NCBI GenBank assembly: GCA_022842065.1
Contig: JALHQH010000042.1
Coordinates: 1-64,000 of the forward strand
Direction of reading: 5' to 3'
Length of the DNA: 64,000 nucleotides
From: Caldilineaceae bacterium
GTDB lineage: Bacteria; Chloroflexota; Anaerolineae; Caldilineales; Caldilineaceae
In this document: positions 1 through 64,000 of the stretch, one piece after another
How the letters are laid out: each line of letters opens with the position of its first letter
Numbering within the stretch: position 1 is the stretch's first letter
Position numbers and translations under genes: made by a program
The notes under the pieces: model-generated
Told to the model about the DNA's origin: nothing
Database searches by the model: none
What the model saw: the letters and a program-made list of their open reading frames with translations, nothing else

Positions 1-236
1 TGCGCAGTACACGGCAAGAAATTGGGCTGCGCATCGGGGGATGCGCAGTACACGGCAAGAAATTGGGCTGCGCATCGGGGGATGCGCAGTACACGGCAAG
101 AAATTGGGCTGCGCATCGGGGGATGCGCAGTACACGGCAAGAAATTGGGCTGCGCATCGGAGGGATGCGCAGTACACGGCAAGAAATTGGGCTGCGCATC
201 GGGGGATGCGCAGTACACGGCGAAAGATCGGGCGAC
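1..236. repeat. Tandem array of a 41-bp hairpin-forming unit
   Basis: Copies begin at 1, 42, 83, 124, 166 and 207. The period is 41 bp, with one 42-bp step caused by an inserted A near 161; the last copy decays after about 221. Within each unit CTGCGCATC is followed by GGGG and GATGCGCAG, a perfect 9-bp inverted repeat with a 4-base loop, so the array is a row of identical hairpins. The array touches the window edge and may continue upstream. The units are nearly identical with no unique spacers, so it is not a CRISPR array. Short ORFs across it repeat the same peptide and are probably not genes. Confidence 0.95.
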
Positions 237-284
237 CAAATAGCTGATTTTGCGAATTTGCAGATCGGCATCTAGAATCGCCTA

Positions 285-293
285 TGCTATAAT
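285..293 (+). promoter_or_regulatory. Extended -10 promoter of the proVW operon
   Basis: TGCTATAAT holds a perfect TATAAT at 288-293 with the TG of an extended -10 element. No good -35 hexamer lies 16-18 bp upstream, as is common for extended -10 promoters. Transcription would begin near 300 and leave a leader of about 28 nt carrying the GAGAGGAAA ribosome binding region before the GTG at 328. Confidence 0.6.
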
Positions 294-327
294 GGCCGCT
301 ACGATCCAAACGAGAGGAAAACCATCT

Positions 328-1410
328 GTGAGTAGCGCGCCTATGGCCCCCAATTCACCCAAAATCAACTGTACCCACCTCTGGAAAGTCTTTGGCCCAC
401 AACCGGCGCAGACCATTGCCGCGCTGAGCGCGGATGCCTCCAAAGCAGACGCCCTGACCCAGACTGGCCATGTCGTTGCCGTACGCGATATTTCGTTTAG
501 CGTGGCGGCCGGCGAAACCTTTGTCGTGATGGGCCTTTCCGGCAGTGGCAAGAGTACATTATTGCGCTGTTTACCACGCTTAATCGCCCCCAGCCAGGGT
601 CAAGTCTTGATTGATGGGGAGGATGTCGCAATGCTGGATGACAAAGCATTGCGGCAACTGCGTCGGCACAAGTTGAGCATGGTCTTTCAACATTTTGGTC
701 TCTTTCCACATCGCAAAATTATCGACAATGTGGCCTATGGGCTAGAGGTCCAAGGCATCAACAAAAAAGCTCGCTATGCCAAGGCCCAAGCCGTGCTCAC
801 ACAGGTCAACCTTCAGGGCTGGGAGCAACATTACCCCAGTGAGTTGAGCGGTGGTATGCAGCAGCGCGTTGGGCTGGCGCGCGCGCTGGCGGTTGACCCA
901 GAAATCCTGCTCTTCGACGAGCCCTTTAGTGCGCTCGACCCGCTCATTCGCCGCGAAATGCAAGACGAGTTGATCAGCTTGCAGGCGCAACTACACAAGA
1001 CCATTGTCTTTATTACCCATGACTTTGCCGAGGCGATCAAACTGGCTAGTGTAAGCAATGGCCAAAGTGGCGCAGGTGGACGAATTGCCATTATGAAGGA
1101 TGGGGCCTTCGTCCAAGTTGGCAGTGCCGAGGAAGTGGTGCTGCACCCGGCCAATGATTATGTGGCAGCGTTTACCAAAGATGTGCCGCGCGCCACTGTC
1201 TTAACAGCGCGGGCCATTATGCAGCCGCCCCAATCAGGGCTGGAAACCAAACACTCGATTGACAGCACGCTCAAACTTGAGGCATTGGTGACGCTTTTAG
1301 TTGATATAGAGGGCTGGTTGCCGGTCGTTGATGGCAATGGCACGGTGATCGGCAGCCTGGACCGCCGTACCGTCATGTTGGCGATGAGCCGTAATGGAGT
1401 CATGACATGA
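328..1410 (+). CDS. proV: Glycine betaine/proline-type ABC transporter ATP-binding protein
   Basis: This is the ATPase of an osmoprotectant importer of the ProV/OpuAA type, acting on the cytoplasmic face of the ProW-like permease encoded next. Walker [10 protein letters not shown] is at residues 69-77, the signature LSGGMQQR at 173-180 and the Walker B end DEP at 197-199. A C-terminal region of about 80 residues looks like a single CBS-type regulatory module, as in osmo-sensing ProV proteins. The frame is open from 250, but GTG 328 is preferred: it follows a purine-rich ribosome binding site and a strong -10 element, and the residues before it do not resemble the family. The ATG at 343 is an alternative. 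The stop overlaps the next start by 4 bp, so the two are translationally coupled. The substrate is inferred from the family only. Confidence 0.88.
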
Positions 1411-3434
1411 GCACAGCCGTGCAAATTTCCGCCGCGCCCCAGCCGACGTTGCCACGCGCGGCGCGTTATCTGCTCAGCCTGCTGCTCATTGGCGTGTTGG
1501 CAGGGCTGTGGCTCCACTTTGGCAGCGCAACGACAGGCTTTCCCGAAGCGTGGAATCTGGGTCTACGCACGCCGATCGACGCCATCCAATCCTGGGTGAT
1601 CGGCAACCGCGCCAACCATCCCCTCTTTGTCTACGGTTTTACCCCGTTTAAAACCTTTACGGAAGCCACGCTACGTGCGGTAGAAGCCTTGCTCTTACAC
1701 TTACCCTGGCCAGTCCACCTGATCCTGATCTATGCGCTTGCCTATCGGGCAAGCGGTCATGGGGTTGCCATTTTTAGTCTGGTTGGGTTGCTAATCATGG
1801 GCAGCTTTGGACTGTGGGCGGCGAGCCTTGCGACCTTGGCGCTGATTGCGGTAGCCGTGGCCGTTTCTTTGCTGATTGGCATCCCCGTCGGCATCCTGGC
1901 CGCGCGTTACCCCCGCCTGGAAGCATTCCTCCGCCCGCTACTGGATGCCATGCAAACGATGCCAGCCTTTGTCTATCTGATCCCCGTCGTGCTCTTCTTT
2001 GGGCTGGCCCGTACCCCCAGCCTGATCGCCACCGTGATCTATGCCCTACCACCGGCGATCCGCCTGACGACGCTGGGCATCCGCCAGGTCGATGCCCAGA
2101 CCCTGGAAGCCGCCGAGCTCTTTGGCTCGACCACTTGGCAGAAGTTGATCAAGATTCAATTGCCGCTGGCGCTACCATCAATCCTGCTGGGCGTTAATCA
2201 GACGATTATGATGGCGTTAGGCATTGTTGTCATTGCCGCGATGATCGGCGCAGGTGGCTTGGGACAAGCGGTGTTCGAAGGGTTACAACGGTTACGGGTG
2301 GGACAGGCGTTGGAAGCCGGATTGGCAATTGTGATCATGGCGATGATCTTTGATCGCATCAGCGGTGGCTTCAGTCGTCAACAATCATCTTCGATCGAAC
2401 ACCGCGTCAAAGAAGTTGCGCCACCCCGCCACCTCTTTGACAATCTGCGCCAGAATCTACCGCCTGCCCTTTTTAATTTTATCTACTGGGTAACCGTACT
2501 GCTCTTTGTGCTAGCGATCGTCCTGGTCGATTTTGATAGTGGCGCATTACGGGCCTTTCCTGCTAGCTGGCAGCTTTCTATTCGCGAACCAGTCGATGCC
2601 CTGGTGCGCTGGATGCGTGACTCACTATACGAATTCACCATCTGTGACACCTGTGCGCTGCATAATATCACCTTGGGTACTGGTCCCCTGAGTAACTTTA
2701 TGGTCTTACGTCTGCTTAATCCCGTACGCGCGCTACTGCTTGATCTACTGCCTTGGCCGTTGGTGATCGGGACAGTTGCGTTGCTGGCCCACGCAGTTGG
2801 GGGTTGGCGGCTGGCCGGTGGCAGCGCAGTGGGCATGTTAATGCTGGGCCTGTTAGGTATGTGGTCCCAAAGTATGGACACCTTGAGCCAAGTTTTATTG
2901 GCGGTCGCCATCACTGTCATGCTCGGCATTCCCATTGGCATTTGGGCAGCGCACAATAACCACGTTGCATGGTTAGTACGTCCGGTGCTCGATTTTCTCC
3001 AAACAATTCCTGCCTTTGTCTACCTTGTCCCCGTGATCATGCTCTTTAACGTCGGGCGGGTCCCCGGGATTATTGCTTCGGTGCTTTACGCGCTCCCCCC
3101 ACTGATCCGGCTGACCAACCTTGGCATTCGCCAGGTGGCACCGGCAGCCATCGAAGCCGCTGAGATCTTTGGCTCGACGCCTTGGCAGAAGCTAATCAAG
3201 GTGCAGTTACCGTTGGCCCGCCCCTCGATTATGATGGGCATTAATCAGGCCGTGATGCTGGTGCTCGCAATGGTCATTATCGCCGGTTTGGTCGGCGGCG
3301 GGGCCCTTGGCTTCGAGGCCGTAACCGGGCTGGCGCGCAACCAGCTCGGACGTGGTATCGAAGCCGGCGTTGCGATTGTGATTTTAGCGATGATTCTGGA
3401 TCGGATCACACAAGGTTGGGTCCACACACGGTAG
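1407..3434 (+). CDS. proW: Double-length ProW-type permease (two fused permease domains)
   Basis: Inner-membrane permease of the osmolyte importer. At 675 aa it is about twice a usual ProW and contains two full permease copies. Each has a binding-protein-dependent transport signature: FGSTTWQKLIKIQLPLA in the first half and FGSTPWQKLIKVQLPLA in the second, each followed by a similar hydrophobic stretch. The halves also share the FxxMQT(M/I)PAFVYL(I/V)PV-type core. One chain could therefore replace the homodimer that normally pairs with two ProV copies. Double-length permeases exist in other phyla. No substrate-binding protein (ProX) follows, so it must be encoded upstream of the window or elsewhere. 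ATG overlaps the proV stop (ATGA). Confidence 0.88.
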   Translation: MSTAVQISAAPQPTLPRAARYLLSLLLIGVLAGLWLHFGSATTGFPEAWNLGLRTPIDAIQSWVIGNRANHPLFVYGFTPFKTFTEATLRAVEALLLHLPWPVHLILIYALAYRASGHGVAIFSLVGLLIMGSFGLWAASLATLALIAVAVAVSLLIGIPVGILAARYPRLEAFLRPLLDAMQTMPAFVYLIPVVLFFGLARTPSLIATVIYALPPAIRLTTLGIRQVDAQTLEAAELFGSTTWQKLIKIQLPLALPSILLGVNQTIMMALGIVVIAAMIGAGGLGQAVFEGLQRLRVGQALEAGLAIVIMAMIFDRISGGFSRQQSSSIEHRVKEVAPPRHLFDNLRQNLPPALFNFIYWVTVLLFVLAIVLVDFDSGALRAFPASWQLSIREPVDALVRWMRDSLYEFTICDTCALHNITLGTGPLSNFMVLRLLNPVRALLLDLLPWPLVIGTVALLAHAVGGWRLAGGSAVGMLMLGLLGMWSQSMDTLSQVLLAVAITVMLGIPIGIWAAHNNHVAWLVRPVLDFLQTIPAFVYLVPVIMLFNVGRVPGIIASVLYALPPLIRLTNLGIRQVAPAAIEAAEIFGSTPWQKLIKVQLPLARPSIMMGINQAVMLVLAMVIIAGLVGGGALGFEAVTGLARNQLGRGIEAGVAIVILAMILDRITQGWVHTR

Positions 3435-3669
3435 CATATGCCATTGTGGGCCATATTCTATAGCGCCTGGCAATGCGTCATCATCCAACTATCCCTTGAA
3501 CAGTGTTAGACTCCATCATTTGCCTCGCTTTTTGCCCCATTACATTACACAATTGACAGTCTCCTGACAGCATAGTAAGCCTACAAACATGTTAAAATTT
3601 TAGGCACATCCAGCCAACAATCGTGCTAGTTATTGAGATGCAGACTAGCAGTTGCCACCAATTAGCATT

Positions 3670-3714
3670 TTCGACACCGGTAAATTCGACACGGGTAAAT
3701 TCGACACGGCAAAA
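3670..3714. repeat. Three 15-bp tandem repeats upstream of the HD-GYP gene
   Basis: TTCGACACCGGTAAA, TTCGACACGGGTAAA and TTCGACACGGCAAAA lie head to tail, with the last bases drifting. The block is 59 bp upstream of the ATG at 3773 and could hold repeated binding sites for a regulator or be a plain minisatellite. The rest of the 3435-3772 gap shows nothing I recognise apart from AT-rich stretches. Confidence 0.85.
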
Positions 3715-3772
3715 TGTTAAACGATGGCAGAGCCAAGTATAGATACAGAGTATAGACAGAGATGGGACCATC

Positions 3773-4861
3773 ATGGACTTACCATGTTCAATTCTAATTG
3801 TCGATGATGATTGGATTATGTTGGAACTTCTCACCGACATGCTGAGTCGGGAAGGGCATGCCGTGCTTACCACGCCGGATGGCTATGAAGCAATTCGGAT
3901 CTGCCGTGAACAGCAGATTGAAGTCATGGTGCTCGATTACATGATGCCGCAGATTAGCGGCGATGCCGTGGTGCGGGCCGTGCGCGAATTTGAACCGGAT
4001 GTGCAGATCATTCTGCAAACAGCACTGGACTCGTTGCCGCCGCGCCAACTGTTACGTGATCTGGATATTCAGGGTTATCACAACAAAGGTGATAGTCTTA
4101 GCAAGTTGCTGCTCTGGATCGATGTCGCCATTAAAAATTATGAACAAATCCGTAACCGCCGTGATCTAGAGCATAGCCTGTTGGCATTGGGCTTGGCCTT
4201 GGAGGCGCGCGATTTGGAAACAGCCGGGCATACACGACGTGTCGTCAAAATGGCCGAGCGCATCGGTCAACAACTTGGCCTGAATCGCCGGCGCCTTTCG
4301 GCTTTACGCCAAGGTGCCTACCTCCATGATCTGGGTAAGCTTTGTATTCCTGATGAAATTTTGCTCAAGCCGGGCAAATTGGATACCGAGCAATGGGCAT
4401 TGATGAAAACACATGCGCAGCGCGGGTATGAGTTAGCAGCCGGCATTCCTAATATTAAGCCGGAAGCCCTGGATGTGATTCATTACCACCATGAGCACTG
4501 GAACGGTGCCGGCTACCCTGCTGCACTTAGTGGGGAAACGATCCCCTTGCTGGCCCGCCTGTTTGCGGTCTGCGATGTCTTTGATGCGCTGGTCTCACCG
4601 CGCGCCTACAAACCACCCTGGGCCGAACTCGACGCGATTCGCGAAATCCGCCAGCAAAGCAATGTGCAATTTGACCCCACGTTGACCGATCTCTTTATTA
4701 CCATGTGGAGCCAGGGCCACTTTGACGACCTGCATGAGATTGAAACCGAGAAGAGCTTAGATACGGTCTGGGCGGTGGAAAACCAACCATTTCTCTTTCT
4801 GCCCCATTGTGAACACCAATTCCAGCCAGGCCACGTCAACCACGAAATCACCATCGGCTAA
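3773..4861 (+). CDS. Response regulator with HD-GYP phosphodiesterase domain
   Basis: Cytoplasmic two-component output protein of the RpfG type. The receiver domain (residues 5-120) has the acidic pocket DDD at 11-13, the phospho-acceptor Asp55 in VLDYMMP and the conserved Lys105. The HD-GYP domain (about 135-330) keeps the HD pair at 185-186 (HDLGK) and the HHEHWNGAGYP signature at 239-249, so the metal-binding residues needed for cyclic-di-GMP hydrolysis are present. The receiver alanine/threonine region reads QTALD. No partner histidine kinase is adjacent, so the gene is an orphan here. The C-terminal 40 residues after the domain are low-similarity and His/Glu-rich. Function as a phosphodiesterase is inferred from intact motifs. 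Confidence 0.88.
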   Translation: MDLPCSILIVDDDWIMLELLTDMLSREGHAVLTTPDGYEAIRICREQQIEVMVLDYMMPQISGDAVVRAVREFEPDVQIILQTALDSLPPRQLLRDLDIQGYHNKGDSLSKLLLWIDVAIKNYEQIRNRRDLEHSLLALGLALEARDLETAGHTRRVVKMAERIGQQLGLNRRRLSALRQGAYLHDLGKLCIPDEILLKPGKLDTEQWALMKTHAQRGYELAAGIPNIKPEALDVIHYHHEHWNGAGYPAALSGETIPLLARLFAVCDVFDALVSPRAYKPPWAELDAIREIRQQSNVQFDPTLTDLFITMWSQGHFDDLHEIETEKSLDTVWAVENQPFLFLPHCEHQFQPGHVNHEITIG

Positions 4862-4920
4862 CACAAGCACCCCACGCTCAAACCACTTTCCGCCAAAGAT
4901 ACATTTCCCTTGGCAAGCCA

Positions 4921-4984
4921 TGTGCGTCGCACTGGTCGTACGCGATCGGAGCGATGAAACAACGCTTGACCAGTGCGACGCACA
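4921..4984. terminator. 17-bp perfect inverted repeat downstream of HD-GYP gene
   Basis: Arms at 4921-4937 (TGTGCGTCGCACTGGTC) and 4968-4984 are exact reverse complements, separated by 30 bases. There is no T-run, so intrinsic termination is uncertain; it may be a protein-binding palindrome or a mobile-type repeat. It lies 59 bp after the HD-GYP stop. Confidence 0.6.
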
Positions 4985-5042
4985 CGGTTGGGCACAGCAA
5001 CTCGCCCCCAAAGTGAATGCACCACTTCCCACCACAGACAAG

Positions 5043-5072
5043 TTGTTTGACTGCTACCGTAAATGTTAGAAT
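5043..5072 (+). promoter_or_regulatory. Promoter of the MFS transporter gene
   Basis: TTGTTT at 5043-5048 and TAGAAT at 5067-5072 are 18 bp apart, with a TG extended -10 element directly before the -10. Transcription would start near 5079, leaving a leader of about 128 nt before the GTG at 5207. Confidence 0.45.
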
Positions 5073-5206
5073 AGCGTATTCAATACCGATGCAAACGCTA
5101 GCAGTCAATCGATATTTGCACTGAATCACCGCACAGCCCTTGTCGCTTGGCCAGCCATGGATTGCGGTTTTCGCTCAGTGTAAAGCACAACTGTGGAAGG
5201 ATCCCT

Positions 5207-6469
5207 GTGACAAAAGATCTACTTACCCCGGCGGTACGGCGACGCCTGATTGGCACCCTCTTTGCCGCCAATACGACCTTTATGGGCGCGCAAATCACTG
5301 CCTTCACCCTCATGTCAATCATTGGTGCAGACCTTGGTGGTAGTGATGCCGCCGCGGGGATCCCATCTACGGTTTCGATGATCGGGCGCGCGGCAGCCGG
5401 TTACCCGATTGGCTGGCTGATGGATCGGCTGGGCCGGCGTGCCGGCTTGACGGTTGGCTATATGTTGGGCGTGCTCAGTGGCATCATTTGCGTGCTCGCC
5501 ATTGGGAACTCATCCCTGATCGGCTTTTGTATCGGTGTGGCCCTCTCTGGCATGGCACGCGGTACCAGTGAGCAGAGCCGCTACATCGCGGCCGAAGCTG
5601 AAGTGCCGGAACGACGCGCCAAAGCGATTGGCTTTATTGTGGCCGGCGGCACGATTGCCGCCATCGCTGGTCCACTGCTGGTCGATCCGGCCAGTAACCT
5701 CGTGACCAGCTTTGGCCTTTCCCTTTTCACTGGTCCCTATATTGCCAGTGGCTTGCTTTCACTGATCTGTGTCCTGCTGGTCTTCTTTCTCCTCCGGCCG
5801 GATCCGCTCCAGGTGGGCAAAGCGATTGAAGCCGCCTATAATCTAGCCCATAACCTGACCACCAACACCGAGCGCGGGCGCACTTTTCGCCAAGTTTTGG
5901 CCGAACCAAGTGTCTGTCTGGCGATGGCGGCGCTGCTCATCGGCCAATTCGTGATGACCTTTCTCATGGTGATCATGCCGGTGCATATGCATCACCACGA
6001 TCACAGCACTGGTGCCATCTCCTGGGTGATCGCCCTGCATAGTGTGGGCATGTATGCCGTTTCGCCGCTGACTAGCCGCCTGATTGACCGCATGGGGCGC
6101 ACGAATGTGATCATCCTCGGCAGCCTAACCTTGGCGGTCTCAGCCTTGGTCACCCCGATTGCGCCGACGTTTGTGCCGATTGCGGTCGCCATGTTTTTGG
6201 TGGGTGTGGGCTGGAACTTTGCCTTTATCGCCGGTTCCTCCTTGCTCTCGGACGCGCTGACGCAGAATGAACGGGGGCGCATCCAAGGGGCCAGTGAAAC
6301 TGTCATTGCCGTAGCCGGTGGGGCCGGCAGTTTGAGTTCGGGGCTAGTCTTTAGTGCGAGCGGGGTGGCCGGCCTCAGCGCCGTGGGGCTGATCTCCTCG
6401 TTTATCTTGTTGGCGGCCGCTATGGTCTGGGGACGTGTAACGCCGGTGGCGACGGTTGCTGGGGATTAG
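5207..6469 (+). CDS. Major facilitator superfamily transporter
   Basis: Multi-pass inner-membrane carrier of about 420 aa, the usual size for a 12-helix MFS protein. The hallmark loop motif is seen twice, GWLMDRLGRRAG between helices 2 and 3 and SRLIDRMGRTNV at the matching place in the second half, as expected for the two six-helix bundles. Hydrophobic segments alternate with short loops throughout. The frame is open from 5147, but GTG 5207 is preferred because GGAAGG lies 6 bp upstream and the earlier residues are not membrane-like. The substrate cannot be told; the closest flavour is a drug or small-molecule exporter. It appears to be a single-gene unit with its own promoter. Confidence 0.85.
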   Translation: MTKDLLTPAVRRRLIGTLFAANTTFMGAQITAFTLMSIIGADLGGSDAAAGIPSTVSMIGRAAAGYPIGWLMDRLGRRAGLTVGYMLGVLSGIICVLAIGNSSLIGFCIGVALSGMARGTSEQSRYIAAEAEVPERRAKAIGFIVAGGTIAAIAGPLLVDPASNLVTSFGLSLFTGPYIASGLLSLICVLLVFFLLRPDPLQVGKAIEAAYNLAHNLTTNTERGRTFRQVLAEPSVCLAMAALLIGQFVMTFLMVIMPVHMHHHDHSTGAISWVIALHSVGMYAVSPLTSRLIDRMGRTNVIILGSLTLAVSALVTPIAPTFVPIAVAMFLVGVGWNFAFIAGSSLLSDALTQNERGRIQGASETVIAVAGGAGSLSSGLVFSASGVAGLSAVGLISSFILLAAAMVWGRVTPVATVAGD

Positions 6470-6557
6470 AACGTAGCCGGGTTTTCGCCTAGGTTGGCAA
6501 TCACTCGCATGTAAAAGTCATATCATTGCTTTTCTATTTGAAACTTTTGGAGGCTCA

Positions 6558-9167
6558 ATGCAAAGAGTAATCGTCATCCTGATGTGCGTAAGCGCACTCT
6601 GCCTTGGCGGAGCCAAAGCGGTCCATGCACAAGATAACCAGCCGGCGGCAGTGGGGACATCTGTCTACCTGCCTTTAGTCGTTGACGATAATGATGCAGC
6701 CGCGCAAACCGACAGTGAAATCGCTGAACCCGATGAGTCTCCAACTGCTGAAGATGCACCAACCTTGATCGTGCGCATCTTTTTTGATTCAGACGAAGCG
6801 CTCCACGAACTGTTCCACGAGTTCGATGTCCTGGAGCAGCCGGCGATCAATGGCTATGTCACCGCGCTGGTCAGCCAGGAGGAGTGGGAGCGCTTAAGTG
6901 CAGAAGGTTATCGCGCCGAAATTGATACGGTCCAAACCGAACAGTTACTGAGCGCGCTGGCCCAAATGCAGCAGGCCCAGGCCCAATCGGCCCAGGCGCT
7001 GGCCGGTATTCCCGGTTTTACCTGCTATCGCACGGTCGAAGAAACTTATAGCGCGCTCCAAGCGTTGGCCACGGCGAATCCCCAACTGGCCACCTGGAGT
7101 GACATCGGCGACAGTTGGGAAAAGACCATTCCCGGCGGGAACGCGGGTTATGACCTCTTTGTGCTCAAACTCACCAACAGCCTGATCCCCGGCCCCAAAC
7201 CCAAGTTTATGCTCATTGCCGCGATTCACGCGCGTGAGTACACAACGGCCGAATTAGCGACTCGTTTCGCCGAAGAGTTGATCGCCAAATACAATGTTGA
7301 CCCCGATGTGACCTGGCTACTCGACTACTTCGAGATCCACATTGTGCCACAAGTCAACCCCGATGGGCGTAAGATGGCCGAAGCCGGGCAACTCTGGCGC
7401 AAGAATACCGATAATAATGACGGGTGCGCGTCTAGCTCCTTTTGGGGCACCGATCTGAATCGCAACAGCAGCTTCAAATGGAACAACGGCGGCAGTAGCA
7501 GCAACGCCTGTAACGATACCTACCGCGGACCAAGCGCCGCTTCCGAGCCGGAAACGCAGGCCATCGAAGCATACGCTGCCACCATTTTCCCGGATCAGCG
7601 GGGGCCGAATGACAGCGATGCCGCGCCCGCGACCAGCGAAGGGATCTTTATTTCGCTGCATAGCTATAGTCAGTTAGTGCTCTATCCCTGGGGCTTTACC
7701 ACGACCCCGGCTCCCAATGCGATTGGTCTGCAGACCCTCGGGCGTAAGTTTGGGTTCTTCAACGGCTACCAGGTTTGTAATGGGCCGGCCTGTCTCTATG
7801 GCACCTCCGGCACCACCGACGATTACACCTATGGAGCCTTTGGTGTGGCCAGTTACACTTTTGAGTTGGGGCAGAGTTTCTTTGAACAATGTACCTTCTT
7901 CCAATCCGACATTCTACCCAAGAATATGCCGGCCCTCTACTATGCCGCCAAGGCCGCACGACGACCCTACCAGAATCCAGCCGGCCCCGATGCGTTGAAT
8001 CTGACGGTGAGCGCGGCCACCGTTGCCGCGGGTACCCCAGTCGTCCTGACCGCAACGATCAACGACACCCGCTACAACAGCAACGGCTGGGGCACAGAGC
8101 CAACCCAGGCCATCCAAGCGGCGCGCTACACAATTGATGCCCCGTCTTGGTCAGGCGCAACACCGGTCGCAATGAATGCAGTTGATGGTGCCTTTAACAG
8201 CACACAGGAAGCAGTGACGGCGCAGATCGATACGACCCTCTTAACCGTTGGTCGTCACACGATCTTTGTCGAAGGGCAAGATAGCGCCGGGAACTGGGGC
8301 GTCCTGAGCAGTATCTTCCTGACCATTAGCGACGGCAGTCCCACCCCGACGCCAACCTTCACGCCAACCCCAACCCCCACAGCAACGCCAACGCCCGGCC
8401 CAAGTGGGGTGATCGTCTATGTCAGTTCAACCACCGGCGGCACCGTGGGCGGCGTCACCTTTGCCGATCAGGATATCCTGGCCCACAATGTCGCAGCCAA
8501 CAGTTGGAGCCTCTACTTTGACGGCTCCGATGTGGGGATCACGGTGGATGTGGATGCCTTTACCCGCCTGACCGACGGCAGCCTGTTGCTCAGTTTTGAT
8601 GCAGCCGCCTCACTGGCCGGGGTGGGTACGGTCGATGATTCTGACATTGTACGTTTTGTGCCCACCACCTTGGGCGCAACGACCGCGGGTACCTTTAGCC
8701 TCTACTTCGATGGCTCGGATGTGGGGTTGACCACGAACAACGAGGATATCGACGGCATTGGCATCGCGCCGGATGGACGGCTGTTACTCAGCACCTTAGG
8801 TGCGGTTGGGGTTACAAACGTTTCCGGCGCGGATAGTGACATCTTGGCTTTTACCCCCACCGCGTTAGGGGCAACCACCAGCGGCAGTTGGGCGCTCTAC
8901 TTCGACGGCTCGGATGTGGGGCTAACGGACAACTCATCAGAAGATCTGCGTGGCATTTGGGTGGCCGGCAACGGCAAGATCCACCTGAGCACGGCGGGGA
9001 CCTTTACTGTCACTGGGGTGACCGGTGGCGGCGACGATGTGGTGATCTGCACGCCAGGTACACTGGGCAACAGCACCACCTGTACCTTTGGCCCGGGCCT
9101 CTACTGGGCGGGCAATCTCTATGGCTTTGGGGCGGAGATTCTCGATGGGCTGGCGATTGCACAGTAA
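6558..9167 (+). CDS. Secreted zinc carboxypeptidase (M14) with Thr-Pro linker and C-terminal repeats
   Basis: Exported metallopeptidase of the carboxypeptidase T/A type. Residues 1-24 form a signal peptide ending VHAQ. A pro-region (about 70-150) precedes the catalytic domain (about 155-460). Zinc ligands are His224 and Glu227 (HAREYT) and His368 (SLHSYS); DLNRN at 299-303 and the catalytic Glu436 (YTFELGQS) are present, so the enzyme looks active. A beta-domain follows, then a Thr-Pro linker, then a repeat region with SLYFDGSDVG-like strands three times, probably a propeller or adhesion domain. GGAGG at 6549-6553 supports the start. Its last 23 bp overlap a lipoprotein gene related to its own pro-region, suggesting coupled expression. 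Confidence 0.9.
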   Translation: MQRVIVILMCVSALCLGGAKAVHAQDNQPAAVGTSVYLPLVVDDNDAAAQTDSEIAEPDESPTAEDAPTLIVRIFFDSDEALHELFHEFDVLEQPAINGYVTALVSQEEWERLSAEGYRAEIDTVQTEQLLSALAQMQQAQAQSAQALAGIPGFTCYRTVEETYSALQALATANPQLATWSDIGDSWEKTIPGGNAGYDLFVLKLTNSLIPGPKPKFMLIAAIHAREYTTAELATRFAEELIAKYNVDPDVTWLLDYFEIHIVPQVNPDGRKMAEAGQLWRKNTDNNDGCASSSFWGTDLNRNSSFKWNNGGSSSNACNDTYRGPSAASEPETQAIEAYAATIFPDQRGPNDSDAAPATSEGIFISLHSYSQLVLYPWGFTTTPAPNAIGLQTLGRKFGFFNGYQVCNGPACLYGTSGTTDDYTYGAFGVASYTFELGQSFFEQCTFFQSDILPKNMPALYYAAKAARRPYQNPAGPDALNLTVSAATVAAGTPVVLTATINDTRYNSNGWGTEPTQAIQAARYTIDAPSWSGATPVAMNAVDGAFNSTQEAVTAQIDTTLLTVGRHTIFVEGQDSAGNWGVLSSIFLTISDGSPTPTPTFTPTPTPTATPTPGPSGVIVYVSSTTGGTVGGVTFADQDILAHNVAANSWSLYFDGSDVGITVDVDAFTRLTDGSLLLSFDAAASLAGVGTVDDSDIVRFVPTTLGATTAGTFSLYFDGSDVGLTTNNEDIDGIGIAPDGRLLLSTLGAVGVTNVSGADSDILAFTPTALGATTSGSWALYFDGSDVGLTDNSSEDLRGIWVAGNGKIHLSTAGTFTVTGVTGGGDDVVICTPGTLGNSTTCTFGPGLYWAGNLYGFGAEILDGLAIAQ

Positions 9168-9504
9168 ACTGAATGGATGGGGGTGGCTTTGGTTAGCCGG
9201 CGTGTTACTGCTCGCCGGTTGCCGCGGGCTGACCAGCTCCCCTGCCGATGGGGCACCGCAGCCCATGTATCTGGCGCGCATTCACTTCGCCTCGCTGGCT
9301 GAGCGTGATCAGCTGGCGAGCGAATTGGATGTGTGGGAAGTTCATCACCAAGAGCAGTATTTGATTGCCCGGCTTGATGCTGGGAGCTATCTGACGTTAG
9401 CGTTTACTGGCTGGCGCATCAGCCTCGAATGTGCGCAGATGCGCCAGCTTCAGTCAGCCCTCAATCTCCAGGAAACCACTTTGCAGCAGATCTGCCCCTT
9501 GTAA
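9145..9504 (+). CDS. Small lipoprotein resembling the M14 carboxypeptidase pro-region
   Basis: 119-aa predicted lipoprotein. A basic N-terminus, hydrophobic core and LLAGC lipobox place the acylated cysteine at residue 26. The mature part aligns by eye with residues about 70-140 of the neighbouring carboxypeptidase: RIHF versus RIFF, then a spaced match including E-DV-E, a Tyr, G(W/Y)R and QL-SAL. It has no catalytic domain. ATG 9145 has GGAG 8 bp upstream and lies inside the end of the peptidase gene; the frame is open from 9088. If pro-regions of this enzyme inhibit it, this could be a membrane-held inhibitor or chaperone, but that is inference. Its 3' end overlaps the convergent LysR gene by 51 bp. 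Confidence 0.7.
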   Translation: MGWRLHSKLNGWGWLWLAGVLLLAGCRGLTSSPADGAPQPMYLARIHFASLAERDQLASELDVWEVHHQEQYLIARLDAGSYLTLAFTGWRISLECAQMRQLQSALNLQETTLQQICPL

Positions 9505-10368
9505 GATCGCCAGGAAGGCAGACTCTGCGGCGGTGGGCTGGCGGTGGCGACGGCGGACAATCCCCATCACGCGCGCCGGCATCCACGGCAAGTGCAGCAG
9601 ATGTAAACGCCCTTCTCGCACCTCTTGCCCAACCGCCATTGCCGGCACAATCGCTACCCCCAGGTCGATCTCCGCATACCGTTTCAACACCTCAATACTC
9701 CCCAACGCCGTGATTTGCGGCGCGCGCCCCGTCTGGAGAAAAAGTAGATCCAGCAAGCTGCGGCTGGTGGTGCCTTGCTCTAATAACAATAGCTGATGAT
9801 CGGCCAACTCGGCCAGTGTCACTTCTGCCTGGGCAGCTAATGGATGATGGGGGCTACAAACTGCCACCTCACGCCGTTCACAGAGCACTTCACTCTCCAA
9901 ACCTGGCTCGAAGACGGGCAGGGTCACAATGCCAAAGTCAATCGTCCCGGCGCGCAATAGATCAACCACCTCAGATGATGGTCGATTGGTCAAGTGAATG
10001 GCCACCTGTGGGTAGCGCTGCCGGAAAGTTTGCACCACGGCGGGCAGCAGGTAAAGTGCAACGGTATCACTGGTGCCAATCTGCAATTTACCACTGGTCA
10101 GCGTATTCAACGCTACCAACGCTGCTTGCATCTGTTCCAGGTGTAGGAAGAGTTGCTCGGCGTGCTGACGCACAATTTGACCGGCAGCGGTAATCGTCAC
10201 CCGGCGGCCGCGCCGCTCAAAGAGCTGTTCAGCCAGATCCGCTTCCAATGCTCTAATTTGTTGGCTCAACGCCGGTTGGGTCAAATGTAATGCTGCCGCT
10301 GCCTTGGTAAAGCTCCCCACCTGTGCGATGGTCACCAACGCGCGTAGCTGCGCAATTTCCATAAGCAT
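9454..10368 (-). CDS. LysR-family transcriptional regulator
   Basis: 304-aa DNA-binding regulator. The N-terminal winged helix-turn-helix is typical (GSFTKAAAALHLTQPALSQQ, residues about 18-37) and is followed by a linker helix and a substrate-binding-fold effector domain from about residue 92. The domain order and length match CbbR/CysL-like members. It is transcribed away from purA across a 176-bp spacer with a clear extended -10 element on its own strand. The effector and targets are unknown; LysR proteins often act on the divergent gene, but purA would be an unusual target. ATG 10368 or the second Met two codons later could be the start. The 3' end overlaps the small lipoprotein gene. Confidence 0.9.
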   Translation of the reverse strand: MLMEIAQLRALVTIAQVGSFTKAAAALHLTQPALSQQIRALEADLAEQLFERRGRRVTITAAGQIVRQHAEQLFLHLEQMQAALVALNTLTSGKLQIGTSDTVALYLLPAVVQTFRQRYPQVAIHLTNRPSSEVVDLLRAGTIDFGIVTLPVFEPGLESEVLCERREVAVCSPHHPLAAQAEVTLAELADHQLLLLEQGTTSRSLLDLLFLQTGRAPQITALGSIEVLKRYAEIDLGVAIVPAMAVGQEVREGRLHLLHLPWMPARVMGIVRRRHRQPTAAESAFLAILQGADLLQSGFLEIEG

Positions 10369-10401
10369 TCCTTATCAAACCCATAACAAACATGCGCTGG
10401 C

Positions 10402-10410
10402 ATTATAACA
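10402..10410 (-). promoter_or_regulatory. Extended -10 promoter of the LysR gene
   Basis: Read on the minus strand the sequence is TGTTATAAT, a perfect TATAAT with the TG of an extended -10. It lies 33 nt before the LysR ATG, giving a short leader. No convincing -35 is present. Confidence 0.5.
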
Positions 10411-10544
10411 TGGATGGGCGTACGCTGTAGCTGTCGATCAGGTAATAAATCAACCAGTTCCCGCTTGCCAGGGCTCCGGTGATCCCGGCCGAGCGAGTTC
10501 CAGAGGTTACGCAGCAACAGGTTAGCAGAAATAAGGAGCGAACA

Positions 10545-11822
10545 ATGACAGCAACCGCAGTCGTCGGGGCCAATTGGGGTGATGAAGGTAAGGGCAAGAT
10601 GGTCGATTATCTGGCGGCGCGTGCCGATGTGGTGGTGCGCTTTCAAGGCGGCAATAATGCCGGCCACACGATCATCAACGAGTTTGGGCGCTTTGTGGTC
10701 CACACGTTGCCGTCGGGCGTCTTCTATCCCGAAGTGGTCAACGTGATTGGGCCGGGCGTCGCGCTTAATCTGGGCTCCCTGGGGAAAGAGTTGGCAATGC
10801 TCGCCGCACAAGGGGTGCCTACACCCCAGCTCAAGATTGCTGAGCGGGCACAGGTGATCCTGCCCTATCACCAACTGCTTGATGTTTACGAAGAAGAACG
10901 GCTCGGCGCGCGCCACTTCGGCTCCACGCGCCAAGGGATCGCCCCCTTCTATGCCGACAAATATCTCAAAGTGGGCATACAGGTTGCCGATCTCGCCACG
11001 CCCACGCGGCTCACCGACCGTATAACCCAATCACTTGAGAGCAAGAATGCCCTTTTCACGCATCTCTATCAGCGCCCCATAATCGCAGTCGAAACCATGG
11101 TTGAAAGCATTCTCGCCGATGCGGCAGCGATTGCCCCCTTTGTCTGTGACACCACTACATTTCTACACGAAGCGCTGAAAGCGGGCAAACAACTTCTGCT
11201 CGAAGGACAGTTGGGCGCGCTGCGTGATCCTGATCACGGCATCTATCCCTACCCGACCTCATCGTCGCCACTGGCCGGCTTTGCCACCGTGGGCGCAGGG
11301 GTCCCACCCCAGTCGATCACGCAGATCATTGCCGTGACCAAAGCCTATTCAAGTTGTGTGGGGACTGGGCCCTTTGTCACCGAGTTGGCGGGAGAGACGG
11401 CAGAAGAATTGCGTAAACGGGGTGGCGACCGCGGCGAATATGGCGCTACCACCGGTCGCCCGCGTCGCGTTGGCTGGTTTGATGCAGTGGCAACGCGCTA
11501 TGGTTGCATGGTGCAAGGGGCAACCGGCGTGGCGCTGACCAACCTTGATGTGTTAAGCTATCTGGAGGAGATTCCCGTCTGCGTAGCTTATCAGATCGAT
11601 GGCGCGACCACGAAAACATTTCCCACCACGGCACGGTTGGAACGGGCAACGCCGGTCTTTACCACGCTGCCCGGCTGGTCAACTGACATTACCAAAGTTC
11701 GTAGCTATGCAGATCTGCCCACCAACGCCCAACGCTACATCGAAACCATTGAAACTCTGATCGACGTGCCAATTCAATACATCTCCGTGGGGCCAGAACG
11801 TCACGCGCTGATTGTACGGTAA
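10545..11822 (+). CDS. purA: Adenylosuccinate synthetase
   Basis: Catalyses GTP-dependent joining of IMP and aspartate, the first committed step from IMP to AMP. The 425-aa length is normal for the family. The N-terminal signature GANWGDEGKGK spans residues 8-18, with the catalytic Asp13, and GGNNAGH with the catalytic His follows. Downstream VTKAYSSCVGTGPFVTEL and GATTGRPRRVGWFD match the IMP-binding and GTP-binding blocks. AAGGAG at 10533-10538 fixes the ATG at 10545, although the frame is open from 10479. No other pur gene is adjacent. It is followed by a strong inverted repeat, consistent with a single-gene transcript. Confidence 0.96.
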   Translation: MTATAVVGANWGDEGKGKMVDYLAARADVVVRFQGGNNAGHTIINEFGRFVVHTLPSGVFYPEVVNVIGPGVALNLGSLGKELAMLAAQGVPTPQLKIAERAQVILPYHQLLDVYEEERLGARHFGSTRQGIAPFYADKYLKVGIQVADLATPTRLTDRITQSLESKNALFTHLYQRPIIAVETMVESILADAAAIAPFVCDTTTFLHEALKAGKQLLLEGQLGALRDPDHGIYPYPTSSSPLAGFATVGAGVPPQSITQIIAVTKAYSSCVGTGPFVTELAGETAEELRKRGGDRGEYGATTGRPRRVGWFDAVATRYGCMVQGATGVALTNLDVLSYLEEIPVCVAYQIDGATTKTFPTTARLERATPVFTTLPGWSTDITKVRSYADLPTNAQRYIETIETLIDVPIQYISVGPERHALIVR

Positions 11823-11831
11823 ATAGAGGAT

Positions 11832-11905
11832 GCGTGAAACGTAAAACGTAAAACGTAAAACGTGAAATGTGGCGAAATTCACGCATTACGTTTTACGTTT
11901 CACGC
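11832..11905. terminator. Inverted repeat between convergent purA and sugar kinase genes
   Basis: Arms of 19 bp at 11832-11850 and 11887-11905 (GCGTGAAACGTAAAACGTA and its complement). The left arm continues as tandem CGTAAAA units. It fills the 84-bp gap between two converging genes and probably acts as a bidirectional terminator. Confidence 0.7.
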
Positions 11906-11906
11906 T

Positions 11907-13316
11907 TCACGCCCTCAACTTAGCCACCGCCTGCACCAGCGCATCCTCCCCCCCCACATTGCCGGGAAAGACGACATAGGTCAAGCCGGGTTGGCGACAT
12001 TCAGCACCCAGTTCCCACAGGGGAATACCGGGCAGAATCTGGCCACGGACAATAGCACGCTTTACACCAAGGGCCTTGGTTGCCAGATCGCTGGAGGTAA
12101 CGCCACCCTTGGCAATCAAGTAACGCGGGCGGACGCTGAGCCCTTGGACAATCGCGACCAAACTGGCCGAAACATGTTGGCCGATGAGCAGACTTTGCTC
12201 CGCATTGCCCCCAGTAACCAGCACGCGGCTGGTGTAGATCACCACATCCCGGCCGCCGCGCAAGGCCAGATCCGCGGCGGCAATCGTGCGGGCGATTTCG
12301 TCCCCTTGTTCGGCAGTGTTGAGCAGGCGATCCACCTGCACTTCCAGCGCCGTCAACGATCCTTCTGCCAGCAAGGTATTGAGTTGGGCCGAAGATTTGG
12401 GCACGTAAGAGCCGACGACGACCAAACCACCAGCCCCCTCAAGAGTAAGATCGGCGGCAACCAATGGTGACTTGGGAGCAAGACCGGCGCGCACCTGAAC
12501 AAAGGTCGCCGCGGTGCGATAGAGGAAATGTTTACCCTGGGCTTCCGCCAGCAACAGCCCAGCCACAAAAACTTCCATATCGCGTGTCGTCGCACAGTTA
12601 ATGATGCAGACCGCTCCGCTAGGCAGGCCAAGTAATTTGGCCGCGACCGCATCAGGCCCACCTACGCGTAGGTCAGTGAGGGTAATCGAGGCCACTGTTT
12701 CCTGCTTGACCCGCCCATCAGTTTTCTCTTCGACCCAAGCGCGCAGGTCAGAGTTTTGATAGCCAAAGGCAGCATCTTTGGCAAAGGGCGTCGCCGCGGC
12801 CGGCACCAGTTGATCCCCTTCGGCCACATAGTGGATATCGTTGATGGTAAGGCGCCCCCCCTCCAAGAAGAAAGGGATGATCAACGTCGCATCAACCTGG
12901 TGGCCCAAGGCGGTGGCCAATGCATCCGTTTCACCAGGATAGTGGCCGCGCAAGGTCGAGTCACTGCGGCTGACCACGGCAAAATCAGTGCCGGTGGCTT
13001 GGGCAGCAGCCAGTAGATTGCGGCCAATTTCCGCGTTAAGCGCCTGTGCGGCGGGCAAGGGCAAACTGCGCGAGTTGGTCAGAATATAGAAGATCGGGGT
13101 GCCGCGCACAAACTCAGCCTGCAGAGTGGCGACCGCCCATTCGGTAAGGACAGGCAGATCATAGACCGTCTGCGTGCCGGTGGGGTCGTCATCCAAGACA
13201 ACCAACGTGCGGGCGCTTGTCGCCAATTGCTGTTGAATCGTGGGCAACAAACTTTGGGGCCAGGGTGGTGGCAAGGTTGCCAGGAGTGCAGCTTGGTTCA
13301 CAACTTCGGTTGACAT
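11907..13316 (-). CDS. Four-carbon acid sugar kinase family protein (DUF1537/OtnK-like)
   Basis: 469-residue member of the two-domain DUF1537 kinase family, whose characterised members phosphorylate D-threonate, D-erythronate or related sugar acids with ATP. The N-terminal substrate domain begins VVLDDDPTGTQTVYDLPVLT and carries SRSDSTLRGHYPGETDA; the C-terminal nucleotide domain has GGRDVVIYTSR, KGGVTSSDLATKALG and a final VVFPGNVGGEDAL. These are the family's usual landmarks. The frame runs from 13478, but the ATG at 13316 starts where family similarity starts; no strong ribosome site precedes it. Usual partners (PdxA2, aldolase) are absent, so the substrate is open. It converges on purA. 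Confidence 0.85.
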   Translation of the reverse strand: MSTEVVNQAALLATLPPPWPQSLLPTIQQQLATSARTLVVLDDDPTGTQTVYDLPVLTEWAVATLQAEFVRGTPIFYILTNSRSLPLPAAQALNAEIGRNLLAAAQATGTDFAVVSRSDSTLRGHYPGETDALATALGHQVDATLIIPFFLEGGRLTINDIHYVAEGDQLVPAAATPFAKDAAFGYQNSDLRAWVEEKTDGRVKQETVASITLTDLRVGGPDAVAAKLLGLPSGAVCIINCATTRDMEVFVAGLLLAEAQGKHFLYRTAATFVQVRAGLAPKSPLVAADLTLEGAGGLVVVGSYVPKSSAQLNTLLAEGSLTALEVQVDRLLNTAEQGDEIARTIAAADLALRGGRDVVIYTSRVLVTGGNAEQSLLIGQHVSASLVAIVQGLSVRPRYLIAKGGVTSSDLATKALGVKRAIVRGQILPGIPLWELGAECRQPGLTYVVFPGNVGGEDALVQAVAKLRA

Positions 13317-13478
13317 AAGTTCATTTCCGGTGATCTTGAAATAGGGAAGGCACATTGCTAATTGACTGCCAGTGTAGCACAAAATGAAGTGACAACCAAT
13401 CGCTCGCAGTCGGCTGATCCCCGCTGCGACAGCTACTCGTTGCGAGCTGCCAGTTGATGGAGATACTGGCCAACACAA

Positions 13479-13507
13479 TTGCGTCGATCAATCGTCAAGG
13501 ATACAAT
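13479..13507 (+). promoter_or_regulatory. Sigma-70-type promoter for the GNAT gene
   Basis: TTGCGT at 13479-13484 and TACAAT at 13502-13507 are separated by exactly 17 bp. The start point would be near 13514, giving a leader of about 12 nt that is almost all ribosome binding site (AAGGAG at 13515-13520). Confidence 0.6.
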
Positions 13508-13525
13508 GGCAGCAAAGGAGATGTT

Positions 13526-14002
13526 ATGATTAAATTGATACCGATGTCAACGACTGAATATGAGGAATACCTGGCCCGTACCATCCCCGAATATGCCGAT
13601 GAGAAGGTTAAAGCAGGCAACTGGAGCAGTACGGAAGCATTACAAAAAGCACAGGAGAGTTACCAGCAGTTGTTGCCCGACGGGGTGGCAACGCCTAATC
13701 AATATCTCTATACTATTCAGGAGACAGCAACCGGCAAGGCCGTGGGCCTGATCTGGATGGCGGTCATCCAGCAACCAGATAAAAAGACCGGCTTCATTTA
13801 CGATCTCTATATCGAAGAAGCGGCGCGTCAACGCGGTTATGGGGGCGGGGCGATGTTAGCGCTGGAAGACGAAGCGCGTGCGGTCGGCGTCGAGAAGTTA
13901 GCCCTGCACGTCTTTGGCCACAACCACGTCGCACAGGCACTTTATACAAAACTTGGCTACGAAATCACTAACCTCAACATGGCCAAATCACTCACCAGTT
14001 GA
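13526..14002 (+). CDS. GNAT-family N-acetyltransferase
   Basis: 158-aa acetyl-CoA-dependent acyltransferase. The acetyl-CoA loop is seen as RQRGYGGGAMLALEDEA, preceded by the strand IYDLYIEEAA and followed by ALHVFGHNHVAQALYTKLGYE, the classic C-terminal GNAT pattern. The first 70 residues are helical and acidic and do not identify a substrate. AAGGAG 5 bp before ATG 13526 and a good promoter fix the start; the frame is open from 13454. Its stop overlaps the convergent XdhC-like gene by 11 bp, so no terminator separates them. Confidence 0.88.
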   Translation: MIKLIPMSTTEYEEYLARTIPEYADEKVKAGNWSSTEALQKAQESYQQLLPDGVATPNQYLYTIQETATGKAVGLIWMAVIQQPDKKTGFIYDLYIEEAARQRGYGGGAMLALEDEARAVGVEKLALHVFGHNHVAQALYTKLGYEITNLNMAKSLTS

Positions 14003-14306
14003 GTGGCTCGACAAAGACTTCAATGTTGCCACCACAGGCTAGCCCGACGCTAATCGCCAATTCGTCGGCGATGCCATATTCAACCAGTTTGGGTTGGCCG
14101 GTTTTTAAGACAGCCAATGCCTCCTGCACCACCGCCCCCTCTACGCAGCCGCCGCTGACCGACCCGGCCATTTCCCCCTGTGCCGAGATCGCCATCTTTG
14201 CCCCCAACGGGCGCGGGGCAGAGCCATAAACTTTGACAACCGTCGCCAGTGCCACGGCCTTTCCTTCGCTGCGCCAACGGTCAATGTCAGCTAATACTTC
14301 ACGCAT
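13992..14306 (-). CDS. XdhC/CoxI N-terminal-domain protein
   Basis: 104-aa stand-alone version of the XdhC/CoxI N-terminal domain. Full XdhC proteins, which carry sulphurated molybdenum cofactor to xanthine dehydrogenase-type enzymes, have this domain followed by a Rossmann domain that is missing here. The landmarks are GSAPRPLGAKMAI, GSVSGGCVEG and the cysteine-bearing GLACGG near the end. AAGGAG precedes the ATG. It sits at the far end of the cox locus in the same orientation, so a role in maturing the coxSLM enzyme is likely. A partner with the Rossmann half was not found in the window, so the protein is either sufficient alone or works with a distant gene. Confidence 0.8.
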   Translation of the reverse strand: MREVLADIDRWRSEGKAVALATVVKVYGSAPRPLGAKMAISAQGEMAGSVSGGCVEGAVVQEALAVLKTGQPKLVEYGIADELAISVGLACGGNIEVFVEPLNW

Positions 14307-14359
14307 GATGCGCTCCTTGATTGGTTACGGTACAACCTCACCTGATGATCCGCGTTACC

Positions 14360-14403
14360 TAAATCCGCGTCTATACACCGCCGACTGTATAGACGCGGAT
14401 TTA
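14360..14403. terminator. 18-bp perfect hairpin between Uma2 gene and XdhC-like gene
   Basis: Arms at 14360-14377 and 14386-14403 with an 8-base loop. The right arm contains TGTATAGACGCGGAT, a 15-mer also found in the hairpin at 21326-21407, so this is a dispersed repeat as well as a likely terminator for the upstream minus-strand genes. Confidence 0.7.
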
Positions 14404-14432
14404 AGTGGCGCAGATTTGGGTGGCGCGGAACT

Positions 14433-15203
14433 TTATTGGTCATTGCGTAGAAAATCGAGTTGGGTCGCAATGGCCGTTGCGCGAAAAGTCGCTTCGGCAC
14501 GCACCGCTGAGGGGTGGATGATCGTATCAGGATCGGGCACCACTTCCTGGCCGGTACGGGCGTTGGTCACCACGATGCCATCACCGGTGGCGGTTGGTGC
14601 AAACAGCAATCTGGTGACGGCGCTAGCAATCCGCCCTCGTTCATCCGGTACGATGGGCTGATAGCCGCCATTCACCAGAGTATAACCCAGCACACGATAG
14701 TTGATCTGATCACTATCGACCCGCTCGCTACTGTCGACAATAAAATATTCGCGCACGCCCCCCTGGGCATAGATGGCCACTTTCTCATGCAGATCGAGGG
14801 TCGCCAAGCGCGGGGAAGTGACCTCCAAGACAAAACCTGGGCGCTTGCCTTCTGCCGCCACATCAAAGGTGACACGACTGCTATCTTGGGTATCGACCCC
14901 GCTCACCACCGCCAGATCAGGGGCGGGTTGGGAAAGATCAGGTTGCTCCCACAGCAGTTTCACGCCACCGATCACCGCCACCACTGGGTTGACACGGTAG
15001 TGATGACGCAAAATGGCATAGAGCCGGGCGACATCGGCGTCATGGCGCGGGCCGTGGTTAAAAACATCATGCTCCTGTGGATCAAGAAAATCCTGGGGGG
15101 TCAGCGGATCGTAGCCATAGGTCGGCTGCGCGGTCTTGTCATAGTCAATCAGTTGGCGACGACCGTAGTAGTATTGGTCATCGGTGAGTGTGGTAAATGA
15201 CAT
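14433..15203 (-). CDS. Uma2-family PD-(D/E)XK protein
   Basis: 256-aa member of the Uma2/DUF820 family, a predicted restriction-endonuclease-like fold expanded in cyanobacteria and Chloroflexota with no settled function. The core can be read: QPAPDLAVVSG (acidic metal ligand), GFVLEVTSP (Glu of the E-x-K-like region) and REYFIVDSS. The second, shorter Uma2 gene at 20169 is a distant relative. ATG 15203 begins MSFTTLTDDQYY; the frame is open from 15257. It lies between coxE and the XdhC-like gene, in the same direction, and looks like an insertion into that order. Confidence 0.8.
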   Translation of the reverse strand: MSFTTLTDDQYYYGRRQLIDYDKTAQPTYGYDPLTPQDFLDPQEHDVFNHGPRHDADVARLYAILRHHYRVNPVVAVIGGVKLLWEQPDLSQPAPDLAVVSGVDTQDSSRVTFDVAAEGKRPGFVLEVTSPRLATLDLHEKVAIYAQGGVREYFIVDSSERVDSDQINYRVLGYTLVNGGYQPIVPDERGRIASAVTRLLFAPTATGDGIVVTNARTGQEVVPDPDTIIHPSAVRAEATFRATAIATQLDFLRNDQ

Positions 15204-15287
15204 TGATAGAAACCTTGTTATCGGCCGAGGACGCAGAGCGTCCAACCGGCATTCCACCGGAGACCGGTGGAACGAGTAAACGAGTAA

Positions 15288-16442
15288 TTAACGATTAGCC
15301 AGCACTTTCGCCAACTGCTCCAGACTGACCAAATTGTGAACCGGCAAAAAATCGTCCACATGGGGCAGGGCGGCTTGAATCCCCCGCACGAGGGGCTGGT
15401 ATTCGGGGGCACCGAGCAGCGGGTTGAGCCAGATCAAACGGTGGCAGGAACGGTGCAGCCGGTCCATCTCGCTACCAAGCAGTGCAATATCGCCCCGGTC
15501 CCAGCCATCGCTGATGATCAGTACAATCGCCCCTTGGCCCAGGACACGGCGCGCCCACAAGTAGTTGAAATTTTTGATCGCCTCGCCAATCCGCGTCCCG
15601 CCGGCCCAATCATGGACCACGGCACTGGCCTCGCGCAGCGCTTCATCCACATTGCGCCGCCGCAGTTGATGGGTGATGCGGGTGAGCCGCGTGCTGAAGA
15701 CAAAGGACTCAACGCGATCTAGGCGGCTGCTGACGATGTAGATAAACTGGAGCAAAAGCCGTGAATAGCGCGCCATCGAGCCGCTAATATCGCAGAGCAA
15801 TACCACCGGGCGGCGCTTGTACTTACGCGCCTTGAAGGCGAGATCGAGCATTTCCCCGCCATGACGCAGGTTCCGCCGCAAGGTCCGCCGTGGATCAATC
15901 AACCCACCGTGGGGCGCTTGCACCCGTCGCCGCGTGCGTCGCGGTTCAAGCTGCCAATGGATTTGGCTCATCAGGCGCTGGACCGCGGCCAGTTCATATT
16001 CATCAAGGCGGGCAAAATCCTTTTGGCGCAGGATCTCTTGATCACTGTAGACAAGCACCTGCTCTTCTTCGGCGCTTTCCTCACCCGGTGTGTCGCTGCT
16101 GGCGGTCGGTTGGTCACGATAAAGTTCAACCTCTTTTTGATCAGGCTGGTTCAAGAGGTTGCCAGGGTTAAGGATGCTCAGCTCGCCTTCACCGCGTGCT
16201 TGCCAAAAGAGATCAAAGGCTTGGTCAAAGAGCGTCAGATCTTCGCGGCGGTTGATCAGCACAGCGCGGGCGCTGTTTTTAAAGTCCGTGCGCCGCCCAA
16301 TCTCCACATAATTGAGGCTGTCAACCAGATCGACCAGTTGCGTGGGGGTCACCTCAATACCGAGACCGCGCAGCAGCCGGGCAAAGAGCACACAGTTACG
16401 CAGGAGTTGGCCGCTAGTAACAGCTTGTGTCCCCTCACTCAC
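15288..16442 (-). CDS. coxE: CoxE-like von Willebrand factor A protein
   Basis: 384-aa cytoplasmic VWA protein that works with the MoxR-type ATPase CoxD in maturing the metal centre of CO dehydrogenase-type enzymes. An intact MIDAS motif, D-x-S-x-S, is at residues 218-222 (CDISGSM); GGTRIGEAI and IISDGWDRGD supply the other metal-site elements. The N-terminal half has a helical region, an acidic linker (about 115-135) and an Arg-rich stretch (168-195). It starts with GTG that overlaps the stop of the upstream small ORF (GTGA). Its usual partner coxD is 2.8 kb upstream, separated by the DUF262/ATPase cassette. Confidence 0.85.
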   Translation of the reverse strand: MSEGTQAVTSGQLLRNCVLFARLLRGLGIEVTPTQLVDLVDSLNYVEIGRRTDFKNSARAVLINRREDLTLFDQAFDLFWQARGEGELSILNPGNLLNQPDQKEVELYRDQPTASSDTPGEESAEEEQVLVYSDQEILRQKDFARLDEYELAAVQRLMSQIHWQLEPRRTRRRVQAPHGGLIDPRRTLRRNLRHGGEMLDLAFKARKYKRRPVVLLCDISGSMARYSRLLLQFIYIVSSRLDRVESFVFSTRLTRITHQLRRRNVDEALREASAVVHDWAGGTRIGEAIKNFNYLWARRVLGQGAIVLIISDGWDRGDIALLGSEMDRLHRSCHRLIWLNPLLGAPEYQPLVRGIQAALPHVDDFLPVHNLVSLEQLAKVLANR

Positions 16443-16765
16443 AGATCTAACCTTTTCGTTGTGTCTTTTTTGCCTATAAATGTTCCATCAAGTGCTGCCT
16501 CACCTATGTGGTTTCCGGTGTGATCAAAAATCTCAAGATGTGCAGATGGACCATAGTGCAAGCTGTCTACATACCAGTAGTTTTCTGTAGTTTGCTCTAA
16601 ATAAACCCGCCGCCCTTTTTTAATATATGTAGTCGCTCGAAAACGGCCATTATATTGATTAAACAAGCTAAGTAACGTATAAAACTGCTTAAAAGAGTCC
16701 ACAAGAACGCTACGTTCATGTAGCTGTTCATGAAACGAGCACTCATTAATGAAGACTTGAATCAT
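16439..16765 (-). CDS. Small protein of unknown function, third gene of the DUF262/ATPase cassette
   Basis: 108-aa protein that I do not recognise. It begins MIQVFINECSFHEQL and has several aromatic and basic residues in the middle (TYIKKGRRVYLEQ) and a short charged C-terminus; no membrane segment or known catalytic motif is seen. Its start overlaps the ATPase stop by 4 bp and its stop overlaps the coxE GTG by 4 bp, so it is coupled on both sides. It could be a truncated copy of a longer third component left when the cassette joined coxE, or a complete accessory protein. Its AT-rich codon use matches the ATPase and DUF262 genes, not coxE. Confidence 0.7.
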   Translation of the reverse strand: MIQVFINECSFHEQLHERSVLVDSFKQFYTLLSLFNQYNGRFRATTYIKKGRRVYLEQTTENYWYVDSLHYGPSAHLEIFDHTGNHIGEAALDGTFIGKKDTTKRLDL

Positions 16766-18039
16766 ACACCAAATAACCGTTCAAAATCTTTATCGGTTTG
16801 ATCAAAAAAGCCAGCAGGCCAATGCTCGATAGAACCATCAGCATTAACTGGAATCCGTTCTATGTTCTGTTCAGCGGAACGCGAAAAGTAGAGCACATTT
16901 AGGTCAGTATCTGCAATTACTTTGTCTAACACAGCAACGCGCAGGGCATTCAGGATATGATCGCTATGCGATTCAATAAAGACTTGAACACCTGTCACGC
17001 TCACCTTTGCTAAAAATTTAGTAAGCTGTGACTGCGCATATGGATGCAGATGCGCTTCGGGGTTTTCAACGATTAACCGCTCATTCGGTTTTGCAACGAG
17101 GCCAGCAACAATAATAGGGAGCACATAGCTATAACCAAAGCCGACATTGACCGGTTTATAAGAATGTATACTGCGTTCAGAATTCAGCGCCATCAACACA
17201 ATATTAGCATGTAGCTGATCGATTATAAGCCGTCCTCCGCCGAAAATGAGATCAAGCCATGCTTCTGTTTGGTCAAGCACAGTTGCGGTAGAACCTGTTT
17301 CTAAACATAATGCTTCATGTACCTCATCAAACTGCCTCTTGGCTAATACATTAGCTGTAAATTCGCCACGCGTCCCTACATTCGGGAATTCAGCAAAGCT
17401 TTGCTTCGGATAGTAGTCCTGTGGCCCTAAGCGATCCGCAGAGAGATAGTGAGTTTTCCGAAATTCGATATCGTGAAGAAGATGGATAACCAAATTGGCG
17501 ACTTCTTCTGGGGACTTATCGTGTATTTCCTCTTCTGTTTGGTTTGTATCGACCAATAAATTACGCCAGTAAAGATTTAAATATTTTTCGTTCGTATCTT
17601 TGTTGTGTACAGAAAAGTGCAAAAGGCCGATAGATGGTTGATAAACGATTCTATAATCTTGTTGTTTCGGCGAAAAATCCACTGTAAATTCTTCAATGTC
17701 TGCAATCATTTCATCATAAGGATTTTCGGCAAAGTGATAAGTAAGCCAAATATGCGATTGTGCGAATTGGTAGATGAATTTAAACGAAATAGGTTCACTG
17801 CGCGGCGTCTCACTATTACGGACATCATCAAAGTTACCAAGGTTGACACAACTACCATTAAAAATAATTTGTTCGGTACTCAGGCTATGCTCAAGCGATT
17901 GGCGCATTAGGAGCAATGGCTGCAGCGCAGTAGATTTGCCGCGCCCATTAATTCCCGTAAACAGATTGAGCCGCTGCAGTGGAATCCAGCTTTTTTTTGG
18001 GAAACATTTAAAGTTTTCTAATTCTATCGCCGTTAACAT
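16762..18039 (-). CDS. AAA-type ATPase of the DUF3696/OLD-like class
   Basis: 425-aa SMC/OLD-related ATPase. It opens MLTAIELENFKCF, as in RecF-like ATPases, with Walker A GINGRGKST at 29-37. A helical insert follows. The C-terminal part has RLIVENPEAHLHPYAQSQL (Walker B with the family Asn/Glu and signature His-Leu-His) and VFIESHSDHILNALRVAV (switch His), typical of DUF3696 proteins. Such ATPases occur in defence systems with an effector partner. The upstream DUF262 gene overlaps it by 7 bp and the downstream small ORF by 4 bp, so the three form one translational unit. Codon use is clearly more AT-rich than in the coxD and coxE genes that flank it. Confidence 0.82.
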   Translation of the reverse strand: MLTAIELENFKCFPKKSWIPLQRLNLFTGINGRGKSTALQPLLLMRQSLEHSLSTEQIIFNGSCVNLGNFDDVRNSETPRSEPISFKFIYQFAQSHIWLTYHFAENPYDEMIADIEEFTVDFSPKQQDYRIVYQPSIGLLHFSVHNKDTNEKYLNLYWRNLLVDTNQTEEEIHDKSPEEVANLVIHLLHDIEFRKTHYLSADRLGPQDYYPKQSFAEFPNVGTRGEFTANVLAKRQFDEVHEALCLETGSTATVLDQTEAWLDLIFGGGRLIIDQLHANIVLMALNSERSIHSYKPVNVGFGYSYVLPIIVAGLVAKPNERLIVENPEAHLHPYAQSQLTKFLAKVSVTGVQVFIESHSDHILNALRVAVLDKVIADTDLNVLYFSRSAEQNIERIPVNADGSIEHWPAGFFDQTDKDFERLFGV

Positions 18040-19184
18040 CTGGTGTCATCCAAAATATTTTTTGCTAATGAAAATCTAGTCATGACACGTTTCTTATCAC
18101 CAGTAGAAAATCGTACTGCATCAACAAACGTTTCGTTTTTAAGCAACTTCTGATAATTACAAATGATCTGTTGTTGATGTAACTTTATAAATTCATCTGA
18201 TTTGTTTGCAAAAAAGTAGCAGATAGCCTCCATTAAAGCAATATTGATAGGACCCCGCTTAGATTCATTCGAAAGTCTAAAGTTATCTTCACGAAATAGC
18301 ATATAGGTCCATCGCATAGCTCGTTCAAAATCCGCTGCTAACAATTGAATCTCAGCATCATTCATTTGGTTAATGCGCTTCATCGCTTCACCAAGAAAAG
18401 CATCCATATCGTCTTTATATGCTGTTTCATAATCCTGAAGATAGAAAGCTAGAAATCTGAGAATCGCTTCACGGTCCTTCATCCGTTTTGGAGAAATACC
18501 ATTATCGATAGCTTGTCTGAAATATTCTTGTTGCGACAAATCTTTGAGAAGACGGGTTGCACTGCCAATATAAAAGCAATTCCGAATTTCTTGGCGGGTT
18601 AATTGCGTACCACCGGTATTAATTCGATGAAAGATGTCATAGACCATCGGCAGTGGAACAGTAGGCTTGATGACATAAATCAATAATTTCCGATCCTCAA
18701 TACGCGCCTGGTCTTTTTGCTCTAAGGTATTAAAACTGCGCCCATTCAGATGGCGCAGCAGCTTTAGATCAGATAAAGCAAATTTATCTTTTAGATAAGT
18801 ATTTAGTGTTGATGTTCGTTGTAACCCATCAACGACAATATACTTGCCATCAGCACGCTGGTTAACATATAAAGGTGGCAGCGGAATATTGATCAGCACT
18901 GATTCAATAAATTGTGACTGTTGGGTAGCTTTCCAAACCAAATTGCGCTGGAACTCTGGTTCAACGATTAGCAAACCTCGATCAAGCTTTCTAATCCACT
19001 CAAAGATCGTTTGTGGATCTTCGCGGATATCCACTTCTTCAGGCATATTATATGGATAAATCGAGCCATCGGCATAAGTCTCAGCGTCAAGTATATCATC
19101 GGTGACTAGAACATCTGCCGACGAGTATACACCATTACCCTTATGAAAAGGTGCATAGGCTGACGTCAGTTCATCCCGCATCAT
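18033..19184 (-). CDS. DUF262 (ParB/GmrSD-N-like) domain protein
   Basis: 383-aa protein of the DUF262 family, the ParB-like fold found in type IV restriction enzymes (GmrS half) and several defence systems. PEFQRNLVW is at 76-84, the NTPase-like signature DGLQRTSTL at 119-127 and INTGGTQLTRQEIRN further on. It lacks the C-terminal HNH (DUF1524) region expected of a full GmrSD nuclease. The frame is open from 19214, but ATG 19184 follows GGGAG and is preferred. It begins 47 bp after coxD and shares its promoter or that of the whole cox locus. Function in phage defence is inference; the DUF262 plus ATPase pairing is the reason. Confidence 0.82.
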   Translation of the reverse strand: MMRDELTSAYAPFHKGNGVYSSADVLVTDDILDAETYADGSIYPYNMPEEVDIREDPQTIFEWIRKLDRGLLIVEPEFQRNLVWKATQQSQFIESVLINIPLPPLYVNQRADGKYIVVDGLQRTSTLNTYLKDKFALSDLKLLRHLNGRSFNTLEQKDQARIEDRKLLIYVIKPTVPLPMVYDIFHRINTGGTQLTRQEIRNCFYIGSATRLLKDLSQQEYFRQAIDNGISPKRMKDREAILRFLAFYLQDYETAYKDDMDAFLGEAMKRINQMNDAEIQLLAADFERAMRWTYMLFREDNFRLSNESKRGPINIALMEAICYFFANKSDEFIKLHQQQIICNYQKLLKNETFVDAVRFSTGDKKRVMTRFSLAKNILDDTRC

Positions 19185-19230
19185 TTTAATGACTCCCTTC
19201 CAATCAATCCACACCCTGAACGCTTGGACA

Positions 19231-20136
19231 CTACATCACCCCCGGCAACCGCTGCATGATCGGTTTTACGGCGCGCCGTTGGGCATGTTCAATATCGTCG
19301 CGATATTTGAGCAGGACGCCAAGCGTGTCATTCACAATTTCCTCGGTCAGCGCTTCTTGATCGAGTGCGACCAGGGCGGTGATCCAATCCAGGGTTTCGG
19401 CGACGCCGGGCAACTTATATAATTCTTCGCGGCGCAATTCCTGGATAAAGGCAACGACCTGGCGGGCTAACTGTGCGGGTGCGTTCGGCACTTTGGCCAG
19501 CACAATCCCATATTCCTTGGCAAAGTCGGGGTAGTCGATCCAGTGGTACAGACAGCGCCGTTTGAGCGCATCATGGATCTCACGTGTACGGTTGGAAGTG
19601 ATAATCACCACCGGTGGCGTTATCGCTTTGATCGTACCCAGTTCAGGAATGGTTACCTGGAAGTCCGAGAGCACTTCAAGCAAGAAGGCTTCAAACTCTT
19701 CGTCGGCACGATCCAGTTCGTCGATCAGCAGCACAGGCGCTTGGCCGTCGTGGCTATCAATTGCCTGTAACAGGGGCCGTTTGAGCAGAAAGTGGGGGCT
19801 AAAGAGTTCGTGGCGGGCGCTCTCGACGTTGACCTGGCCGGCGGCTTCCAGCAGCCGGATCTGCAACATCTGCCCCGTATAGTTCCACTCGTAGACTGCG
19901 CTGTTAACATCCAACCCTTCATAACATTGCAGGCGAATCAATGGGCGATCCAGCATGGTCGCCAACACCTTGGCAATTTCGGTCTTACCGACGCCAGCCT
20001 CCCCTTCCAGAAAGAGCGGGCGTTGCAACTTCAGGGCGAGGAAGATGGCGGTGGCTAGGCTACGTTCACTGACATAGTCACAGGCGGCCAGTCGTTGCTG
20101 AAGCTCATCGATCGATTTGATTTCAACGTGACTCAC
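19231..20136 (-). CDS. coxD: CoxD-like MoxR-family AAA+ ATPase
   Basis: 301-aa AAA+ chaperone ATPase acting with CoxE in assembly of the molybdenum-copper or molybdenum-sulphur site of CO dehydrogenase-family enzymes. Walker A GEAGVGKT is at 45-52, Walker B is VLLIDELDRAD, sensor 1 is IITSNRTREIHDALKRRC, and the C-terminal lid helix follows. Length and landmarks match CoxD. It starts at GTG 20136 with GGAG upstream. The 32-bp distance to the Uma2 gene upstream suggests continuous transcription. Its natural downstream partner coxE is displaced by the inserted DUF262/ATPase cassette. Confidence 0.9.
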   Translation of the reverse strand: MSHVEIKSIDELQQRLAACDYVSERSLATAIFLALKLQRPLFLEGEAGVGKTEIAKVLATMLDRPLIRLQCYEGLDVNSAVYEWNYTGQMLQIRLLEAAGQVNVESARHELFSPHFLLKRPLLQAIDSHDGQAPVLLIDELDRADEEFEAFLLEVLSDFQVTIPELGTIKAITPPVVIITSNRTREIHDALKRRCLYHWIDYPDFAKEYGIVLAKVPNAPAQLARQVVAFIQELRREELYKLPGVAETLDWITALVALDQEALTEEIVNDTLGVLLKYRDDIEHAQRRAVKPIMQRLPGVM

Positions 20137-20168
20137 ACAGCGCTCCAGGGATCTCTTTTATCGATAAG

Positions 20169-20645
20169 TTAAACGATTTTGCGGGGAAAGGGCGGACACA
20201 ATTTGGATACCTTGATTTCGCCGGCAGTCGTATAAAAGTGTATAACCCCCGCTTTATCACAAGTCCAGACTTCTTGGGCACCTGCGCCAAAATATAATTG
20301 CTTTTTGTTTGCGATCTCTGGATTAGAATTTGCTTTTGAAACAACCGCCACACAGATCTCAGGCGCGATGTCACTCTCGTAGGCATCCTTGATGCGCTGC
20401 CAACACTGCTCAGAAGCCCAAACAACATCAGCGACTTTCGTCCCTTGCGTCGTTAAGATGGCACATTCTACGGTCGCTTCACCGGGTAGTTGCATTAGTT
20501 GGGTCAATAACATGCCAATCTTTAGTTGATACTTGCCATGCATGACCTTCGCCGGGGTCATCACGATCTGCCCCCATTCATTAGTTTCAATTTTAAAGGG
20601 TAGATTTTGTAAATGCGGATCCGCAACAACATCCTTCCATTCCAT
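20169..20645 (-). CDS. Short Uma2-family PD-(D/E)XK protein
   Basis: 158-aa Uma2/DUF820-like protein. The readable core is ATVECAILTTQGTKVADVVWAS (Asp ligand), PEICVAVVSKAN (family Glu replaced by Val-Val-Ser, with Glu two residues earlier) and QEVWTCDKAGVIHFY. The substitution in the second catalytic strand makes nuclease activity doubtful. ATG 20645 follows GAGG at a good distance; the frame is open from 20696. It lies between the GNAT gene and coxD, all on the minus strand. It is only distantly like the Uma2 gene at 14433, so the two did not arise by a recent duplication. Confidence 0.75.
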   Translation of the reverse strand: MEWKDVVADPHLQNLPFKIETNEWGQIVMTPAKVMHGKYQLKIGMLLTQLMQLPGEATVECAILTTQGTKVADVVWASEQCWQRIKDAYESDIAPEICVAVVSKANSNPEIANKKQLYFGAGAQEVWTCDKAGVIHFYTTAGEIKVSKLCPPFPRKIV

Positions 20646-20723
20646 AAATACCTCAAGCTGATGATAAGTTATATAACGCGCCCAAAGTGCGACCAAAGTA
20701 ATAGCGACATTATACCACGTTTC

Positions 20724-21239
20724 TCACAACTCGCGGTAATAAAAGACGGTATCGGTCAGGTGGCCGGCAGAACTCATGGCGTAGTTGGGGATGATGCCGA
20801 CCTGGGTGTAACCAAGGCGTTGGTAAAGGCCATCGGCGACATCACCACGGCGGGTATCAAGCACGATCAGGCTCCGCTCATTGACGCGCGCCAGCCGCTC
20901 AATCTCGGTCATGAGTTGACGCCCCAAACCGTGGCCGCGGGCGCCCGTATGGACCATCAACTTCTGCACTTCGGCGCGGTGACGGCCATTACGGCGCGGC
21001 TCCATCGCCAGCTGCACAGAGCCAACCAATTGGTCACCCTGCCAGGCAATCAGCAGGATTTTGTTGCCTTCGGCCACCGCAGGGAAAACGCCTTGCCAGT
21101 ATGCCTGTGCTTCGTCTGGGGTCAACGGTGCGATAAAACCAATCGACGCGCCGTCATCCACAACATTTTGTAGCAGTGCCATCAATTGGTTGATGTGGAC
21201 AGCGGCCTCTGTTGCGTCGATCTGTTCAATGGTTATCAT
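20724..21239 (-). CDS. GNAT-family N-acetyltransferase
   Basis: 171-aa acetyltransferase with the standard pattern: LLIAWQGDQLVGSVQL, AEVQKLMVHTGARGHGLGRQ (acetyl-CoA loop) and VLDTRRGDVADGLYQRLGYT. The C-terminal NYAMSSAGHLTDTVFYYREL ending is typical of GNAT proteins that act on small amines or aminoglycoside-like substrates, but the substrate is not known. It sits between coxM and the Uma2/coxD pair with two inverted repeats on its coxM side. It is unlike the GNAT at 13526. Confidence 0.88.
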   Translation of the reverse strand: MITIEQIDATEAAVHINQLMALLQNVVDDGASIGFIAPLTPDEAQAYWQGVFPAVAEGNKILLIAWQGDQLVGSVQLAMEPRRNGRHRAEVQKLMVHTGARGHGLGRQLMTEIERLARVNERSLIVLDTRRGDVADGLYQRLGYTQVGIIPNYAMSSAGHLTDTVFYYREL

Positions 21240-21325
21240 GGATCATACTCTTTCTGCTTACGTGTTTACTCTAACATCAGGCTGAAGAAAACAGGTTACT
21301 ACGCCAGTTACAGTAGGTTGGCGGT

Positions 21326-21407
21326 CGGTTGTATAGACGCGGATGCAGGGGACGCGGATAGGGACACCGTATAATCCGCGCTTCCTGTATCCCCGTCTAT
21401 ACAACCG
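21326..21407. repeat. Nested inverted repeat carrying the TGTATAGACGCGGAT family word
   Basis: Outer arms of 14 bp at 21326-21339 (CGGTTGTATAGACG) and 21394-21407 are perfect; inside them GCGGAT and ATCCGC give a second stem. The 15-mer TGTATAGACGCGGAT is shared with the hairpin at 14360-14403. It lies upstream of the GNAT gene, in the 321-bp gap 21240-21560. Confidence 0.75.
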
Positions 21408-21456
21408 GCAGCTACCAATTTTTTGATACCGCACGTGCGCCGTGGGTGACAACGAA

Positions 21457-21527
21457 AGGGCACGTTAACAGGTGAATTACCTATTTCGATGGTTACGAAA
21501 TAGGTAATTCACCTGTTAACGTGCCCT
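21457..21527. terminator. 32-bp perfect hairpin downstream of coxM
   Basis: Arms at 21457-21488 and 21496-21527 are exact complements with a 7-base loop ATGGTTA. It lies 34 bp past the coxM stop. This is the longest perfect stem in the window. It could end or stabilise the coxG-S-L-M transcript; there is no T-run on the minus strand. Confidence 0.8.
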
Positions 21528-21560
21528 GAGCACAGTTTCAGCCACTGCTAATCGAAACGA

Positions 21561-22403
21561 TTAAGCGCGTTCTGCCGCTTTTTGCACAGCCCGTGCCACA
21601 TAAACAGCGGCCATCGCCCGGCGATAATCCGCACTGGCATGCATATCGCCCATGACATCTTCGCCCAAGTCGTTGACCACTTGCGCCGCGGCGGCGGTCA
21701 CATTCTCGGCCGTCAAGGCTTTGCCGACCAAGGCGGCGCTCACCGAAGGGGCTGCGGTTGCCTTGGGGGTCAACCCGCCCACGGCCACACTTGCGGCCGT
21801 GCAGAGCCCATTGACCACACTCACTTTGGCACAGGCACCGACAATGGCATAGCGCGAGGCCGGGTTGAAGAGCTTGGCATAGGCCGAGCCGCCATCGCCT
21901 AATGGCAGCTCGACGCTGGCGACTAACTCATCCTCACCCAACGCGGTGACAAAGAGATCGACAAAGAAGTCGGCCGCGGCGACGCTACGCGTGCCGTTGG
22001 GGCCGATCAAATTAATCGTCGCGCCGAGGCCAACCAACACCGTCGGCAAGTCCGAGGCCGGATCGGCATGGGCAATGTTACCGCCCACCGTGCCACGGTT
22101 GCGGACTTGGGGGTCGCCGATCATGGCAGCGGCTTCGGTGAGGCCGGCCGGCAAACCTTGGGCCGCGGCGACCATCGCATGGGTCGTCAGCGCGCCAATC
22201 GTGGCGGTGTTGCCATTGATGGAGATGCCCTTCAGCCCGCTCAGGCGACTAATGTCGACCAACGTGCCCGGATCGGAAAGACGCAGCTTCAGGGCTGGGA
22301 TCAGGCTATGCCCACCGGCCAAGACTTTAGCCCCTTGTTGCAGTTGGGTCAGCGCCTCTGCCACCGAGTTAGCGCGCGTATAATCAAACTTTGGTGGATA
22401 CAT
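21561..22403 (-). CDS. coxM: FAD-binding medium subunit, CO dehydrogenase/xanthine dehydrogenase family
   Basis: 280-aa flavoprotein subunit that passes electrons from the iron-sulphur subunit to an acceptor. FAD-binding signatures AGGHS at 29-33 and TVGG at 105-108 (TVGGNIAHADPASDLP) are intact, and the C-terminal CO dehydrogenase flavoprotein domain follows. ATG 22403 is preceded by CAGGAGAG; the frame is open from 22463. It lies downstream of coxL, separated by a 194-bp gap with a hairpin. Together with coxS and coxL it makes a complete three-subunit enzyme. Confidence 0.92.
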   Translation of the reverse strand: MYPPKFDYTRANSVAEALTQLQQGAKVLAGGHSLIPALKLRLSDPGTLVDISRLSGLKGISINGNTATIGALTTHAMVAAAQGLPAGLTEAAAMIGDPQVRNRGTVGGNIAHADPASDLPTVLVGLGATINLIGPNGTRSVAAADFFVDLFVTALGEDELVASVELPLGDGGSAYAKLFNPASRYAIVGACAKVSVVNGLCTAASVAVGGLTPKATAAPSVSAALVGKALTAENVTAAAAQVVNDLGEDVMGDMHASADYRRAMAAVYVARAVQKAAERA

Positions 22404-22518
22404 GATTTCTCTCCTGTAGAGTAGGAGACCAGCGCTTAGCGTAGGGCAACTGTTGTCAATCACTAGTCGCCGTGTGCTAAGTACTAGTCTCTTTATTTGT
22501 AACCATTCACCCCCGCTT

Positions 22519-22570
22519 AACCTTCCCCTGCGAAGGGAGGAACTGTTCCCTCCCTTCGCAGGGGAGGGTT
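22519..22570. repeat. 22-bp inverted repeat between coxL and coxM
   Basis: Arms at 22519-22540 and 22549-22570 pair with one G-T wobble; the core CCCCTGCGAAGGGAGG and its complement is perfect. The rest of the 22404-22597 gap shows only the coxM leader. A terminator here would cut coxM off, so an RNA-stabilising or attenuating role is more likely. Confidence 0.75.
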
Positions 22571-22597
22571 AGGGAGGGGTCTGAATGATGCTCTTTA

Positions 22598-24946
22598 TTA
22601 GGCGTTTTGAATGGCCGTCCAAAGTTTTTCGGCGGTCAACGGCATATCGAGATGGCGCACGCCGAAGGGGGCCAGGGCATCCATCACCGCGTTGGCAACC
22701 GTCACCGTGCTGGCAATTGTGCCCATCTCGCCGGCACCCTTGACCCCCAACGGGTTATGGGGTGAAGGGGTTTCGATCCGATCCGTCAGAATCGTGGGGA
22801 AACCATCGGCACGGGGCATGGCATAGTCCATGAATGAGCCGGAAAGCAATTGGCCACCCTCATCATAGACACCATGCTCCCACAAGGCTTGACCCACCCC
22901 TTGGGCAACGCCACCAACCATCTGTCCTTCAACGATCATCGGATTGATGACATTGCCGACATCATCGACCGAGGTGTAATGGGTAAGCTTGACTTCGCCG
23001 GTGTCACGATCCACTTCCACCATCGCGATATGCGCGCTGTTGGGGAAAGTAAAGTTGGCCGGATCGTAGAAGGTCGTCTCTTCCAAGCCTGGTTCCATGC
23101 CGTCGGGCAATTGGTGCGCAGTCAGAGTGGCAACCGAAAGCTCAGCAAAGGCTTTGGCCTGATCGGGCGAACCTTTCACATGAATCTTGCCGCTGCTGCG
23201 ATCATAGACGACATCTTCTTCGGCGACTTCCAACTGGTGCGCCGCGATCTTGATCAACTTGGTGCGAATCTTTTCGGCACTGCGTACCAAGGCGCTGCCA
23301 CCAACCGACGCGCTGCGGCTGCCGTAAGAGCCCAAGCCAAAGGGCGTGCGCCCGGTGTCACCATGAATGATCTCGACATCTCCCATCGGAATGCCCAATT
23401 CATCGGCGACAATTTGGGCAAAGGTCGTCTCATGCCCTTGGCCGTGGGCGTGGGAACCGGTAAAGACCGTGACTTTGCCCGTGGGGTGGACACGAATCGA
23501 GCCACTTTCCCACAGACCAACGCCAGAGCCTAGGCTGATGACCACTTTGGACGGGCCAAGGCCAGAAGCTTCAATGCAGCCGCTGACACCAACGCCGACA
23601 ATTTTGCCGGCGGCACGGGCGGCATCCCGTTGGCGCAACAGTTCAGGGTAATTGGAGACTTCGACTGCCTTGTCGAAGAGCTTGTCATAGTCGCCGCTAT
23701 CGTAGAGCAACGCGACAGGCGTTTGATAGGGGAACTCTTCGGGCTGAATGAAGTTCTTACGCCGTAGCTCAATCGGGTCCATCTTCAGATCGCGGGCGGC
23801 GATATCGACCAGCCGTTCCACCACATAGCTGGCTTCTGGGCGACCGGCACCGCGATAGGCATCGACCGGCACTGTATTGGTCATTGTGCCATAGGATTCG
23901 CCGAAGATGACCGGAATTTTATAGAGGCCAGAAAAAAGAGTGATATAAATGGCGGTGGGAATGAGCGCCGCAAAGGTGGAGAGGTAAGCCCCCATGTTGG
24001 CATAGGTGGTAACATCCAAGCCGAGCATGGTGCCGTCGTTTTTCAACGCCAATTTACAGGTGGTCACATGGTCGCGACCGTGTGCATCGGTGACAAAGGC
24101 TTCACTGCGGGTGGCGACCCACTTCACCGGGCGGTTAAGCTTGCGTGCGGCCCACGGCACAATCACTTCTTCGGCATAGTGGAAGATCTTGCTGCCGAAA
24201 CCACCACCGACATCGGGCGAAATCACGCGCAGCTTGTTTTCCGGCACATGCAGCGTGGCAATGCTGAGCAACAGGCGAATGATGTGCGGGTTCTGGCTCG
24301 TCGTCCAGATCGTTAATTCATCGGAAAAATCGCTATATTGAGCGACACAGGCACGTGGCTCCATTGCGTTCGGAATCAAGCGCTGGTTAAGCAAATCCAA
24401 CTCGACCACATGATCGGCCGCCGCAAAGGCCCGGTCGATCTCGCTGCGATCGCCCAACGCCCAGTGAAAACTGGTGTTATTGGGGATTTCATCATGCAGT
24501 TGCGGGGCACCGGGCGCAACGGCTTTCTTGGCATCGATGACCGCAGGCAATGGTTCATAGTCAACCTGCACGGCGTCCGCCGCATCTTGGGCGAGATAGC
24601 GATCTTCGGCAATCACGACCGCAACGCCATCACCGACATGGCGCACTTTCCCCATCGCCAAGGCCGGATGGGGTGCGGTTTTGATGCCGGGCGGGTTAAA
24701 GCCACAGGGCAGACCACCGACGCCATCAGCCTCTAGATCCGCGCCCGTATAGACGGCGACGACACCGGGCATGGCGAGGGCGGCGCTGGCGTCAATCCCT
24801 TTGATCTTGGCATGGGCATGGGGGCTGCGCACAATGGCCGCATGCAACAGGCCAGGAATCTGCAAGTTGGCAACATATTTGCCCTTGCCTTGAATAAAGC
24901 GTGGATCTTCCACGCGCTTAATGCTCTGACCAACAACTCCACTCAT
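22598..24946 (-). CDS. coxL: Molybdenum-binding large subunit, form II CoxL/aldehyde oxidase type
   Basis: 782-aa catalytic subunit of a molybdenum hydroxylase. The active-site loop reads AYRGAGR at 363-369, the form II (putative) signature, not the AYXCSFR of proven form I CO dehydrogenases. The catalytic Glu740 is in KGAGEMG near the C-terminus, and the cofactor segments DVGGGFGSKIFHYAEE and SYGSRSASVGGSA are present. The true substrate may be CO, an aldehyde or an N-heterocycle; sequence alone does not decide. AGGAGG precedes ATG 24946. Order coxS-coxL-coxM is usual for form II clusters. Confidence 0.93.
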   Translation of the reverse strand: MSGVVGQSIKRVEDPRFIQGKGKYVANLQIPGLLHAAIVRSPHAHAKIKGIDASAALAMPGVVAVYTGADLEADGVGGLPCGFNPPGIKTAPHPALAMGKVRHVGDGVAVVIAEDRYLAQDAADAVQVDYEPLPAVIDAKKAVAPGAPQLHDEIPNNTSFHWALGDRSEIDRAFAAADHVVELDLLNQRLIPNAMEPRACVAQYSDFSDELTIWTTSQNPHIIRLLLSIATLHVPENKLRVISPDVGGGFGSKIFHYAEEVIVPWAARKLNRPVKWVATRSEAFVTDAHGRDHVTTCKLALKNDGTMLGLDVTTYANMGAYLSTFAALIPTAIYITLFSGLYKIPVIFGESYGTMTNTVPVDAYRGAGRPEASYVVERLVDIAARDLKMDPIELRRKNFIQPEEFPYQTPVALLYDSGDYDKLFDKAVEVSNYPELLRQRDAARAAGKIVGVGVSGCIEASGLGPSKVVISLGSGVGLWESGSIRVHPTGKVTVFTGSHAHGQGHETTFAQIVADELGIPMGDVEIIHGDTGRTPFGLGSYGSRSASVGGSALVRSAEKIRTKLIKIAAHQLEVAEEDVVYDRSSGKIHVKGSPDQAKAFAELSVATLTAHQLPDGMEPGLEETTFYDPANFTFPNSAHIAMVEVDRDTGEVKLTHYTSVDDVGNVINPMIVEGQMVGGVAQGVGQALWEHGVYDEGGQLLSGSFMDYAMPRADGFPTILTDRIETPSPHNPLGVKGAGEMGTIASTVTVANAVMDALAPFGVRHLDMPLTAEKLWTAIQNA

Positions 24947-24995
24947 GGTTTGATCCTCCTGATGTAACAGACGTGATACTGGTTAGTGTGGTTGC

Positions 24996-25059
24996 TGACA
25001 AGGTGACAGGGTGACAAGGTGACTGGGAGGGTTCACCTTGTCACCTTGTCACCTTGTCA
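24996..25059. repeat. 27-bp inverted repeat of AAGGTGAC modules between coxS and coxL
   Basis: Arms at 24996-25022 and 25033-25059 pair along 27 bp with one G-T wobble and a 10-base loop. Each arm is itself a run of 9-bp units of the type GACAAGGTG. It occupies the 126-bp gap between coxS and coxL, so it is inside the operon. Confidence 0.8.
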
Positions 25060-25072
25060 CCTTATCACGCAC

Positions 25073-25537
25073 CTAGGCCGTCGCGGCCGCAGCCTGCGCC
25101 ACGGCACGCACAATGTTCTGATAACCAGTACACCGGCAGATGTTGCCTTCGAGCCCGTGGCGAATTTCCGGTTCGGTAATGCCAGGATTATTTTCAACCA
25201 ACTTGGCGGCGGCCATGATCATTCCTGGGGTGCAATAACCACACTGGAGGCCATGTTGGTCCCAAAAGGCTTGTTGCATGGGGTGCAGCGCACCATTAGT
25301 GGCCAGCCCTTCAATGGTGGTCAGCGTGCTGCCATCAGCCTGCACGGCAAGCACTGTACACGACTTCACGGCCATGCCGTCCATGTGGATCGTACATGCG
25401 CCACACTGGCTGGTATCACAGGCAATGTTCGTGCCTGTCAACGCCAGCGTGTTGCGGATAAAATCCACCAGCAGCGTACGCGGTTCGACGTCACGGGTGT
25501 AGCTTACGCCATTCACCGTCATCGTCACTTTCTGCAT
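25073..25537 (-). CDS. coxS: [2Fe-2S] small subunit, CO dehydrogenase/xanthine dehydrogenase family
   Basis: 154-aa iron-sulphur subunit carrying two [2Fe-2S] clusters between the molybdenum site and FAD. The plant-type cluster uses Cys40, Cys45, Cys48 and Cys60 (CDTSQCGAC); the second uses Cys98, Cys101, Cys133 and Cys135 (CGYC and CRC). All eight are present. AAAGGAG lies upstream of ATG 25537. Length and spacing are standard. It follows coxG on the same strand after a 535-bp gap containing the hairpin at 25953-26010. Confidence 0.94.
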
Positions 25538-25952
25538 GATCGGTCTCTCCTTTGGTTCTACAGTGTGCTAGCGACCAGCCGGCATGTACGTCAAAACCAG
25601 GAACGTAAGCAGACCGAGTCAATCAGCACAGGTTAGAGATGTTATACAGATGACTATTGCTTTGTGTATGAATCTTGCCGTTGTGGCCGTAGCAAAGCAG
25701 GAGCGCTTGAAAAGTCGCGCAACGCTACACAGCAGCTACAATTCGGTTCGATTCAAAATAGATGGGTAGTAGTGGTGCCTGCTCAAAAGGCTGACTTGGG
25801 GAGCAGCCGGTGAAGCGGCACAGAAGCTTGCGGATATTCTAGCCCAGCCCGTTTTTTCTGTCAACGTGACAGCAAGGACTACAGCAATTCCAAATTCGAC
25901 ACTGTGTTGTGAGTATCCCCCCGCGATGAATCGCCGCGGTCCCCCGATGCGA
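25538..25952. other. Non-coding gap between coxS and the coxG-side hairpin
   Basis: No ORF with family features or ribosome binding site is seen here. Near 25930-25953 it contains TCCCCCGATGCG, the complement of CGCATCGGGGGA found in the tandem array at 1-236. A promoter for coxS could lie here but none stands out. Confidence 0.5.
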
Positions 25953-26010
25953 ACGACGGTGCGCTGTGTACTCAGCATCTGAGGATGCTGAGTACACAGC
26001 GCACCGTCGT
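25953..26010. repeat. 27-bp perfect hairpin with 4-base loop between coxG and coxS
   Basis: Arms at 25953-25979 and 25984-26010 are exact complements; the loop is TGAG. It begins one base after the coxG stop. The arm segment GATGCTGAGTACACAGC matches GATGCGCAGTACACGGC of the window-start array at 14 of 17 positions, so the two belong to one repeat family. Confidence 0.85.
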
Positions 26011-26011
26011 C

Positions 26012-26761
26012 TCAGAAGATCACTTGTAAGATCAACATCGCCACCGCGCCGAGGGCGAACCAAAGCACTTTTTCTTGAAATTTAAGGGGGATCACATCCG
26101 ATACCAGATCGCGCGCCACATCTTTGGCAACTTCGGTGGCCATTTTGGCGGTGGAAGGCGCAGCAACGGGTACAACCACGGGACGTGGCGTAGCGGGCGC
26201 GGCGACAGTGGCAGCGGGTGGCGCAGGTGCTACGGCCACTTCAGTAACAGGGCTGACCGCAGCCGCCACTTCAACCGCAGGTGATGGCTCAACCGGGGGG
26301 GCAATGGCAGCCGCATTGGCGGCATGGATCGCAATTTGCGCATCAAGCACCACTAAACCCTGACGGATCATCGCCTTAGCGGTGCTATCAATCAGGCGCT
26401 GACCCACACTCGCGATCTTGCCGCCCACTTGCACATCACCACTATAATGCATGATCGTCGCGGCCCCGGACTCTTCTAACTGGACATTGCCTTCGCCATT
26501 GACAAAACCGGGCGAACCTTGGCCACTCACCTTCATCCGGTAGCTATTGAGCAGGTTGATATCGGTTAATTCGATGCCGCCGTCAAACTTGCCTTGGACA
26601 GGCCCAACGCGCACTTTCATGGCAGCCTTATACTCATTCTCGCTAATTTTTTCCAGCGCTTCACCGCCGGGCAAGGCCATTGCCAAAATCGTTGGATCCA
26701 TCAGCGCATCCCAGACGACCTGTTTTGGGGCTTGAAAGGTATGTGTGCCTTGAATTTGCAT
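26012..26761 (-). CDS. coxG: CoxG-like SRPBCC protein with C-terminal membrane anchor
   Basis: 249-aa protein. The first 145 residues are the SRPBCC/CoxG lipid- or ligand-binding fold, starting MQIQGTHTFQAP with ALPGGEALEKIS and YSGDVQVGGKIASVGQRLI. A Pro-Ala-Val-rich linker (about 155-215) leads to one hydrophobic C-terminal helix (about 230-249) that would anchor it to the membrane. CoxG is thought to recruit CO dehydrogenase to the membrane. AGGAGAAG precedes ATG 26761. Here it is the first gene of the locus, whereas it is often late in cox clusters. Confidence 0.88.
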   Translation of the reverse strand: MQIQGTHTFQAPKQVVWDALMDPTILAMALPGGEALEKISENEYKAAMKVRVGPVQGKFDGGIELTDINLLNSYRMKVSGQGSPGFVNGEGNVQLEESGAATIMHYSGDVQVGGKIASVGQRLIDSTAKAMIRQGLVVLDAQIAIHAANAAAIAPPVEPSPAVEVAAAVSPVTEVAVAPAPPAATVAAPATPRPVVVPVAAPSTAKMATEVAKDVARDLVSDVIPLKFQEKVLWFALGAVAMLILQVIF

Positions 26762-27172
26762 CGTATCTTCTCCTGGATCGGTTGACCATCAGACGGTGGT
26801 TGCGGTGACAAACCGAAATTGCCGCAAAGGCCAGTGCAGCAGCAAACCTCGGTCTTCAAACAGAGCAGCGTATTAAGCGAATGAAGTAGCGGATCTGGTT
26901 TCGCATTGTAGGCAATGTGGCATAAACTGTCAAACTATTAGCAGGATCACCGCAGGATCAGGCAAACTTCTCGACAGTTTTCGCGCTTTGCTTATACTCA
27001 ACCGGAATGTAGGGGGTTGACAAGATCGCCCTGGGCTAAAGCCGCAGGGCTAGCGAACAACGCCGGGTAAACCCGGCTAAGGGAGGGGGTACCCGGCGTT
27101 GCTGGGGAGCCCGGGTGCCCACTGGGCGCGTTGACGGCGGGGCGGGATCTCAACCTCTAATAGACACATGAT
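26762..27172. other. coxG upstream region, with an 11-bp inverted repeat at 27059-27100
   Basis: No gene is seen. AACGCCGGGTA at 27059-27069 and its complement at 27090-27100 form a GC-rich stem, with further CCCGGG-type words on both sides. The promoter of the cox operon should be in this region, but no confident -35/-10 pair was found. Confidence 0.5.
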
Positions 27173-27229
27173 TTAAACTTGGCACAATCTACCGCAGAAG
27201 GCAACAGGGTGAGATTGTGCCAAGTTTAA
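27173..27229. repeat. 18-bp perfect inverted repeat upstream of the small ORF
   Basis: Arms at 27173-27190 (TTAAACTTGGCACAATCT form) and 27212-27229 with a 21-base spacer. It lies 70 bp before the small ORF at 27299 and may be a terminator, an operator or a mobile-type repeat. Confidence 0.75.
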
Positions 27230-27298
27230 GTGTCATCTCTATAAGATCCCATTGAACCTTTGCTTATTACCATGCCAAGGATAAGGAGGGTAACCATC

Positions 27299-27397
27299 AT
27301 GGCAAAATCAGCAACCGGCAAATGGCCGCGTGTACAATTTGAGATTAGCTGCCGGACGTGCAATGACAAGTTCAAATTAGGAGCAACTGGCCGGTGA
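27299..27397 (+). CDS. Possible 32-aa basic protein with a strong ribosome binding site
   Basis: Thirty-two codons from ATG 27299 to TGA 27397. AAGGAGGG ends about 7 bp before the ATG, one of the best Shine-Dalgarno sequences in the window. The peptide is basic (six Lys or Arg near its ends) and has a CRTC pair that could bind metal. It precedes the sigma factor fusion gene by about 100 bp on the same strand, so it could be a leader peptide or a small zinc-binding regulator. I know of no matching family. The short length makes the call uncertain. Confidence 0.4.
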   Translation: MAKSATGKWPRVQFEISCRTCNDKFKLGATGR

Positions 27398-27498
27398 TGG
27401 CACAAGCGCAGGCGCGCAGATACAGAGACAATTCCACCCAAAAGTAACCTTTTTGCTGGGATCAACCACTATATAACTATATAAGCAGCAGTAGTATA

Positions 27499-28737
27499 GT
27501 GCGGCCCTATGTGGTAACAATCAACAAGCTGATGAAAACGCAACAGGACGATCGGGCGCTGGTCGCAGCGGCCCGCCAAGGTGACAAACAAGCATTTGGT
27601 CTACTGATCGAACGGCATATGGGGCTGGCTGTACGGGTTGCCCAGCGTATGCTCGGCGAGCGCGAGGGTGCGCAAGATCTTGCCCAGGAAGCCTTTTTGC
27701 AGGCGTATCTCTCGTTAGATCAGTTGCAGCAGCCGGATCACTTTGCCAACTGGCTGTATGGCATTGTGCTCAACGTCTGTCGCAGCGCGCGGCGCAGCCG
27801 GCGGCTCAACTATCTTTCGTGGGAAGCGTTGACCGGTGGGCTTCACTTTGACAGTCTTACATTCGCTAGCCCGGAACCTGGTCCCGAGGAAATCGTGGAA
27901 GCCAACGAGTTGATTGCCTGCGTGCGCGCGGCGGTTGACGGGCTGTCACCCGCGAATCGGCAGGCGACGTTACTCTTCTATTTCGAGGGCTGTAGCATCC
28001 GTGAGATTGCAGCCCAGCTTGGTATCTCGGTCGTCGCCGTGAAAGGACGGCTGCATAAGGCGCGGTTGCAATTACACGGTGCGTTACAAACAACCTATCT
28101 CCCGGCCATGAGCCAGACACAGAGTGCTTCAGTTAACCCAGCAAAGGAGTTGATCATGATTAAAGTCACTGTTACTGATGTTGTCCAAGAGGAGAATGGG
28201 AATCATGTTGTTGTGCTGTTAGACGAATCAGCAAATCGCATTTTGCCAATTTGGATCGGCCCATTTGAAGGGGCGGCAATTGCGATGATGCTCTTACAGC
28301 GCCAAACCCCTAGACCACTCACCTATCAGTTCCTCGCCAATATCTTAACGGCAACCGATATCCACCTAACCGAAGTCTCTGTTTCCGCGCTGCAAGGTAA
28401 CACCTATTATGCAACCATCCACTTGCGCAGTGGACAAGAAACCTACACGATCGATGCCCGCCCTAGCGATGCAATCGCATTGGCACTACAGATGAATGCG
28501 TCGCTCTATGTCGCCAACGATGTGATGGAACGTGTGGCAGCGCCGATTCCAGCGCAATTTCATGGGCAACCAATTCGCAAAGGGTTGGATACAGTCTTGC
28601 AACGCTGGGAGGAACAGATCGCGGCAGCCCAGCAACAAACCGCGCCGGCAAGTGAGCAGACGAAAAGCGACGCGAAAACTGGGCAGCAGCAGTTGCTGGA
28701 TTATCTTTTTAGCGAGGCAAAGCCGGCCGCAGACTAA
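27499..28737 (+). CDS. ECF-type sigma factor fused to a bifunctional nuclease (DUF151) domain
   Basis: 412-aa fusion. Residues about 20-95 are sigma-70 region 2 (ARQGDKQAFGLLIERH, AQDLAQEAFLQAY, FANWLYGIVLNVCR); about 140-195 are region 4 (LSPANRQATLLFYFEGCS with a helix-turn-helix ending VKGRLHKARLQL). After a linker, residues about 220-365 form the DUF151/BFN domain (LPIWIGPFEGAAIAMML, IDARPSDAIALAL), a fold with reported nuclease activity in other species. GTG 27499 opens the frame; ATG 27532 may be the true start, and neither has a good ribosome site. An internal ATG at 28156 has a strong one and would give the nuclease domain alone. No anti-sigma gene is adjacent. Confidence 0.87.
   Translation: MRPYVVTINKLMKTQQDDRALVAAARQGDKQAFGLLIERHMGLAVRVAQRMLGEREGAQDLAQEAFLQAYLSLDQLQQPDHFANWLYGIVLNVCRSARRSRRLNYLSWEALTGGLHFDSLTFASPEPGPEEIVEANELIACVRAAVDGLSPANRQATLLFYFEGCSIREIAAQLGISVVAVKGRLHKARLQLHGALQTTYLPAMSQTQSASVNPAKELIMIKVTVTDVVQEENGNHVVVLLDESANRILPIWIGPFEGAAIAMMLLQRQTPRPLTYQFLANILTATDIHLTEVSVSALQGNTYYATIHLRSGQETYTIDARPSDAIALALQMNASLYVANDVMERVAAPIPAQFHGQPIRKGLDTVLQRWEEQIAAAQQQTAPASEQTKSDAKTGQQQLLDYLFSEAKPAAD
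28143..28158 (+). promoter_or_regulatory. Internal ribosome binding site and start for the DUF151 domain
   Basis: AAAGGAG at 28143-28149 lies 6 bp before the in-frame ATG at 28156 (residue 220 of the fusion), exactly where the DUF151 domain begins (MIKVTVTDVV). This is a much better start than that of the full ORF and predicts a separate product of about 193 aa. Confidence 0.65.
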
Positions 28738-28777
28738 ACAGGCGAGTGCCGCGACATATACCTCAGCTCAAATCAAA

Positions 28778-28804
28778 TCAGCGGTCAGCGGCGCTGACCG
28801 CTGA
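28778..28804. terminator. 12-bp hairpin between convergent genes
   Basis: TCAGCGGTCAGC at 28778-28789 and its complement at 28793-28804 with a 3-base loop. It lies in the 101-bp gap between the converging sigma-fusion gene and the DUF11 gene and could stop both. Confidence 0.7.
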
Positions 28805-28838
28805 AATTATGCCTATTCTAATTTGATGGAGCACTACC

Positions 28839-30929
28839 TCAGGGCATGACCCAATGGTCGAGTGGCCCAGAGCGGAGGCGGTATTGGGCATCATTCGCTC
28901 GCCAACTGATTTGCGCTCCTTCATTGTGAATCGCAACGAGGGCAGCGGCGGGAACTTTCCCATTGATCGTCGTGATCACGGTGTTGCCAACAACCACCGG
29001 GCCACCGTCAACGCGGACCCAAGCCCCAGTATTGGCCAGGCTTTGAGTGGCAGCGACGCGCCACTGGAGGGTCGTCGTGCTGGCACCAGCTAATTGGCGG
29101 ATGGTCCAGCGCACTTCATTATCCACGAATTCTCCCTCATCACTGCTGATCAACGTGGCGGCGGTCGGCAGTTCGTTGACCACAACCAAATTGCGCAGCG
29201 GGAATGGCCGCAGGTTGGTCAACTGCAGCGTATAGGTGATCGGCGCACCGGCGGTTGCCGTCAGTGGCCCGCTAACGTGAAACTTCACGGTCTCAGCCAA
29301 TTGGGGCTCGGTGAGGGCGGGCTGTTGCACGCGATAGCTGACCGTACCACCGCTCTGGGCTGCCAGGTCGCCCAGCGACCAGACAACTGTCTGCTTGTTG
29401 CCCTGCGGCACCAGCAACGCCGTGGGTGGGACACTTTCGGCCACCAGCACCATCCCCGGCGGCACGACGCCGGCCACCGTCAGCTCAGCTATCGGTGCCA
29501 AGCTGTGATTAGTATAATGGATCGTGTAGGTGATTTCGCCGCCGGCAGCCATTAGCTGCGGCGGCGCACTTGCCAGCACAACTGTCATACTATCCGCGCT
29601 ACGTGCCGAAGCAGGAAGCAGGGTTGCCGTGTTGGTGGCAGTCGCGGTTGGGGTTAAAGTTGGCGGTGCAGTCGGTGAAGCAGTTGGTGAAGTAGTTGCC
29701 GTAGCCGTTGGTGTCATCGTTGATGTCGCTATCGCGGTGGCTGTTGGTGTTAAAGTTGCAGAAGCAGTCGCCGTTGCGCTTGGTGCAGAGGTGGCGGTAG
29801 GGGTTGCCGCCGCGGGCAGCGCGGTTGGCGTGGCGGTAGCACTGGCAGTCGGGACCGACAGCGGTGTTGAGGGATTACTGACCGTCGCGGTGATTATGTC
29901 ATGCGCAACGAGGATGGCAGGCAGACCAGGGCTGGACGACGCAGTTGCGGTCGCCAGCAATGTCGGTATTGCTGTGCCTGTTGTTGTATGCGGAACAGTT
30001 GGGGTCGGCGTGCTCGTTTCGCCTAGGTCGTGAACACCGATCAACAAGGGCAGACTAACACTGGCCAGCAGGCTGCCATCTGGATGCAGAGCATGTAAGC
30101 GTAAGTCATAGTGGCCGGGATGTGCAAAGGGTATAATCGTCGACCAGGTGCCGGTCGCCTTTGCTTGCGATTGCAAATGGAGGACACCATCAACAAACAA
30201 TTGAAAATCAAGACCGGGGTTAGCTGTCCCGTTAACAACAATCTGGCCGGGCATTATACGTTCGCGTAACAGACCAAAGGGATCAATGGAGAGCGCAACG
30301 TGCGCTGGCGCCACCGTAGCCCGCGGCGATAAGGTCCTGGCGGGTCGTGTTGATCCAGTCGTCGCGACCGGCATGGGTAAACGCGCAGAAGTGAGCAGCA
30401 CTGCTGTCGCCACTGGTGTTGATGCAGCAGAAAGCGATTGGCGCAGTTGATCAGGTTGCAAAGTGGGCTGATCGACCATCAATCCGCTTGGCATTTGTTC
30501 GCTTACTACCAGCGGTGGTGTCAGTTTGAATGCCGGCACAGTTGGGCTCACAATTGGGTAGCGCGTCAATTGAATGATTAAACCATCTTGGGCATGCAGC
30601 TTGGAAATGAAACTATTTTGGCTGAAATCGACAGACAGTAGACGTAATCGCTCAACCATTACGAGACGCCAACTGTTCAGTCCGCCGACGCAAACAATCA
30701 ACAGGGCGACGAGCAGTAGCCACCACAGCCAGCGGCGCCCTTTGCGGCGCCAACGTATTTCGCGTGGTGGATACTGAGCCGGAAGCGTGGGTAAGACGGG
30801 CACAGGTAACGCCGGTGCGATTACGCTGGGCATGCGACTGTGCCCAGTACTCGGGTGCAGCGCAGGTACAGGCACTGGCGTTGCGCCCGAATCATCTGCT
30901 TGGTAGGTTGATATCTGTTGATTGGTCAC
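28839..30929 (-). CDS. Membrane-anchored DUF11-type surface protein with Thr-Pro-Ala-rich stalk
   Basis: 696-aa protein. A cytoplasmic N-terminus rich in Pro ends in RRKGRR before one membrane helix (about residues 68-88). The exported part has an Ig-like domain (about 215-300), a long Thr-Pro-Ala-Ser stalk (about 305-440) and two DUF11-like repeats (about 450-555 and 560-660), with GGEITYTIHYTNHS and GAPITYTLQLTNLR at the repeat starts. DUF11 proteins are cell-surface or S-layer associated. It starts at GTG 30929 with no clear ribosome site. A cell-envelope role is inferred. Confidence 0.8.
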   Translation of the reverse strand: MTNQQISTYQADDSGATPVPVPALHPSTGHSRMPSVIAPALPVPVLPTLPAQYPPREIRWRRKGRRWLWWLLLVALLIVCVGGLNSWRLVMVERLRLLSVDFSQNSFISKLHAQDGLIIQLTRYPIVSPTVPAFKLTPPLVVSEQMPSGLMVDQPTLQPDQLRQSLSAASTPVATAVLLTSARLPMPVATTGSTRPARTLSPRATVAPAHVALSIDPFGLLRERIMPGQIVVNGTANPGLDFQLFVDGVLHLQSQAKATGTWSTIIPFAHPGHYDLRLHALHPDGSLLASVSLPLLIGVHDLGETSTPTPTVPHTTTGTAIPTLLATATASSSPGLPAILVAHDIITATVSNPSTPLSVPTASATATPTALPAAATPTATSAPSATATASATLTPTATAIATSTMTPTATATTSPTASPTAPPTLTPTATATNTATLLPASARSADSMTVVLASAPPQLMAAGGEITYTIHYTNHSLAPIAELTVAGVVPPGMVLVAESVPPTALLVPQGNKQTVVWSLGDLAAQSGGTVSYRVQQPALTEPQLAETVKFHVSGPLTATAGAPITYTLQLTNLRPFPLRNLVVVNELPTAATLISSDEGEFVDNEVRWTIRQLAGASTTTLQWRVAATQSLANTGAWVRVDGGPVVVGNTVITTINGKVPAAALVAIHNEGAQISWRANDAQYRLRSGPLDHWVMP

Positions 30930-31140
30930 TGAGGATAGACTCGCTGGTTACAAAGGCAACACTGATCGCAGCGTTTAGTCAACCGCTGGCAGAGCGTATG
31001 CACACGGTAGCGCTACTTTTGCAGACGTTTGTTAAGGGGAGAAGGTCGCGCACAGCGCGGTTTACACTGGAGCGCGCAAGTGGTAAAGAAAGGAGACTGT
31101 TAACTTGGAGACAAGGAGATACGCGCCCAAGGGGCACCCG

Positions 31141-31245
31141 AGGAGATACGAGACAAGGAGATACGAGACAAGGAGATACGAGACAAGGAGATACGAGATT
31201 GGAAAGCTAGACTACTTCGTGTCTCGTGTCTCGTGTCTCCTTGTG
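31141..31245. repeat. Four perfect 15-bp tandem repeats forming part of an inverted repeat
   Basis: AGGAGATACGAGACA is repeated at 31141, 31156, 31171 and 31186 (the last ends ATT). On the right, 31218-31245 holds tandem TGTCTCG units ending TCTCCTTGTG, roughly complementary to the left block, so the whole can fold into a long imperfect hairpin. It sits just after the ilvD-family stop at 31258 (minus strand) and may be its terminator. The rest of the gap 30930-31140 has nothing recognisable. Confidence 0.85.
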
Positions 31246-31257
31246 TGTTTGTCTGCT

Positions 31258-32997
31258 TTAATGCGAATCGCGGGGAATGAAGGCACCTGACTTGCCGACG
31301 AGGAAGTCGAAGTCTACACCCTGATCGGCTTGGAGGACATGCTGGGTATACAGCTTGGCATAACCGCGTTCGGTATGCGGGACGATGGGCGGTTGCCAGG
31401 CAGCGCGGCGGCGCGTTAACTCAGCATCCGACACGTCAAGGTGCAGGCGGCGGTTGAGCACATCCAACTCGATCAGATCGCCATTTTCGACCAGCGCCAG
31501 GTTACCACCGATGGCTGCCTCCGGTGCAACATGCAAAATGACGGTGCCAAACGCAGTGCCACTCATGCGCCCGTCAGAGATGCGCACCATATCGGTCACC
31601 CCTTCCCGCAGCAGCTTGGCAGGAATACCCATGTTACCCACTTCGGGCATCCCAGGATAGCCACGCGGGCCAACGTTTTTCATTACCAAGACAGAATCGG
31701 CATCGACTTCTAAAGCGGGGTCATCAATGCGGTCGTGATAATCTTCCACATTGTCAAAGACAACGGCGCGGCCACGGTGCTGCATCAGCGCCGGTGAGGC
31801 TGCCGATGGCTTAATAATCGCGCCATTTTCACAGAGATTACCCTTAAGGACCGCGATTCCGGCCGCGGGAATCAGCGGCGCATCGACCGTGGCAATGACA
31901 TCGCGGTTGTAACATTCAGCGCTGGCGACATTCTCGCCAATGGTTTTCCCGTTGACCGTCAGTGCATCTTGATGTAAAGTGCTACCAAGGCTCTGCATCA
32001 AGACCGGCAACCCACCGGCGTAATAGAAATCTTCCATCAAATATTTACCCGAGGGCATCAGGTTGACCAGCAGCGGCAGATGGCTACCCAAACGGTCGAA
32101 GTCATCCAGTGACAGTTCGATTCCCACGCGGCCGGCAATGGCTAACAGGTGAACGACAAAGTTGGTCGAACCACCGATGGCGGCATTGACCATAATCGCG
32201 TTTTCAAAAGCCTTGCGGGTTAAGATCTTTGACGGGCGCAGATCCTCTTTCACCATCTCGACGATCCGATTACCGGCCAGGTGAGAGAGCCGCTTGCGCC
32301 GCGCATCAGCGGCAGGAATCGCGGCGTTGCTGGGCAAGCCCATCCCTAATGATTCGACCATACAGGCCATCGTCGACGCGGTGCCCATTGTGTTACAGTG
32401 GCCATCCGAGCGCGACATACAGGCTTCTGCTTCTTGGTAGGCTTCCATTGACATCCGCCCGGCGCGCACATCGTCGGAGAATTTCCAGACATCGGTGCCG
32501 GAACCGATGGCGCGCCCGTGGAATTCGCCATTGAGCATTGGCCCACCGGAAACAACCAGGGTGGGAATATCAACACTACACGCGCCCATGATCGCCGAAG
32601 GGGTCGTTTTGTCACAGCCGGCAAGCAAAATGACGCCGTCGAGCGGATTGGCGCGGATGCTCTCTTCCACATCCATGCTCACCAGGTTGCGATAGAGCAT
32701 CGTCGTCGGGCGCATCAGCGCTTCGCCCAACGACATCACCGGGAATTCGAGTGGATAGCCGCCCGCCTCGTAGACGCCACGTTTCACCTGTTCGGCGAGG
32801 ATGCGGAAATGGCCGTTGCAGGGCGTCAGATCAGACCAGGTGTTGCAAATACCGATGACAGGGCGGCCATCAAACATCTGGTCGGGGTGCCCCTGATTTT
32901 TGATCCAACTGCGATGGATAAAACCAAGCTGATCGGGCCGGCCAAACCAGGCGTCACTGCGCAGTTTGGTCGGGTCGGGTGTGTGGGAATGAGACAT
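31258..32997 (-). CDS. IlvD/Edd-family sugar-acid dehydratase (L-arabinonate dehydratase-like)
   Basis: 579-aa iron-sulphur dehydratase. The N-terminus WFGRPDQLGFIHRSWIKNQG and GICNTWSDLTPCNGHFR match the sugar-acid branch (L-arabinonate, D-xylonate type) more than branched-chain IlvD. Cluster-ligand cysteines are seen in TPCN, AGCDKTTPS and DGHCNTMGTAST, and the C-terminal GPRGYPGMPEV and DGRMSGTAFG blocks are intact. The likely reaction is loss of water from an aldonic acid to a 2-keto-3-deoxy acid. No other pentose-oxidation gene is adjacent, so the exact substrate is uncertain. ATG 32997 has no strong ribosome site. Confidence 0.88.
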   Translation of the reverse strand: MSHSHTPDPTKLRSDAWFGRPDQLGFIHRSWIKNQGHPDQMFDGRPVIGICNTWSDLTPCNGHFRILAEQVKRGVYEAGGYPLEFPVMSLGEALMRPTTMLYRNLVSMDVEESIRANPLDGVILLAGCDKTTPSAIMGACSVDIPTLVVSGGPMLNGEFHGRAIGSGTDVWKFSDDVRAGRMSMEAYQEAEACMSRSDGHCNTMGTASTMACMVESLGMGLPSNAAIPAADARRKRLSHLAGNRIVEMVKEDLRPSKILTRKAFENAIMVNAAIGGSTNFVVHLLAIAGRVGIELSLDDFDRLGSHLPLLVNLMPSGKYLMEDFYYAGGLPVLMQSLGSTLHQDALTVNGKTIGENVASAECYNRDVIATVDAPLIPAAGIAVLKGNLCENGAIIKPSAASPALMQHRGRAVVFDNVEDYHDRIDDPALEVDADSVLVMKNVGPRGYPGMPEVGNMGIPAKLLREGVTDMVRISDGRMSGTAFGTVILHVAPEAAIGGNLALVENGDLIELDVLNRRLHLDVSDAELTRRRAAWQPPIVPHTERGYAKLYTQHVLQADQGVDFDFLVGKSGAFIPRDSH

Positions 32998-33039
32998 AAA
33001 AAGCGCCTTTGATTTTTGGTAGATTTTATAAGATCGGGA

Positions 33040-33069
33040 TTGATTCCTATTGTATCTGTAGTGTACAAT
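33040..33069 (+). promoter_or_regulatory. Promoter of the Rpn-like nuclease gene
   Basis: TTGATT at 33040-33045 and TACAAT at 33064-33069 with an 18-bp spacer. The gene's GAGGAATTCA ribosome site and ATG at 33120 follow after a leader of about 45 nt. It lies in the divergent gap with the dehydratase gene. Confidence 0.5.
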
Positions 33070-33119
33070 AGGTGCAACCGTAATTTAGTGCCCTAGTGGG
33101 ATGCAAGACGAGGAATTCA

Positions 33120-34007
33120 ATGCCACGCTATATTGATCTGCGCACCGACTTTGGCTTTAAGCGGCTTTTTGGTCAGGAAGATAGCAAAGATATCCTAAAA
33201 CAATTTCTCGTGGATATTCTAGCATTGCCCTACCCAATTGCCGAGCTGACCTATATCCCGGTCGAGCAACTACCCGCCTCACCGGCAGAACGCCGTGGCA
33301 TCTATGATGTTTACTGCGTCGATACAATGGGGCAGCGCTTTATTGTGGAAATGCAACAGGTGCGCCAGTTGCACATCAAAGAACGCGCACTCTATTATAG
33401 TACCTTTGCGATTACCTACCAGGCACAACGGGGCGCGGATTGGCAGTTTAACCTGTTACCAGTCTACTGCATCGCTATTCTCGACTTCACTTTTATTGAA
33501 GAAGAGCTGGATGACCAGCGCTATTACCGCCAGATCAAGCTGGCCGACAGTGCGACGGGTAAAGTTTTCTATGACAAACTCACCTTTGTCTATATTGAAC
33601 TACCCAAGTTCAATCAACCGCTTGCCGACGCAACCGCCGCCGATAAGTGGATTTATCTCCTAAAACATCTGCCCGAACTGCAACAGATCCCCGCCGAATT
33701 AGCGGCAGAACCCTTTACTGACGCCTTTGCGATCGCCGAAGAAGCAGCCCTTTCACCGGAAGAACGCTATTACTATGAAGGCAGTCTGAAACAAGCGCGC
33801 ATTGCCAATGCGGAGTTGGCCGCGGCACGCGAGGATGCCATAAAAGAAGGACGCGAACAAGGTCTCAAAGAAGGACTGGAAGCCGGGCGAGAAGAACAAT
33901 CTGTCGCCATCGCACGGGCGATGCTGGCACGCGGCCTCGATTCGGCTGAGATCGAAGCAATGACAGGGATCTCCGCGGCAATTATTGCGCGCGCAAAAGC
34001 AAGTTGA
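33120..34007 (+). CDS. Rpn/PD-(D/E)XK nuclease family transposase-like protein
   Basis: 295-aa protein of the PDDEXK_2/Rpn group, recombination-promoting nucleases often annotated as transposases. It opens with YIDLRTDFGFKRLFG, the family signature. The catalytic strand pair is Asp63 (GIYDVYC) and Glu77 with Gln79 (IVEMQQ), and YYSTFAITYQAQRG and LPVYCIAILDF follow. The C-terminus has the usual coiled Lys/Glu-rich tail (EGREQGLKEGLEAGREEQ) and a helix-turn-helix-like end. No terminal repeats or target duplications were seen, so it looks like a resident gene. GAGG precedes ATG 33120. Confidence 0.87.
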   Translation: MPRYIDLRTDFGFKRLFGQEDSKDILKQFLVDILALPYPIAELTYIPVEQLPASPAERRGIYDVYCVDTMGQRFIVEMQQVRQLHIKERALYYSTFAITYQAQRGADWQFNLLPVYCIAILDFTFIEEELDDQRYYRQIKLADSATGKVFYDKLTFVYIELPKFNQPLADATAADKWIYLLKHLPELQQIPAELAAEPFTDAFAIAEEAALSPEERYYYEGSLKQARIANAELAAAREDAIKEGREQGLKEGLEAGREEQSVAIARAMLARGLDSAEIEAMTGISAAIIARAKAS

Positions 34008-34009
34008 GT

Positions 34010-34067
34010 CGTTGGTCAGTGCTGCTGGCGTGACGAAGCTTTATCACGCCAGCAGCACTGACCGACG
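34010..34067. terminator. 24-bp hairpin between convergent Rpn and phosphotransferase genes
   Basis: Arms 34010-34033 and 34044-34067 pair along 24 bp with one G-T wobble, including a perfect 20-bp core. The loop is 10 bases. It fills the 64-bp gap between two converging stops, so a bidirectional terminator is likely. Confidence 0.8.
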
Positions 34068-34071
34068 AAAT

Positions 34072-36798
34072 TTACGCAGACGCCAGCAACAGAATCTCCC
34101 CACTCGATCCGTCCACACGAACCCGCTGCCCACTTTGCAAGCGGCTCGTTGCTTGGTGTACCCCCACCACGGCAGGAATGCCATATTCACGTGCAACGAC
34201 AGATCCGTGGGTCATCAGCCCACCCACTTCCATGACCAAACCACCCGCGGCGAGGAAGAGGGGGGTCCACGCCGGATCGGTACCGGGACAGACAAGGATT
34301 TCGCCAGGTGCCAGTTGGGCGGTATGGGGATCAAAAACCACATGTACGATTCCTTCCACAACACCAGGTGAAACCGGACTGCCCGTGATGACACCGTCAC
34401 GTTCAGTACCGGTGGCGCGCAGGCCTTCATAAAAAGCGCGGCCATCGCTCACCAACACCCGGGGAATCTGATGACGACGCTTTTCACGGTCATAAAGGGC
34501 ACGGCGTTCGCTCACTAGCGCTTGCCAGTCAATCGCATAACCGGCAGCCAACGCCTTTAGCTCTTTCAGGTGCAAGAACATCAGGTCATCAGCCTGTGTC
34601 AACACCCCTTGTTTGACCAACTCCTCACCACTTTGCAGTAAACCCTGCCGCGCAATCGCAAAAAGATTCATAATATAGAATTTAGGGCTCTCGCGCAGGC
34701 CGGCCAGGGCGCGCATCCGATGGGCCAACGTGTAGACCAGCCGCGCTTGCAATGCCCCCAATGGTTGCAAGCGTACGGTCGCAGCCAAATCATCAATGAC
34801 GCGCTGGGCAGCGACCTCACCACGGGCAAAGACAGCATCGGGGGCCTGTTCCGCCTGCTCAATCCGCAGATAGCTTTGAATCATCTGCATAACTTGGGTG
34901 GGATTGTCCCGCCAGCGCGGGCGGCCAAAGTCGATCTCCGCCAGACCACGCATGCCGTAATTGTCCAGAAAGTGCTTAATCGCCTGCTGCGCAATCGGCG
35001 GCAAAGTTCCGGCGCAATAGTGGTCCGCTAACGTTGCCGCATCATGGGTGGATACATAGGCGGTGGCAGTGGCATCGTGACGAATAGCCTGTGATGTTTC
35101 CCAAAGCAGGAGATCCATTTCGGTGGTGACGTTATGTGGCAAACCCCGCGTCAGCTCCAGTGCACGGCGCTGACCAGCACTTTGTTTGGCAAAAGTCTGA
35201 TCGGCCAGACTAATCAGCCGGTTCATGGCGATCAGCCCAGGCACGATGCGCGGCACCATGTTGGGCACAGCAAAACGGAAACCAGAGCCGAGGATTGTTT
35301 CAAAGAGCGCCACGCGTTCCGGCAGGGTCTGTGTGGCGGCCATGCGTGCCTGCCATGTCGCCAACATCTGCCTAATGATCTGCTCTAGCTTTAGCCGTTG
35401 CGCATCTGGTGCAATTACTGTACGCAGCGCGGTGGGCAATAAGGTTAAGAGAAAGCGCCTAATCCGCGTTACGGTCGAGCGCTGGGGAAGGCCAGCGTTT
35501 GCAAAGGTTGCTTCCGTCAGCAAGCCAGCCACCGCTTGCCCAATGCTGGGCTCAATCACACTCAAAAACTTGGGCAGCACACGGCGACCGATGCGGTTAT
35601 GCAGCAGTGGCGTGACACGTACCCAAAGCCGTTCACCAGCACTGTGGAGCAATGGCTGCGTTTCCGGCGTGTAATCAAAGCCGAAGAGCTGTGTGCCCCC
35701 AGCAAAAATGGCAGCGATGGCATCGCCGCCAAGCGGCGTCAACGGGTCGAGCATGCCCTGGATCGCGCCAAAGGAAAAATAGACATCAAGTTCACCGGGC
35801 GTGCCATCTGCCGTTTTTCCAGTCGGGAGTGGGTAGAGTGAAGTAATCGGGCGTGATTGGAGCAGATAGAATTGACTGTTAGCCCATGCCCATTCTATGT
35901 CCTGAGGAAAGGCATAAAAATCAGCCACACGAGCGCCCAATGCCGCTAAGGCCACAAGCTGGGCATCGGGCAGGGCCTGTTGGGTCGCGGCAGCTATTTT
36001 GGTCGTCAATGTGCCACCCCCGCTCTGGCTACGAATAACGGTCGCCTTTTCGCCCAGACGCTTGCTCAGGATACGGCCACTTCTGGTCTCGACCACATAG
36101 TGATCAGGCTCGACTAGTCCCGATACCAAGGCTTCCCCCAAGCCAAGCGTTGCATCAATGGTACTCTCGTTACGGTTGCCAGTCAGCGGATTGGCCGTAA
36201 AAAGCACCCCGGAAACTTCACTCTGCACCATGGTTTGCACCACCACGGAAAGTAACACGTCACCATGCGCAATCTGGTTGCGGCTGCGATAGCCAATTGC
36301 CCGCGCCGTCCACAGGCTGCCCCAACACGCTTTGACGGCGTGCAGCAACGCGCTTTCGCCCACAATATTAAGATAGGTATCTTGCTGCCCAGCAAATGAC
36401 ATATCAGGGAGATCTTCGGCGGTGGCCGAAGAGCGGACAGCCACTGGTGGCTGACCAAATTGCCCATACGCCTGTTGAATTGCCTCGCGCAAGCCGCTCG
36501 GTACGGTGCCGGCCATAAACGCAGCACGGATCTCCTGGGAGGCCACTTCCAGGGCCGCTGGGTCATCAAATTTAACCCCAGCCAGGGCGTGCTGTAATGG
36601 CGCGTCCAGCCCATTGGCAGCCACAAAGGTGGTATAAGCAGCGGTTGTCACTAGAAAGCCGCCTGGCACCGGAAAGCCCGCTTGCGCCAATTTGCTCAGA
36701 TTGGCACCCTTCCCACCAACGAGCGCCAGCGTTACCGCGGGATGATCAAGCCCCAGGACAAGCGCGGCATTGGGTTGAACAGCTGTCTCTGTTGTCAT
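34072..36798 (-). CDS. Rifampin phosphotransferase-like / PEP synthase-related enzyme
   Basis: 908-aa enzyme with the three-part layout of rifampin phosphotransferases: an N-terminal ATP-grasp domain (GGKGANLSKLAQAGFPVPGG, VAVRSSATAEDLPDMSFAGQQ), a long helical middle domain, and a C-terminal swivelling phosphohistidine domain with His864 in GGLMTHGSVVAREYGIP. The PEP/pyruvate-binding barrel of true PEP synthase is absent, which favours a phosphotransferase acting on a small-molecule acceptor. The acceptor may be rifamycin or something else; the middle domain decides and cannot be judged by eye. ATG 36798 is preferred over the frame opening at 36978, because similarity starts there. A TetR gene lies upstream on the same strand. 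Confidence 0.82.
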   Translation of the reverse strand: MTTETAVQPNAALVLGLDHPAVTLALVGGKGANLSKLAQAGFPVPGGFLVTTAAYTTFVAANGLDAPLQHALAGVKFDDPAALEVASQEIRAAFMAGTVPSGLREAIQQAYGQFGQPPVAVRSSATAEDLPDMSFAGQQDTYLNIVGESALLHAVKACWGSLWTARAIGYRSRNQIAHGDVLLSVVVQTMVQSEVSGVLFTANPLTGNRNESTIDATLGLGEALVSGLVEPDHYVVETRSGRILSKRLGEKATVIRSQSGGGTLTTKIAAATQQALPDAQLVALAALGARVADFYAFPQDIEWAWANSQFYLLQSRPITSLYPLPTGKTADGTPGELDVYFSFGAIQGMLDPLTPLGGDAIAAIFAGGTQLFGFDYTPETQPLLHSAGERLWVRVTPLLHNRIGRRVLPKFLSVIEPSIGQAVAGLLTEATFANAGLPQRSTVTRIRRFLLTLLPTALRTVIAPDAQRLKLEQIIRQMLATWQARMAATQTLPERVALFETILGSGFRFAVPNMVPRIVPGLIAMNRLISLADQTFAKQSAGQRRALELTRGLPHNVTTEMDLLLWETSQAIRHDATATAYVSTHDAATLADHYCAGTLPPIAQQAIKHFLDNYGMRGLAEIDFGRPRWRDNPTQVMQMIQSYLRIEQAEQAPDAVFARGEVAAQRVIDDLAATVRLQPLGALQARLVYTLAHRMRALAGLRESPKFYIMNLFAIARQGLLQSGEELVKQGVLTQADDLMFLHLKELKALAAGYAIDWQALVSERRALYDREKRRHQIPRVLVSDGRAFYEGLRATGTERDGVITGSPVSPGVVEGIVHVVFDPHTAQLAPGEILVCPGTDPAWTPLFLAAGGLVMEVGGLMTHGSVVAREYGIPAVVGVHQATSRLQSGQRVRVDGSSGEILLLASA

Positions 36799-36861
36799 CT
36801 TTGTCTCCACAACTTCTTCATCCTTACAGTAGTGTTGTCTTGATGGGTAAATTATACTCCC

Positions 36862-36937
36862 TCCCAGCCTCCCCCCGCTGGGGGAGGAGCCTTGGTCTCC
36901 GCTGGCGGCGTGATGGTTCCCTCCCCAAACTGGGGAG
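36862..36937. repeat. GC-rich short inverted repeats upstream of the phosphotransferase gene
   Basis: CCTCCCCC at 36868-36875 with GGGGGAGG at 36880-36887, followed by a CTCCCCA/TGGGGAG pair near 36920-36936. They lie in the 261-bp gap between the TetR stop and the phosphotransferase start and resemble the repeat at 22519-22570 in composition. Confidence 0.5.
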
Positions 36938-37059
36938 CGGTTGCCTCCTAGGCGCGGGTGGGGTTTGATTCCTACCATTACTTATTTTACAAAACAGTAG
37001 TACACCACCAGACGCTGTGCCGAGCTGAGCCATGAGCAGTAGACCGTCACATTTGCGGT

Positions 37060-37662
37060 TTAAGGTTCATCGGCATCCAACAACCCATGAACCAACACAG
37101 TCACCAGTTCATCAAGCGTGCCGATCTGGTAAACGTAGGGGGCAGGTAGTTTCTGCAACAACTGGCCAGAAACGTAAAAGCCAATGAGCGTACCAAGGAA
37201 AATGCGAACCACGGTGAGCGGTGGCAATGGCCGTAGCCGACTGTCAACGGCCACCAAACGTTCGATAAACGCAGTTGCTTTGGGCCACATGGTAGCAAAA
37301 AGTTGGGGCAGATGGGCACCGTCAAATTCAAAGAGCTCAATCATAAAGATCCGGAGCAATTCAGGCCGTTCGGAGAAAGTAGTCATAAATTGTTGCGCCA
37401 CATTGCGGAGAAAGGCATCCAAAGTAGCACCTTCGGTCTGGGCCAGCGCCGGCATAATTAAGTTGAGTGGGTGCCAAGTCAAAATCACAGCAGTGAGCAT
37501 CTCCTCTTTGCTACTAAAATGATTGTAGATACCACCGACCGCCACGCCTGCGGCCTCAGCAATCTGCCGCATGGACGCGCCGTGATAGCCATTGGCAGCG
37601 AATTGCTGCAAGGCGGCTTCAATGAGCAGGGCACGGGTCTGTTGACCTTTGGTTTGGCGCAT
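37060..37662 (-). CDS. TetR-family transcriptional regulator
   Basis: 200-aa repressor-type protein. The N-terminal helix-turn-helix is clear (ALLIEAALQQFAANGYHG, MRQIAEAAGVAVGGIYNHF, residues about 10-50) and the C-terminal ligand-binding domain is all helical. A palindrome of 7-bp arms lies 87 bp before its start and fits an autoregulatory operator. The next gene on the strand is the rifampin phosphotransferase-like enzyme 261 bp away, so drug-responsive control of that gene is plausible. On the other side the GT-C run starts divergently and could be a second target. Confidence 0.9.
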   Translation of the reverse strand: MRQTKGQQTRALLIEAALQQFAANGYHGASMRQIAEAAGVAVGGIYNHFSSKEEMLTAVILTWHPLNLIMPALAQTEGATLDAFLRNVAQQFMTTFSERPELLRIFMIELFEFDGAHLPQLFATMWPKATAFIERLVAVDSRLRPLPPLTVVRIFLGTLIGFYVSGQLLQKLPAPYVYQIGTLDELVTVLVHGLLDADEP

Positions 37663-37748
37663 GCGACGTTTCTAACCAACTTTCAGTTCTCTGCGCACAA
37701 TCATCGCAGGTTCAAAGCGTAGAGATGGATTACACTGTTCAAAAGTGA

Positions 37749-37764
37749 ATGAACGTTCGTTCAT
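37749..37764. promoter_or_regulatory. Probable TetR operator
   Basis: ATGAACG, two bases TT, CGTTCAT: perfect 7-bp inverted repeats in the TetR/GT-C divergent gap. The size and symmetry suit a TetR dimer. The surrounding bases are AT-rich, as expected for a promoter. Confidence 0.55.
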
Positions 37765-37875
37765 TTTTCATAATATAACATCACAACCCGTTTGTCAATC
37801 GTTTGTTAACCCGCGGTTAATGACTTGCATAGCATGAGACAAATGCAGTTTAATCCTGAAAAAGTGGCAGACGCA

Positions 37876-37905
37876 TTGGCGAACCGCTAAGCACTGTGAT
37901 AGGAT
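37876..37905 (+). promoter_or_regulatory. Possible promoter of the GT-C run
   Basis: TTGGCG at 37876-37881 and TAGGAT at 37900-37905 with an 18-bp spacer, 81 bp before the first gene of the run. Match to consensus is only moderate. The rest of the 37663-37985 gap holds the operator above and an AT-rich stretch. Confidence 0.3.
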
Positions 37906-37985
37906 AAGATCCGTTTGGCGATGGTCATGCGCAGTTGTGGCGCTCCTCGCCCACGGTCGTTTGACAGGTCAGGTCGTTATTCTGC

Positions 37986-40900
37986 ATGGTGGTTATGAAA
38001 CTTCTGTACGCGCTGACATCATTGCCCACATTCTATAAAAACCACCCCACCCTAACCCACCTTCTGCTTCTTACCCTCTTGGCGCTGCCTGCCCTCTGGC
38101 CGCTTTATGTGGTGATCCTGCCGGCAACCGGCGACGGCAACTTACATTTAATGCGGCTGACGGTGCTGGATCGTTATCTAGCCACCGGCAATTTTTATCC
38201 CCGTTGGGCAGCGGAATTGGCCCTGGGCTATGGCCATCCCGTCTTTAGTTACTATGCCCCCAGTACCTATGCGCTGATTGAACTGCTGCATGGACTAGGC
38301 TTGCCCCATGTACAAGGTTATCGCTTGTCGATTGCGCTCTTCATCCTGTTGGCCGGCTATGGCATGTATCTGTTTGCACGCGATTACTATGCCTCCGGCC
38401 GCGCTCCGGCTGGGACGGCACTGCTGGTGGCGACGGCCTATCTGTATGCGCCCTATTTTTTAACAACAGCCCATTTTCGCGGTGCGCTGGCAGAGACGGG
38501 GGCACAGGCCCTGCTGCCCTGGATACTGTGGAGTTTTCGGCGTCTTTATCAAACGTCGTCACCCGGCCGCTATCTGTTAATTGCCACGCTCAGCTTGGGC
38601 GCGCTGGCCGTGACGCACAATATTACGCTGCTCTTTACCCCCGTCTTATTGTTGGGTTATATTGGTGCGCTCTGGCTGGATGATGGGTGCCGGCAACGTG
38701 CCGCGATACAGCGTTTGCTCTGGGTTGGGGTAGCTTGTTTGGGTGCCATGGGGATCAGCAGCTTCTTCTGGTTACCGATGGCGGTCGAACGCAGCTACCT
38801 GTCCGATTTCTCCTACAGTGTATCCAAAATGCTGGTGCACTATCATGTTTGGTCGTGGTCAAACTTTCTCGATTGGCAGTTCGCGTATGATTATACCGAA
38901 GTGGCCCCCTTTAAACTTGGCTTAGTTAACAGTGGGCTGGCGCTGATCGGGGTAGGTGTTGCGTTCTTGATGCGCAGCAAACGGACCTGGGAATGGTGGT
39001 ATTGGCTTGGCGTCGCCGGCATTGCGCTGCTGGGGATGAGCGCACTAGCAGAGCCAATCTGGCTGGGCAGTCAATATCTGCTGATTACCCAATTTCCCTG
39101 GCGCTTGTTGACCTTTACCGCGTTGAGTTTTGCACTCTTGACGGGTGCGCTGATCGACGCGTTAGCGCGGCGTTGGCTACGCTTGGTAATGTTGGTGCTG
39201 TTAGTCGGCATCGTCATTGTCAGCAATCGCCCAACTACGGCCCGGCTGGAGACCAGCCTGGCCGCTGATCTCAACTTTGCGTTGCCGGCCGTCAACCATT
39301 ATGAATTGGATACGGGGGCCTTTGGGGCCAGCCTGGGCCGTGAATTCATGCCGCGTGCTACCGATAATTTTGTGATCACCGATGTACCCGCCACGCGTGA
39401 ACTGGCAAGCGAGCCAGTGATTACGCTGCAAGGGGCCAGTGCCCATACGGTCAACTTGCAGATCGACAGTGCGACCGACCTCAAGCTGCGCTTTACGAAT
39501 TTTTATTTCCCCGGCTGGCGTGCCACACTTGATGAGCAAACCGCGCAAGCACAAGTGCTAGAACTTTATCCCAGCACACTACAAGCGGTGGCCACCGTCG
39601 AAGTGCCAGCGGGTCAGCATACATTGACATATCGCTGGCAAGGGACCGCTTTACAACGGTGGAGCGCCTACCTTTCGCTGGCAACATTATTAGCGCTCGT
39701 ACTCTACCTGCGCTTTTTTGCTGCACTGGGCCACAGTGGAAAGTGGAGTGCCCTCATCCCGCTCCTATTTTTCTGCTTTGGCGCATGGGTGACCTTCCGC
39801 CCTGCCCTGGCAGCACCACCACCAACACCCCCGGTTGAACCACACATTACGTCAGGCTTGCACATGTTAGGCTATTACACGGAGCAAGCTGAGCCAGATC
39901 AGCTCTACATCTGGCCCTACTGGTTTGTCAAGCAGCCGCAGGCTGATCTGACCTTTCACTGGTCGCTGATTGATGCAACGGGCACAAAAATCAGTGAAAC
40001 CGTCGCCTATCCCTACTTTAACACCCAGCGCAGCAGCGGCTGGTCGGCAGGTATGGTGGTGGATGATGCCTATCAACTGCCCTTGCCGCCAGGGTTGCCG
40101 GCAGGAAACTATACCTTACAGCTCCAGCCCTTTGTTGATGAGGTGGCACAGGCCGCGATCAAAACCATTGGACCAGTCGATATAGCCACCGTACCGGCAG
40201 CCCCCCCCATCCCCATGCGCCCGTTGGCGTTGCGTTTTGCGCAAGAAGCAATCCTAGATGGCTACAACTTGAAGATCAATCGTCAGCCGGTGCCGATAAA
40301 TCAGCCGACACCAGTGGTCAGGCCAGGCGACACCATCGAAATCAAACTCTACTGGCGGGCGCAGCGTTCTGTGTTGGAAGATTATCATAGTTTTGTCCAT
40401 CTGGTTGATTGGCAACAGATGACCCTGGTACAGAAGGATCAGTTGCCCGGTCCGTTCTGGAGTATGCCCATGCTTTGGAACCCTTACACGCCCATGGCGG
40501 ATATCTATCGTTTCAAGATTCCTGCGGATGCGGCTAGTGGTCTTTATGCGCCACGGGTAGGGCTCTATCACTTTACAACCCAGGATTTTTCCGATCAAGA
40601 TCGGTTGCGCATTTTTGACGAAACCGGGGTGGAGATTGGTGATGGCGTCAATCTGCCGGCCCTTAAGCTCTACAACCCAAACCAGCTTGATCCAACCGAG
40701 TTGGCGACAACCCCCATCAATGCCACCTTTGCCGACCTGGGCACGTTGGCTGGTTATCAACTAACTGCACCTGCTGCAACCGTTACCGCAGGAGAAACCA
40801 TCACCCTGACCTTAATTTATCATAGTAACGGCCCCGCCCCGCTTGACTACACGCAGTTTATTCAACTATATGACCCGACGCGCGGCATTGCCGGCCAGAT

Positions 40901-41150
40901 CGACCGCCAGCCCCTGGCTGGTGGTAATCCGACCTCAACCTGGGTAACAGGGGAGACGATTGTTGAGACTGTTTCATTTGTCACCAACGCCGATGCAACC
41001 CCTGGTCGCTACCGCTTGCAAGTTGGCTTTTACGACCCGATCAGTGGCGTGCGCCTGCCCGTGACCGGCGCAGATGGCACAGCCCTCCCCGATCAGCAGG
41101 TGATCTTGACTGAGCTACAACTGAAGGAGCGCGTTGATGACAGCCACTAG
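37986..41150 (+). CDS. Giant GT-C-like membrane protein, first of three tandem paralogues
   Basis: 1054-aa protein resembling the 6-pyruvoyl-tetrahydropterin-synthase-related/GT-C membrane family. About ten or more hydrophobic helices fill residues 25-420, with an acidic loop GDGNLHLMRL at 49-58 after helix 1, where GT-C glycosyltransferases carry a metal or donor-binding acid. FYPRWAAELALGYGHPVFSYY follows, shared by all three paralogues. Another helix lies near 570-610. The remaining part is exported and contains two beta-rich modules (about 630-790 and 830-1050), the latter with YHSFVHLVDWQ and QIDRQPLAGGNPTSTWV. A transfer role in envelope glycan assembly is inferred. ATG 37986 has no strong ribosome site; ATG 37995 is possible. 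Confidence 0.72.
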   Translation: MVVMKLLYALTSLPTFYKNHPTLTHLLLLTLLALPALWPLYVVILPATGDGNLHLMRLTVLDRYLATGNFYPRWAAELALGYGHPVFSYYAPSTYALIELLHGLGLPHVQGYRLSIALFILLAGYGMYLFARDYYASGRAPAGTALLVATAYLYAPYFLTTAHFRGALAETGAQALLPWILWSFRRLYQTSSPGRYLLIATLSLGALAVTHNITLLFTPVLLLGYIGALWLDDGCRQRAAIQRLLWVGVACLGAMGISSFFWLPMAVERSYLSDFSYSVSKMLVHYHVWSWSNFLDWQFAYDYTEVAPFKLGLVNSGLALIGVGVAFLMRSKRTWEWWYWLGVAGIALLGMSALAEPIWLGSQYLLITQFPWRLLTFTALSFALLTGALIDALARRWLRLVMLVLLVGIVIVSNRPTTARLETSLAADLNFALPAVNHYELDTGAFGASLGREFMPRATDNFVITDVPATRELASEPVITLQGASAHTVNLQIDSATDLKLRFTNFYFPGWRATLDEQTAQAQVLELYPSTLQAVATVEVPAGQHTLTYRWQGTALQRWSAYLSLATLLALVLYLRFFAALGHSGKWSALIPLLFFCFGAWVTFRPALAAPPPTPPVEPHITSGLHMLGYYTEQAEPDQLYIWPYWFVKQPQADLTFHWSLIDATGTKISETVAYPYFNTQRSSGWSAGMVVDDAYQLPLPPGLPAGNYTLQLQPFVDEVAQAAIKTIGPVDIATVPAAPPIPMRPLALRFAQEAILDGYNLKINRQPVPINQPTPVVRPGDTIEIKLYWRAQRSVLEDYHSFVHLVDWQQMTLVQKDQLPGPFWSMPMLWNPYTPMADIYRFKIPADAASGLYAPRVGLYHFTTQDFSDQDRLRIFDETGVEIGDGVNLPALKLYNPNQLDPTELATTPINATFADLGTLAGYQLTAPAATVTAGETITLTLIYHSNGPAPLDYTQFIQLYDPTRGIAGQIDRQPLAGGNPTSTWVTGETIVETVSFVTNADATPGRYRLQVGFYDPISGVRLPVTGADGTALPDQQVILTELQLKERVDDSH

Positions 41151-44100
41151 CCAACCAAATCAACAAAGCGCGCGCTGGCTCAGCTTGCTAGGGATCGTGC
41201 TGTTGGTGGTGCTGGCACTGCCCGCGCTCTGGCCCCTCTTTACCCACGGCTACCCCAGTACCGATGATGGCGATATTCACCTGATGCGGCAGGCGCTGCT
41301 CGATTACCATGTCCGCCACGGGGATTGGTATCCGCGCTGGACGGCTGAACTTTTTCTCGGCTATGGTTACCCTGTTTTTAACTTTTATGGCCCGGCCACT
41401 TATTACTTAAGTGAACTCTTGATCATCGCCGGGCTACCAATTGCACAGGCAATGGTGGTCGCATCGGGATTGCTGGTGCTGGTGGGTGGTGTTGGCATGT
41501 TCCTGTTGGCGACCGACTATTTCAGCCTGCTGGTCGATAGAAAAAATGATGCCCCTACACGCTGGTTGCCTAATCCGTTTTGGGGGGGATTGGTCGCAGG
41601 GGTGGCCTATACCTATGCGCCTTATTTTCTCGCCAATCTTTATGTACGGGGTGCCCTGGCCGAATTGGGCGCGATGGCGCTGTGGCCGTGGGTGATCTGG
41701 AGTTGCCGACGGCTGTTAACCGATCCACAGCCGGGTCGCTACATCTTTGTGACGGCGTTGATCATCGGCCTGATGACGATCACGCATACGATTACCCTGT
41801 TGCTGCTGCCACCGCTGCTACTGGCCTATGCTTTGCTGCTCTTTTGGTTGCGCCGGCGTGAGGGTAGGGCAAGGCCTTATCTGGTCAGTTTTGGTGCCAC
41901 GCTGGCCATTGCCATGGGCATTAGCGCTTTTTTCTGGCTACCCTTGTTGGTCGAACGCGGCGATCTTAGTCGCCTGGCCTATAATGCCCGGTTTATGCCC
42001 GGCCATTTTTGGGACTGGAACACGATCCTCGATGACTCGTTCCGCTTTGTCTACACGGGCCATCCCCCCCATCAGTTAGGGCTGGTGCAGCTAGGGCTGG
42101 TCCTGGTTGGCCTTTTCAGCTTCTGGCAATTGGGCCGCGAGAGTCGCTTCTGGCTGCTCGTGGCCGCACTTGCCCTGTTGGCGATCGGGCGCCTGACGCA
42201 GCCACTCTGGACCACCAACGATATCGGCCTGACGATTCAGTTCCCGTGGCGCCTGCTGAGTATTGTCTCGTTTATCTTTGCATTAATTACAGGCGCGGGG
42301 CTGGGTTGGTTACGCCGCCCTTGGCTCCAGGTGTGTGGGGCCGGCCTGCTGATTGCCCTACTCATCGTGGGCAATTGGCCGCGCCCGACCCTCCTCGATT
42401 TTCGGACCGCGCAAGATATTGATGTCACACTCGATGTCGTGGCGACCTTTGAGAAGGATGCGCAGGCCTGGGGGGCAGGATGGTCGCGCGAATTTTTGCC
42501 GCGATGGGCAGAAGATTTCGTACGTGTAGAAACCACCACGCGCTGGGAATGGCAATCGATCTTTGCCGAGAGTGCAGCCACCGTGAGCAAGGACAACGCA
42601 ACGCAACAGTCCATCCCGCAGATCGAGCTGACGGACGCCGCCCCCTACCGGCTGACCTTCACAGCAACGTCGGCCGTGCCCACCGAGTTACGCGTCAATC
42701 AGCTCTATTTTCCTGGGTGGCGGGCAATCGATAGCGCAGGCCAACCATTGCCGGTCAAGCCATCACCCGGTTTTGGGCTACTCACCATTGAACTGCCCGC
42801 CGGCGAACAGCAGATCAGTCTTAGCCGCGAAGATACCGTGGTGGAGCAGGGGGCCACCTGGATCACCATCGCCACCTTGCTTGGTTGCCTGGGCTGGCTC
42901 TTGTTTAAAGCACGGCGCTTTGGGCAAGCCTTGGTGGCGCTCCTCCTGGTCAGCATTGCGCTTGGGGGGCAGTTGAAACCAGTCACAGCAGCGTCAGCTA
43001 GTTTTACAGCCACGACAGCAATGCCCTATCCTGGTTTACAACTAATCGGCTATCGGGTGGAGGTGGATCGCGCAGATGGGCTGTTACTCTTCCCCTATTG
43101 GCTGATTCACAATGCCATGCCCGACCTGCAGATGGCGTGGCAGTTGATCGACACGCAGGGCAGCGTGGTCAGCAGCACGACGGCGCAACCCTATTATGAT
43201 ACGGTGCCAGCCTCGGTTTGGACAGTTGGCACATTGGCGCGCGATGCGTACCGTTTGCCCTTGCCGCCCGATCTGCCCGCCGGCAGCTACCAACTGGCGC
43301 TGCACGTCCAACCAGTGCAGGATGCAGAAGGGAATAGGGCGGAGGACAATGCACCCGTTCAACACGACATGATCGGCGTAGTGACCGTACAAACCCAGAC
43401 CGCACCAGCCGCAGCCAACCAGCCACTCGCACTCACCTTTACACAGCCCGCACAGGTGAAGGTCTGGCTGGATGGCTATACGATAGATATTGAACCAAGC
43501 TATTTTCGGTGGCGGCGCCGACCTACCCTGGCGCACCACCCCCTGGCCTACCCTGGTGATCGGTTGGTTTCCCGGCTCTATTGGCGGGCCGAAACCGCGG
43601 CGGCGGAAGGTTATCACGGCTTTATACATTTGGTCGATCATGATCGACAGACGCTGGTGGCACAGGATCAATTGGCCGGCTCCGCGCTGAATTCGTCGTT
43701 AACCTGGAACCAGTATCGGGCGACCGGCGAGACCTATACCTTGCTGTTACCTCCCACCGCGGCGAGTGGACTTTACTATCCACGGCTGGGGTTGTATACC
43801 TTTGCCGAACGTGCACGCTTTACCATCACGGGGGCCGATGGCACCACGCTGGGCGACGGTTATGATCTGCCGCCCATCAAAGTGGTTAACCCCCAGGATG
43901 TAAAATCCTTGCAACCGGCGCTGGTTACCTATGGCGAATTTGCCCAGCTGCTCGATGTCACAATTACACCAGAAAGCGCCATTAAGGCAGGCGAAACCCT
44001 GACGGTGAGTCTGACCTATCAAGCTAAAACATCGACGCCGGTCAACTATACCCAATTCCTCCATATCGCCCGCACCACCGCAACAGAGACGATCATGGCC

Positions 44101-44334
44101 GCGCAGTTTGATCGCCAACCGCGCCAGGGTGCGAATCCAACCGGGGCTTGGGTGCCGGGTGAAGTGGTTACGGACCAGATCGAGTTAACCATTGCTGAGG
44201 GAAGCCCGGCGGGGCGTTATCAGCTCCTGGTTGGCCTTTATGACGGCGAGGGCAAGCGGCTTGATGCCTATGGTGCTGACGGGAAACCGTTTCCCAACGC
44301 AGCCGCCATTCTTGATGCGATCGAAGTAGAATAG
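41137..44334 (+). CDS. Giant GT-C-like membrane protein, second paralogue
   Basis: 1065-aa paralogue of the preceding protein. The acidic loop is TDDGDIHLM at 42-50, followed by WYPRWTAELFLGYGYPVFNFY. Membrane helices extend to about 430 and one more lies near 595-640. The exported C-terminal modules contain YHGFIHLVDHDRQ and QFDRQPRQGANPTGAWV. ATG 41137 has AAGGAG at 41124-41129 and overlaps the previous stop by 14 bp, so translation is coupled. Divergence between paralogues is high, so the duplication is old. Shared order of modules suggests the proteins work on similar acceptors or form a complex; this is inference. Confidence 0.72.
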   Translation: MTATSQPNQQSARWLSLLGIVLLVVLALPALWPLFTHGYPSTDDGDIHLMRQALLDYHVRHGDWYPRWTAELFLGYGYPVFNFYGPATYYLSELLIIAGLPIAQAMVVASGLLVLVGGVGMFLLATDYFSLLVDRKNDAPTRWLPNPFWGGLVAGVAYTYAPYFLANLYVRGALAELGAMALWPWVIWSCRRLLTDPQPGRYIFVTALIIGLMTITHTITLLLLPPLLLAYALLLFWLRRREGRARPYLVSFGATLAIAMGISAFFWLPLLVERGDLSRLAYNARFMPGHFWDWNTILDDSFRFVYTGHPPHQLGLVQLGLVLVGLFSFWQLGRESRFWLLVAALALLAIGRLTQPLWTTNDIGLTIQFPWRLLSIVSFIFALITGAGLGWLRRPWLQVCGAGLLIALLIVGNWPRPTLLDFRTAQDIDVTLDVVATFEKDAQAWGAGWSREFLPRWAEDFVRVETTTRWEWQSIFAESAATVSKDNATQQSIPQIELTDAAPYRLTFTATSAVPTELRVNQLYFPGWRAIDSAGQPLPVKPSPGFGLLTIELPAGEQQISLSREDTVVEQGATWITIATLLGCLGWLLFKARRFGQALVALLLVSIALGGQLKPVTAASASFTATTAMPYPGLQLIGYRVEVDRADGLLLFPYWLIHNAMPDLQMAWQLIDTQGSVVSSTTAQPYYDTVPASVWTVGTLARDAYRLPLPPDLPAGSYQLALHVQPVQDAEGNRAEDNAPVQHDMIGVVTVQTQTAPAAANQPLALTFTQPAQVKVWLDGYTIDIEPSYFRWRRRPTLAHHPLAYPGDRLVSRLYWRAETAAAEGYHGFIHLVDHDRQTLVAQDQLAGSALNSSLTWNQYRATGETYTLLLPPTAASGLYYPRLGLYTFAERARFTITGADGTTLGDGYDLPPIKVVNPQDVKSLQPALVTYGEFAQLLDVTITPESAIKAGETLTVSLTYQAKTSTPVNYTQFLHIARTTATETIMAAQFDRQPRQGANPTGAWVPGEVVTDQIELTIAEGSPAGRYQLLVGLYDGEGKRLDAYGADGKPFPNAAAILDAIEVE

Positions 44335-44342
44335 AGAGATTC

Positions 44343-47300
44343 ATGCAAGTGCTCCAGTCCAATCAAAGTCTGCGGCGGTGGTCGACGATCCAGCCGATCC
44401 TGGTGCCCCTATTGCTGGTGCTGCTGGCCATGCCCGCGCTCTGGCCCTTTGTGCAGCATGGGCTGCCGGGCACGGCTGACGGCCATCTCCACCTGTTGCG
44501 CCTGGTGCTGCTTGACCATCATCTGGCGCAGGGAATGCTCTACCCGCGTTGGGTGCCAGAGTTGGTGCTGGGCTATGGTTATCCAGTCTTTCACTACTAT
44601 GGGCCAAGCAGTTACTATCTGGCCCTACTCTTGCATGGCTTGGGGCTGAGCTATGTGCAGGCGTTGATGGGCACATTTAGTCTCTTGATTCTCACCGCGG
44701 GCTTTGGCATGTATCTGTTAGCGAAAAGTCTCTTCGCTGGGCAGGGGGAGAATCAGCGGCGCTGGTTTGCGCTTGTTGCCGCGGTCGCCTATCTCTACAC
44801 CCCCTACATGTTAACCAATGTCTACATGCGCGGGGCAATTGCCGAAGTGGGGGCGCAGGCACTGTTGCCCTGGATCTTTTGGAGCTTTCGGCGCTTGCTG
44901 ACTGCACCCCAGCCGGCGCGCTATCTGCTGCCGGCGGCGCTTTCCCTGGGTGGGCTAGCGATCACGCACACCATTACCTTGATCTTTGCACCGCCCATCC
45001 TCTTGCTATATCTGCTGGTTGTCTGGAGCACAGATCCGACTACCCGCCAGGCCCCGCGGCGCTACTTGGGCTGGGCACTGGGGGGCGGGCTTGCGGCGAT
45101 GGGGAGCAGTAGTTTCTTCTGGGTACCGCTACTGGTGGAACGCACCTATCTAGCCGGCACCGCGTATGAGATTTCGGCCCGCTTTATCCACGAAAATGTT
45201 TGGACCTGGCAGAACTTCCTTGACCGCCATTGGCCCTTTGAATATACCCTGGCGATTCCCTTTCAGATCGGCGCGTTACAACTGTTACTGGCGATAGGCG
45301 GCTGGCTGTTGCTGCGCCGCCGCAGCGGGGAATGGTGGTATTGGACGCTGTTGATCCCCGCGCTAGGATTGGCCATCAGTGCGCCCATGCTGCCGGTCTG
45401 GCTCAGCAGCGAAGTGTTATTGACCGCCCAATTCCCCTGGCGCTTGCTGACCCTCATGAGTGTGCCGCTGGCCCTGCTGGGGGCGAATCTGCTGACGCCA
45501 CTGCGGCGGGACCGTTTTGTGGTGGTTGGCGCACTCCTCCTGAGTGTTTTGATCGTGGCCGGCAACTGGCCACAATTGCCAACGGGGACCGAACAATTTC
45601 CAAGCGATGTGGCCCTGAGTCTGCCCACCGTGGCGCAGTTCGAGCTGGATACCGGCGCCTTTGGCACTGGCTCGGCCAGCGAATATATGCCGCGCTGGGT
45701 CAAGGTATTGGATACCGTAGTTGCGCCGCCGGCGGAGGGGATCACACCGGCCCAAACCTTTACGTTGACCGCGGCAAATGCTTATCAATGGCAGTTGGCA
45801 GTGAACAGCGCAGAACCAAGCCCGGTGCGCTTTACCCGTTTCTATTTTCCCGGCTGGCAGGCCACGTTGGATGGCACAACCGCGCTGCCCTTAGAACCCA
45901 CCACGTTAATGGGTTTGTTGACGGCGAATGTACCGGCGGGGTTGCACAACCTCCAGATTAGCTGGCAAGGGACCCAACTGCAATGGTGGTGTGCATTGCT
46001 TAGTCTGTTAACGCTGGCATTGGTCACCATGATCGCCTGGCGACAACCTGGGCAGTGGCGTTGGTTTGCATTGATCCCCCTGGTGCTCCTCAGCTATGGC
46101 GGCGTTGCCACCTTTAAACCGTTACCGGCGGTGACGACTTTTCAACAACCGACCGCGGTCCCAGCGATGCCGGCCCTGCAATTACTTGGATATTACACTC
46201 AACAGCCAACCGCCGATCAGCTCTATCTCTTCCCCTTTTGGGCCGTTGATACCGCACCGCCGGATCTGTTGTTACATTGGCGGCTGGTTGATGGGTCGAA
46301 TGCCATCATCAGTGAGACCACTGTGTTACCCTATTTCAACACGCGTCATACGACCTCCTGGTTGCCGGCGTCGTTGGCCCAGGATGCCTATGTCTTGCCG
46401 CTTCCCGCTGGCTTGGGCGCAGGTAATTACACACTCCAACTTGGTTTTGAAAGGTTAAACATACCCGAACAGCAATCAGTCCCAGCGAAACAACCGTTAG
46501 TCACAGTTGGTAAAATTGCCCTCGACAAGGTACCATTAGCGCAGCAAGCACCAACCCACCCGCTCGGCGCGCAGTGGGAACATGCTATTTTATTGGATGG
46601 CTTTGATCTACAAGTCGATGGACAGGCTTTATCTGGTACAGGAGTAAATGACACAATGGTGCAGGGCGCTTATCTGGTCGTGAAACCTGGCAGCCGACTT
46701 ACCTATACATTTTACTGGCGGGCCGAACGGACCCCATTAGAAAATTATCATGGCTTTGTCCATCTGCTGGATGCCCAGCAACAGGCGCTGGTCCAGCGCG
46801 ATCAGTTGCCGGGGCCGATGTTTAGCCCGCCGCGGCTGTGGCATCGGTTTGCCGCCCAAACTGATAGTTATGCGCTAACAATTCCGCGCACAGCGACCAG
46901 TGGACTTTATACGCCCCATGTCGGGCTCTATCAGTTTGACAATGGCGAACGACTTGATACCTTTACGGCGGATGGCACGCCCCTTGGCAATAGTGTCGCC
47001 CTGCCCCCGGTGAAGATCGTCGCCGAAGCGACGCCGACCCCTGACCATACGCTGGCGATCAAGGTGGGGGACTTTGCCGAGTTGATCGGCTATGATCTAA
47101 CAGTGCCGGCAACCCTGACCCCAGGCACACCATTTACAGCCACCCTCTACTACCGCGCCACCGGCACAACGGCCATTGCCTACACCCAATTTGTTCATCT
47201 GCATGACAGCACGCTGGGGATGGCCGCCCAGAATGATCGTCAGCCGCAACAGGGCGGCAACCCAACCGCGGCGTGGGTGCCTGGCGAAGTCATCGTTGAC

Positions 47301-47483
47301 CAGATCCCCCTGCAAATTAGTGCGGAAAGTAAACCGGGCACCTATACGCTCCAGGTTGGCTTGTATGATGGGGCGAACGGTGCTGTGCGTGTGCCCCTCT
47401 TTGCCGGTGATGGTCAACCGCTGCCAGATGCCCAATTTCCACTGACGACCATGGTGATCTCAGCATGCAACGGACCGTGTTAA
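44343..47483 (+). CDS. Giant GT-C-like membrane protein, third paralogue
   Basis: 1046-aa paralogue of the two proteins before it. The acidic loop is TADGHLHLLRL at about 44-54 and the next block reads LYPRWVPELVLGYGYPVFHYY. Helices run to about 420 with another near 565-600; the rest is exported with YHGFVHLLDAQQ and QNDRQPQQGGNPTAAWV. It starts 8 bp after the previous stop. Its end overlaps the next gene by 19 bp. The three proteins keep the same length and architecture, which argues that all are functional. Confidence 0.72.
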   Translation: MQVLQSNQSLRRWSTIQPILVPLLLVLLAMPALWPFVQHGLPGTADGHLHLLRLVLLDHHLAQGMLYPRWVPELVLGYGYPVFHYYGPSSYYLALLLHGLGLSYVQALMGTFSLLILTAGFGMYLLAKSLFAGQGENQRRWFALVAAVAYLYTPYMLTNVYMRGAIAEVGAQALLPWIFWSFRRLLTAPQPARYLLPAALSLGGLAITHTITLIFAPPILLLYLLVVWSTDPTTRQAPRRYLGWALGGGLAAMGSSSFFWVPLLVERTYLAGTAYEISARFIHENVWTWQNFLDRHWPFEYTLAIPFQIGALQLLLAIGGWLLLRRRSGEWWYWTLLIPALGLAISAPMLPVWLSSEVLLTAQFPWRLLTLMSVPLALLGANLLTPLRRDRFVVVGALLLSVLIVAGNWPQLPTGTEQFPSDVALSLPTVAQFELDTGAFGTGSASEYMPRWVKVLDTVVAPPAEGITPAQTFTLTAANAYQWQLAVNSAEPSPVRFTRFYFPGWQATLDGTTALPLEPTTLMGLLTANVPAGLHNLQISWQGTQLQWWCALLSLLTLALVTMIAWRQPGQWRWFALIPLVLLSYGGVATFKPLPAVTTFQQPTAVPAMPALQLLGYYTQQPTADQLYLFPFWAVDTAPPDLLLHWRLVDGSNAIISETTVLPYFNTRHTTSWLPASLAQDAYVLPLPAGLGAGNYTLQLGFERLNIPEQQSVPAKQPLVTVGKIALDKVPLAQQAPTHPLGAQWEHAILLDGFDLQVDGQALSGTGVNDTMVQGAYLVVKPGSRLTYTFYWRAERTPLENYHGFVHLLDAQQQALVQRDQLPGPMFSPPRLWHRFAAQTDSYALTIPRTATSGLYTPHVGLYQFDNGERLDTFTADGTPLGNSVALPPVKIVAEATPTPDHTLAIKVGDFAELIGYDLTVPATLTPGTPFTATLYYRATGTTAIAYTQFVHLHDSTLGMAAQNDRQPQQGGNPTAAWVPGEVIVDQIPLQISAESKPGTYTLQVGLYDGANGAVRVPLFAGDGQPLPDAQFPLTTMVISACNGPC

Positions 47484-49507
47484 CTGATCGCCGGGCAGAT
47501 CAGATGCCACCAGCGCAGCACTGGCAGCGCGCTTTTTTGCTTGGCATCATCTTGCTAGCTTTTGCCCATGCGATTTGGCAACTCGATGCCAAGGCCATGT
47601 GGTGGGACGAAAGCTTGAGCCTGCAACGGGCCGAGTCGGGCTGGGCTAGTTTGCTGCGTGGCACGCTCATCATGACCGATGGCGTGGGCAGCATCGCCAC
47701 CACCGATCAACATCCCTTCTTACTTTTTCTGCTGCAAGGCCTATTGTTGCGCGTCGCCGGCATTAGCGAGTTTGTCCTCCGTTTTCCGTCGGTGGCCGCC
47801 GCCACCTTGCTGGTGCCGATTGGTTGGGCAGTGGCACGCAACTATGTGCGTTGGCAGGTCTTACCCTCATCTACCCCCTATTGGGCCGCCCTTTTATTGG
47901 CAATCAATCCCTTTTTACTCTGGTATGGTCAGGAAGCGCGCCCCTACGCGCTTTGGGCGGCATTGGCCCTGCTCCACTATTACCTGCTGCTGCGCCTTGT
48001 CCAACCAGCGCGACAGCACAAGCGGCTCTGGGCAGGTTATCTGCTGATCACGCTGCTGCACCTGAGCAGCCACTATTATGCCATCTTTGTTTTACCAGTC
48101 CATGCATTGGCACTCTTTTTTCTTCTGCTCCCGCGCTACCGCTTGCGGGCGCTGCTGATTGGGAGTGGCATTCTAGCGGTGGGCGCGGCCATCGCACTAC
48201 GCTTGGCAACCATCGTCTTAGGGCAAGGGGGGGGCGGCAACTTTTCGCCGATTGCGCTGCCCATCTTACTGGCCGATCTGTTGAATGCTTTTAGCATGGG
48301 GCTGAGCGTTGACATTGATGATGTCCGTTGGCTAAATTGGGTTTTTGGCGGCTTAATGCTAATTGGCCTAAGTGCGGCCATCCGGACACGGCCCGCCATA
48401 CGCGCCGGCGGGTGGCTCTTACCCGCGCTCATTGCCGTCCCGATTACCGCGGTCATGCTCATGAACCAAATCCAGCCTGGCTATATGAATGCGCGGCACT
48501 TGAGCCTGCTCGTTGGTTTCTATGTGCTGGCGGCAGCTGGTGGTCTGGGCGTGATCTGGCGCTATCAACGGTATGCCAGTGGTGTCCTCACTGCGATTTT
48601 GGTCGCCGGGATGCTCTATAGCACGTACAAGTATTTCACTGCCCCGCAATATAGCAAAGATGACTATCGGGCAATGGGCCGTTATCTGGAAACAAATCTG
48701 CTGCCGGGCGATCTCTTGCTTCTGAATCCCTTCTTTTCCTGGCGCATCTTTGACTACTACTTGCCAACGGCGCAGATTGACCGTGCAGCAGCACGCGGGG
48801 TCATGATTGGGGCGCAAAATATGCCCCTGGTGAACGACCGTTGGGAGGCCACCTTTGCCCTCTTAGCTGATGCCAGCCAGACTTATCGCCGCATTTGGTT
48901 AGCGCGGTCAGGGACACATCCGTTTCTTGATCCGGAAGGGCGCGTCAAAGGCTGGCTGCTCGATCATAGCGCCATCCATTTGAAGGAGATCAAATTTCAC
49001 AGCTCAGATTCTTTTCTGACGCTCGATCTCTTTCTACCACAGGTACCCGTCGTCGAAGGTGATGTACCAACCATCACCCGCCCGCTTGCTGTGACCTTCG
49101 GCGAGCAGATCCGGCTCGTTGGGTATGATCTGGCCCAACCGATCGGGCCGACCAACGCGCTGCCGATTACGCTCTACTGGCAGATCAACGAAAAAACGGA
49201 TCAGCGCTACAAGTACATTTTGCGGCTTAGCGAAATGGCTGACACCACGCCCGGGATCGAAGTCGCCTTGACCGAGCGGGAACCCTACGATGGCGTCATT
49301 CCCACCTCCGTCTGGGATCCCGGCAAGACGATTATCGAGTATAGCGAACTGCCGCTGAAGACGCGCCCCTTTGATGTGCGCAAACGTTATCAGCTTACTC
49401 TGCAACTTTATCATGCCGACACTTTTGAAAAGCTACCGGTCACAGCCCATGATCCAGCGATTACCCTGGTTGATGAACAGACGATCCTTCTCCCGCTATT
49501 CGACTAA
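47465..49507 (+). CDS. Glycosyltransferase family 39-like membrane protein
   Basis: 680-aa GT-C protein. After a first helix (about 22-38) comes the acidic loop MWWDESLSLQRA at about 45-56, the Asp-Glu pair typical of GT39/ArnT-like enzymes that use polyprenyl-phosphate sugars. LLWYGQEARPYALW (about 155-168) is a known GT39-family landmark. About eleven helices fill the region to about 400. The C-terminal part (about 530-680) is the same beta-rich type seen in the neighbours (GEQIRLVGYDLAQ, LYWQINEK). ATG 47465 lies within the end of the previous gene; ATG 47504 is an alternative. Confidence 0.78.
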   Translation: MQRTVLTDRRADQMPPAQHWQRAFLLGIILLAFAHAIWQLDAKAMWWDESLSLQRAESGWASLLRGTLIMTDGVGSIATTDQHPFLLFLLQGLLLRVAGISEFVLRFPSVAAATLLVPIGWAVARNYVRWQVLPSSTPYWAALLLAINPFLLWYGQEARPYALWAALALLHYYLLLRLVQPARQHKRLWAGYLLITLLHLSSHYYAIFVLPVHALALFFLLLPRYRLRALLIGSGILAVGAAIALRLATIVLGQGGGGNFSPIALPILLADLLNAFSMGLSVDIDDVRWLNWVFGGLMLIGLSAAIRTRPAIRAGGWLLPALIAVPITAVMLMNQIQPGYMNARHLSLLVGFYVLAAAGGLGVIWRYQRYASGVLTAILVAGMLYSTYKYFTAPQYSKDDYRAMGRYLETNLLPGDLLLLNPFFSWRIFDYYLPTAQIDRAAARGVMIGAQNMPLVNDRWEATFALLADASQTYRRIWLARSGTHPFLDPEGRVKGWLLDHSAIHLKEIKFHSSDSFLTLDLFLPQVPVVEGDVPTITRPLAVTFGEQIRLVGYDLAQPIGPTNALPITLYWQINEKTDQRYKYILRLSEMADTTPGIEVALTEREPYDGVIPTSVWDPGKTIIEYSELPLKTRPFDVRKRYQLTLQLYHADTFEKLPVTAHDPAITLVDEQTILLPLFD

Positions 49508-49510
49508 GCG

Positions 49511-52147
49511 ATGTTTATGAAAGCTACGCCACCCGCAACCGGGCCAGGCGCGCGCAGTTTGATTATTTGGCGCGCCTGGCAAGTCCCCCTGATCTGGCTT
49601 TGTCTGCTGTTGATCACCGCGGGCTTGCGGCTCTGGCAGCTCGATCAACTGCCGCCGGGCCTCTTTTTTGATGAAGCGTTCAATGGCGTTGATGTGCGCG
49701 CGGTGCTAGCAGGGGAAACCCTGCCGCTCTACTTTCCCGCCAATAATGGCCGCGAACCGCTCTTTATCTATCTGGCCACCCTCTTTGTCCACTTTTTGGG
49801 CAGTACGCCCTATGTGTTGCGGCTCTGTGCCGCGTGTATTGGCATTCTCACCGTGCCGATCTGTTACTTTGCCGCGCGACAGATGATGGACACAGCAGCT
49901 GCTGCTGCACCGCCGCCCATACGCCAGCGCACGATCTATTGGCCGGCCTTCGTTGCCGCCGTCGTGCTTGCCCTCTGCTTCTGGCACCTCAGCCTGAGCC
50001 GGCTGGCCTTTCGGGTGATTCTGTTGCCGCCGCTCTCCGCGCTGGCAATTGCTTACTTTTGGCGGGCTTGGGTGACAACACACCGGGTCAACTATGGCTG
50101 GGCCGGTTTCTGGCTGGCGCTTACACTGTACACCTATACCGCGGCACGGTTGTTGCCGCTGGTGGTTGTGCTCTTTGTCCTCGTTGTCGCCGTCAGCGAC
50201 TTTGGGCAAAGCCGCGCCAACATCAAAATGTGGTGGCAACGCTGGCAAGCCCGGTGGCACGGCCTGTTGATCATGGCACTCAGTTGGCTGATCTTTGCCT
50301 CCCCCTTTCTCTATACGATCTATCAAGATCCCAGCTTACTCTCATCGCGCACGGCTGACATCTCGATCTTCACGGTCGATCAGAAATTGATGCCGGGCAC
50401 AGTGCCAGAACGGCTATGGCTGAGCCTGCGTAATACAGCGCTTGGCTTCTACACGCAGGGTGACAGCAATCCACGCCACAATTTGCCATTGCGCCCTTTC
50501 TTGGATTGGCCGTTGGCCCTGCTCTTCACGCTGGGCTGGCTGCGCGCCCTCTGGCAAATCCGCAGCCAACGCATGCAGTTGCTTTTACTCTGGTTTATCG
50601 TCATGTTAACGCCGACGATCTTCAGTACAGATGCGCCCCATACCTTGCGCAGTGCCGGGGCCTTGCCGCCGCTCGTTTTGCTGATCGCATTTGGTGCGCT
50701 GAGTTTGTATGGCGCGCTGGCCACGTGGACAAAAAGCAACCGGGTCGGGGTTGCGCTGATCGCACTGCTGTTAGGACTGAGTGGCACCTTCACCGTGCGC
50801 GACTACTTTGGCCGGTGGGCGACCTTGCCCACCTTAGGCGTGGCGTTTGATGCCGATCTGCAACTCGCGGCCGACACCGTCCGCGCCCAATTGCCCGCCA
50901 TTGCCCAGGGGGAGCCGCTACTCATCTCGCGGCGGCTCTATCTCTCGCCGCACATGCGTTTTGCGATTGGTGAAGTGCCACGCAACGATCTACCAGATGA
51001 TGGCACGCCGTTCCTTGTCACCGCGCCGATCGCATTTTTGCGCGAAGAGAGTGTTGATCCCAACCAGTTGGCTTTTCTGCTGCGCGCAGAGGATGGCACG
51101 GTTAGCGCCAGTTGGCTCCAGAGTGGGGCCGTTGGTGAAAACGCACCGCTGCTTGCCCAGCTAGGGAATTATCCGCACACAACGCTTGCAGCCGCCCTAC
51201 ATCAACCCGGCTGGCCCCAACTCTGGGCTGGCAAGTTGCCCAAGCCGGGGCCACCACTAACAGGCAACGTCATCCGTTATGGGCTCAACGCCAACTTTGC
51301 CAATGGCATGCAATTACTTGGCTATCATGTGACCGAAAACCCGGTTGGACAAGATCCAGCCCAGACGACGCTGCTGCTCACGACCTATTGGCAACGTCCA
51401 CCACAGCTTACCCTGGAGGAGACTGAGCAACTCAACCTTTTTAGTCATTTAATGTTTAACGGGCAACAGTTGCAGGACAATGGCCAACTAGGTAGCGGTT
51501 ATCCCCTCTCGATCTGGGAGCCGAACCAACGTTTTGAGGACCGGCGCGTTTTTGTGATTGAAGATCAGGGTGCAGCCGGCAAAGCTTATTTCGAGACCGG
51601 CCTCTATCAACTGCAAGCAGACGACATCCACCGCATTGAAATTCTCGATGGCAATGGCAATATTGCTGCCGATCAGGTTACCTTTGGCGCCACCTGGATC
51701 GGTGGCGAACCACCCGCCCTGGCGCTTGCTTCCTTTAGCCCGTTGCGTGTACACTTTGCAGAGCGGATCGAACTGGTCGGCTGGCAATGGTCCAGGCCGA
51801 GCGCGACGTCCGACCAGTTGGAAGTCACCCTGGCCTGGCGTGCGTTGGATCGGATGAGCACAGGCTACACCGCCTTTGTCCACCTGCTCGACACCGAGCA
51901 GCAGATTGTTGCCCAAAATGATCAGCCACCCGGCGGCATTGACAACCCGACTTCACGATGGGCACCGGCGGAAAGTGCGCACACCGTCCATCAACTGGCC
52001 GTTGCGCCGGGCACTGATCTGGATCAACTTGTGCTGCGGATCGGGCTATACGAGCCGGTCAGCGGCCTGCAGCTACCGATTACGGCCACGGATGACCCCA
52101 CGTTGGCACCGGAAAACGCAACTTATCTCATACTTAAATTAAACTAA
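49511..52147 (+). CDS. Glycosyltransferase family 39-like membrane protein with C-terminal module
   Basis: 878-aa GT-C protein. The acidic loop PPGLFFDEAFNGVD is at 48-61, and NGREPLFIYL follows, as in ArnT/PMT-like enzymes. Helices extend to about 430. The exported part ends in a module with YTAFVHLLDTEQQ, QNDQPPGGIDNPTSRW and RIGLYEPVSGLQLP, clearly the same as the C-terminal module of the three paralogues upstream. It starts 3 bp after the previous stop, so all five genes 37986-52147 form one operon. It is followed after 11 bp by fdrA, which may be read through. Confidence 0.78.
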   Translation: MFMKATPPATGPGARSLIIWRAWQVPLIWLCLLLITAGLRLWQLDQLPPGLFFDEAFNGVDVRAVLAGETLPLYFPANNGREPLFIYLATLFVHFLGSTPYVLRLCAACIGILTVPICYFAARQMMDTAAAAAPPPIRQRTIYWPAFVAAVVLALCFWHLSLSRLAFRVILLPPLSALAIAYFWRAWVTTHRVNYGWAGFWLALTLYTYTAARLLPLVVVLFVLVVAVSDFGQSRANIKMWWQRWQARWHGLLIMALSWLIFASPFLYTIYQDPSLLSSRTADISIFTVDQKLMPGTVPERLWLSLRNTALGFYTQGDSNPRHNLPLRPFLDWPLALLFTLGWLRALWQIRSQRMQLLLLWFIVMLTPTIFSTDAPHTLRSAGALPPLVLLIAFGALSLYGALATWTKSNRVGVALIALLLGLSGTFTVRDYFGRWATLPTLGVAFDADLQLAADTVRAQLPAIAQGEPLLISRRLYLSPHMRFAIGEVPRNDLPDDGTPFLVTAPIAFLREESVDPNQLAFLLRAEDGTVSASWLQSGAVGENAPLLAQLGNYPHTTLAAALHQPGWPQLWAGKLPKPGPPLTGNVIRYGLNANFANGMQLLGYHVTENPVGQDPAQTTLLLTTYWQRPPQLTLEETEQLNLFSHLMFNGQQLQDNGQLGSGYPLSIWEPNQRFEDRRVFVIEDQGAAGKAYFETGLYQLQADDIHRIEILDGNGNIAADQVTFGATWIGGEPPALALASFSPLRVHFAERIELVGWQWSRPSATSDQLEVTLAWRALDRMSTGYTAFVHLLDTEQQIVAQNDQPPGGIDNPTSRWAPAESAHTVHQLAVAPGTDLDQLVLRIGLYEPVSGLQLPITATDDPTLAPENATYLILKLN

Positions 52148-52158
52148 GTGGACACCTT

Positions 52159-53880
52159 ATGCCCAATCATGCGTTTACGAGCACCCAAATTCGCCCTGGC
52201 GCTTACTACGATTCGGTTATCCTTATGCAGCTGCAGCGGGCGCTAGTCGCCCTGCCCGGCGTGGAGGAAGCCGGCGCGGTGATGGGCACTGACGCCAACA
52301 AAGATGTGCTGGCCCAGAGTGGCCTGGTGAGCGCCGAAGTCCAAACGGCCAAGGCGGATGACCTCGTCATTGTCGTGCGCGCCGACAGCACGGCCAATGC
52401 CCAAAGTGCAATCGGCCAGATCGACGCGCTGTTGACACGCCGGAGCAGTGCCGGCGAAGGGACGGGCGGTTATCTGCCAAAAACACTGGCATCGGCAGTC
52501 AAGCTGTTGCCCACCGCCAACTGGGTCCTTGTCTCGACCCCAGGTCGGTATGCGGCGGGTGTGGCGCGAGAGGCATTACGGCTGGGCAAACATCTGCTGC
52601 TCTACAGCGACAACGTGACGGTTGAAGATGAAGTCGCCCTTAAAGAGCAAGCCCGTGCCCAAGGTTTACTCGTGATGGGGCCGGATTGCGGCACGGCAAT
52701 TGTCAATGGGGTTGGGCTGGGTTTTGCCAACCGCGTCCGCCGCGGCAACATTGGCGTGGTGGGAGCCTCGGGCACTGGGCTGCAACAGGTGACGGCCCGC
52801 ATTCATCAACTGGGCGGTGGCATCACCCATGCCCTGGGCACAGGTGGCCGCGATCTCTCCGAAAAGGTCGGTGCGATCACCGCCAAGCAGTCACTCGCCC
52901 TGCTCGCCCATGATGAGGCAACGAAGGTCATTGTGCTCATCTCCAAACCACCTGCGCAAGCAGTCGTTGCCGATCTTTTACAGACGGCGGCCTCGATTGG
53001 CAAACCCGTGGTTATCGACTTTATCGGCTATCGCCCAGCGGAGAGCCAACAGGGCAATATTTATTTTGTGAAGACGCTCGATGAAGCCGCCGCCTTGGCT
53101 GTCGAGTTGGCCACCTTTGAAGCCCAAAATCACCAATCACCAATTACCACTGATTTTGCCCCCACCCAACGCTATCTGCGCGGTGTTTTTTCCGGTGGCA
53201 CGCTGGCCTATGAAGCCCAGTTGATTTTACAGGAGTACTTGCCGGCCGTCTATGCCAATGCGCCATTGGACAAACGGTTCAAACTGGAAAAAGCTACCGT
53301 CAGCCGTGAACACACGATTGTCGATCTGGGCGAAGACGAGTTCACCGTCGGGCGGCTGCACCCCATGCTGGATAACGAGTTGCGCCTCAAACGGTTGGCC
53401 CAAGAAGCCGCCGATCCGGAAACTGCTCTGCTCTTGCTTGATGTGGTGCTGGGCGACGGTGCCCATGCCGACCCGGCCAGCGAACTAGCGCCTGCCATTG
53501 CGGAAGCGATTGCCACGGCAGCAGCAGCAGGTCGCCATTTAGCGGTGAGGGTTGTGCTTGTCGGCACCGATGAAGATCCGCAAGATCTAGAAGCGCAGGT
53601 CGCCCAGTTGGAAGAGGCCGGTGCCGAGGTCGAATGCAACAATGAAGTGGCAGTCCGCCGCGCCGGAGAAATCGTGCGTGCATTACAGACCAGTAGCGGG
53701 CCACTAGTTGACGCCACCGTCTTACAACAACCACTAGCCGCCATCAATGTAGGGCTTACCTCCTTCGCCGCCAGCTTGACCGCGCAAGGAGCCGAGGTGA
53801 TCCAAGTTGATTGGCGGCCACCAGCCGGTGGCAATGAACGGTTGGCCGGCATTTTAGCACGGATGAAAGGGACAACATGA
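52159..53880 (+). CDS. fdrA: FdrA-like acyl-CoA synthetase-type protein
   Basis: 573-aa protein of the FdrA family, related to succinyl-CoA synthetase. The N-terminal CoA-binding-like part includes GGYLPKTLASAVKLL and LVMGPDCGTAIVNGVGLGFAN; VGASGTGLQQVTARIHQLGG and GTGGRDLSEKVG form the SucD-like nucleotide/CoA segment, and LLLLDVVLGDGAHADPASEL is in the C-terminal half. In E. coli fdrA and its neighbours ylbE and ylbF have been linked to oxamate carbamoyltransfer in allantoin breakdown (AllF, AllG, AllH). The DUF1116 gene at 54848 is the YlbE/AllG match, but no YlbF or carbamate kinase is nearby. ATG 52159 lacks a strong ribosome site. Confidence 0.85.
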   Translation: MPNHAFTSTQIRPGAYYDSVILMQLQRALVALPGVEEAGAVMGTDANKDVLAQSGLVSAEVQTAKADDLVIVVRADSTANAQSAIGQIDALLTRRSSAGEGTGGYLPKTLASAVKLLPTANWVLVSTPGRYAAGVAREALRLGKHLLLYSDNVTVEDEVALKEQARAQGLLVMGPDCGTAIVNGVGLGFANRVRRGNIGVVGASGTGLQQVTARIHQLGGGITHALGTGGRDLSEKVGAITAKQSLALLAHDEATKVIVLISKPPAQAVVADLLQTAASIGKPVVIDFIGYRPAESQQGNIYFVKTLDEAAALAVELATFEAQNHQSPITTDFAPTQRYLRGVFSGGTLAYEAQLILQEYLPAVYANAPLDKRFKLEKATVSREHTIVDLGEDEFTVGRLHPMLDNELRLKRLAQEAADPETALLLLDVVLGDGAHADPASELAPAIAEAIATAAAAGRHLAVRVVLVGTDEDPQDLEAQVAQLEEAGAEVECNNEVAVRRAGEIVRALQTSSGPLVDATVLQQPLAAINVGLTSFAASLTAQGAEVIQVDWRPPAGGNERLAGILARMKGTT

Positions 53881-53908
53881 AGATTGATCTATGTAAAAGG
53901 AAAGACTG

Positions 53909-54343
53909 ATGAATAACAATATGATATTAAAGACTTCGGATTTCCCATCGAAAGTGATTGATGTACTAGGTATCGAAGCTGCGAGCGCTTTTGAGCAATG
54001 GATCGACCATAAATTACAAAGTACAGCACAGCATACACAGACCATTGAGATTCCAGCAAAAATCGCGCGCCAAAAAGTCAATGTATTAATGCTAGAACGG
54101 GTTGGTAACCTTTTATTAGCTGATGAGCCATATTTAGTGCAGATCAAGTCAAAGCAGTGGGTGTGGCGTGTCCCTGTAGATCTCACTCATTCTAAATACG
54201 GCAGGATTGGCCGGGTTGCAGAAATTGATGTAGATGCCTATTATGGCATGATCGATTATACTGATTCACTTCTGGCCGAGATTAAAACAAAAGCACAATT
54301 ATTGGCTCGTGAAGTACGGCAAAAGTCGGCGAATGCGCGATGA
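53909..54343 (+). CDS. 144-aa protein of unknown function, partner of a C39-like peptidase
   Basis: I do not recognise the family. The protein is soluble-looking, with an N-terminal helical part (VIDVLGIEAASAFEQWIDHKL), a middle beta-rich part (EIPAKIARQKVNVLMLERVGN and WVWRVPVDLTH) and a helical charged C-terminus. No membrane segment or metal motif is seen. AAGGAAAG precedes ATG 53909, and its stop overlaps the next start (ATGA), so the two are coupled like a two-gene module. Codon use is distinctly more AT-rich than fdrA and the DUF1116 gene on either side, suggesting acquisition. The pair could be a toxin-antitoxin or substrate-peptidase module; this is speculation. Confidence 0.72.
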   Translation: MNNNMILKTSDFPSKVIDVLGIEAASAFEQWIDHKLQSTAQHTQTIEIPAKIARQKVNVLMLERVGNLLLADEPYLVQIKSKQWVWRVPVDLTHSKYGRIGRVAEIDVDAYYGMIDYTDSLLAEIKTKAQLLAREVRQKSANAR

Positions 54344-54855
54344 TGCGCGAAGCCCTTATTTCTCTTCCTCACTTTGCACAATCTGACTCAGGATACTGCC
54401 TACCTACTTGTGCAAGAATGGTACTGGCCAGCATGGGACTTGCTTACAGCGAGGCGAAATTAAGCCATGTCTTGGGAACCACTGAAGAAGTTGGCACACC
54501 ATCTTTTGCGGTTACAAAACTGGCGCAGTTAAGCCAAAATGTGGATTATCGTGTTTGGTCCATTGCGCAGTTAGCTACCACTTTAGCTAATAATGATCCA
54601 GTGATCGCCTTTGTCAAAACACAATTTTTAGATCATTGGGAAGTTGCCACTGCTCATGCAGTTGTGATCGTGGGTATAGAAATCGAACAGCGCTTTTGGA
54701 TCCACGATCCGATCTTGCCGACTGGGCCAACTGCGGTTTCTTGGGATGGCATGTTGGCAGCTTGGTTTGAATTTGCACATCGCGGTGCTACATTACAAAG
54801 AAAAAAGCAGTTCTCACTATTTAATTTGATACGAAAGGTTGTCTCGCGTGATTGA
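54340..54855 (+). CDS. C39-like papain-fold cysteine peptidase
   Basis: 171-aa stand-alone peptidase-type domain. The catalytic set can be read as Cys20 in SDSGYCLPTCARM, His106 in TAHAVVIVG and Asp123 in WIHDPI, the order and spacing of C39-like peptidases. No transporter domain or signal peptide accompanies it, unlike bacteriocin-exporting C39 proteins, so it probably acts in the cytoplasm. It overlaps the preceding unknown gene (ATGA) and runs 8 bp into the DUF1116 gene, so it is part of the same transcript. AT-rich codon use matches its partner, not its metabolic neighbours. The target could be the 144-aa partner. Confidence 0.78.
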   Translation: MMREALISLPHFAQSDSGYCLPTCARMVLASMGLAYSEAKLSHVLGTTEEVGTPSFAVTKLAQLSQNVDYRVWSIAQLATTLANNDPVIAFVKTQFLDHWEVATAHAVVIVGIEIEQRFWIHDPILPTGPTAVSWDGMLAAWFEFAHRGATLQRKKQFSLFNLIRKVVSRD

Positions 54856-56092
54856 CATCGATTCCGCCAACACCACTGCCGTCACCCGCATGATGGAAGC
54901 GCGTCCGGTGCTCACCGGGCTGGGCAAAGCCATTGACGTGATCCCGAACATGCGCACCAATTTAATCCTCCACGCCGGCCCGCCGATTGCGTGGCCCCAG
55001 ATGTCCGGCCCGTTGCGCGGAGCGATCATTGGCGCGCTAATTTTTGAGGGCAAAGCGCAGAACGCCGAAGAGGCGGAAAGGCTGGCCACCTCTGGCGAAA
55101 TCGACTTTGCCCCCTGCCACCACTATGGCGCGGTCGGACCCATGGCCGGCGTTACCTCGGCGTCGATGCAGGTCTATATTGTCGAGAATGAGACGCACGG
55201 CAACCGCGCCTTCTCCAATCTCAACGAGGGCTATGGCAAGGTTTTGCGCTATGGGGCCTATCAGGCCGATGTGCAGGAACGGCTGCGCTGGATGAATGGC
55301 GTGATGGCTCCCGTCCTGCACGCGGCGTTGGCGGCCAGCGGGCCAATGGATATCCGCGCCCTGCTCGCCGAAGCCCTGCACATGGGCGATGAAGGACATA
55401 ACCGCAACAAGGCCGGCTCGATCATCTACACGAAAAATCTCGCTCCTTATGTTGCTAGAGTTGCCCCTAGCAGCGACGTGGCGGCCGACATCCTGAAATT
55501 TCTCGGTGACAACGCGCTCAGCGTGCTCAACCCAGTGATGGCAGCGTGTAAGGCCATGTGTGACACAGCGCACGGCATCGAAGGCAGTACGATTGTCAGC
55601 ACGATGGCGCGCAACGGCACAAATTTTGGCATCCGCGTCAGCGGGCTTGGCGACCAGTGGTTTACCGCCCCGTGCGAACAGCCGGATGGGCTCTATTTCC
55701 CCGGCTACTCAATCGCCGACGCCAACCCTGACATTGGCGACAGCACGATTACCGAAACGGCAGGGATTGGTGGCTTTGCGATGGCCGCCGCGCCGGCGAT
55801 TGTGACCTTTGTCAGCGGCAAACCCAGCGATGCGATCAACACCACGATGGAGATGTACGAGATCACCGTTACCGAGCACAAAAGCTTCAACATCCCTGCG
55901 CTCGACTTCCGCGGCACGCCCACCGGGATCGACATCCGCAAAGTGGTGGAGACGGGGATCACCCCGCGCATTAACACCGGGATCGCGCATAAGAATGCCG
56001 GCGTTGGACAGGTGGGGGCTGGCTTGGTGCGCCCGCCGATGCAAATCTTTGAAGAGGCGTTGGTGGTCTTTGCCGAGAAGTATGGGTTTTAG
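54848..56092 (+). CDS. DUF1116 (YlbE/AllG-like) protein
   Basis: About 414-aa protein of the DUF1116 family, related to E. coli YlbE. Landmarks are LLHAGPPIAWPQMSGPLRGAI-like near residue 45-65 (in two pieces), GEIDFAPCHHYGAVGPMAG and TMARNGTNFGIRVSGLGDQWF, with RINTGIAHKNAGVGQVGAG at the end. In E. coli this protein has been linked with FdrA in oxamate carbamoyltransfer. GTG 54848 follows GAAAGG; TTG 54839 is an alternative. The fdrA gene is separated from it by the two-gene peptidase cassette. GC-rich codon use matches fdrA. Its substrate here may differ because the other all genes are missing. Confidence 0.82.
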   Translation: MIDIDSANTTAVTRMMEARPVLTGLGKAIDVIPNMRTNLILHAGPPIAWPQMSGPLRGAIIGALIFEGKAQNAEEAERLATSGEIDFAPCHHYGAVGPMAGVTSASMQVYIVENETHGNRAFSNLNEGYGKVLRYGAYQADVQERLRWMNGVMAPVLHAALAASGPMDIRALLAEALHMGDEGHNRNKAGSIIYTKNLAPYVARVAPSSDVAADILKFLGDNALSVLNPVMAACKAMCDTAHGIEGSTIVSTMARNGTNFGIRVSGLGDQWFTAPCEQPDGLYFPGYSIADANPDIGDSTITETAGIGGFAMAAAPAIVTFVSGKPSDAINTTMEMYEITVTEHKSFNIPALDFRGTPTGIDIRKVVETGITPRINTGIAHKNAGVGQVGAGLVRPPMQIFEEALVVFAEKYGF

Positions 56093-56095
56093 CAA

Positions 56096-56875
56096 ATGAA
56101 CAAAATTGCCCAAGAGTTCAATCAAGGTATCGAAGTGTGGAAAGAAAACCAGGCTGCGCCGTGGGGTAGATTGCGTTACACAATGGTCATGGCGAATCTG
56201 GCACCTCACCTGGCACCCGATCAGCAAATTTTGGACGTGGGCGGCGGCAATGGCACCGAGTCAATTTTGCTGGCGCAGCAGGGACATCGTTTGGCATTGG
56301 TTGATTTTTCCACCGAAATGCTAGCACAAGGGAAGAGCGCGATTGAAAGCGCTGGTCTTTCCACGCAGATCACACAATATCAGGCCGATGTAGTTGACTT
56401 GCCTAAACTCTTTGGCCAAGGCAATTTTGATGTGGCCCTTTTTCACAATGTTTTGCAATATGTACCTAATCCTGCGGAAGCGTTAGAAGCAATTGCCTGG
56501 GTCTTAGCACCTAATGCAATCCTTTCCTTTGGTATCATCAACCCTTATTCAGAGGTATTAATTCCGGCCTTACGCGAATGGGATCTGGTCAAGGCACTGG
56601 ATAATGTTGATACCAAGGTCAAGCAAAATAACATCTTCGGTCAATCACACCCGCTGTACGATTTGGATGAATTGAAGCAGTTACTGTTTAATGCCGGTTT
56701 TGTTGTGGAACATCACTATGGCGTCCGCTGTCTGTGTGACTACATTACTAACAACGATATCAAAACTGATCCAGAATCATTTGCTAAACTTGAACAATTA
56801 GAGATGGCTGTGCGCGACAAATATCCCTATAACATGATAGCACGCTTCTGGCATTTGATTGCACGCAGGATCTAG
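56096..56875 (+). CDS. CmoM-like SAM-dependent methyltransferase
   Basis: 259-aa class I methyltransferase. Motif I is ILDVGGGNGTESILLA (about 45-60), the acidic end of strand 2 is LALVDFS, and FDVALFHNVLQYVPNP is motif IV. The C-terminus has GVRCLCDY, LEQLEMAVRDKYPYNMIARF, which follows E. coli CmoM, the methylase of 5-carboxymethoxyuridine in tRNA, more closely than general methyltransferases. Without cmoA/cmoB nearby the substrate is open. It starts 3 bp after the DUF1116 stop, so it is in the operon, yet its codon use is more AT-rich. It may be another insertion. Confidence 0.72.
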   Translation: MNKIAQEFNQGIEVWKENQAAPWGRLRYTMVMANLAPHLAPDQQILDVGGGNGTESILLAQQGHRLALVDFSTEMLAQGKSAIESAGLSTQITQYQADVVDLPKLFGQGNFDVALFHNVLQYVPNPAEALEAIAWVLAPNAILSFGIINPYSEVLIPALREWDLVKALDNVDTKVKQNNIFGQSHPLYDLDELKQLLFNAGFVVEHHYGVRCLCDYITNNDIKTDPESFAKLEQLEMAVRDKYPYNMIARFWHLIARRI

Positions 56876-56926
56876 TGCTCTGTGAAATAAGATTCGATAG
56901 GTCATGAGTCTATTCCTGATGAATGA

Positions 56927-57106
56927 ACACTTACATGGTCAGATGCTATCAAAATTCAGCACCTTGTGGAAACAACAAGTACTCATTTATTCCTTATAGA
57001 CCGCGACGATCAACCATTTACTGTGTTTTATGATCGTAACCTTTATATCACTTCTGACATTAAAAATTTTTGCAGCAAATCAACGATAGAAAGAGAAGCG
57101 TCATGA
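56927..57106 (+). pseudogene. Possible remnant of a protein-coding gene
   Basis: An open stretch of about 60 codons without a start, preceded in frame by TGA at 56924-56926. It reads like a real protein tail (THLFLIDRDDQPFTVFYDRN), is AT-rich, and ends in TGA overlapping the next start (ATGA at 57103-57106). Such an overlap is typical of a true upstream gene, so this could be the end of a gene whose front was lost. An alternative frame from ATG 56904 gives only 31 codons. I cannot name the family. Confidence 0.35.
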
Positions 57107-58248
57107 CAGCGATCTCGACCAGCCCATTCGGTACGCCGACCCCAGGCTTACGCATCAAAGAGGGCAGCCCCCCCCTGACGAAACCCACCAAAGAAGAGAC
57201 CGAAGCCTTTCCGGCGGAAGCGCGGGCGCTACTTGATCAGACCTGGTCGGCCCAAAAAGCCATGCTGGCGCGTGGGGATTACAACCTGGACTGGGTAGAA
57301 GGGCGCCATATTTTGCTGGGCGGGGCCACTGGACCGGGATTGGGCGGTGCCTTTGCCGCGGCCATGCTGGGGACCGGCAAGGCCGCCAGTGTCACCATTC
57401 TGGGCCGCGATCTCAGCCGTTCGCTCAACTTTGAGACGGGCAAGGTGATGCAAGAGCAGGCCGAAGCCGCCAACTGGGGCAACCGCTTTCACTGGCTCAA
57501 CGACGGCATGGCGATGGAAGGCAAACCGTTGGAGAAGTTGCTGGAAGTCTTAAAAGAAGCCGGAGCGGATCGGGTGGTCTATTTTAACACAGTAGCCGCG
57601 GCACTCTCTGGCCTACAGCCGGGCATGGCCCCCGTCTACGTCAAAGATATCGATGAGGAAGGGCTCTTCCAGTGGCAACTGCGCCCGCTCAGCGAAAAAG
57701 AGTTGGAAATCACGCGTTTTGTCATGGGTGAAATGGCAGTGCGCTTCCCGATGGTGCTGGAAGCGCATGGCATCGGCGTCGAAGCGAGTGTCTTTGCCGA
57801 TTGGCGTGGCAGCCTGGATAAGGTCAGCCGTGATCCGACGCAGCGTGAGTACGGCCGCCACGGGGCGTACTCGACCAGCCTTTACCTGCCCAAAGAATAC
57901 TTACAGGAAGCGGCGCGTGCAGCCTTTGGCAGCGACCGCAAAGTGCTCGACATCTTCTACCCGATGATGCGCACACGGGCGCTGCCCTTGATTCCAGGCG
58001 GGCTGACCATCGCTGATGTCAATGAGAAGGTGATGCAACAGGAAGGGGTACGCCGCCTGGATGTACCGGAGTTGGCGCTCAAAGGGCTTGACTTTGTCGG
58101 CAAAGCGCTGACCGAGGGCTATACCAATCCCTTCCCACGTGCGGATGCCCACGATGCCCACTTGGATGAGTGGATGTTTGAAGTGGTGGCGCGCCTCAAT
58201 GATGATGAGAATAGCGACTTTTACTATCGACATTGGATCGGGCGATGA
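57103..58248 (+). CDS. Rossmann-fold oxidoreductase, distantly FabV-like
   Basis: 381-aa NAD(P)-binding protein. The N-terminal nucleotide loop is [19 protein letters not shown] at about 71-89, followed by a Rossmann pattern with [15 protein letters not shown] and [15 protein letters not shown]. The layout and the long C-terminal half (about 400 aa family length) recall trans-2-enoyl-CoA reductase FabV, but its Tyr-x8-Lys catalytic pair is not evident, so the match is distant and the reaction unknown. ATG 57103 follows AAGAGAAG; the frame is open from 57070. Its stop overlaps the next start by 4 bp. Context suggests a step in the same catabolic pathway as the isomerase that follows. Confidence 0.6.
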
Positions 58249-59177
58249 ACACGATCAGCGTTGGCAACGCCCCTTGCTCGTGGGGCACCTTAGAATTTGA
58301 GGGCCTAACCGGCGAACGTTTTACCTATGCGCAGATGCTAACTGAACTGCGCGAAAGTGGCTACACCGGCACCGAATTGGGCGATTGGGGCTTTATGCCG
58401 ACCAGGCCCACAGAACTCGCCGCGGCGCTCGCGATTCATCAACTCCAGATTACCGGTGCGTTTGTTAGCGTTGCCCTTGAAGATAAGGATGCCCATGCTG
58501 CAGGAGAGGGCATCGTGGTGCGCGCGGCAACGCTCTTAGCCGAAACGGCAGCACAGCTCAAGCAGACGGTTAAACCCTTTCTGGTGCTGGCTGGGAACAA
58601 TGGCAGCGATCCGATCCGGGTTGCCAATGCCGGGCGCATTACGTCAGCGATGGGGCTCAGCGACGCGCAATGGGCAACCTTTGCCACCGGGGCGAATCGC
58701 ATTGCCGCCAAGGTGCAGACCGAAACTGGATTACAGACGGTCTTTCACCACCATTGTGCCGGTTTTGTGGAGACGTCAGAGGAGATCGACCGCCTGCTGG
58801 ATCTGACTGACCCGCAGCTGCTGGGGTTAGTCTTTGACACTGGCCACTATGCCTTTGGGGCAGGGGGTTGTGCGACGTTGTCCACCGCGCTGGAACGCTA
58901 TGCTGATCGGATCTGGTATGTCCATTTCAAGGATTTTGATCCGGTTGGCTATGCACAGCGCGTTGCGCAAGGATGGGATTACTTTGAAGCAGTACGGCAG
59001 GGAATCTTTTGTGAATTGGGCCAAGGTTGCGTCGATTTTGGGGCGGTGTTGGCCTGGTTGCAGGCCAAGGATTACCAGGGCTACATCACAGTAGAACAAG
59101 ATGTGCTGCCCGGCATGGGTGCGCCGAAAGCCAGTGCGACGCGCAATCGCCATTACCTCACCACATTAGGGCTATAA
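58245..59177 (+). CDS. Sugar phosphate isomerase/epimerase-like TIM-barrel protein
   Basis: 310-aa AP_endonuc_2/xylose isomerase-like TIM barrel, close in layout to inosose dehydratase (IolE) and hydroxypyruvate isomerase types. [15 protein letters not shown] at the N-terminus is the IolE-like opening; metal ligands are expected in [23 protein letters not shown] and WYVHFKDFD, followed by ITVEQDV. All are intact, so it is probably a metal-dependent isomerase, epimerase or dehydratase of a sugar or keto acid. It overlaps the preceding gene (ATGA). It ends the operon; its last 6 bp overlap the convergent hydrolase gene. Confidence 0.82.
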
Positions 59178-60086
59178 GCCCGCCTCCGCCAACCATTCGA
59201 GCAGCAGGGGATAGACCCGTTCCACCTGCTGCTCTGGTTGCAGTGGATCGATCAGATCATGCAACAAGTGCCATTCGACGGGGAAACTGTGGGTTGTCAC
59301 CGCAATGCCATGCGCTTGCCAGGTGGCAACCACTTGCGCCACCGTCTGATTATCAACAACCGGATCACTGGGATTGGTAATCACTGTAATTTGTGTGGCG
59401 GCTGGGCGGCTGCGCCCAACACTGTCATGTACAATCAACCCGATCCGTAACAGCGCGGCCAGGGCATGCGAGGCAAAGCGGGGGTAGGCATGCAGCGGCT
59501 CAACTTTCTGTTCTTTCAGCGAGGGATGCCACCACTGATAAAAGTTCGGCAACAGGGCCAGCAAATGGCCATAGAGTCGCCGCCGCCGCGCAGGCAACGC
59601 CTGGACGCCAATGGCCGGTGCAATCAACACCGCGCGCGTCACGTCGGACCGCTGTTGCGCCACCCATCCCGCTAAGACCCCTCCCAACGAAAAGCCAATC
59701 ACCGTCACCTGCTCACCTAGACCACAGGCAATGTCAACCGCAGTCGTTGTGCTATCAATCAGCGCACGCTCGGTCATTTCGATCAATTGGGTGGTCAGCC
59801 GATCCGCATAACCATGACCGGGCAGGCGCAGGTTCAAGACATTGTGCCCACGTTCGTGCAGCAGCGGGGCCAATTTTTGAAATTGATGGGGACAATTAGT
59901 AAAACCGTGAATCAGGACAATTGCCTGCGGTGTCCGCTTGCCGTGGGTCAACAGCGTGGTGCGGCAATGGGGGGCAATTTCGTCACTTTCGGTTGCGCGC
60001 AGCAGGGCAAAACGCGCCTGCGCTTCCGCAAAGTTCTGCGCTGGTGCAGCCGCTAAAATTTTTCGTAACGGAAAGGGACGGTACAT
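59172..60086 (-). CDS. Alpha/beta hydrolase
   Basis: 304-aa soluble esterase/lipase-like enzyme. The oxyanion strand is [15 protein letters not shown], the nucleophile elbow GFSLGG, the acid [11 protein letters not shown] and the catalytic His WHLLHDLID, so the triad is complete. The lid region between strand 6 and the acid is rich in Arg/Tyr and aromatic residues. It resembles carboxylesterases and monoacylglycerol lipase-type enzymes; the substrate is unknown. It converges on the isomerase gene with a 6-bp overlap. Confidence 0.87.
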
Positions 60087-60112
60087 GAAGAACCAATGGT
60101 GAATGATGTAAG

Positions 60113-60170
60113 AGTGAATCGTGAAGCGTGATGCGTGAATCGTGTAATGATTAACGATTCGCCATTCACT
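60113..60170. repeat. Imperfect inverted repeats in the hydrolase/LCP gap
   Basis: GAATCGT at 60137-60143 with ACGATTC at 60154-60160, and AGTGAAT at 60113-60119 with ATTCACT at 60164-60170, within degenerate GTGAATCGTGAAG-like repeats. It lies just after the LCP stop and may terminate it. Confidence 0.5.
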
Positions 60171-60174
60171 GTTC

Positions 60175-61602
60175 CTAAGGCAGTTTCGTCAGCAGATCGC
60201 GCCCAACGACAATGCGTAGATCGACGGGGTGGGTGCTGTTTAGCCCTTTCAGGCTAGACAATGAGGCAGAAAGCGACAATGTCTCACCCATCTTGTCAAC
60301 AATCGGCTGGGGCACGCCATAGTTAATCAGAATCGTCTGATTGTAGTCACTGCGGTCAGCATCACCAATCGCAACGACATGCCAGCCCTGGGCTTGGAGA
60401 TAATCACGTGTACGGGCGGCCACCCCGACTTGATCAGTGCCATTCAGGATTTCGATCCGCACCCATTCCGGGTCGGCAGTCGGATCGGCAACCAGCGCAG
60501 GGCTAAAGAAGCGACTGACCGCGCTGCGCACCTTTTCGCGGTCAGGAACGAGAATCCAGCCGGTGTCATCGTTGACTTGCTCTTCCCCGTAACGACTATC
60601 TAAGACTTCCTGACGAATATTCTGGACTGCCGCTTCACGCATGTACGTCGCCAGCTCCAGCTGCACAGGGATGGGAATATTGGTGTCGATGCTGGAGCGC
60701 ATCGTACTTACCAGTTTCCAGGCGCTGGGTAAGAGCATGGCAATCATATCGGTACGCAACACTTTATCGACCACGGCACGGATCACATCTTGTTGACGGC
60801 GCGCGCGACCGTAGTCATCGTCAACATTGCGCGTCCGTGCATATTTGAGGGCACTCTCCCCATCCAGGTGTTGTAAACCAGCATCCAGATGAAAGGTCTG
60901 AATCCCACCATCATAGGTGGGGTATTCTTCATCGTGAATCGTCTTGGCGACAAAGATATCAATCCCACCGATCAGATCAACCAATTCAACAAAACCTTGA
61001 AAGTTAATCCGCACATAGTAGTCAATCGGGTGACCGATAAAGGTGCTCACGGTATCCATCGTGAGTTGTGGCCCACCGCCGGCTTCGGCCCGCTCCCCTA
61101 ACGAATAGGCCGTGTTGATCTTGGAGGAAAAATTGTAACCGGGGATATTGACCCACAGATCGCGCGGCAGTGACAACATGCCGGCCGTAGAGGTGGCTGG
61201 ATCAAGCGAAAGGACGATAATCGTATCAGTACGCGCTGGGGCATCCTCCGCCGGTCGCTCATCGGTCCCAAGCAGTAAAATATTAATTAGTGGTAATGCG
61301 CTTTTCGCTGGTGTGTCACTAGTTGTCTCGGCTTGCACTGTTGTGGCCCCGTCAACCGTGACCACATTATCAGCCACTGATACACCTTCAGTGCGTTGAA
61401 AGGGCAAAGCCGCGGCTAGCGGATTGGATTGCACCACCGACCAGCGCGCCCATTGATAGGCGCGATAGCTAACGGTCACAGCGACGCCCAAGACTAGAAA
61501 GGCATAAACAAAGGTGATCACCCCTGCCCACGCACTAGAAATGGCCGTAGTGCCACGGGCAGCATTTGATAGAGAATAGTAATTTTTCGACGTTCGTTGC
61601 AT
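60175..61602 (-). CDS. LytR-CpsA-Psr (LCP) family protein
   Basis: 475-aa membrane protein that transfers glycan polymers from lipid carriers to the cell envelope. One N-terminal helix (about 25-47) anchors it. The LCP domain (about 110-265) has LLGTDERPAEDAPARTDTI, SLPRDLWVNIPG and LKYARTRNVDDDYGRARRQ, including the conserved Arg and Asp residues of the active site. A LytR_C domain (about 365-470) starts WVRIEILNGT. The gene probably has a leaderless transcript from a -10 element at 61611-61616. It may act with the GT-C proteins in envelope glycan assembly. Confidence 0.9.
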   Translation of the reverse strand: MQRTSKNYYSLSNAARGTTAISSAWAGVITFVYAFLVLGVAVTVSYRAYQWARWSVVQSNPLAAALPFQRTEGVSVADNVVTVDGATTVQAETTSDTPAKSALPLINILLLGTDERPAEDAPARTDTIIVLSLDPATSTAGMLSLPRDLWVNIPGYNFSSKINTAYSLGERAEAGGGPQLTMDTVSTFIGHPIDYYVRINFQGFVELVDLIGGIDIFVAKTIHDEEYPTYDGGIQTFHLDAGLQHLDGESALKYARTRNVDDDYGRARRQQDVIRAVVDKVLRTDMIAMLLPSAWKLVSTMRSSIDTNIPIPVQLELATYMREAAVQNIRQEVLDSRYGEEQVNDDTGWILVPDREKVRSAVSRFFSPALVADPTADPEWVRIEILNGTDQVGVAARTRDYLQAQGWHVVAIGDADRSDYNQTILINYGVPQPIVDKMGETLSLSASLSSLKGLNSTHPVDLRIVVGRDLLTKLP

Positions 61603-61610
61603 ATGCTCAG

Positions 61611-61616
61611 ATTATA
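61611..61616 (-). promoter_or_regulatory. -10 element giving a probable leaderless LCP transcript
   Basis: On the minus strand TATAAT sits 8 bases before the LCP ATG at 61602, so transcription should start at or within about 2 nt of the ATG. No ribosome site precedes the ATG, which fits. The -35 (TTGTCG, about 19 bp upstream) is weak. Confidence 0.45.
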
Positions 61617-61929
61617 CCATACAGTACAGGAGGGACGACAAGGCCAGGTTGACAAAAGCGTATCAATTGCCGTTGTTTTTTAACAAAGTGCATAGTAAGT
61701 AGACGCTGTACTGTAGCAATTGTTTCCGTTCGTTACCAAAGCGTAGGCGATTGGTCCAGCCAGAAAGTCGGGGATCTGACGATCCCCATGAGCGATAACG
61801 AATAAAGCGTAACACGAAACAGTTTTTCAATTTGAGCTGAATCTCGTGACCGTTAGGGCGATGGCTATGGCTTGGGTGTTACCAAGCAACCAAGACGGCA
61901 CAGACACACGGGGTAAATGCGATGGCATG
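61617..61929. other. Intergenic region without recognised genes
   Basis: No ORF with family features is seen. It contains the upstream promoter part of the LCP gene and an AT-rich stretch near 61660-61700. No inverted repeat with arms longer than 10 bp was seen. Confidence 0.5.
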
Positions 61930-64000
61930 TTAATTCACCAGCGGATGTTTGAAGAGATAAGATTGGGTGAGAATATAAATGTTGCCGGCGACCTCATCAA
62001 CCGAGATCCCACGTAGATTCTGTAATGCATCCCCTTCGGGGGCGCGTAGCTGGCGCTGATAGGTGCCATCTTTACTGTAGACCAGAATGCGCGATTCAGC
62101 ACTGTCGGCAATGTAGATCATCGAATTGCCCTGATCACCGACGGCCAAATCGGCAGGTTCGCCGATCGCGCCCACACTGTTCTCCAACGAAAATTGAACG
62201 GGACTACCCAGGCTATAACGCACCAGCAGCCCCTCGGCGTAGAGAAGCCAGATGTCACCATCGATCGCCATGGCGCGGACACTGGTCAGGTTCGTTTGGG
62301 TTTGGGCACCAAACCACTTTTCGGGGGGATTACTAAAGTTGCCCCGATCATAGCGGTAAAGCTGGTTAGCGCCGGCATCAGCCAGGTAAAGCCGATCGGC
62401 ATAGACCCGCAGGAGTAGGGGTGAGCGCAAGTCGGCCTCGCCCCCCAACGGTAAGAGACTACGCCCCTCGACACGCCGATCATAGCGGAACACATGGTGA
62501 TTTTGATCCAACACCAGCAAATAGGGCTTATCTTCGACCCCAGAAATCGGCGGTAGCCAGGCAATATCAATCAAACGCCCGACCGTCACCCCATCGATCA
62601 CATCACCCTGGCTTAAAATGATCTCACCCTCTGGTTCTAAAACCATATTCCCGGTCGGGTCTAACTCAAAATATTGGATTAATTGTCGCCCTGTATCAAG
62701 GACAAAAAGATCCTGATCGGCGACCACGACCCGCTGTGGTTGGGCTTCGGCCGGAAACTTTACCAGCGGCAAGGCCAACATCTGGAGCGGCACGATCTGC
62801 AGCAAGGAAGCCAACTCACGCTCAATCCGGACATTGAGTTCATCGGCGCGCGCTAAACGCGAACCGACCAGGGTATTCGCCTCGCCGATAAAGGCTTGTG
62901 CTTCCCCCAGTTTGAGGCGCGCCGTCGCCTTATCTTCGGCTTCCAACGCGTTCTCTGCACTCAAAAAGCTCGCTTCAGCCATCGTCAGGATGCGGTTTGC
63001 CTCATCTACATTGCGTTTATCCACCGTCCAGAAGACACCAGCCACAATCACTGGCACCAGAATAAAGATCAAGAGCGCAACCAGGATCAGCAGGCGTGCC
63101 CGTTGACCAATCGCACGCGGCGGGGGACGGAAAGTTGGGCCAAGGCGCGGGGCAGCAAATTCACCATCTGCTAGCTCGCTGTCGGCGTAGGGCGCCGCCG
63201 CGGCTTGCGCATAAAGTTCAGCTTGCTCATATAATCTGGCATCAGTTGCCTGGTTGGCGCTATCAGTTGGGCTGGGGGGCAGATGCGAGCGTGTCGTGCG
63301 CTCACGCGACGCCCGATCCGGTAGCACATTCGTAAACATGGTGCGCAACTGTTGCCAACCCTGTTGTACGGCCGCGATGGCTGGTGTCGTCGCGGTTGGC
63401 AACCAAGCCGGCGCGGCCTGGTTGTGGGCTCTGATTGGCGGCGCGCCGTCATCGGCATACGCCGGCTCAGCTTCATCTCCATAGGCCATATCGTCAGTTG
63501 GGGGTAGCGGCGGGCGGGCGGCATCCATACGCGCGGAACGCTCAGTTGGCTGTTCCACCCCGCGCACCGGTGGCGCGGCCTGGAGTGCAGTTGGCAGGCC
63601 GCGCCACCGTGAGCGTGCCAGCATGGGATTTTGTGCGCTCGGTGCTGGCGATGGTGCGGATTCAACAGGAGGGGTCAAAACGGTAATCAGGCCGGTGAGG
63701 GCATGGGGACCAGCCTGATTACGCAACGTCGCCGCGACATCCTCCACATTTTCTTCGTTGACATAGGCGACAATACTGGCCAGTTCGCGCAGGGTAAAAT
63801 GTTGTAAACAGCGCTGCCCGGCCAATAAAAAAGCACCGCCATCAATTAGATCCTGGCGATAAAGTTCGGGCACATTCAAGTCCCACTGCTCAGCCACGGC
63901 ACTTGGCTTGCCAACCACCGGCGGATAGACATCAACATTGCTGCCCGCCGTCAAGAGGGCCAAACTAGCAGCACTCCCCAGTGCAGTCAGCTTTGTGCCC
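61930..64000 (-). CDS. Membrane protein with PP2C-like remnant domain and extracellular propeller (5' end outside window)
   Basis: The reading frame stays open to the window edge, so the N-terminus is missing; at least 690 residues are seen (TTG at 63963 is not likely the true start). The first about 115 residues resemble the end of a PP2C phosphatase domain (DLIDGGAFLLAGQRCLQHFT, ELASIVAYVNEENVEDVAATL), with metal-binding Asp/Gly residues replaced in the parts visible. A long Pro-Ala linker follows, then one membrane helix (about 290-312), a coiled coil (about 315-385) and NHL/WD-like propeller repeats. This layout suggests an envelope sensor. The role is unknown. Confidence 0.7.
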   Translation of the reverse strand, partial: GTKLTALGSAASLALLTAGSNVDVYPPVVGKPSAVAEQWDLNVPELYRQDLIDGGAFLLAGQRCLQHFTLRELASIVAYVNEENVEDVAATLRNQAGPHALTGLITVLTPPVESAPSPAPSAQNPMLARSRWRGLPTALQAAPPVRGVEQPTERSARMDAARPPLPPTDDMAYGDEAEPAYADDGAPPIRAHNQAAPAWLPTATTPAIAAVQQGWQQLRTMFTNVLPDRASRERTTRSHLPPSPTDSANQATDARLYEQAELYAQAAAAPYADSELADGEFAAPRLGPTFRPPPRAIGQRARLLILVALLIFILVPVIVAGVFWTVDKRNVDEANRILTMAEASFLSAENALEAEDKATARLKLGEAQAFIGEANTLVGSRLARADELNVRIERELASLLQIVPLQMLALPLVKFPAEAQPQRVVVADQDLFVLDTGRQLIQYFELDPTGNMVLEPEGEIILSQGDVIDGVTVGRLIDIAWLPPISGVEDKPYLLVLDQNHHVFRYDRRVEGRSLLPLGGEADLRSPLLLRVYADRLYLADAGANQLYRYDRGNFSNPPEKWFGAQTQTNLTSVRAMAIDGDIWLLYAEGLLVRYSLGSPVQFSLENSVGAIGEPADLAVGDQGNSMIYIADSAESRILVYSKDGTYQRQLRAPEGDALQNLRGISVDEVAGNIYILTQSYLFKHPLVN

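Follow-up and report, generated by a model that had tools for sequence, protein, structure and literature searches.

Three overlapping genes of low GC content lie at positions 16439–19184, on the minus strand, of the window (the whole stretch of 64,000 nucleotides that was analysed), between coxD and coxE. The first, nsnA (18033..19184, minus strand), codes for a DUF262/GmrSD_N protein of 383 amino acids without DUF1524, and the second, nsnB (16762..18039, minus strand), for an OLD-like ATPase of 425 amino acids with DUF3696, both being assigned from PADLOC, Pfam and conserved columns. The third, nsnC (16439..16765, minus strand), is internally shortened, as judged from PADLOC and alignments, and codes for 108 amino acids that comprise an N-terminal stub of 37 residues and a C-terminal RNase-like domain. 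Overlaps of 7 bp between nsnA and nsnB and of 4 bp between nsnB and nsnC were found. On the upstream side, 46 bp separate the stop codon of coxD (19231..20136, minus strand), which encodes an AAA protein (AAA_5 in Pfam), from the ATG of nsnA, and a purine-rich stretch ahead of this first ATG is a possible ribosome-binding site. On the downstream side, there is an overlap of 4 bp between the nsnC stop and the GTG start of coxE (15288..16442, minus strand), which encodes a VWA protein (VWA_CoxE in Pfam). The open reading frames, their overlaps and their position between the two cox genes agreed with the original prediction, as did a codon use more AT-rich than that of the neighbours: GC and GC3 were 0.39–0.42 and 0.34–0.38, respectively, in the cassette as opposed to 0.59/0.56 and 0.67/0.66 in coxE/coxD.

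The normal adjacency of coxD and coxE, also part of that prediction, was borne out only in part. Among cox loci fetched from a single phylum, that of the L056 genome (a Chloroflexales MAG), coxD was directly upstream of coxE, with 25–304 bp between the aligned parts and with the trio absent, in 9 of 20 coxE loci. No coxD was found within about 1.5 kb of coxE in the other 11, nor was coxE found within about 1.5 kb in 15 loci with coxD matches from coxD searches (L081 and L083–L096). In the 36 cox loci (L081–L116), neither NsnA nor NsnB found a match with over 90 aligned residues. Since coxD and coxE are contiguous in part of the relatives, the low-GC trio is most simply explained as an insertion into that gene pair of the cox cluster. 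With regard to the route of insertion, the repeats at 15000–20500 are short and look like chance occurrences, and no tRNA was found in the window. Two genes for putative endonucleases of the Uma2 family (PF05685) were also noted in the cox cluster on the minus strand, one at 14433–15257 (6.4e-18), between coxE and an XdhC/CoxI-type gene, and the other at 20169–20696 (3.2e-10; GC 0.46), flanked by coxD and a GNAT gene; the cluster thus has more than one extra gene. A short XdhC_CoxI protein of 104 amino acids (PF02625, 7.3e-29) is encoded downstream of coxE at 13992–14306 (minus strand).

All three proteins of the cassette were matched by PADLOC models of Nsn proteins (NsnA, PDLC03877, E 1.6e-121; NsnB, PDLC03878, 4.1e-114; NsnC, PDLC03889, 7.4e-26), the genes of which we take to be those of the Menshen anti-phage system. 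The window resembles Menshen in gene order (the DUF262 protein NsnA first, the DUF3696 ATPase NsnB second and a recognisable NsnC downstream of NsnB), in the presence of all three families, in a DUF262 protein without DUF1524 and in tight gene packing. It differs from Menshen in the location of the locus inside a cox cluster and in an NsnC of 108 amino acids without its middle. Since the full-length NsnC of intact Menshen is absent here, being about 160 residues short, the trio is classified as Menshen by descent, a system already known, and not as intact Menshen.

These results bear directly on the original prediction, which had taken the trio for a possibly new three-gene system that could not be named and had set a match to a named system beforehand as its refutation. 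With PADLOC matches to such a system for NsnA, NsnB and NsnC alike, a new and unnamed defence system is hardly credible, even though the small third gene is unusual and has no Pfam family. The idea that the small open reading frame is an independent small gene, in which the missing middle had been overlooked, was likewise abandoned; the PADLOC match to NsnC and the alignments rule out an unrelated tiny gene and identify it as a shortened nsnC. What did find support was the view that a ParB-fold DUF262 protein and an OLD-like ATPase together make up a defence pairing.

It had also been asked whether the trio might be absent elsewhere or always linked to cox genes, and neither is the case. Around the best 80 of 212 NsnB relatives from one-per-species genomes, an NsnA match was found at 72 loci and an NsnC orthologue at 32, with the order nsnA-nsnB-nsnC the same wherever the orthologue was present, and five cox proteins, searched for in up to 6 kb of flanking sequence, were matched at none of the 80 loci. 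At the other 48 loci, the open reading frame downstream of nsnB was 242–352 amino acids long in 45 cases and 73 amino acids long in one, while none was found in two. An NsnB match at E <= 1e-45, itself partial, was noted in at least one of 400 sampled genomes of the L056 phylum, a lower bound because up to four first-look candidates were scored per genome; G002, the home of the NsnB relative L056, fell short of this limit. NsnB relatives were found in 14 of 72,556 plasmid records, 7 of them covering 80% or more of the query, and in 2 of 50,697 phage records plus 1 IMG/VR contig, all three with about half the protein. In the Menshen locus of Okeania (L020, 4068–8134), nsnC is broken into two reading frames, and between nsnA and nsnB there are two short open reading frames that repeat the nsnB start and the nsnA end.

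As judged from their sequences, NsnA and NsnB look intact. NsnA matched GmrSD_N/DUF262 in Pfam (1.9e-25), gave no Pfam match to the DUF1524 nuclease domain and, at E values up to 1, matched no PDB sequence. Across 59 relatives (those of the 72 with E <= 1e-45), 49 columns were conserved in 90% or more of the sequences, and NsnA kept 47 of these, including DGxQR, which appears as DGLQR at residues 119–123. A GmrSD_N domain with DGxQR is also found in the type IV restriction systems GmrSD and BrxU, from which NsnA differs in the absence of the DUF1524 nuclease. Similarly, NsnA matched PD-T4-2_A, the DUF262 protein of PD-T4-2, at 5e-49 but fitted the Menshen model far better, and PD-T4-2 was absent both from the families listed for NsnC and from the best 25 of 114 for NsnB. 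Matches of NsnB in Pfam were to AAA_15, AAA_21 and DUF3696, and among PDB sequences the OLD nuclease 6p74 was matched at 7.7e-4. All 54 columns conserved among 80 relatives were kept in this protein, the Walker A motif and the IVENPEAHLHP stretch being intact. A related ATPase is present in Gabija GajA and OLD nucleases, and GajA models matched NsnB at 8.5e-16; in contrast with these proteins, NsnB carries DUF3696 and has no Pfam match to TOPRIM, so that any nuclease would be expected to lie elsewhere.

Residues 40–108 of NsnC (16439..16648, minus strand) share their fold with the cytotoxic domain of colicin E3. Colicin E3 was the top structural match of this tail as well as its only PDB sequence match (profile alignment to 1e44_B, E 0.82), and in that alignment D67, H70 and E78 occupy the positions of the colicin E3 catalytic triad. 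Passages of one report give as essential residues of colicin E3 the triad compared here (PMC4905994), and passages of another place its cut in 16S rRNA between A1493 and G1494 (PMC2615495). The D-H-E triad was conserved in 46–47 of 47 proteins and at 31–32 of 32 loci, the NsnC tail of L040 being without the histidine. Window NsnC had no Pfam match, PF09000 included. The families found for the 50 aligned sequences of the NsnC clade (A2) did not include PF09000, nor did the tails of L040 and L042 match it; NsnC of L023 did so at 0.055, below the cut-off. As the gathering score of PF09000 was not reached, the tail is described as one that probably works like a colicin E3-type rRNase and not as a member of that family. 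Compared with the 16S rRNases colicin E3 and CdiA-CT(ECL), which have this fold and triad, NsnC differs in lacking a PF09000 match and, throughout its clade, in having H and E four residues further apart; moreover, nsnC adjoins nsnB and coxE, not an immunity gene, and belongs to a chromosomal-looking set of three genes.

Colicin E3 was not among the 50 Foldseek matches listed for the model of window NsnC, nor was it among the 4 chance-level matches of the full-length NsnC profile to PDB sequences, and NsnC of L023 had no PDB sequence match. When window NsnC alone was compared with PDB sequences, 29 of 30 matches were to Src SH3 (E 0.077–2.2) and were taken as chance.

A likeness of fold only, with the tail serving as a binding module or acting on another substrate and not as an RNase, appears unlikely. 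It would accord with the weakness of the sequence match (E 0.82), the missing PF09000 match and the loss of the triad histidine in L040, and also with the comparison of A2 to the third proteins of three relatives (A7), since the hhalign match between them (99.6) spans the shared N-domain only, the tails not being aligned. Conservation of the triad throughout nearly all relatives, together with the position of colicin E3 as sole PDB sequence match and top structural match, argues against this reading. No description of an E3-like NsnC tail was found among the literature matches listed, a search to which Li et al. 2025 and Millman et al. 2022 were external, and one may be published. Li et al. 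2025 (gkaf357) reportedly deals with domain polymorphism of Menshen and may already describe this tail.

The larger groups of third proteins at other loci, A5 and A6, aligned weakly to the NsnC clade, at the N-terminus (13.3 and 0.7), and to each other at 98.4. They account for 29 loci (16 and 13, respectively) with another type of third protein, for example L036 (7158–8060) and L058 (7148–7954). The invariant residues in the C-terminal part of A5 and A6 are an H, an R and a G, the pattern being E-x-H-x-K followed by R and then by IG-x-HL-like endings, and in this they differ from the E3-like tail. The third-gene position seems to be a place where effector domains are swapped.

The alignments of window NsnC with its relatives cover only the first 37 and last 71 residues, which meet at codons 37–39 (16649..16657, minus strand). 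At this junction, 147–176 extra residues are present in all relatives that have both ends, i.e., in 42 of 54 database proteins (the other 12, being fragments, were left out) and at 31 of 32 loci, where NsnC is 252–300 amino acids long; the one exception, L020, is frameshifted and reads in two frames. The gap in window NsnC is in frame and amounts to about 160 residues. In a database search limited to proteins of ~60–189 amino acids, the 108-residue form matched only itself and P0122. The latter, a partial relative, is identical to window NsnC over the first 37 residues and then continues into the middle, while P0147, likewise partial, agrees with it at 65 of 70 C-terminal positions and also has the middle; thus, near-identical copies have the region that is missing here. 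P0122, encoded on a contig of 712 bp, follows the family sequence for about 110 residues and then diverges, and P0147 starts at an internal Met, irregularities that may reflect repeated damage to NsnC in this lineage or contig-edge effects. Another protein, P0174 (111 amino acids), carries an L002-type NsnC tail behind a first half that does not match the family, and it has no Pfam match.

The occurrence of the short form on one contig only, and of the middle in near-identical relatives, is what an assembly or sequencing error would produce, in which case NsnC would be full-length in the organism and its Menshen intact and ordinary. This explanation is possible but on the unlikely side; the junction is in frame, and the two remaining parts of nsnC, like the adjacent genes, are uninterrupted and overlap in the normal way. 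Another explanation, considered improbable, is that the first long helix of NsnC has been fused onto the E3-like domain to give a working minimal effector, with NsnA and NsnB still triggering the cutting of 16S rRNA. The RNase-like fold and triad are indeed kept, NsnA, NsnB and the reading frame are preserved, and the structure model of window NsnC sets the stub helix (18–39) directly before the sheet. The domain that was lost, however, contains residues invariant in relatives (W91, E117, E120 and K150) and is present in all of the 42 database proteins and 31 loci that have both ends. If the minimal effector did work, the lost N-domain would be dispensable or would merely tune activity. A loss-of-function allele is preferred, followed by an assembly error and then by a working minimal effector.

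We consider it fairly likely that the cassette is a horizontally acquired Menshen operon between coxD and coxE, with an E3-like ribonuclease as effector, in which NsnC has been shortened and the copy probably impaired. Judged from gene geometry, the trio would be transcribed together with coxD and coxE. In the simplest model for this clade, an intact system would have NsnA and NsnB as an NTP-driven sensor on which the N-domain of NsnC docks, and infection would release or position the E3-like RNase and so stop translation. Sensor and RNase domain would both be present in the window copy, but not the coupling domain, and because the domain lost is the one that presumably couples NsnC to NsnA and NsnB, this copy is probably impaired. 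Sparing of the toxin-like domain suggests that, if the deletion is real, the domain either needs the N-domain to act or, at the level at which it is expressed, is not freely toxic.

The mechanism of Menshen is described as still open in passages of a published source (PMC10952713). For one Menshen clade, the E3-like tail of NsnC provides a testable effector hypothesis, namely rRNA cleavage at the decoding centre and abortive infection. The natural deletion in the window separates the putative toxin domain from the putative control domain, and, if the short NsnC is real, the reason why the cell tolerates this form would be informative.
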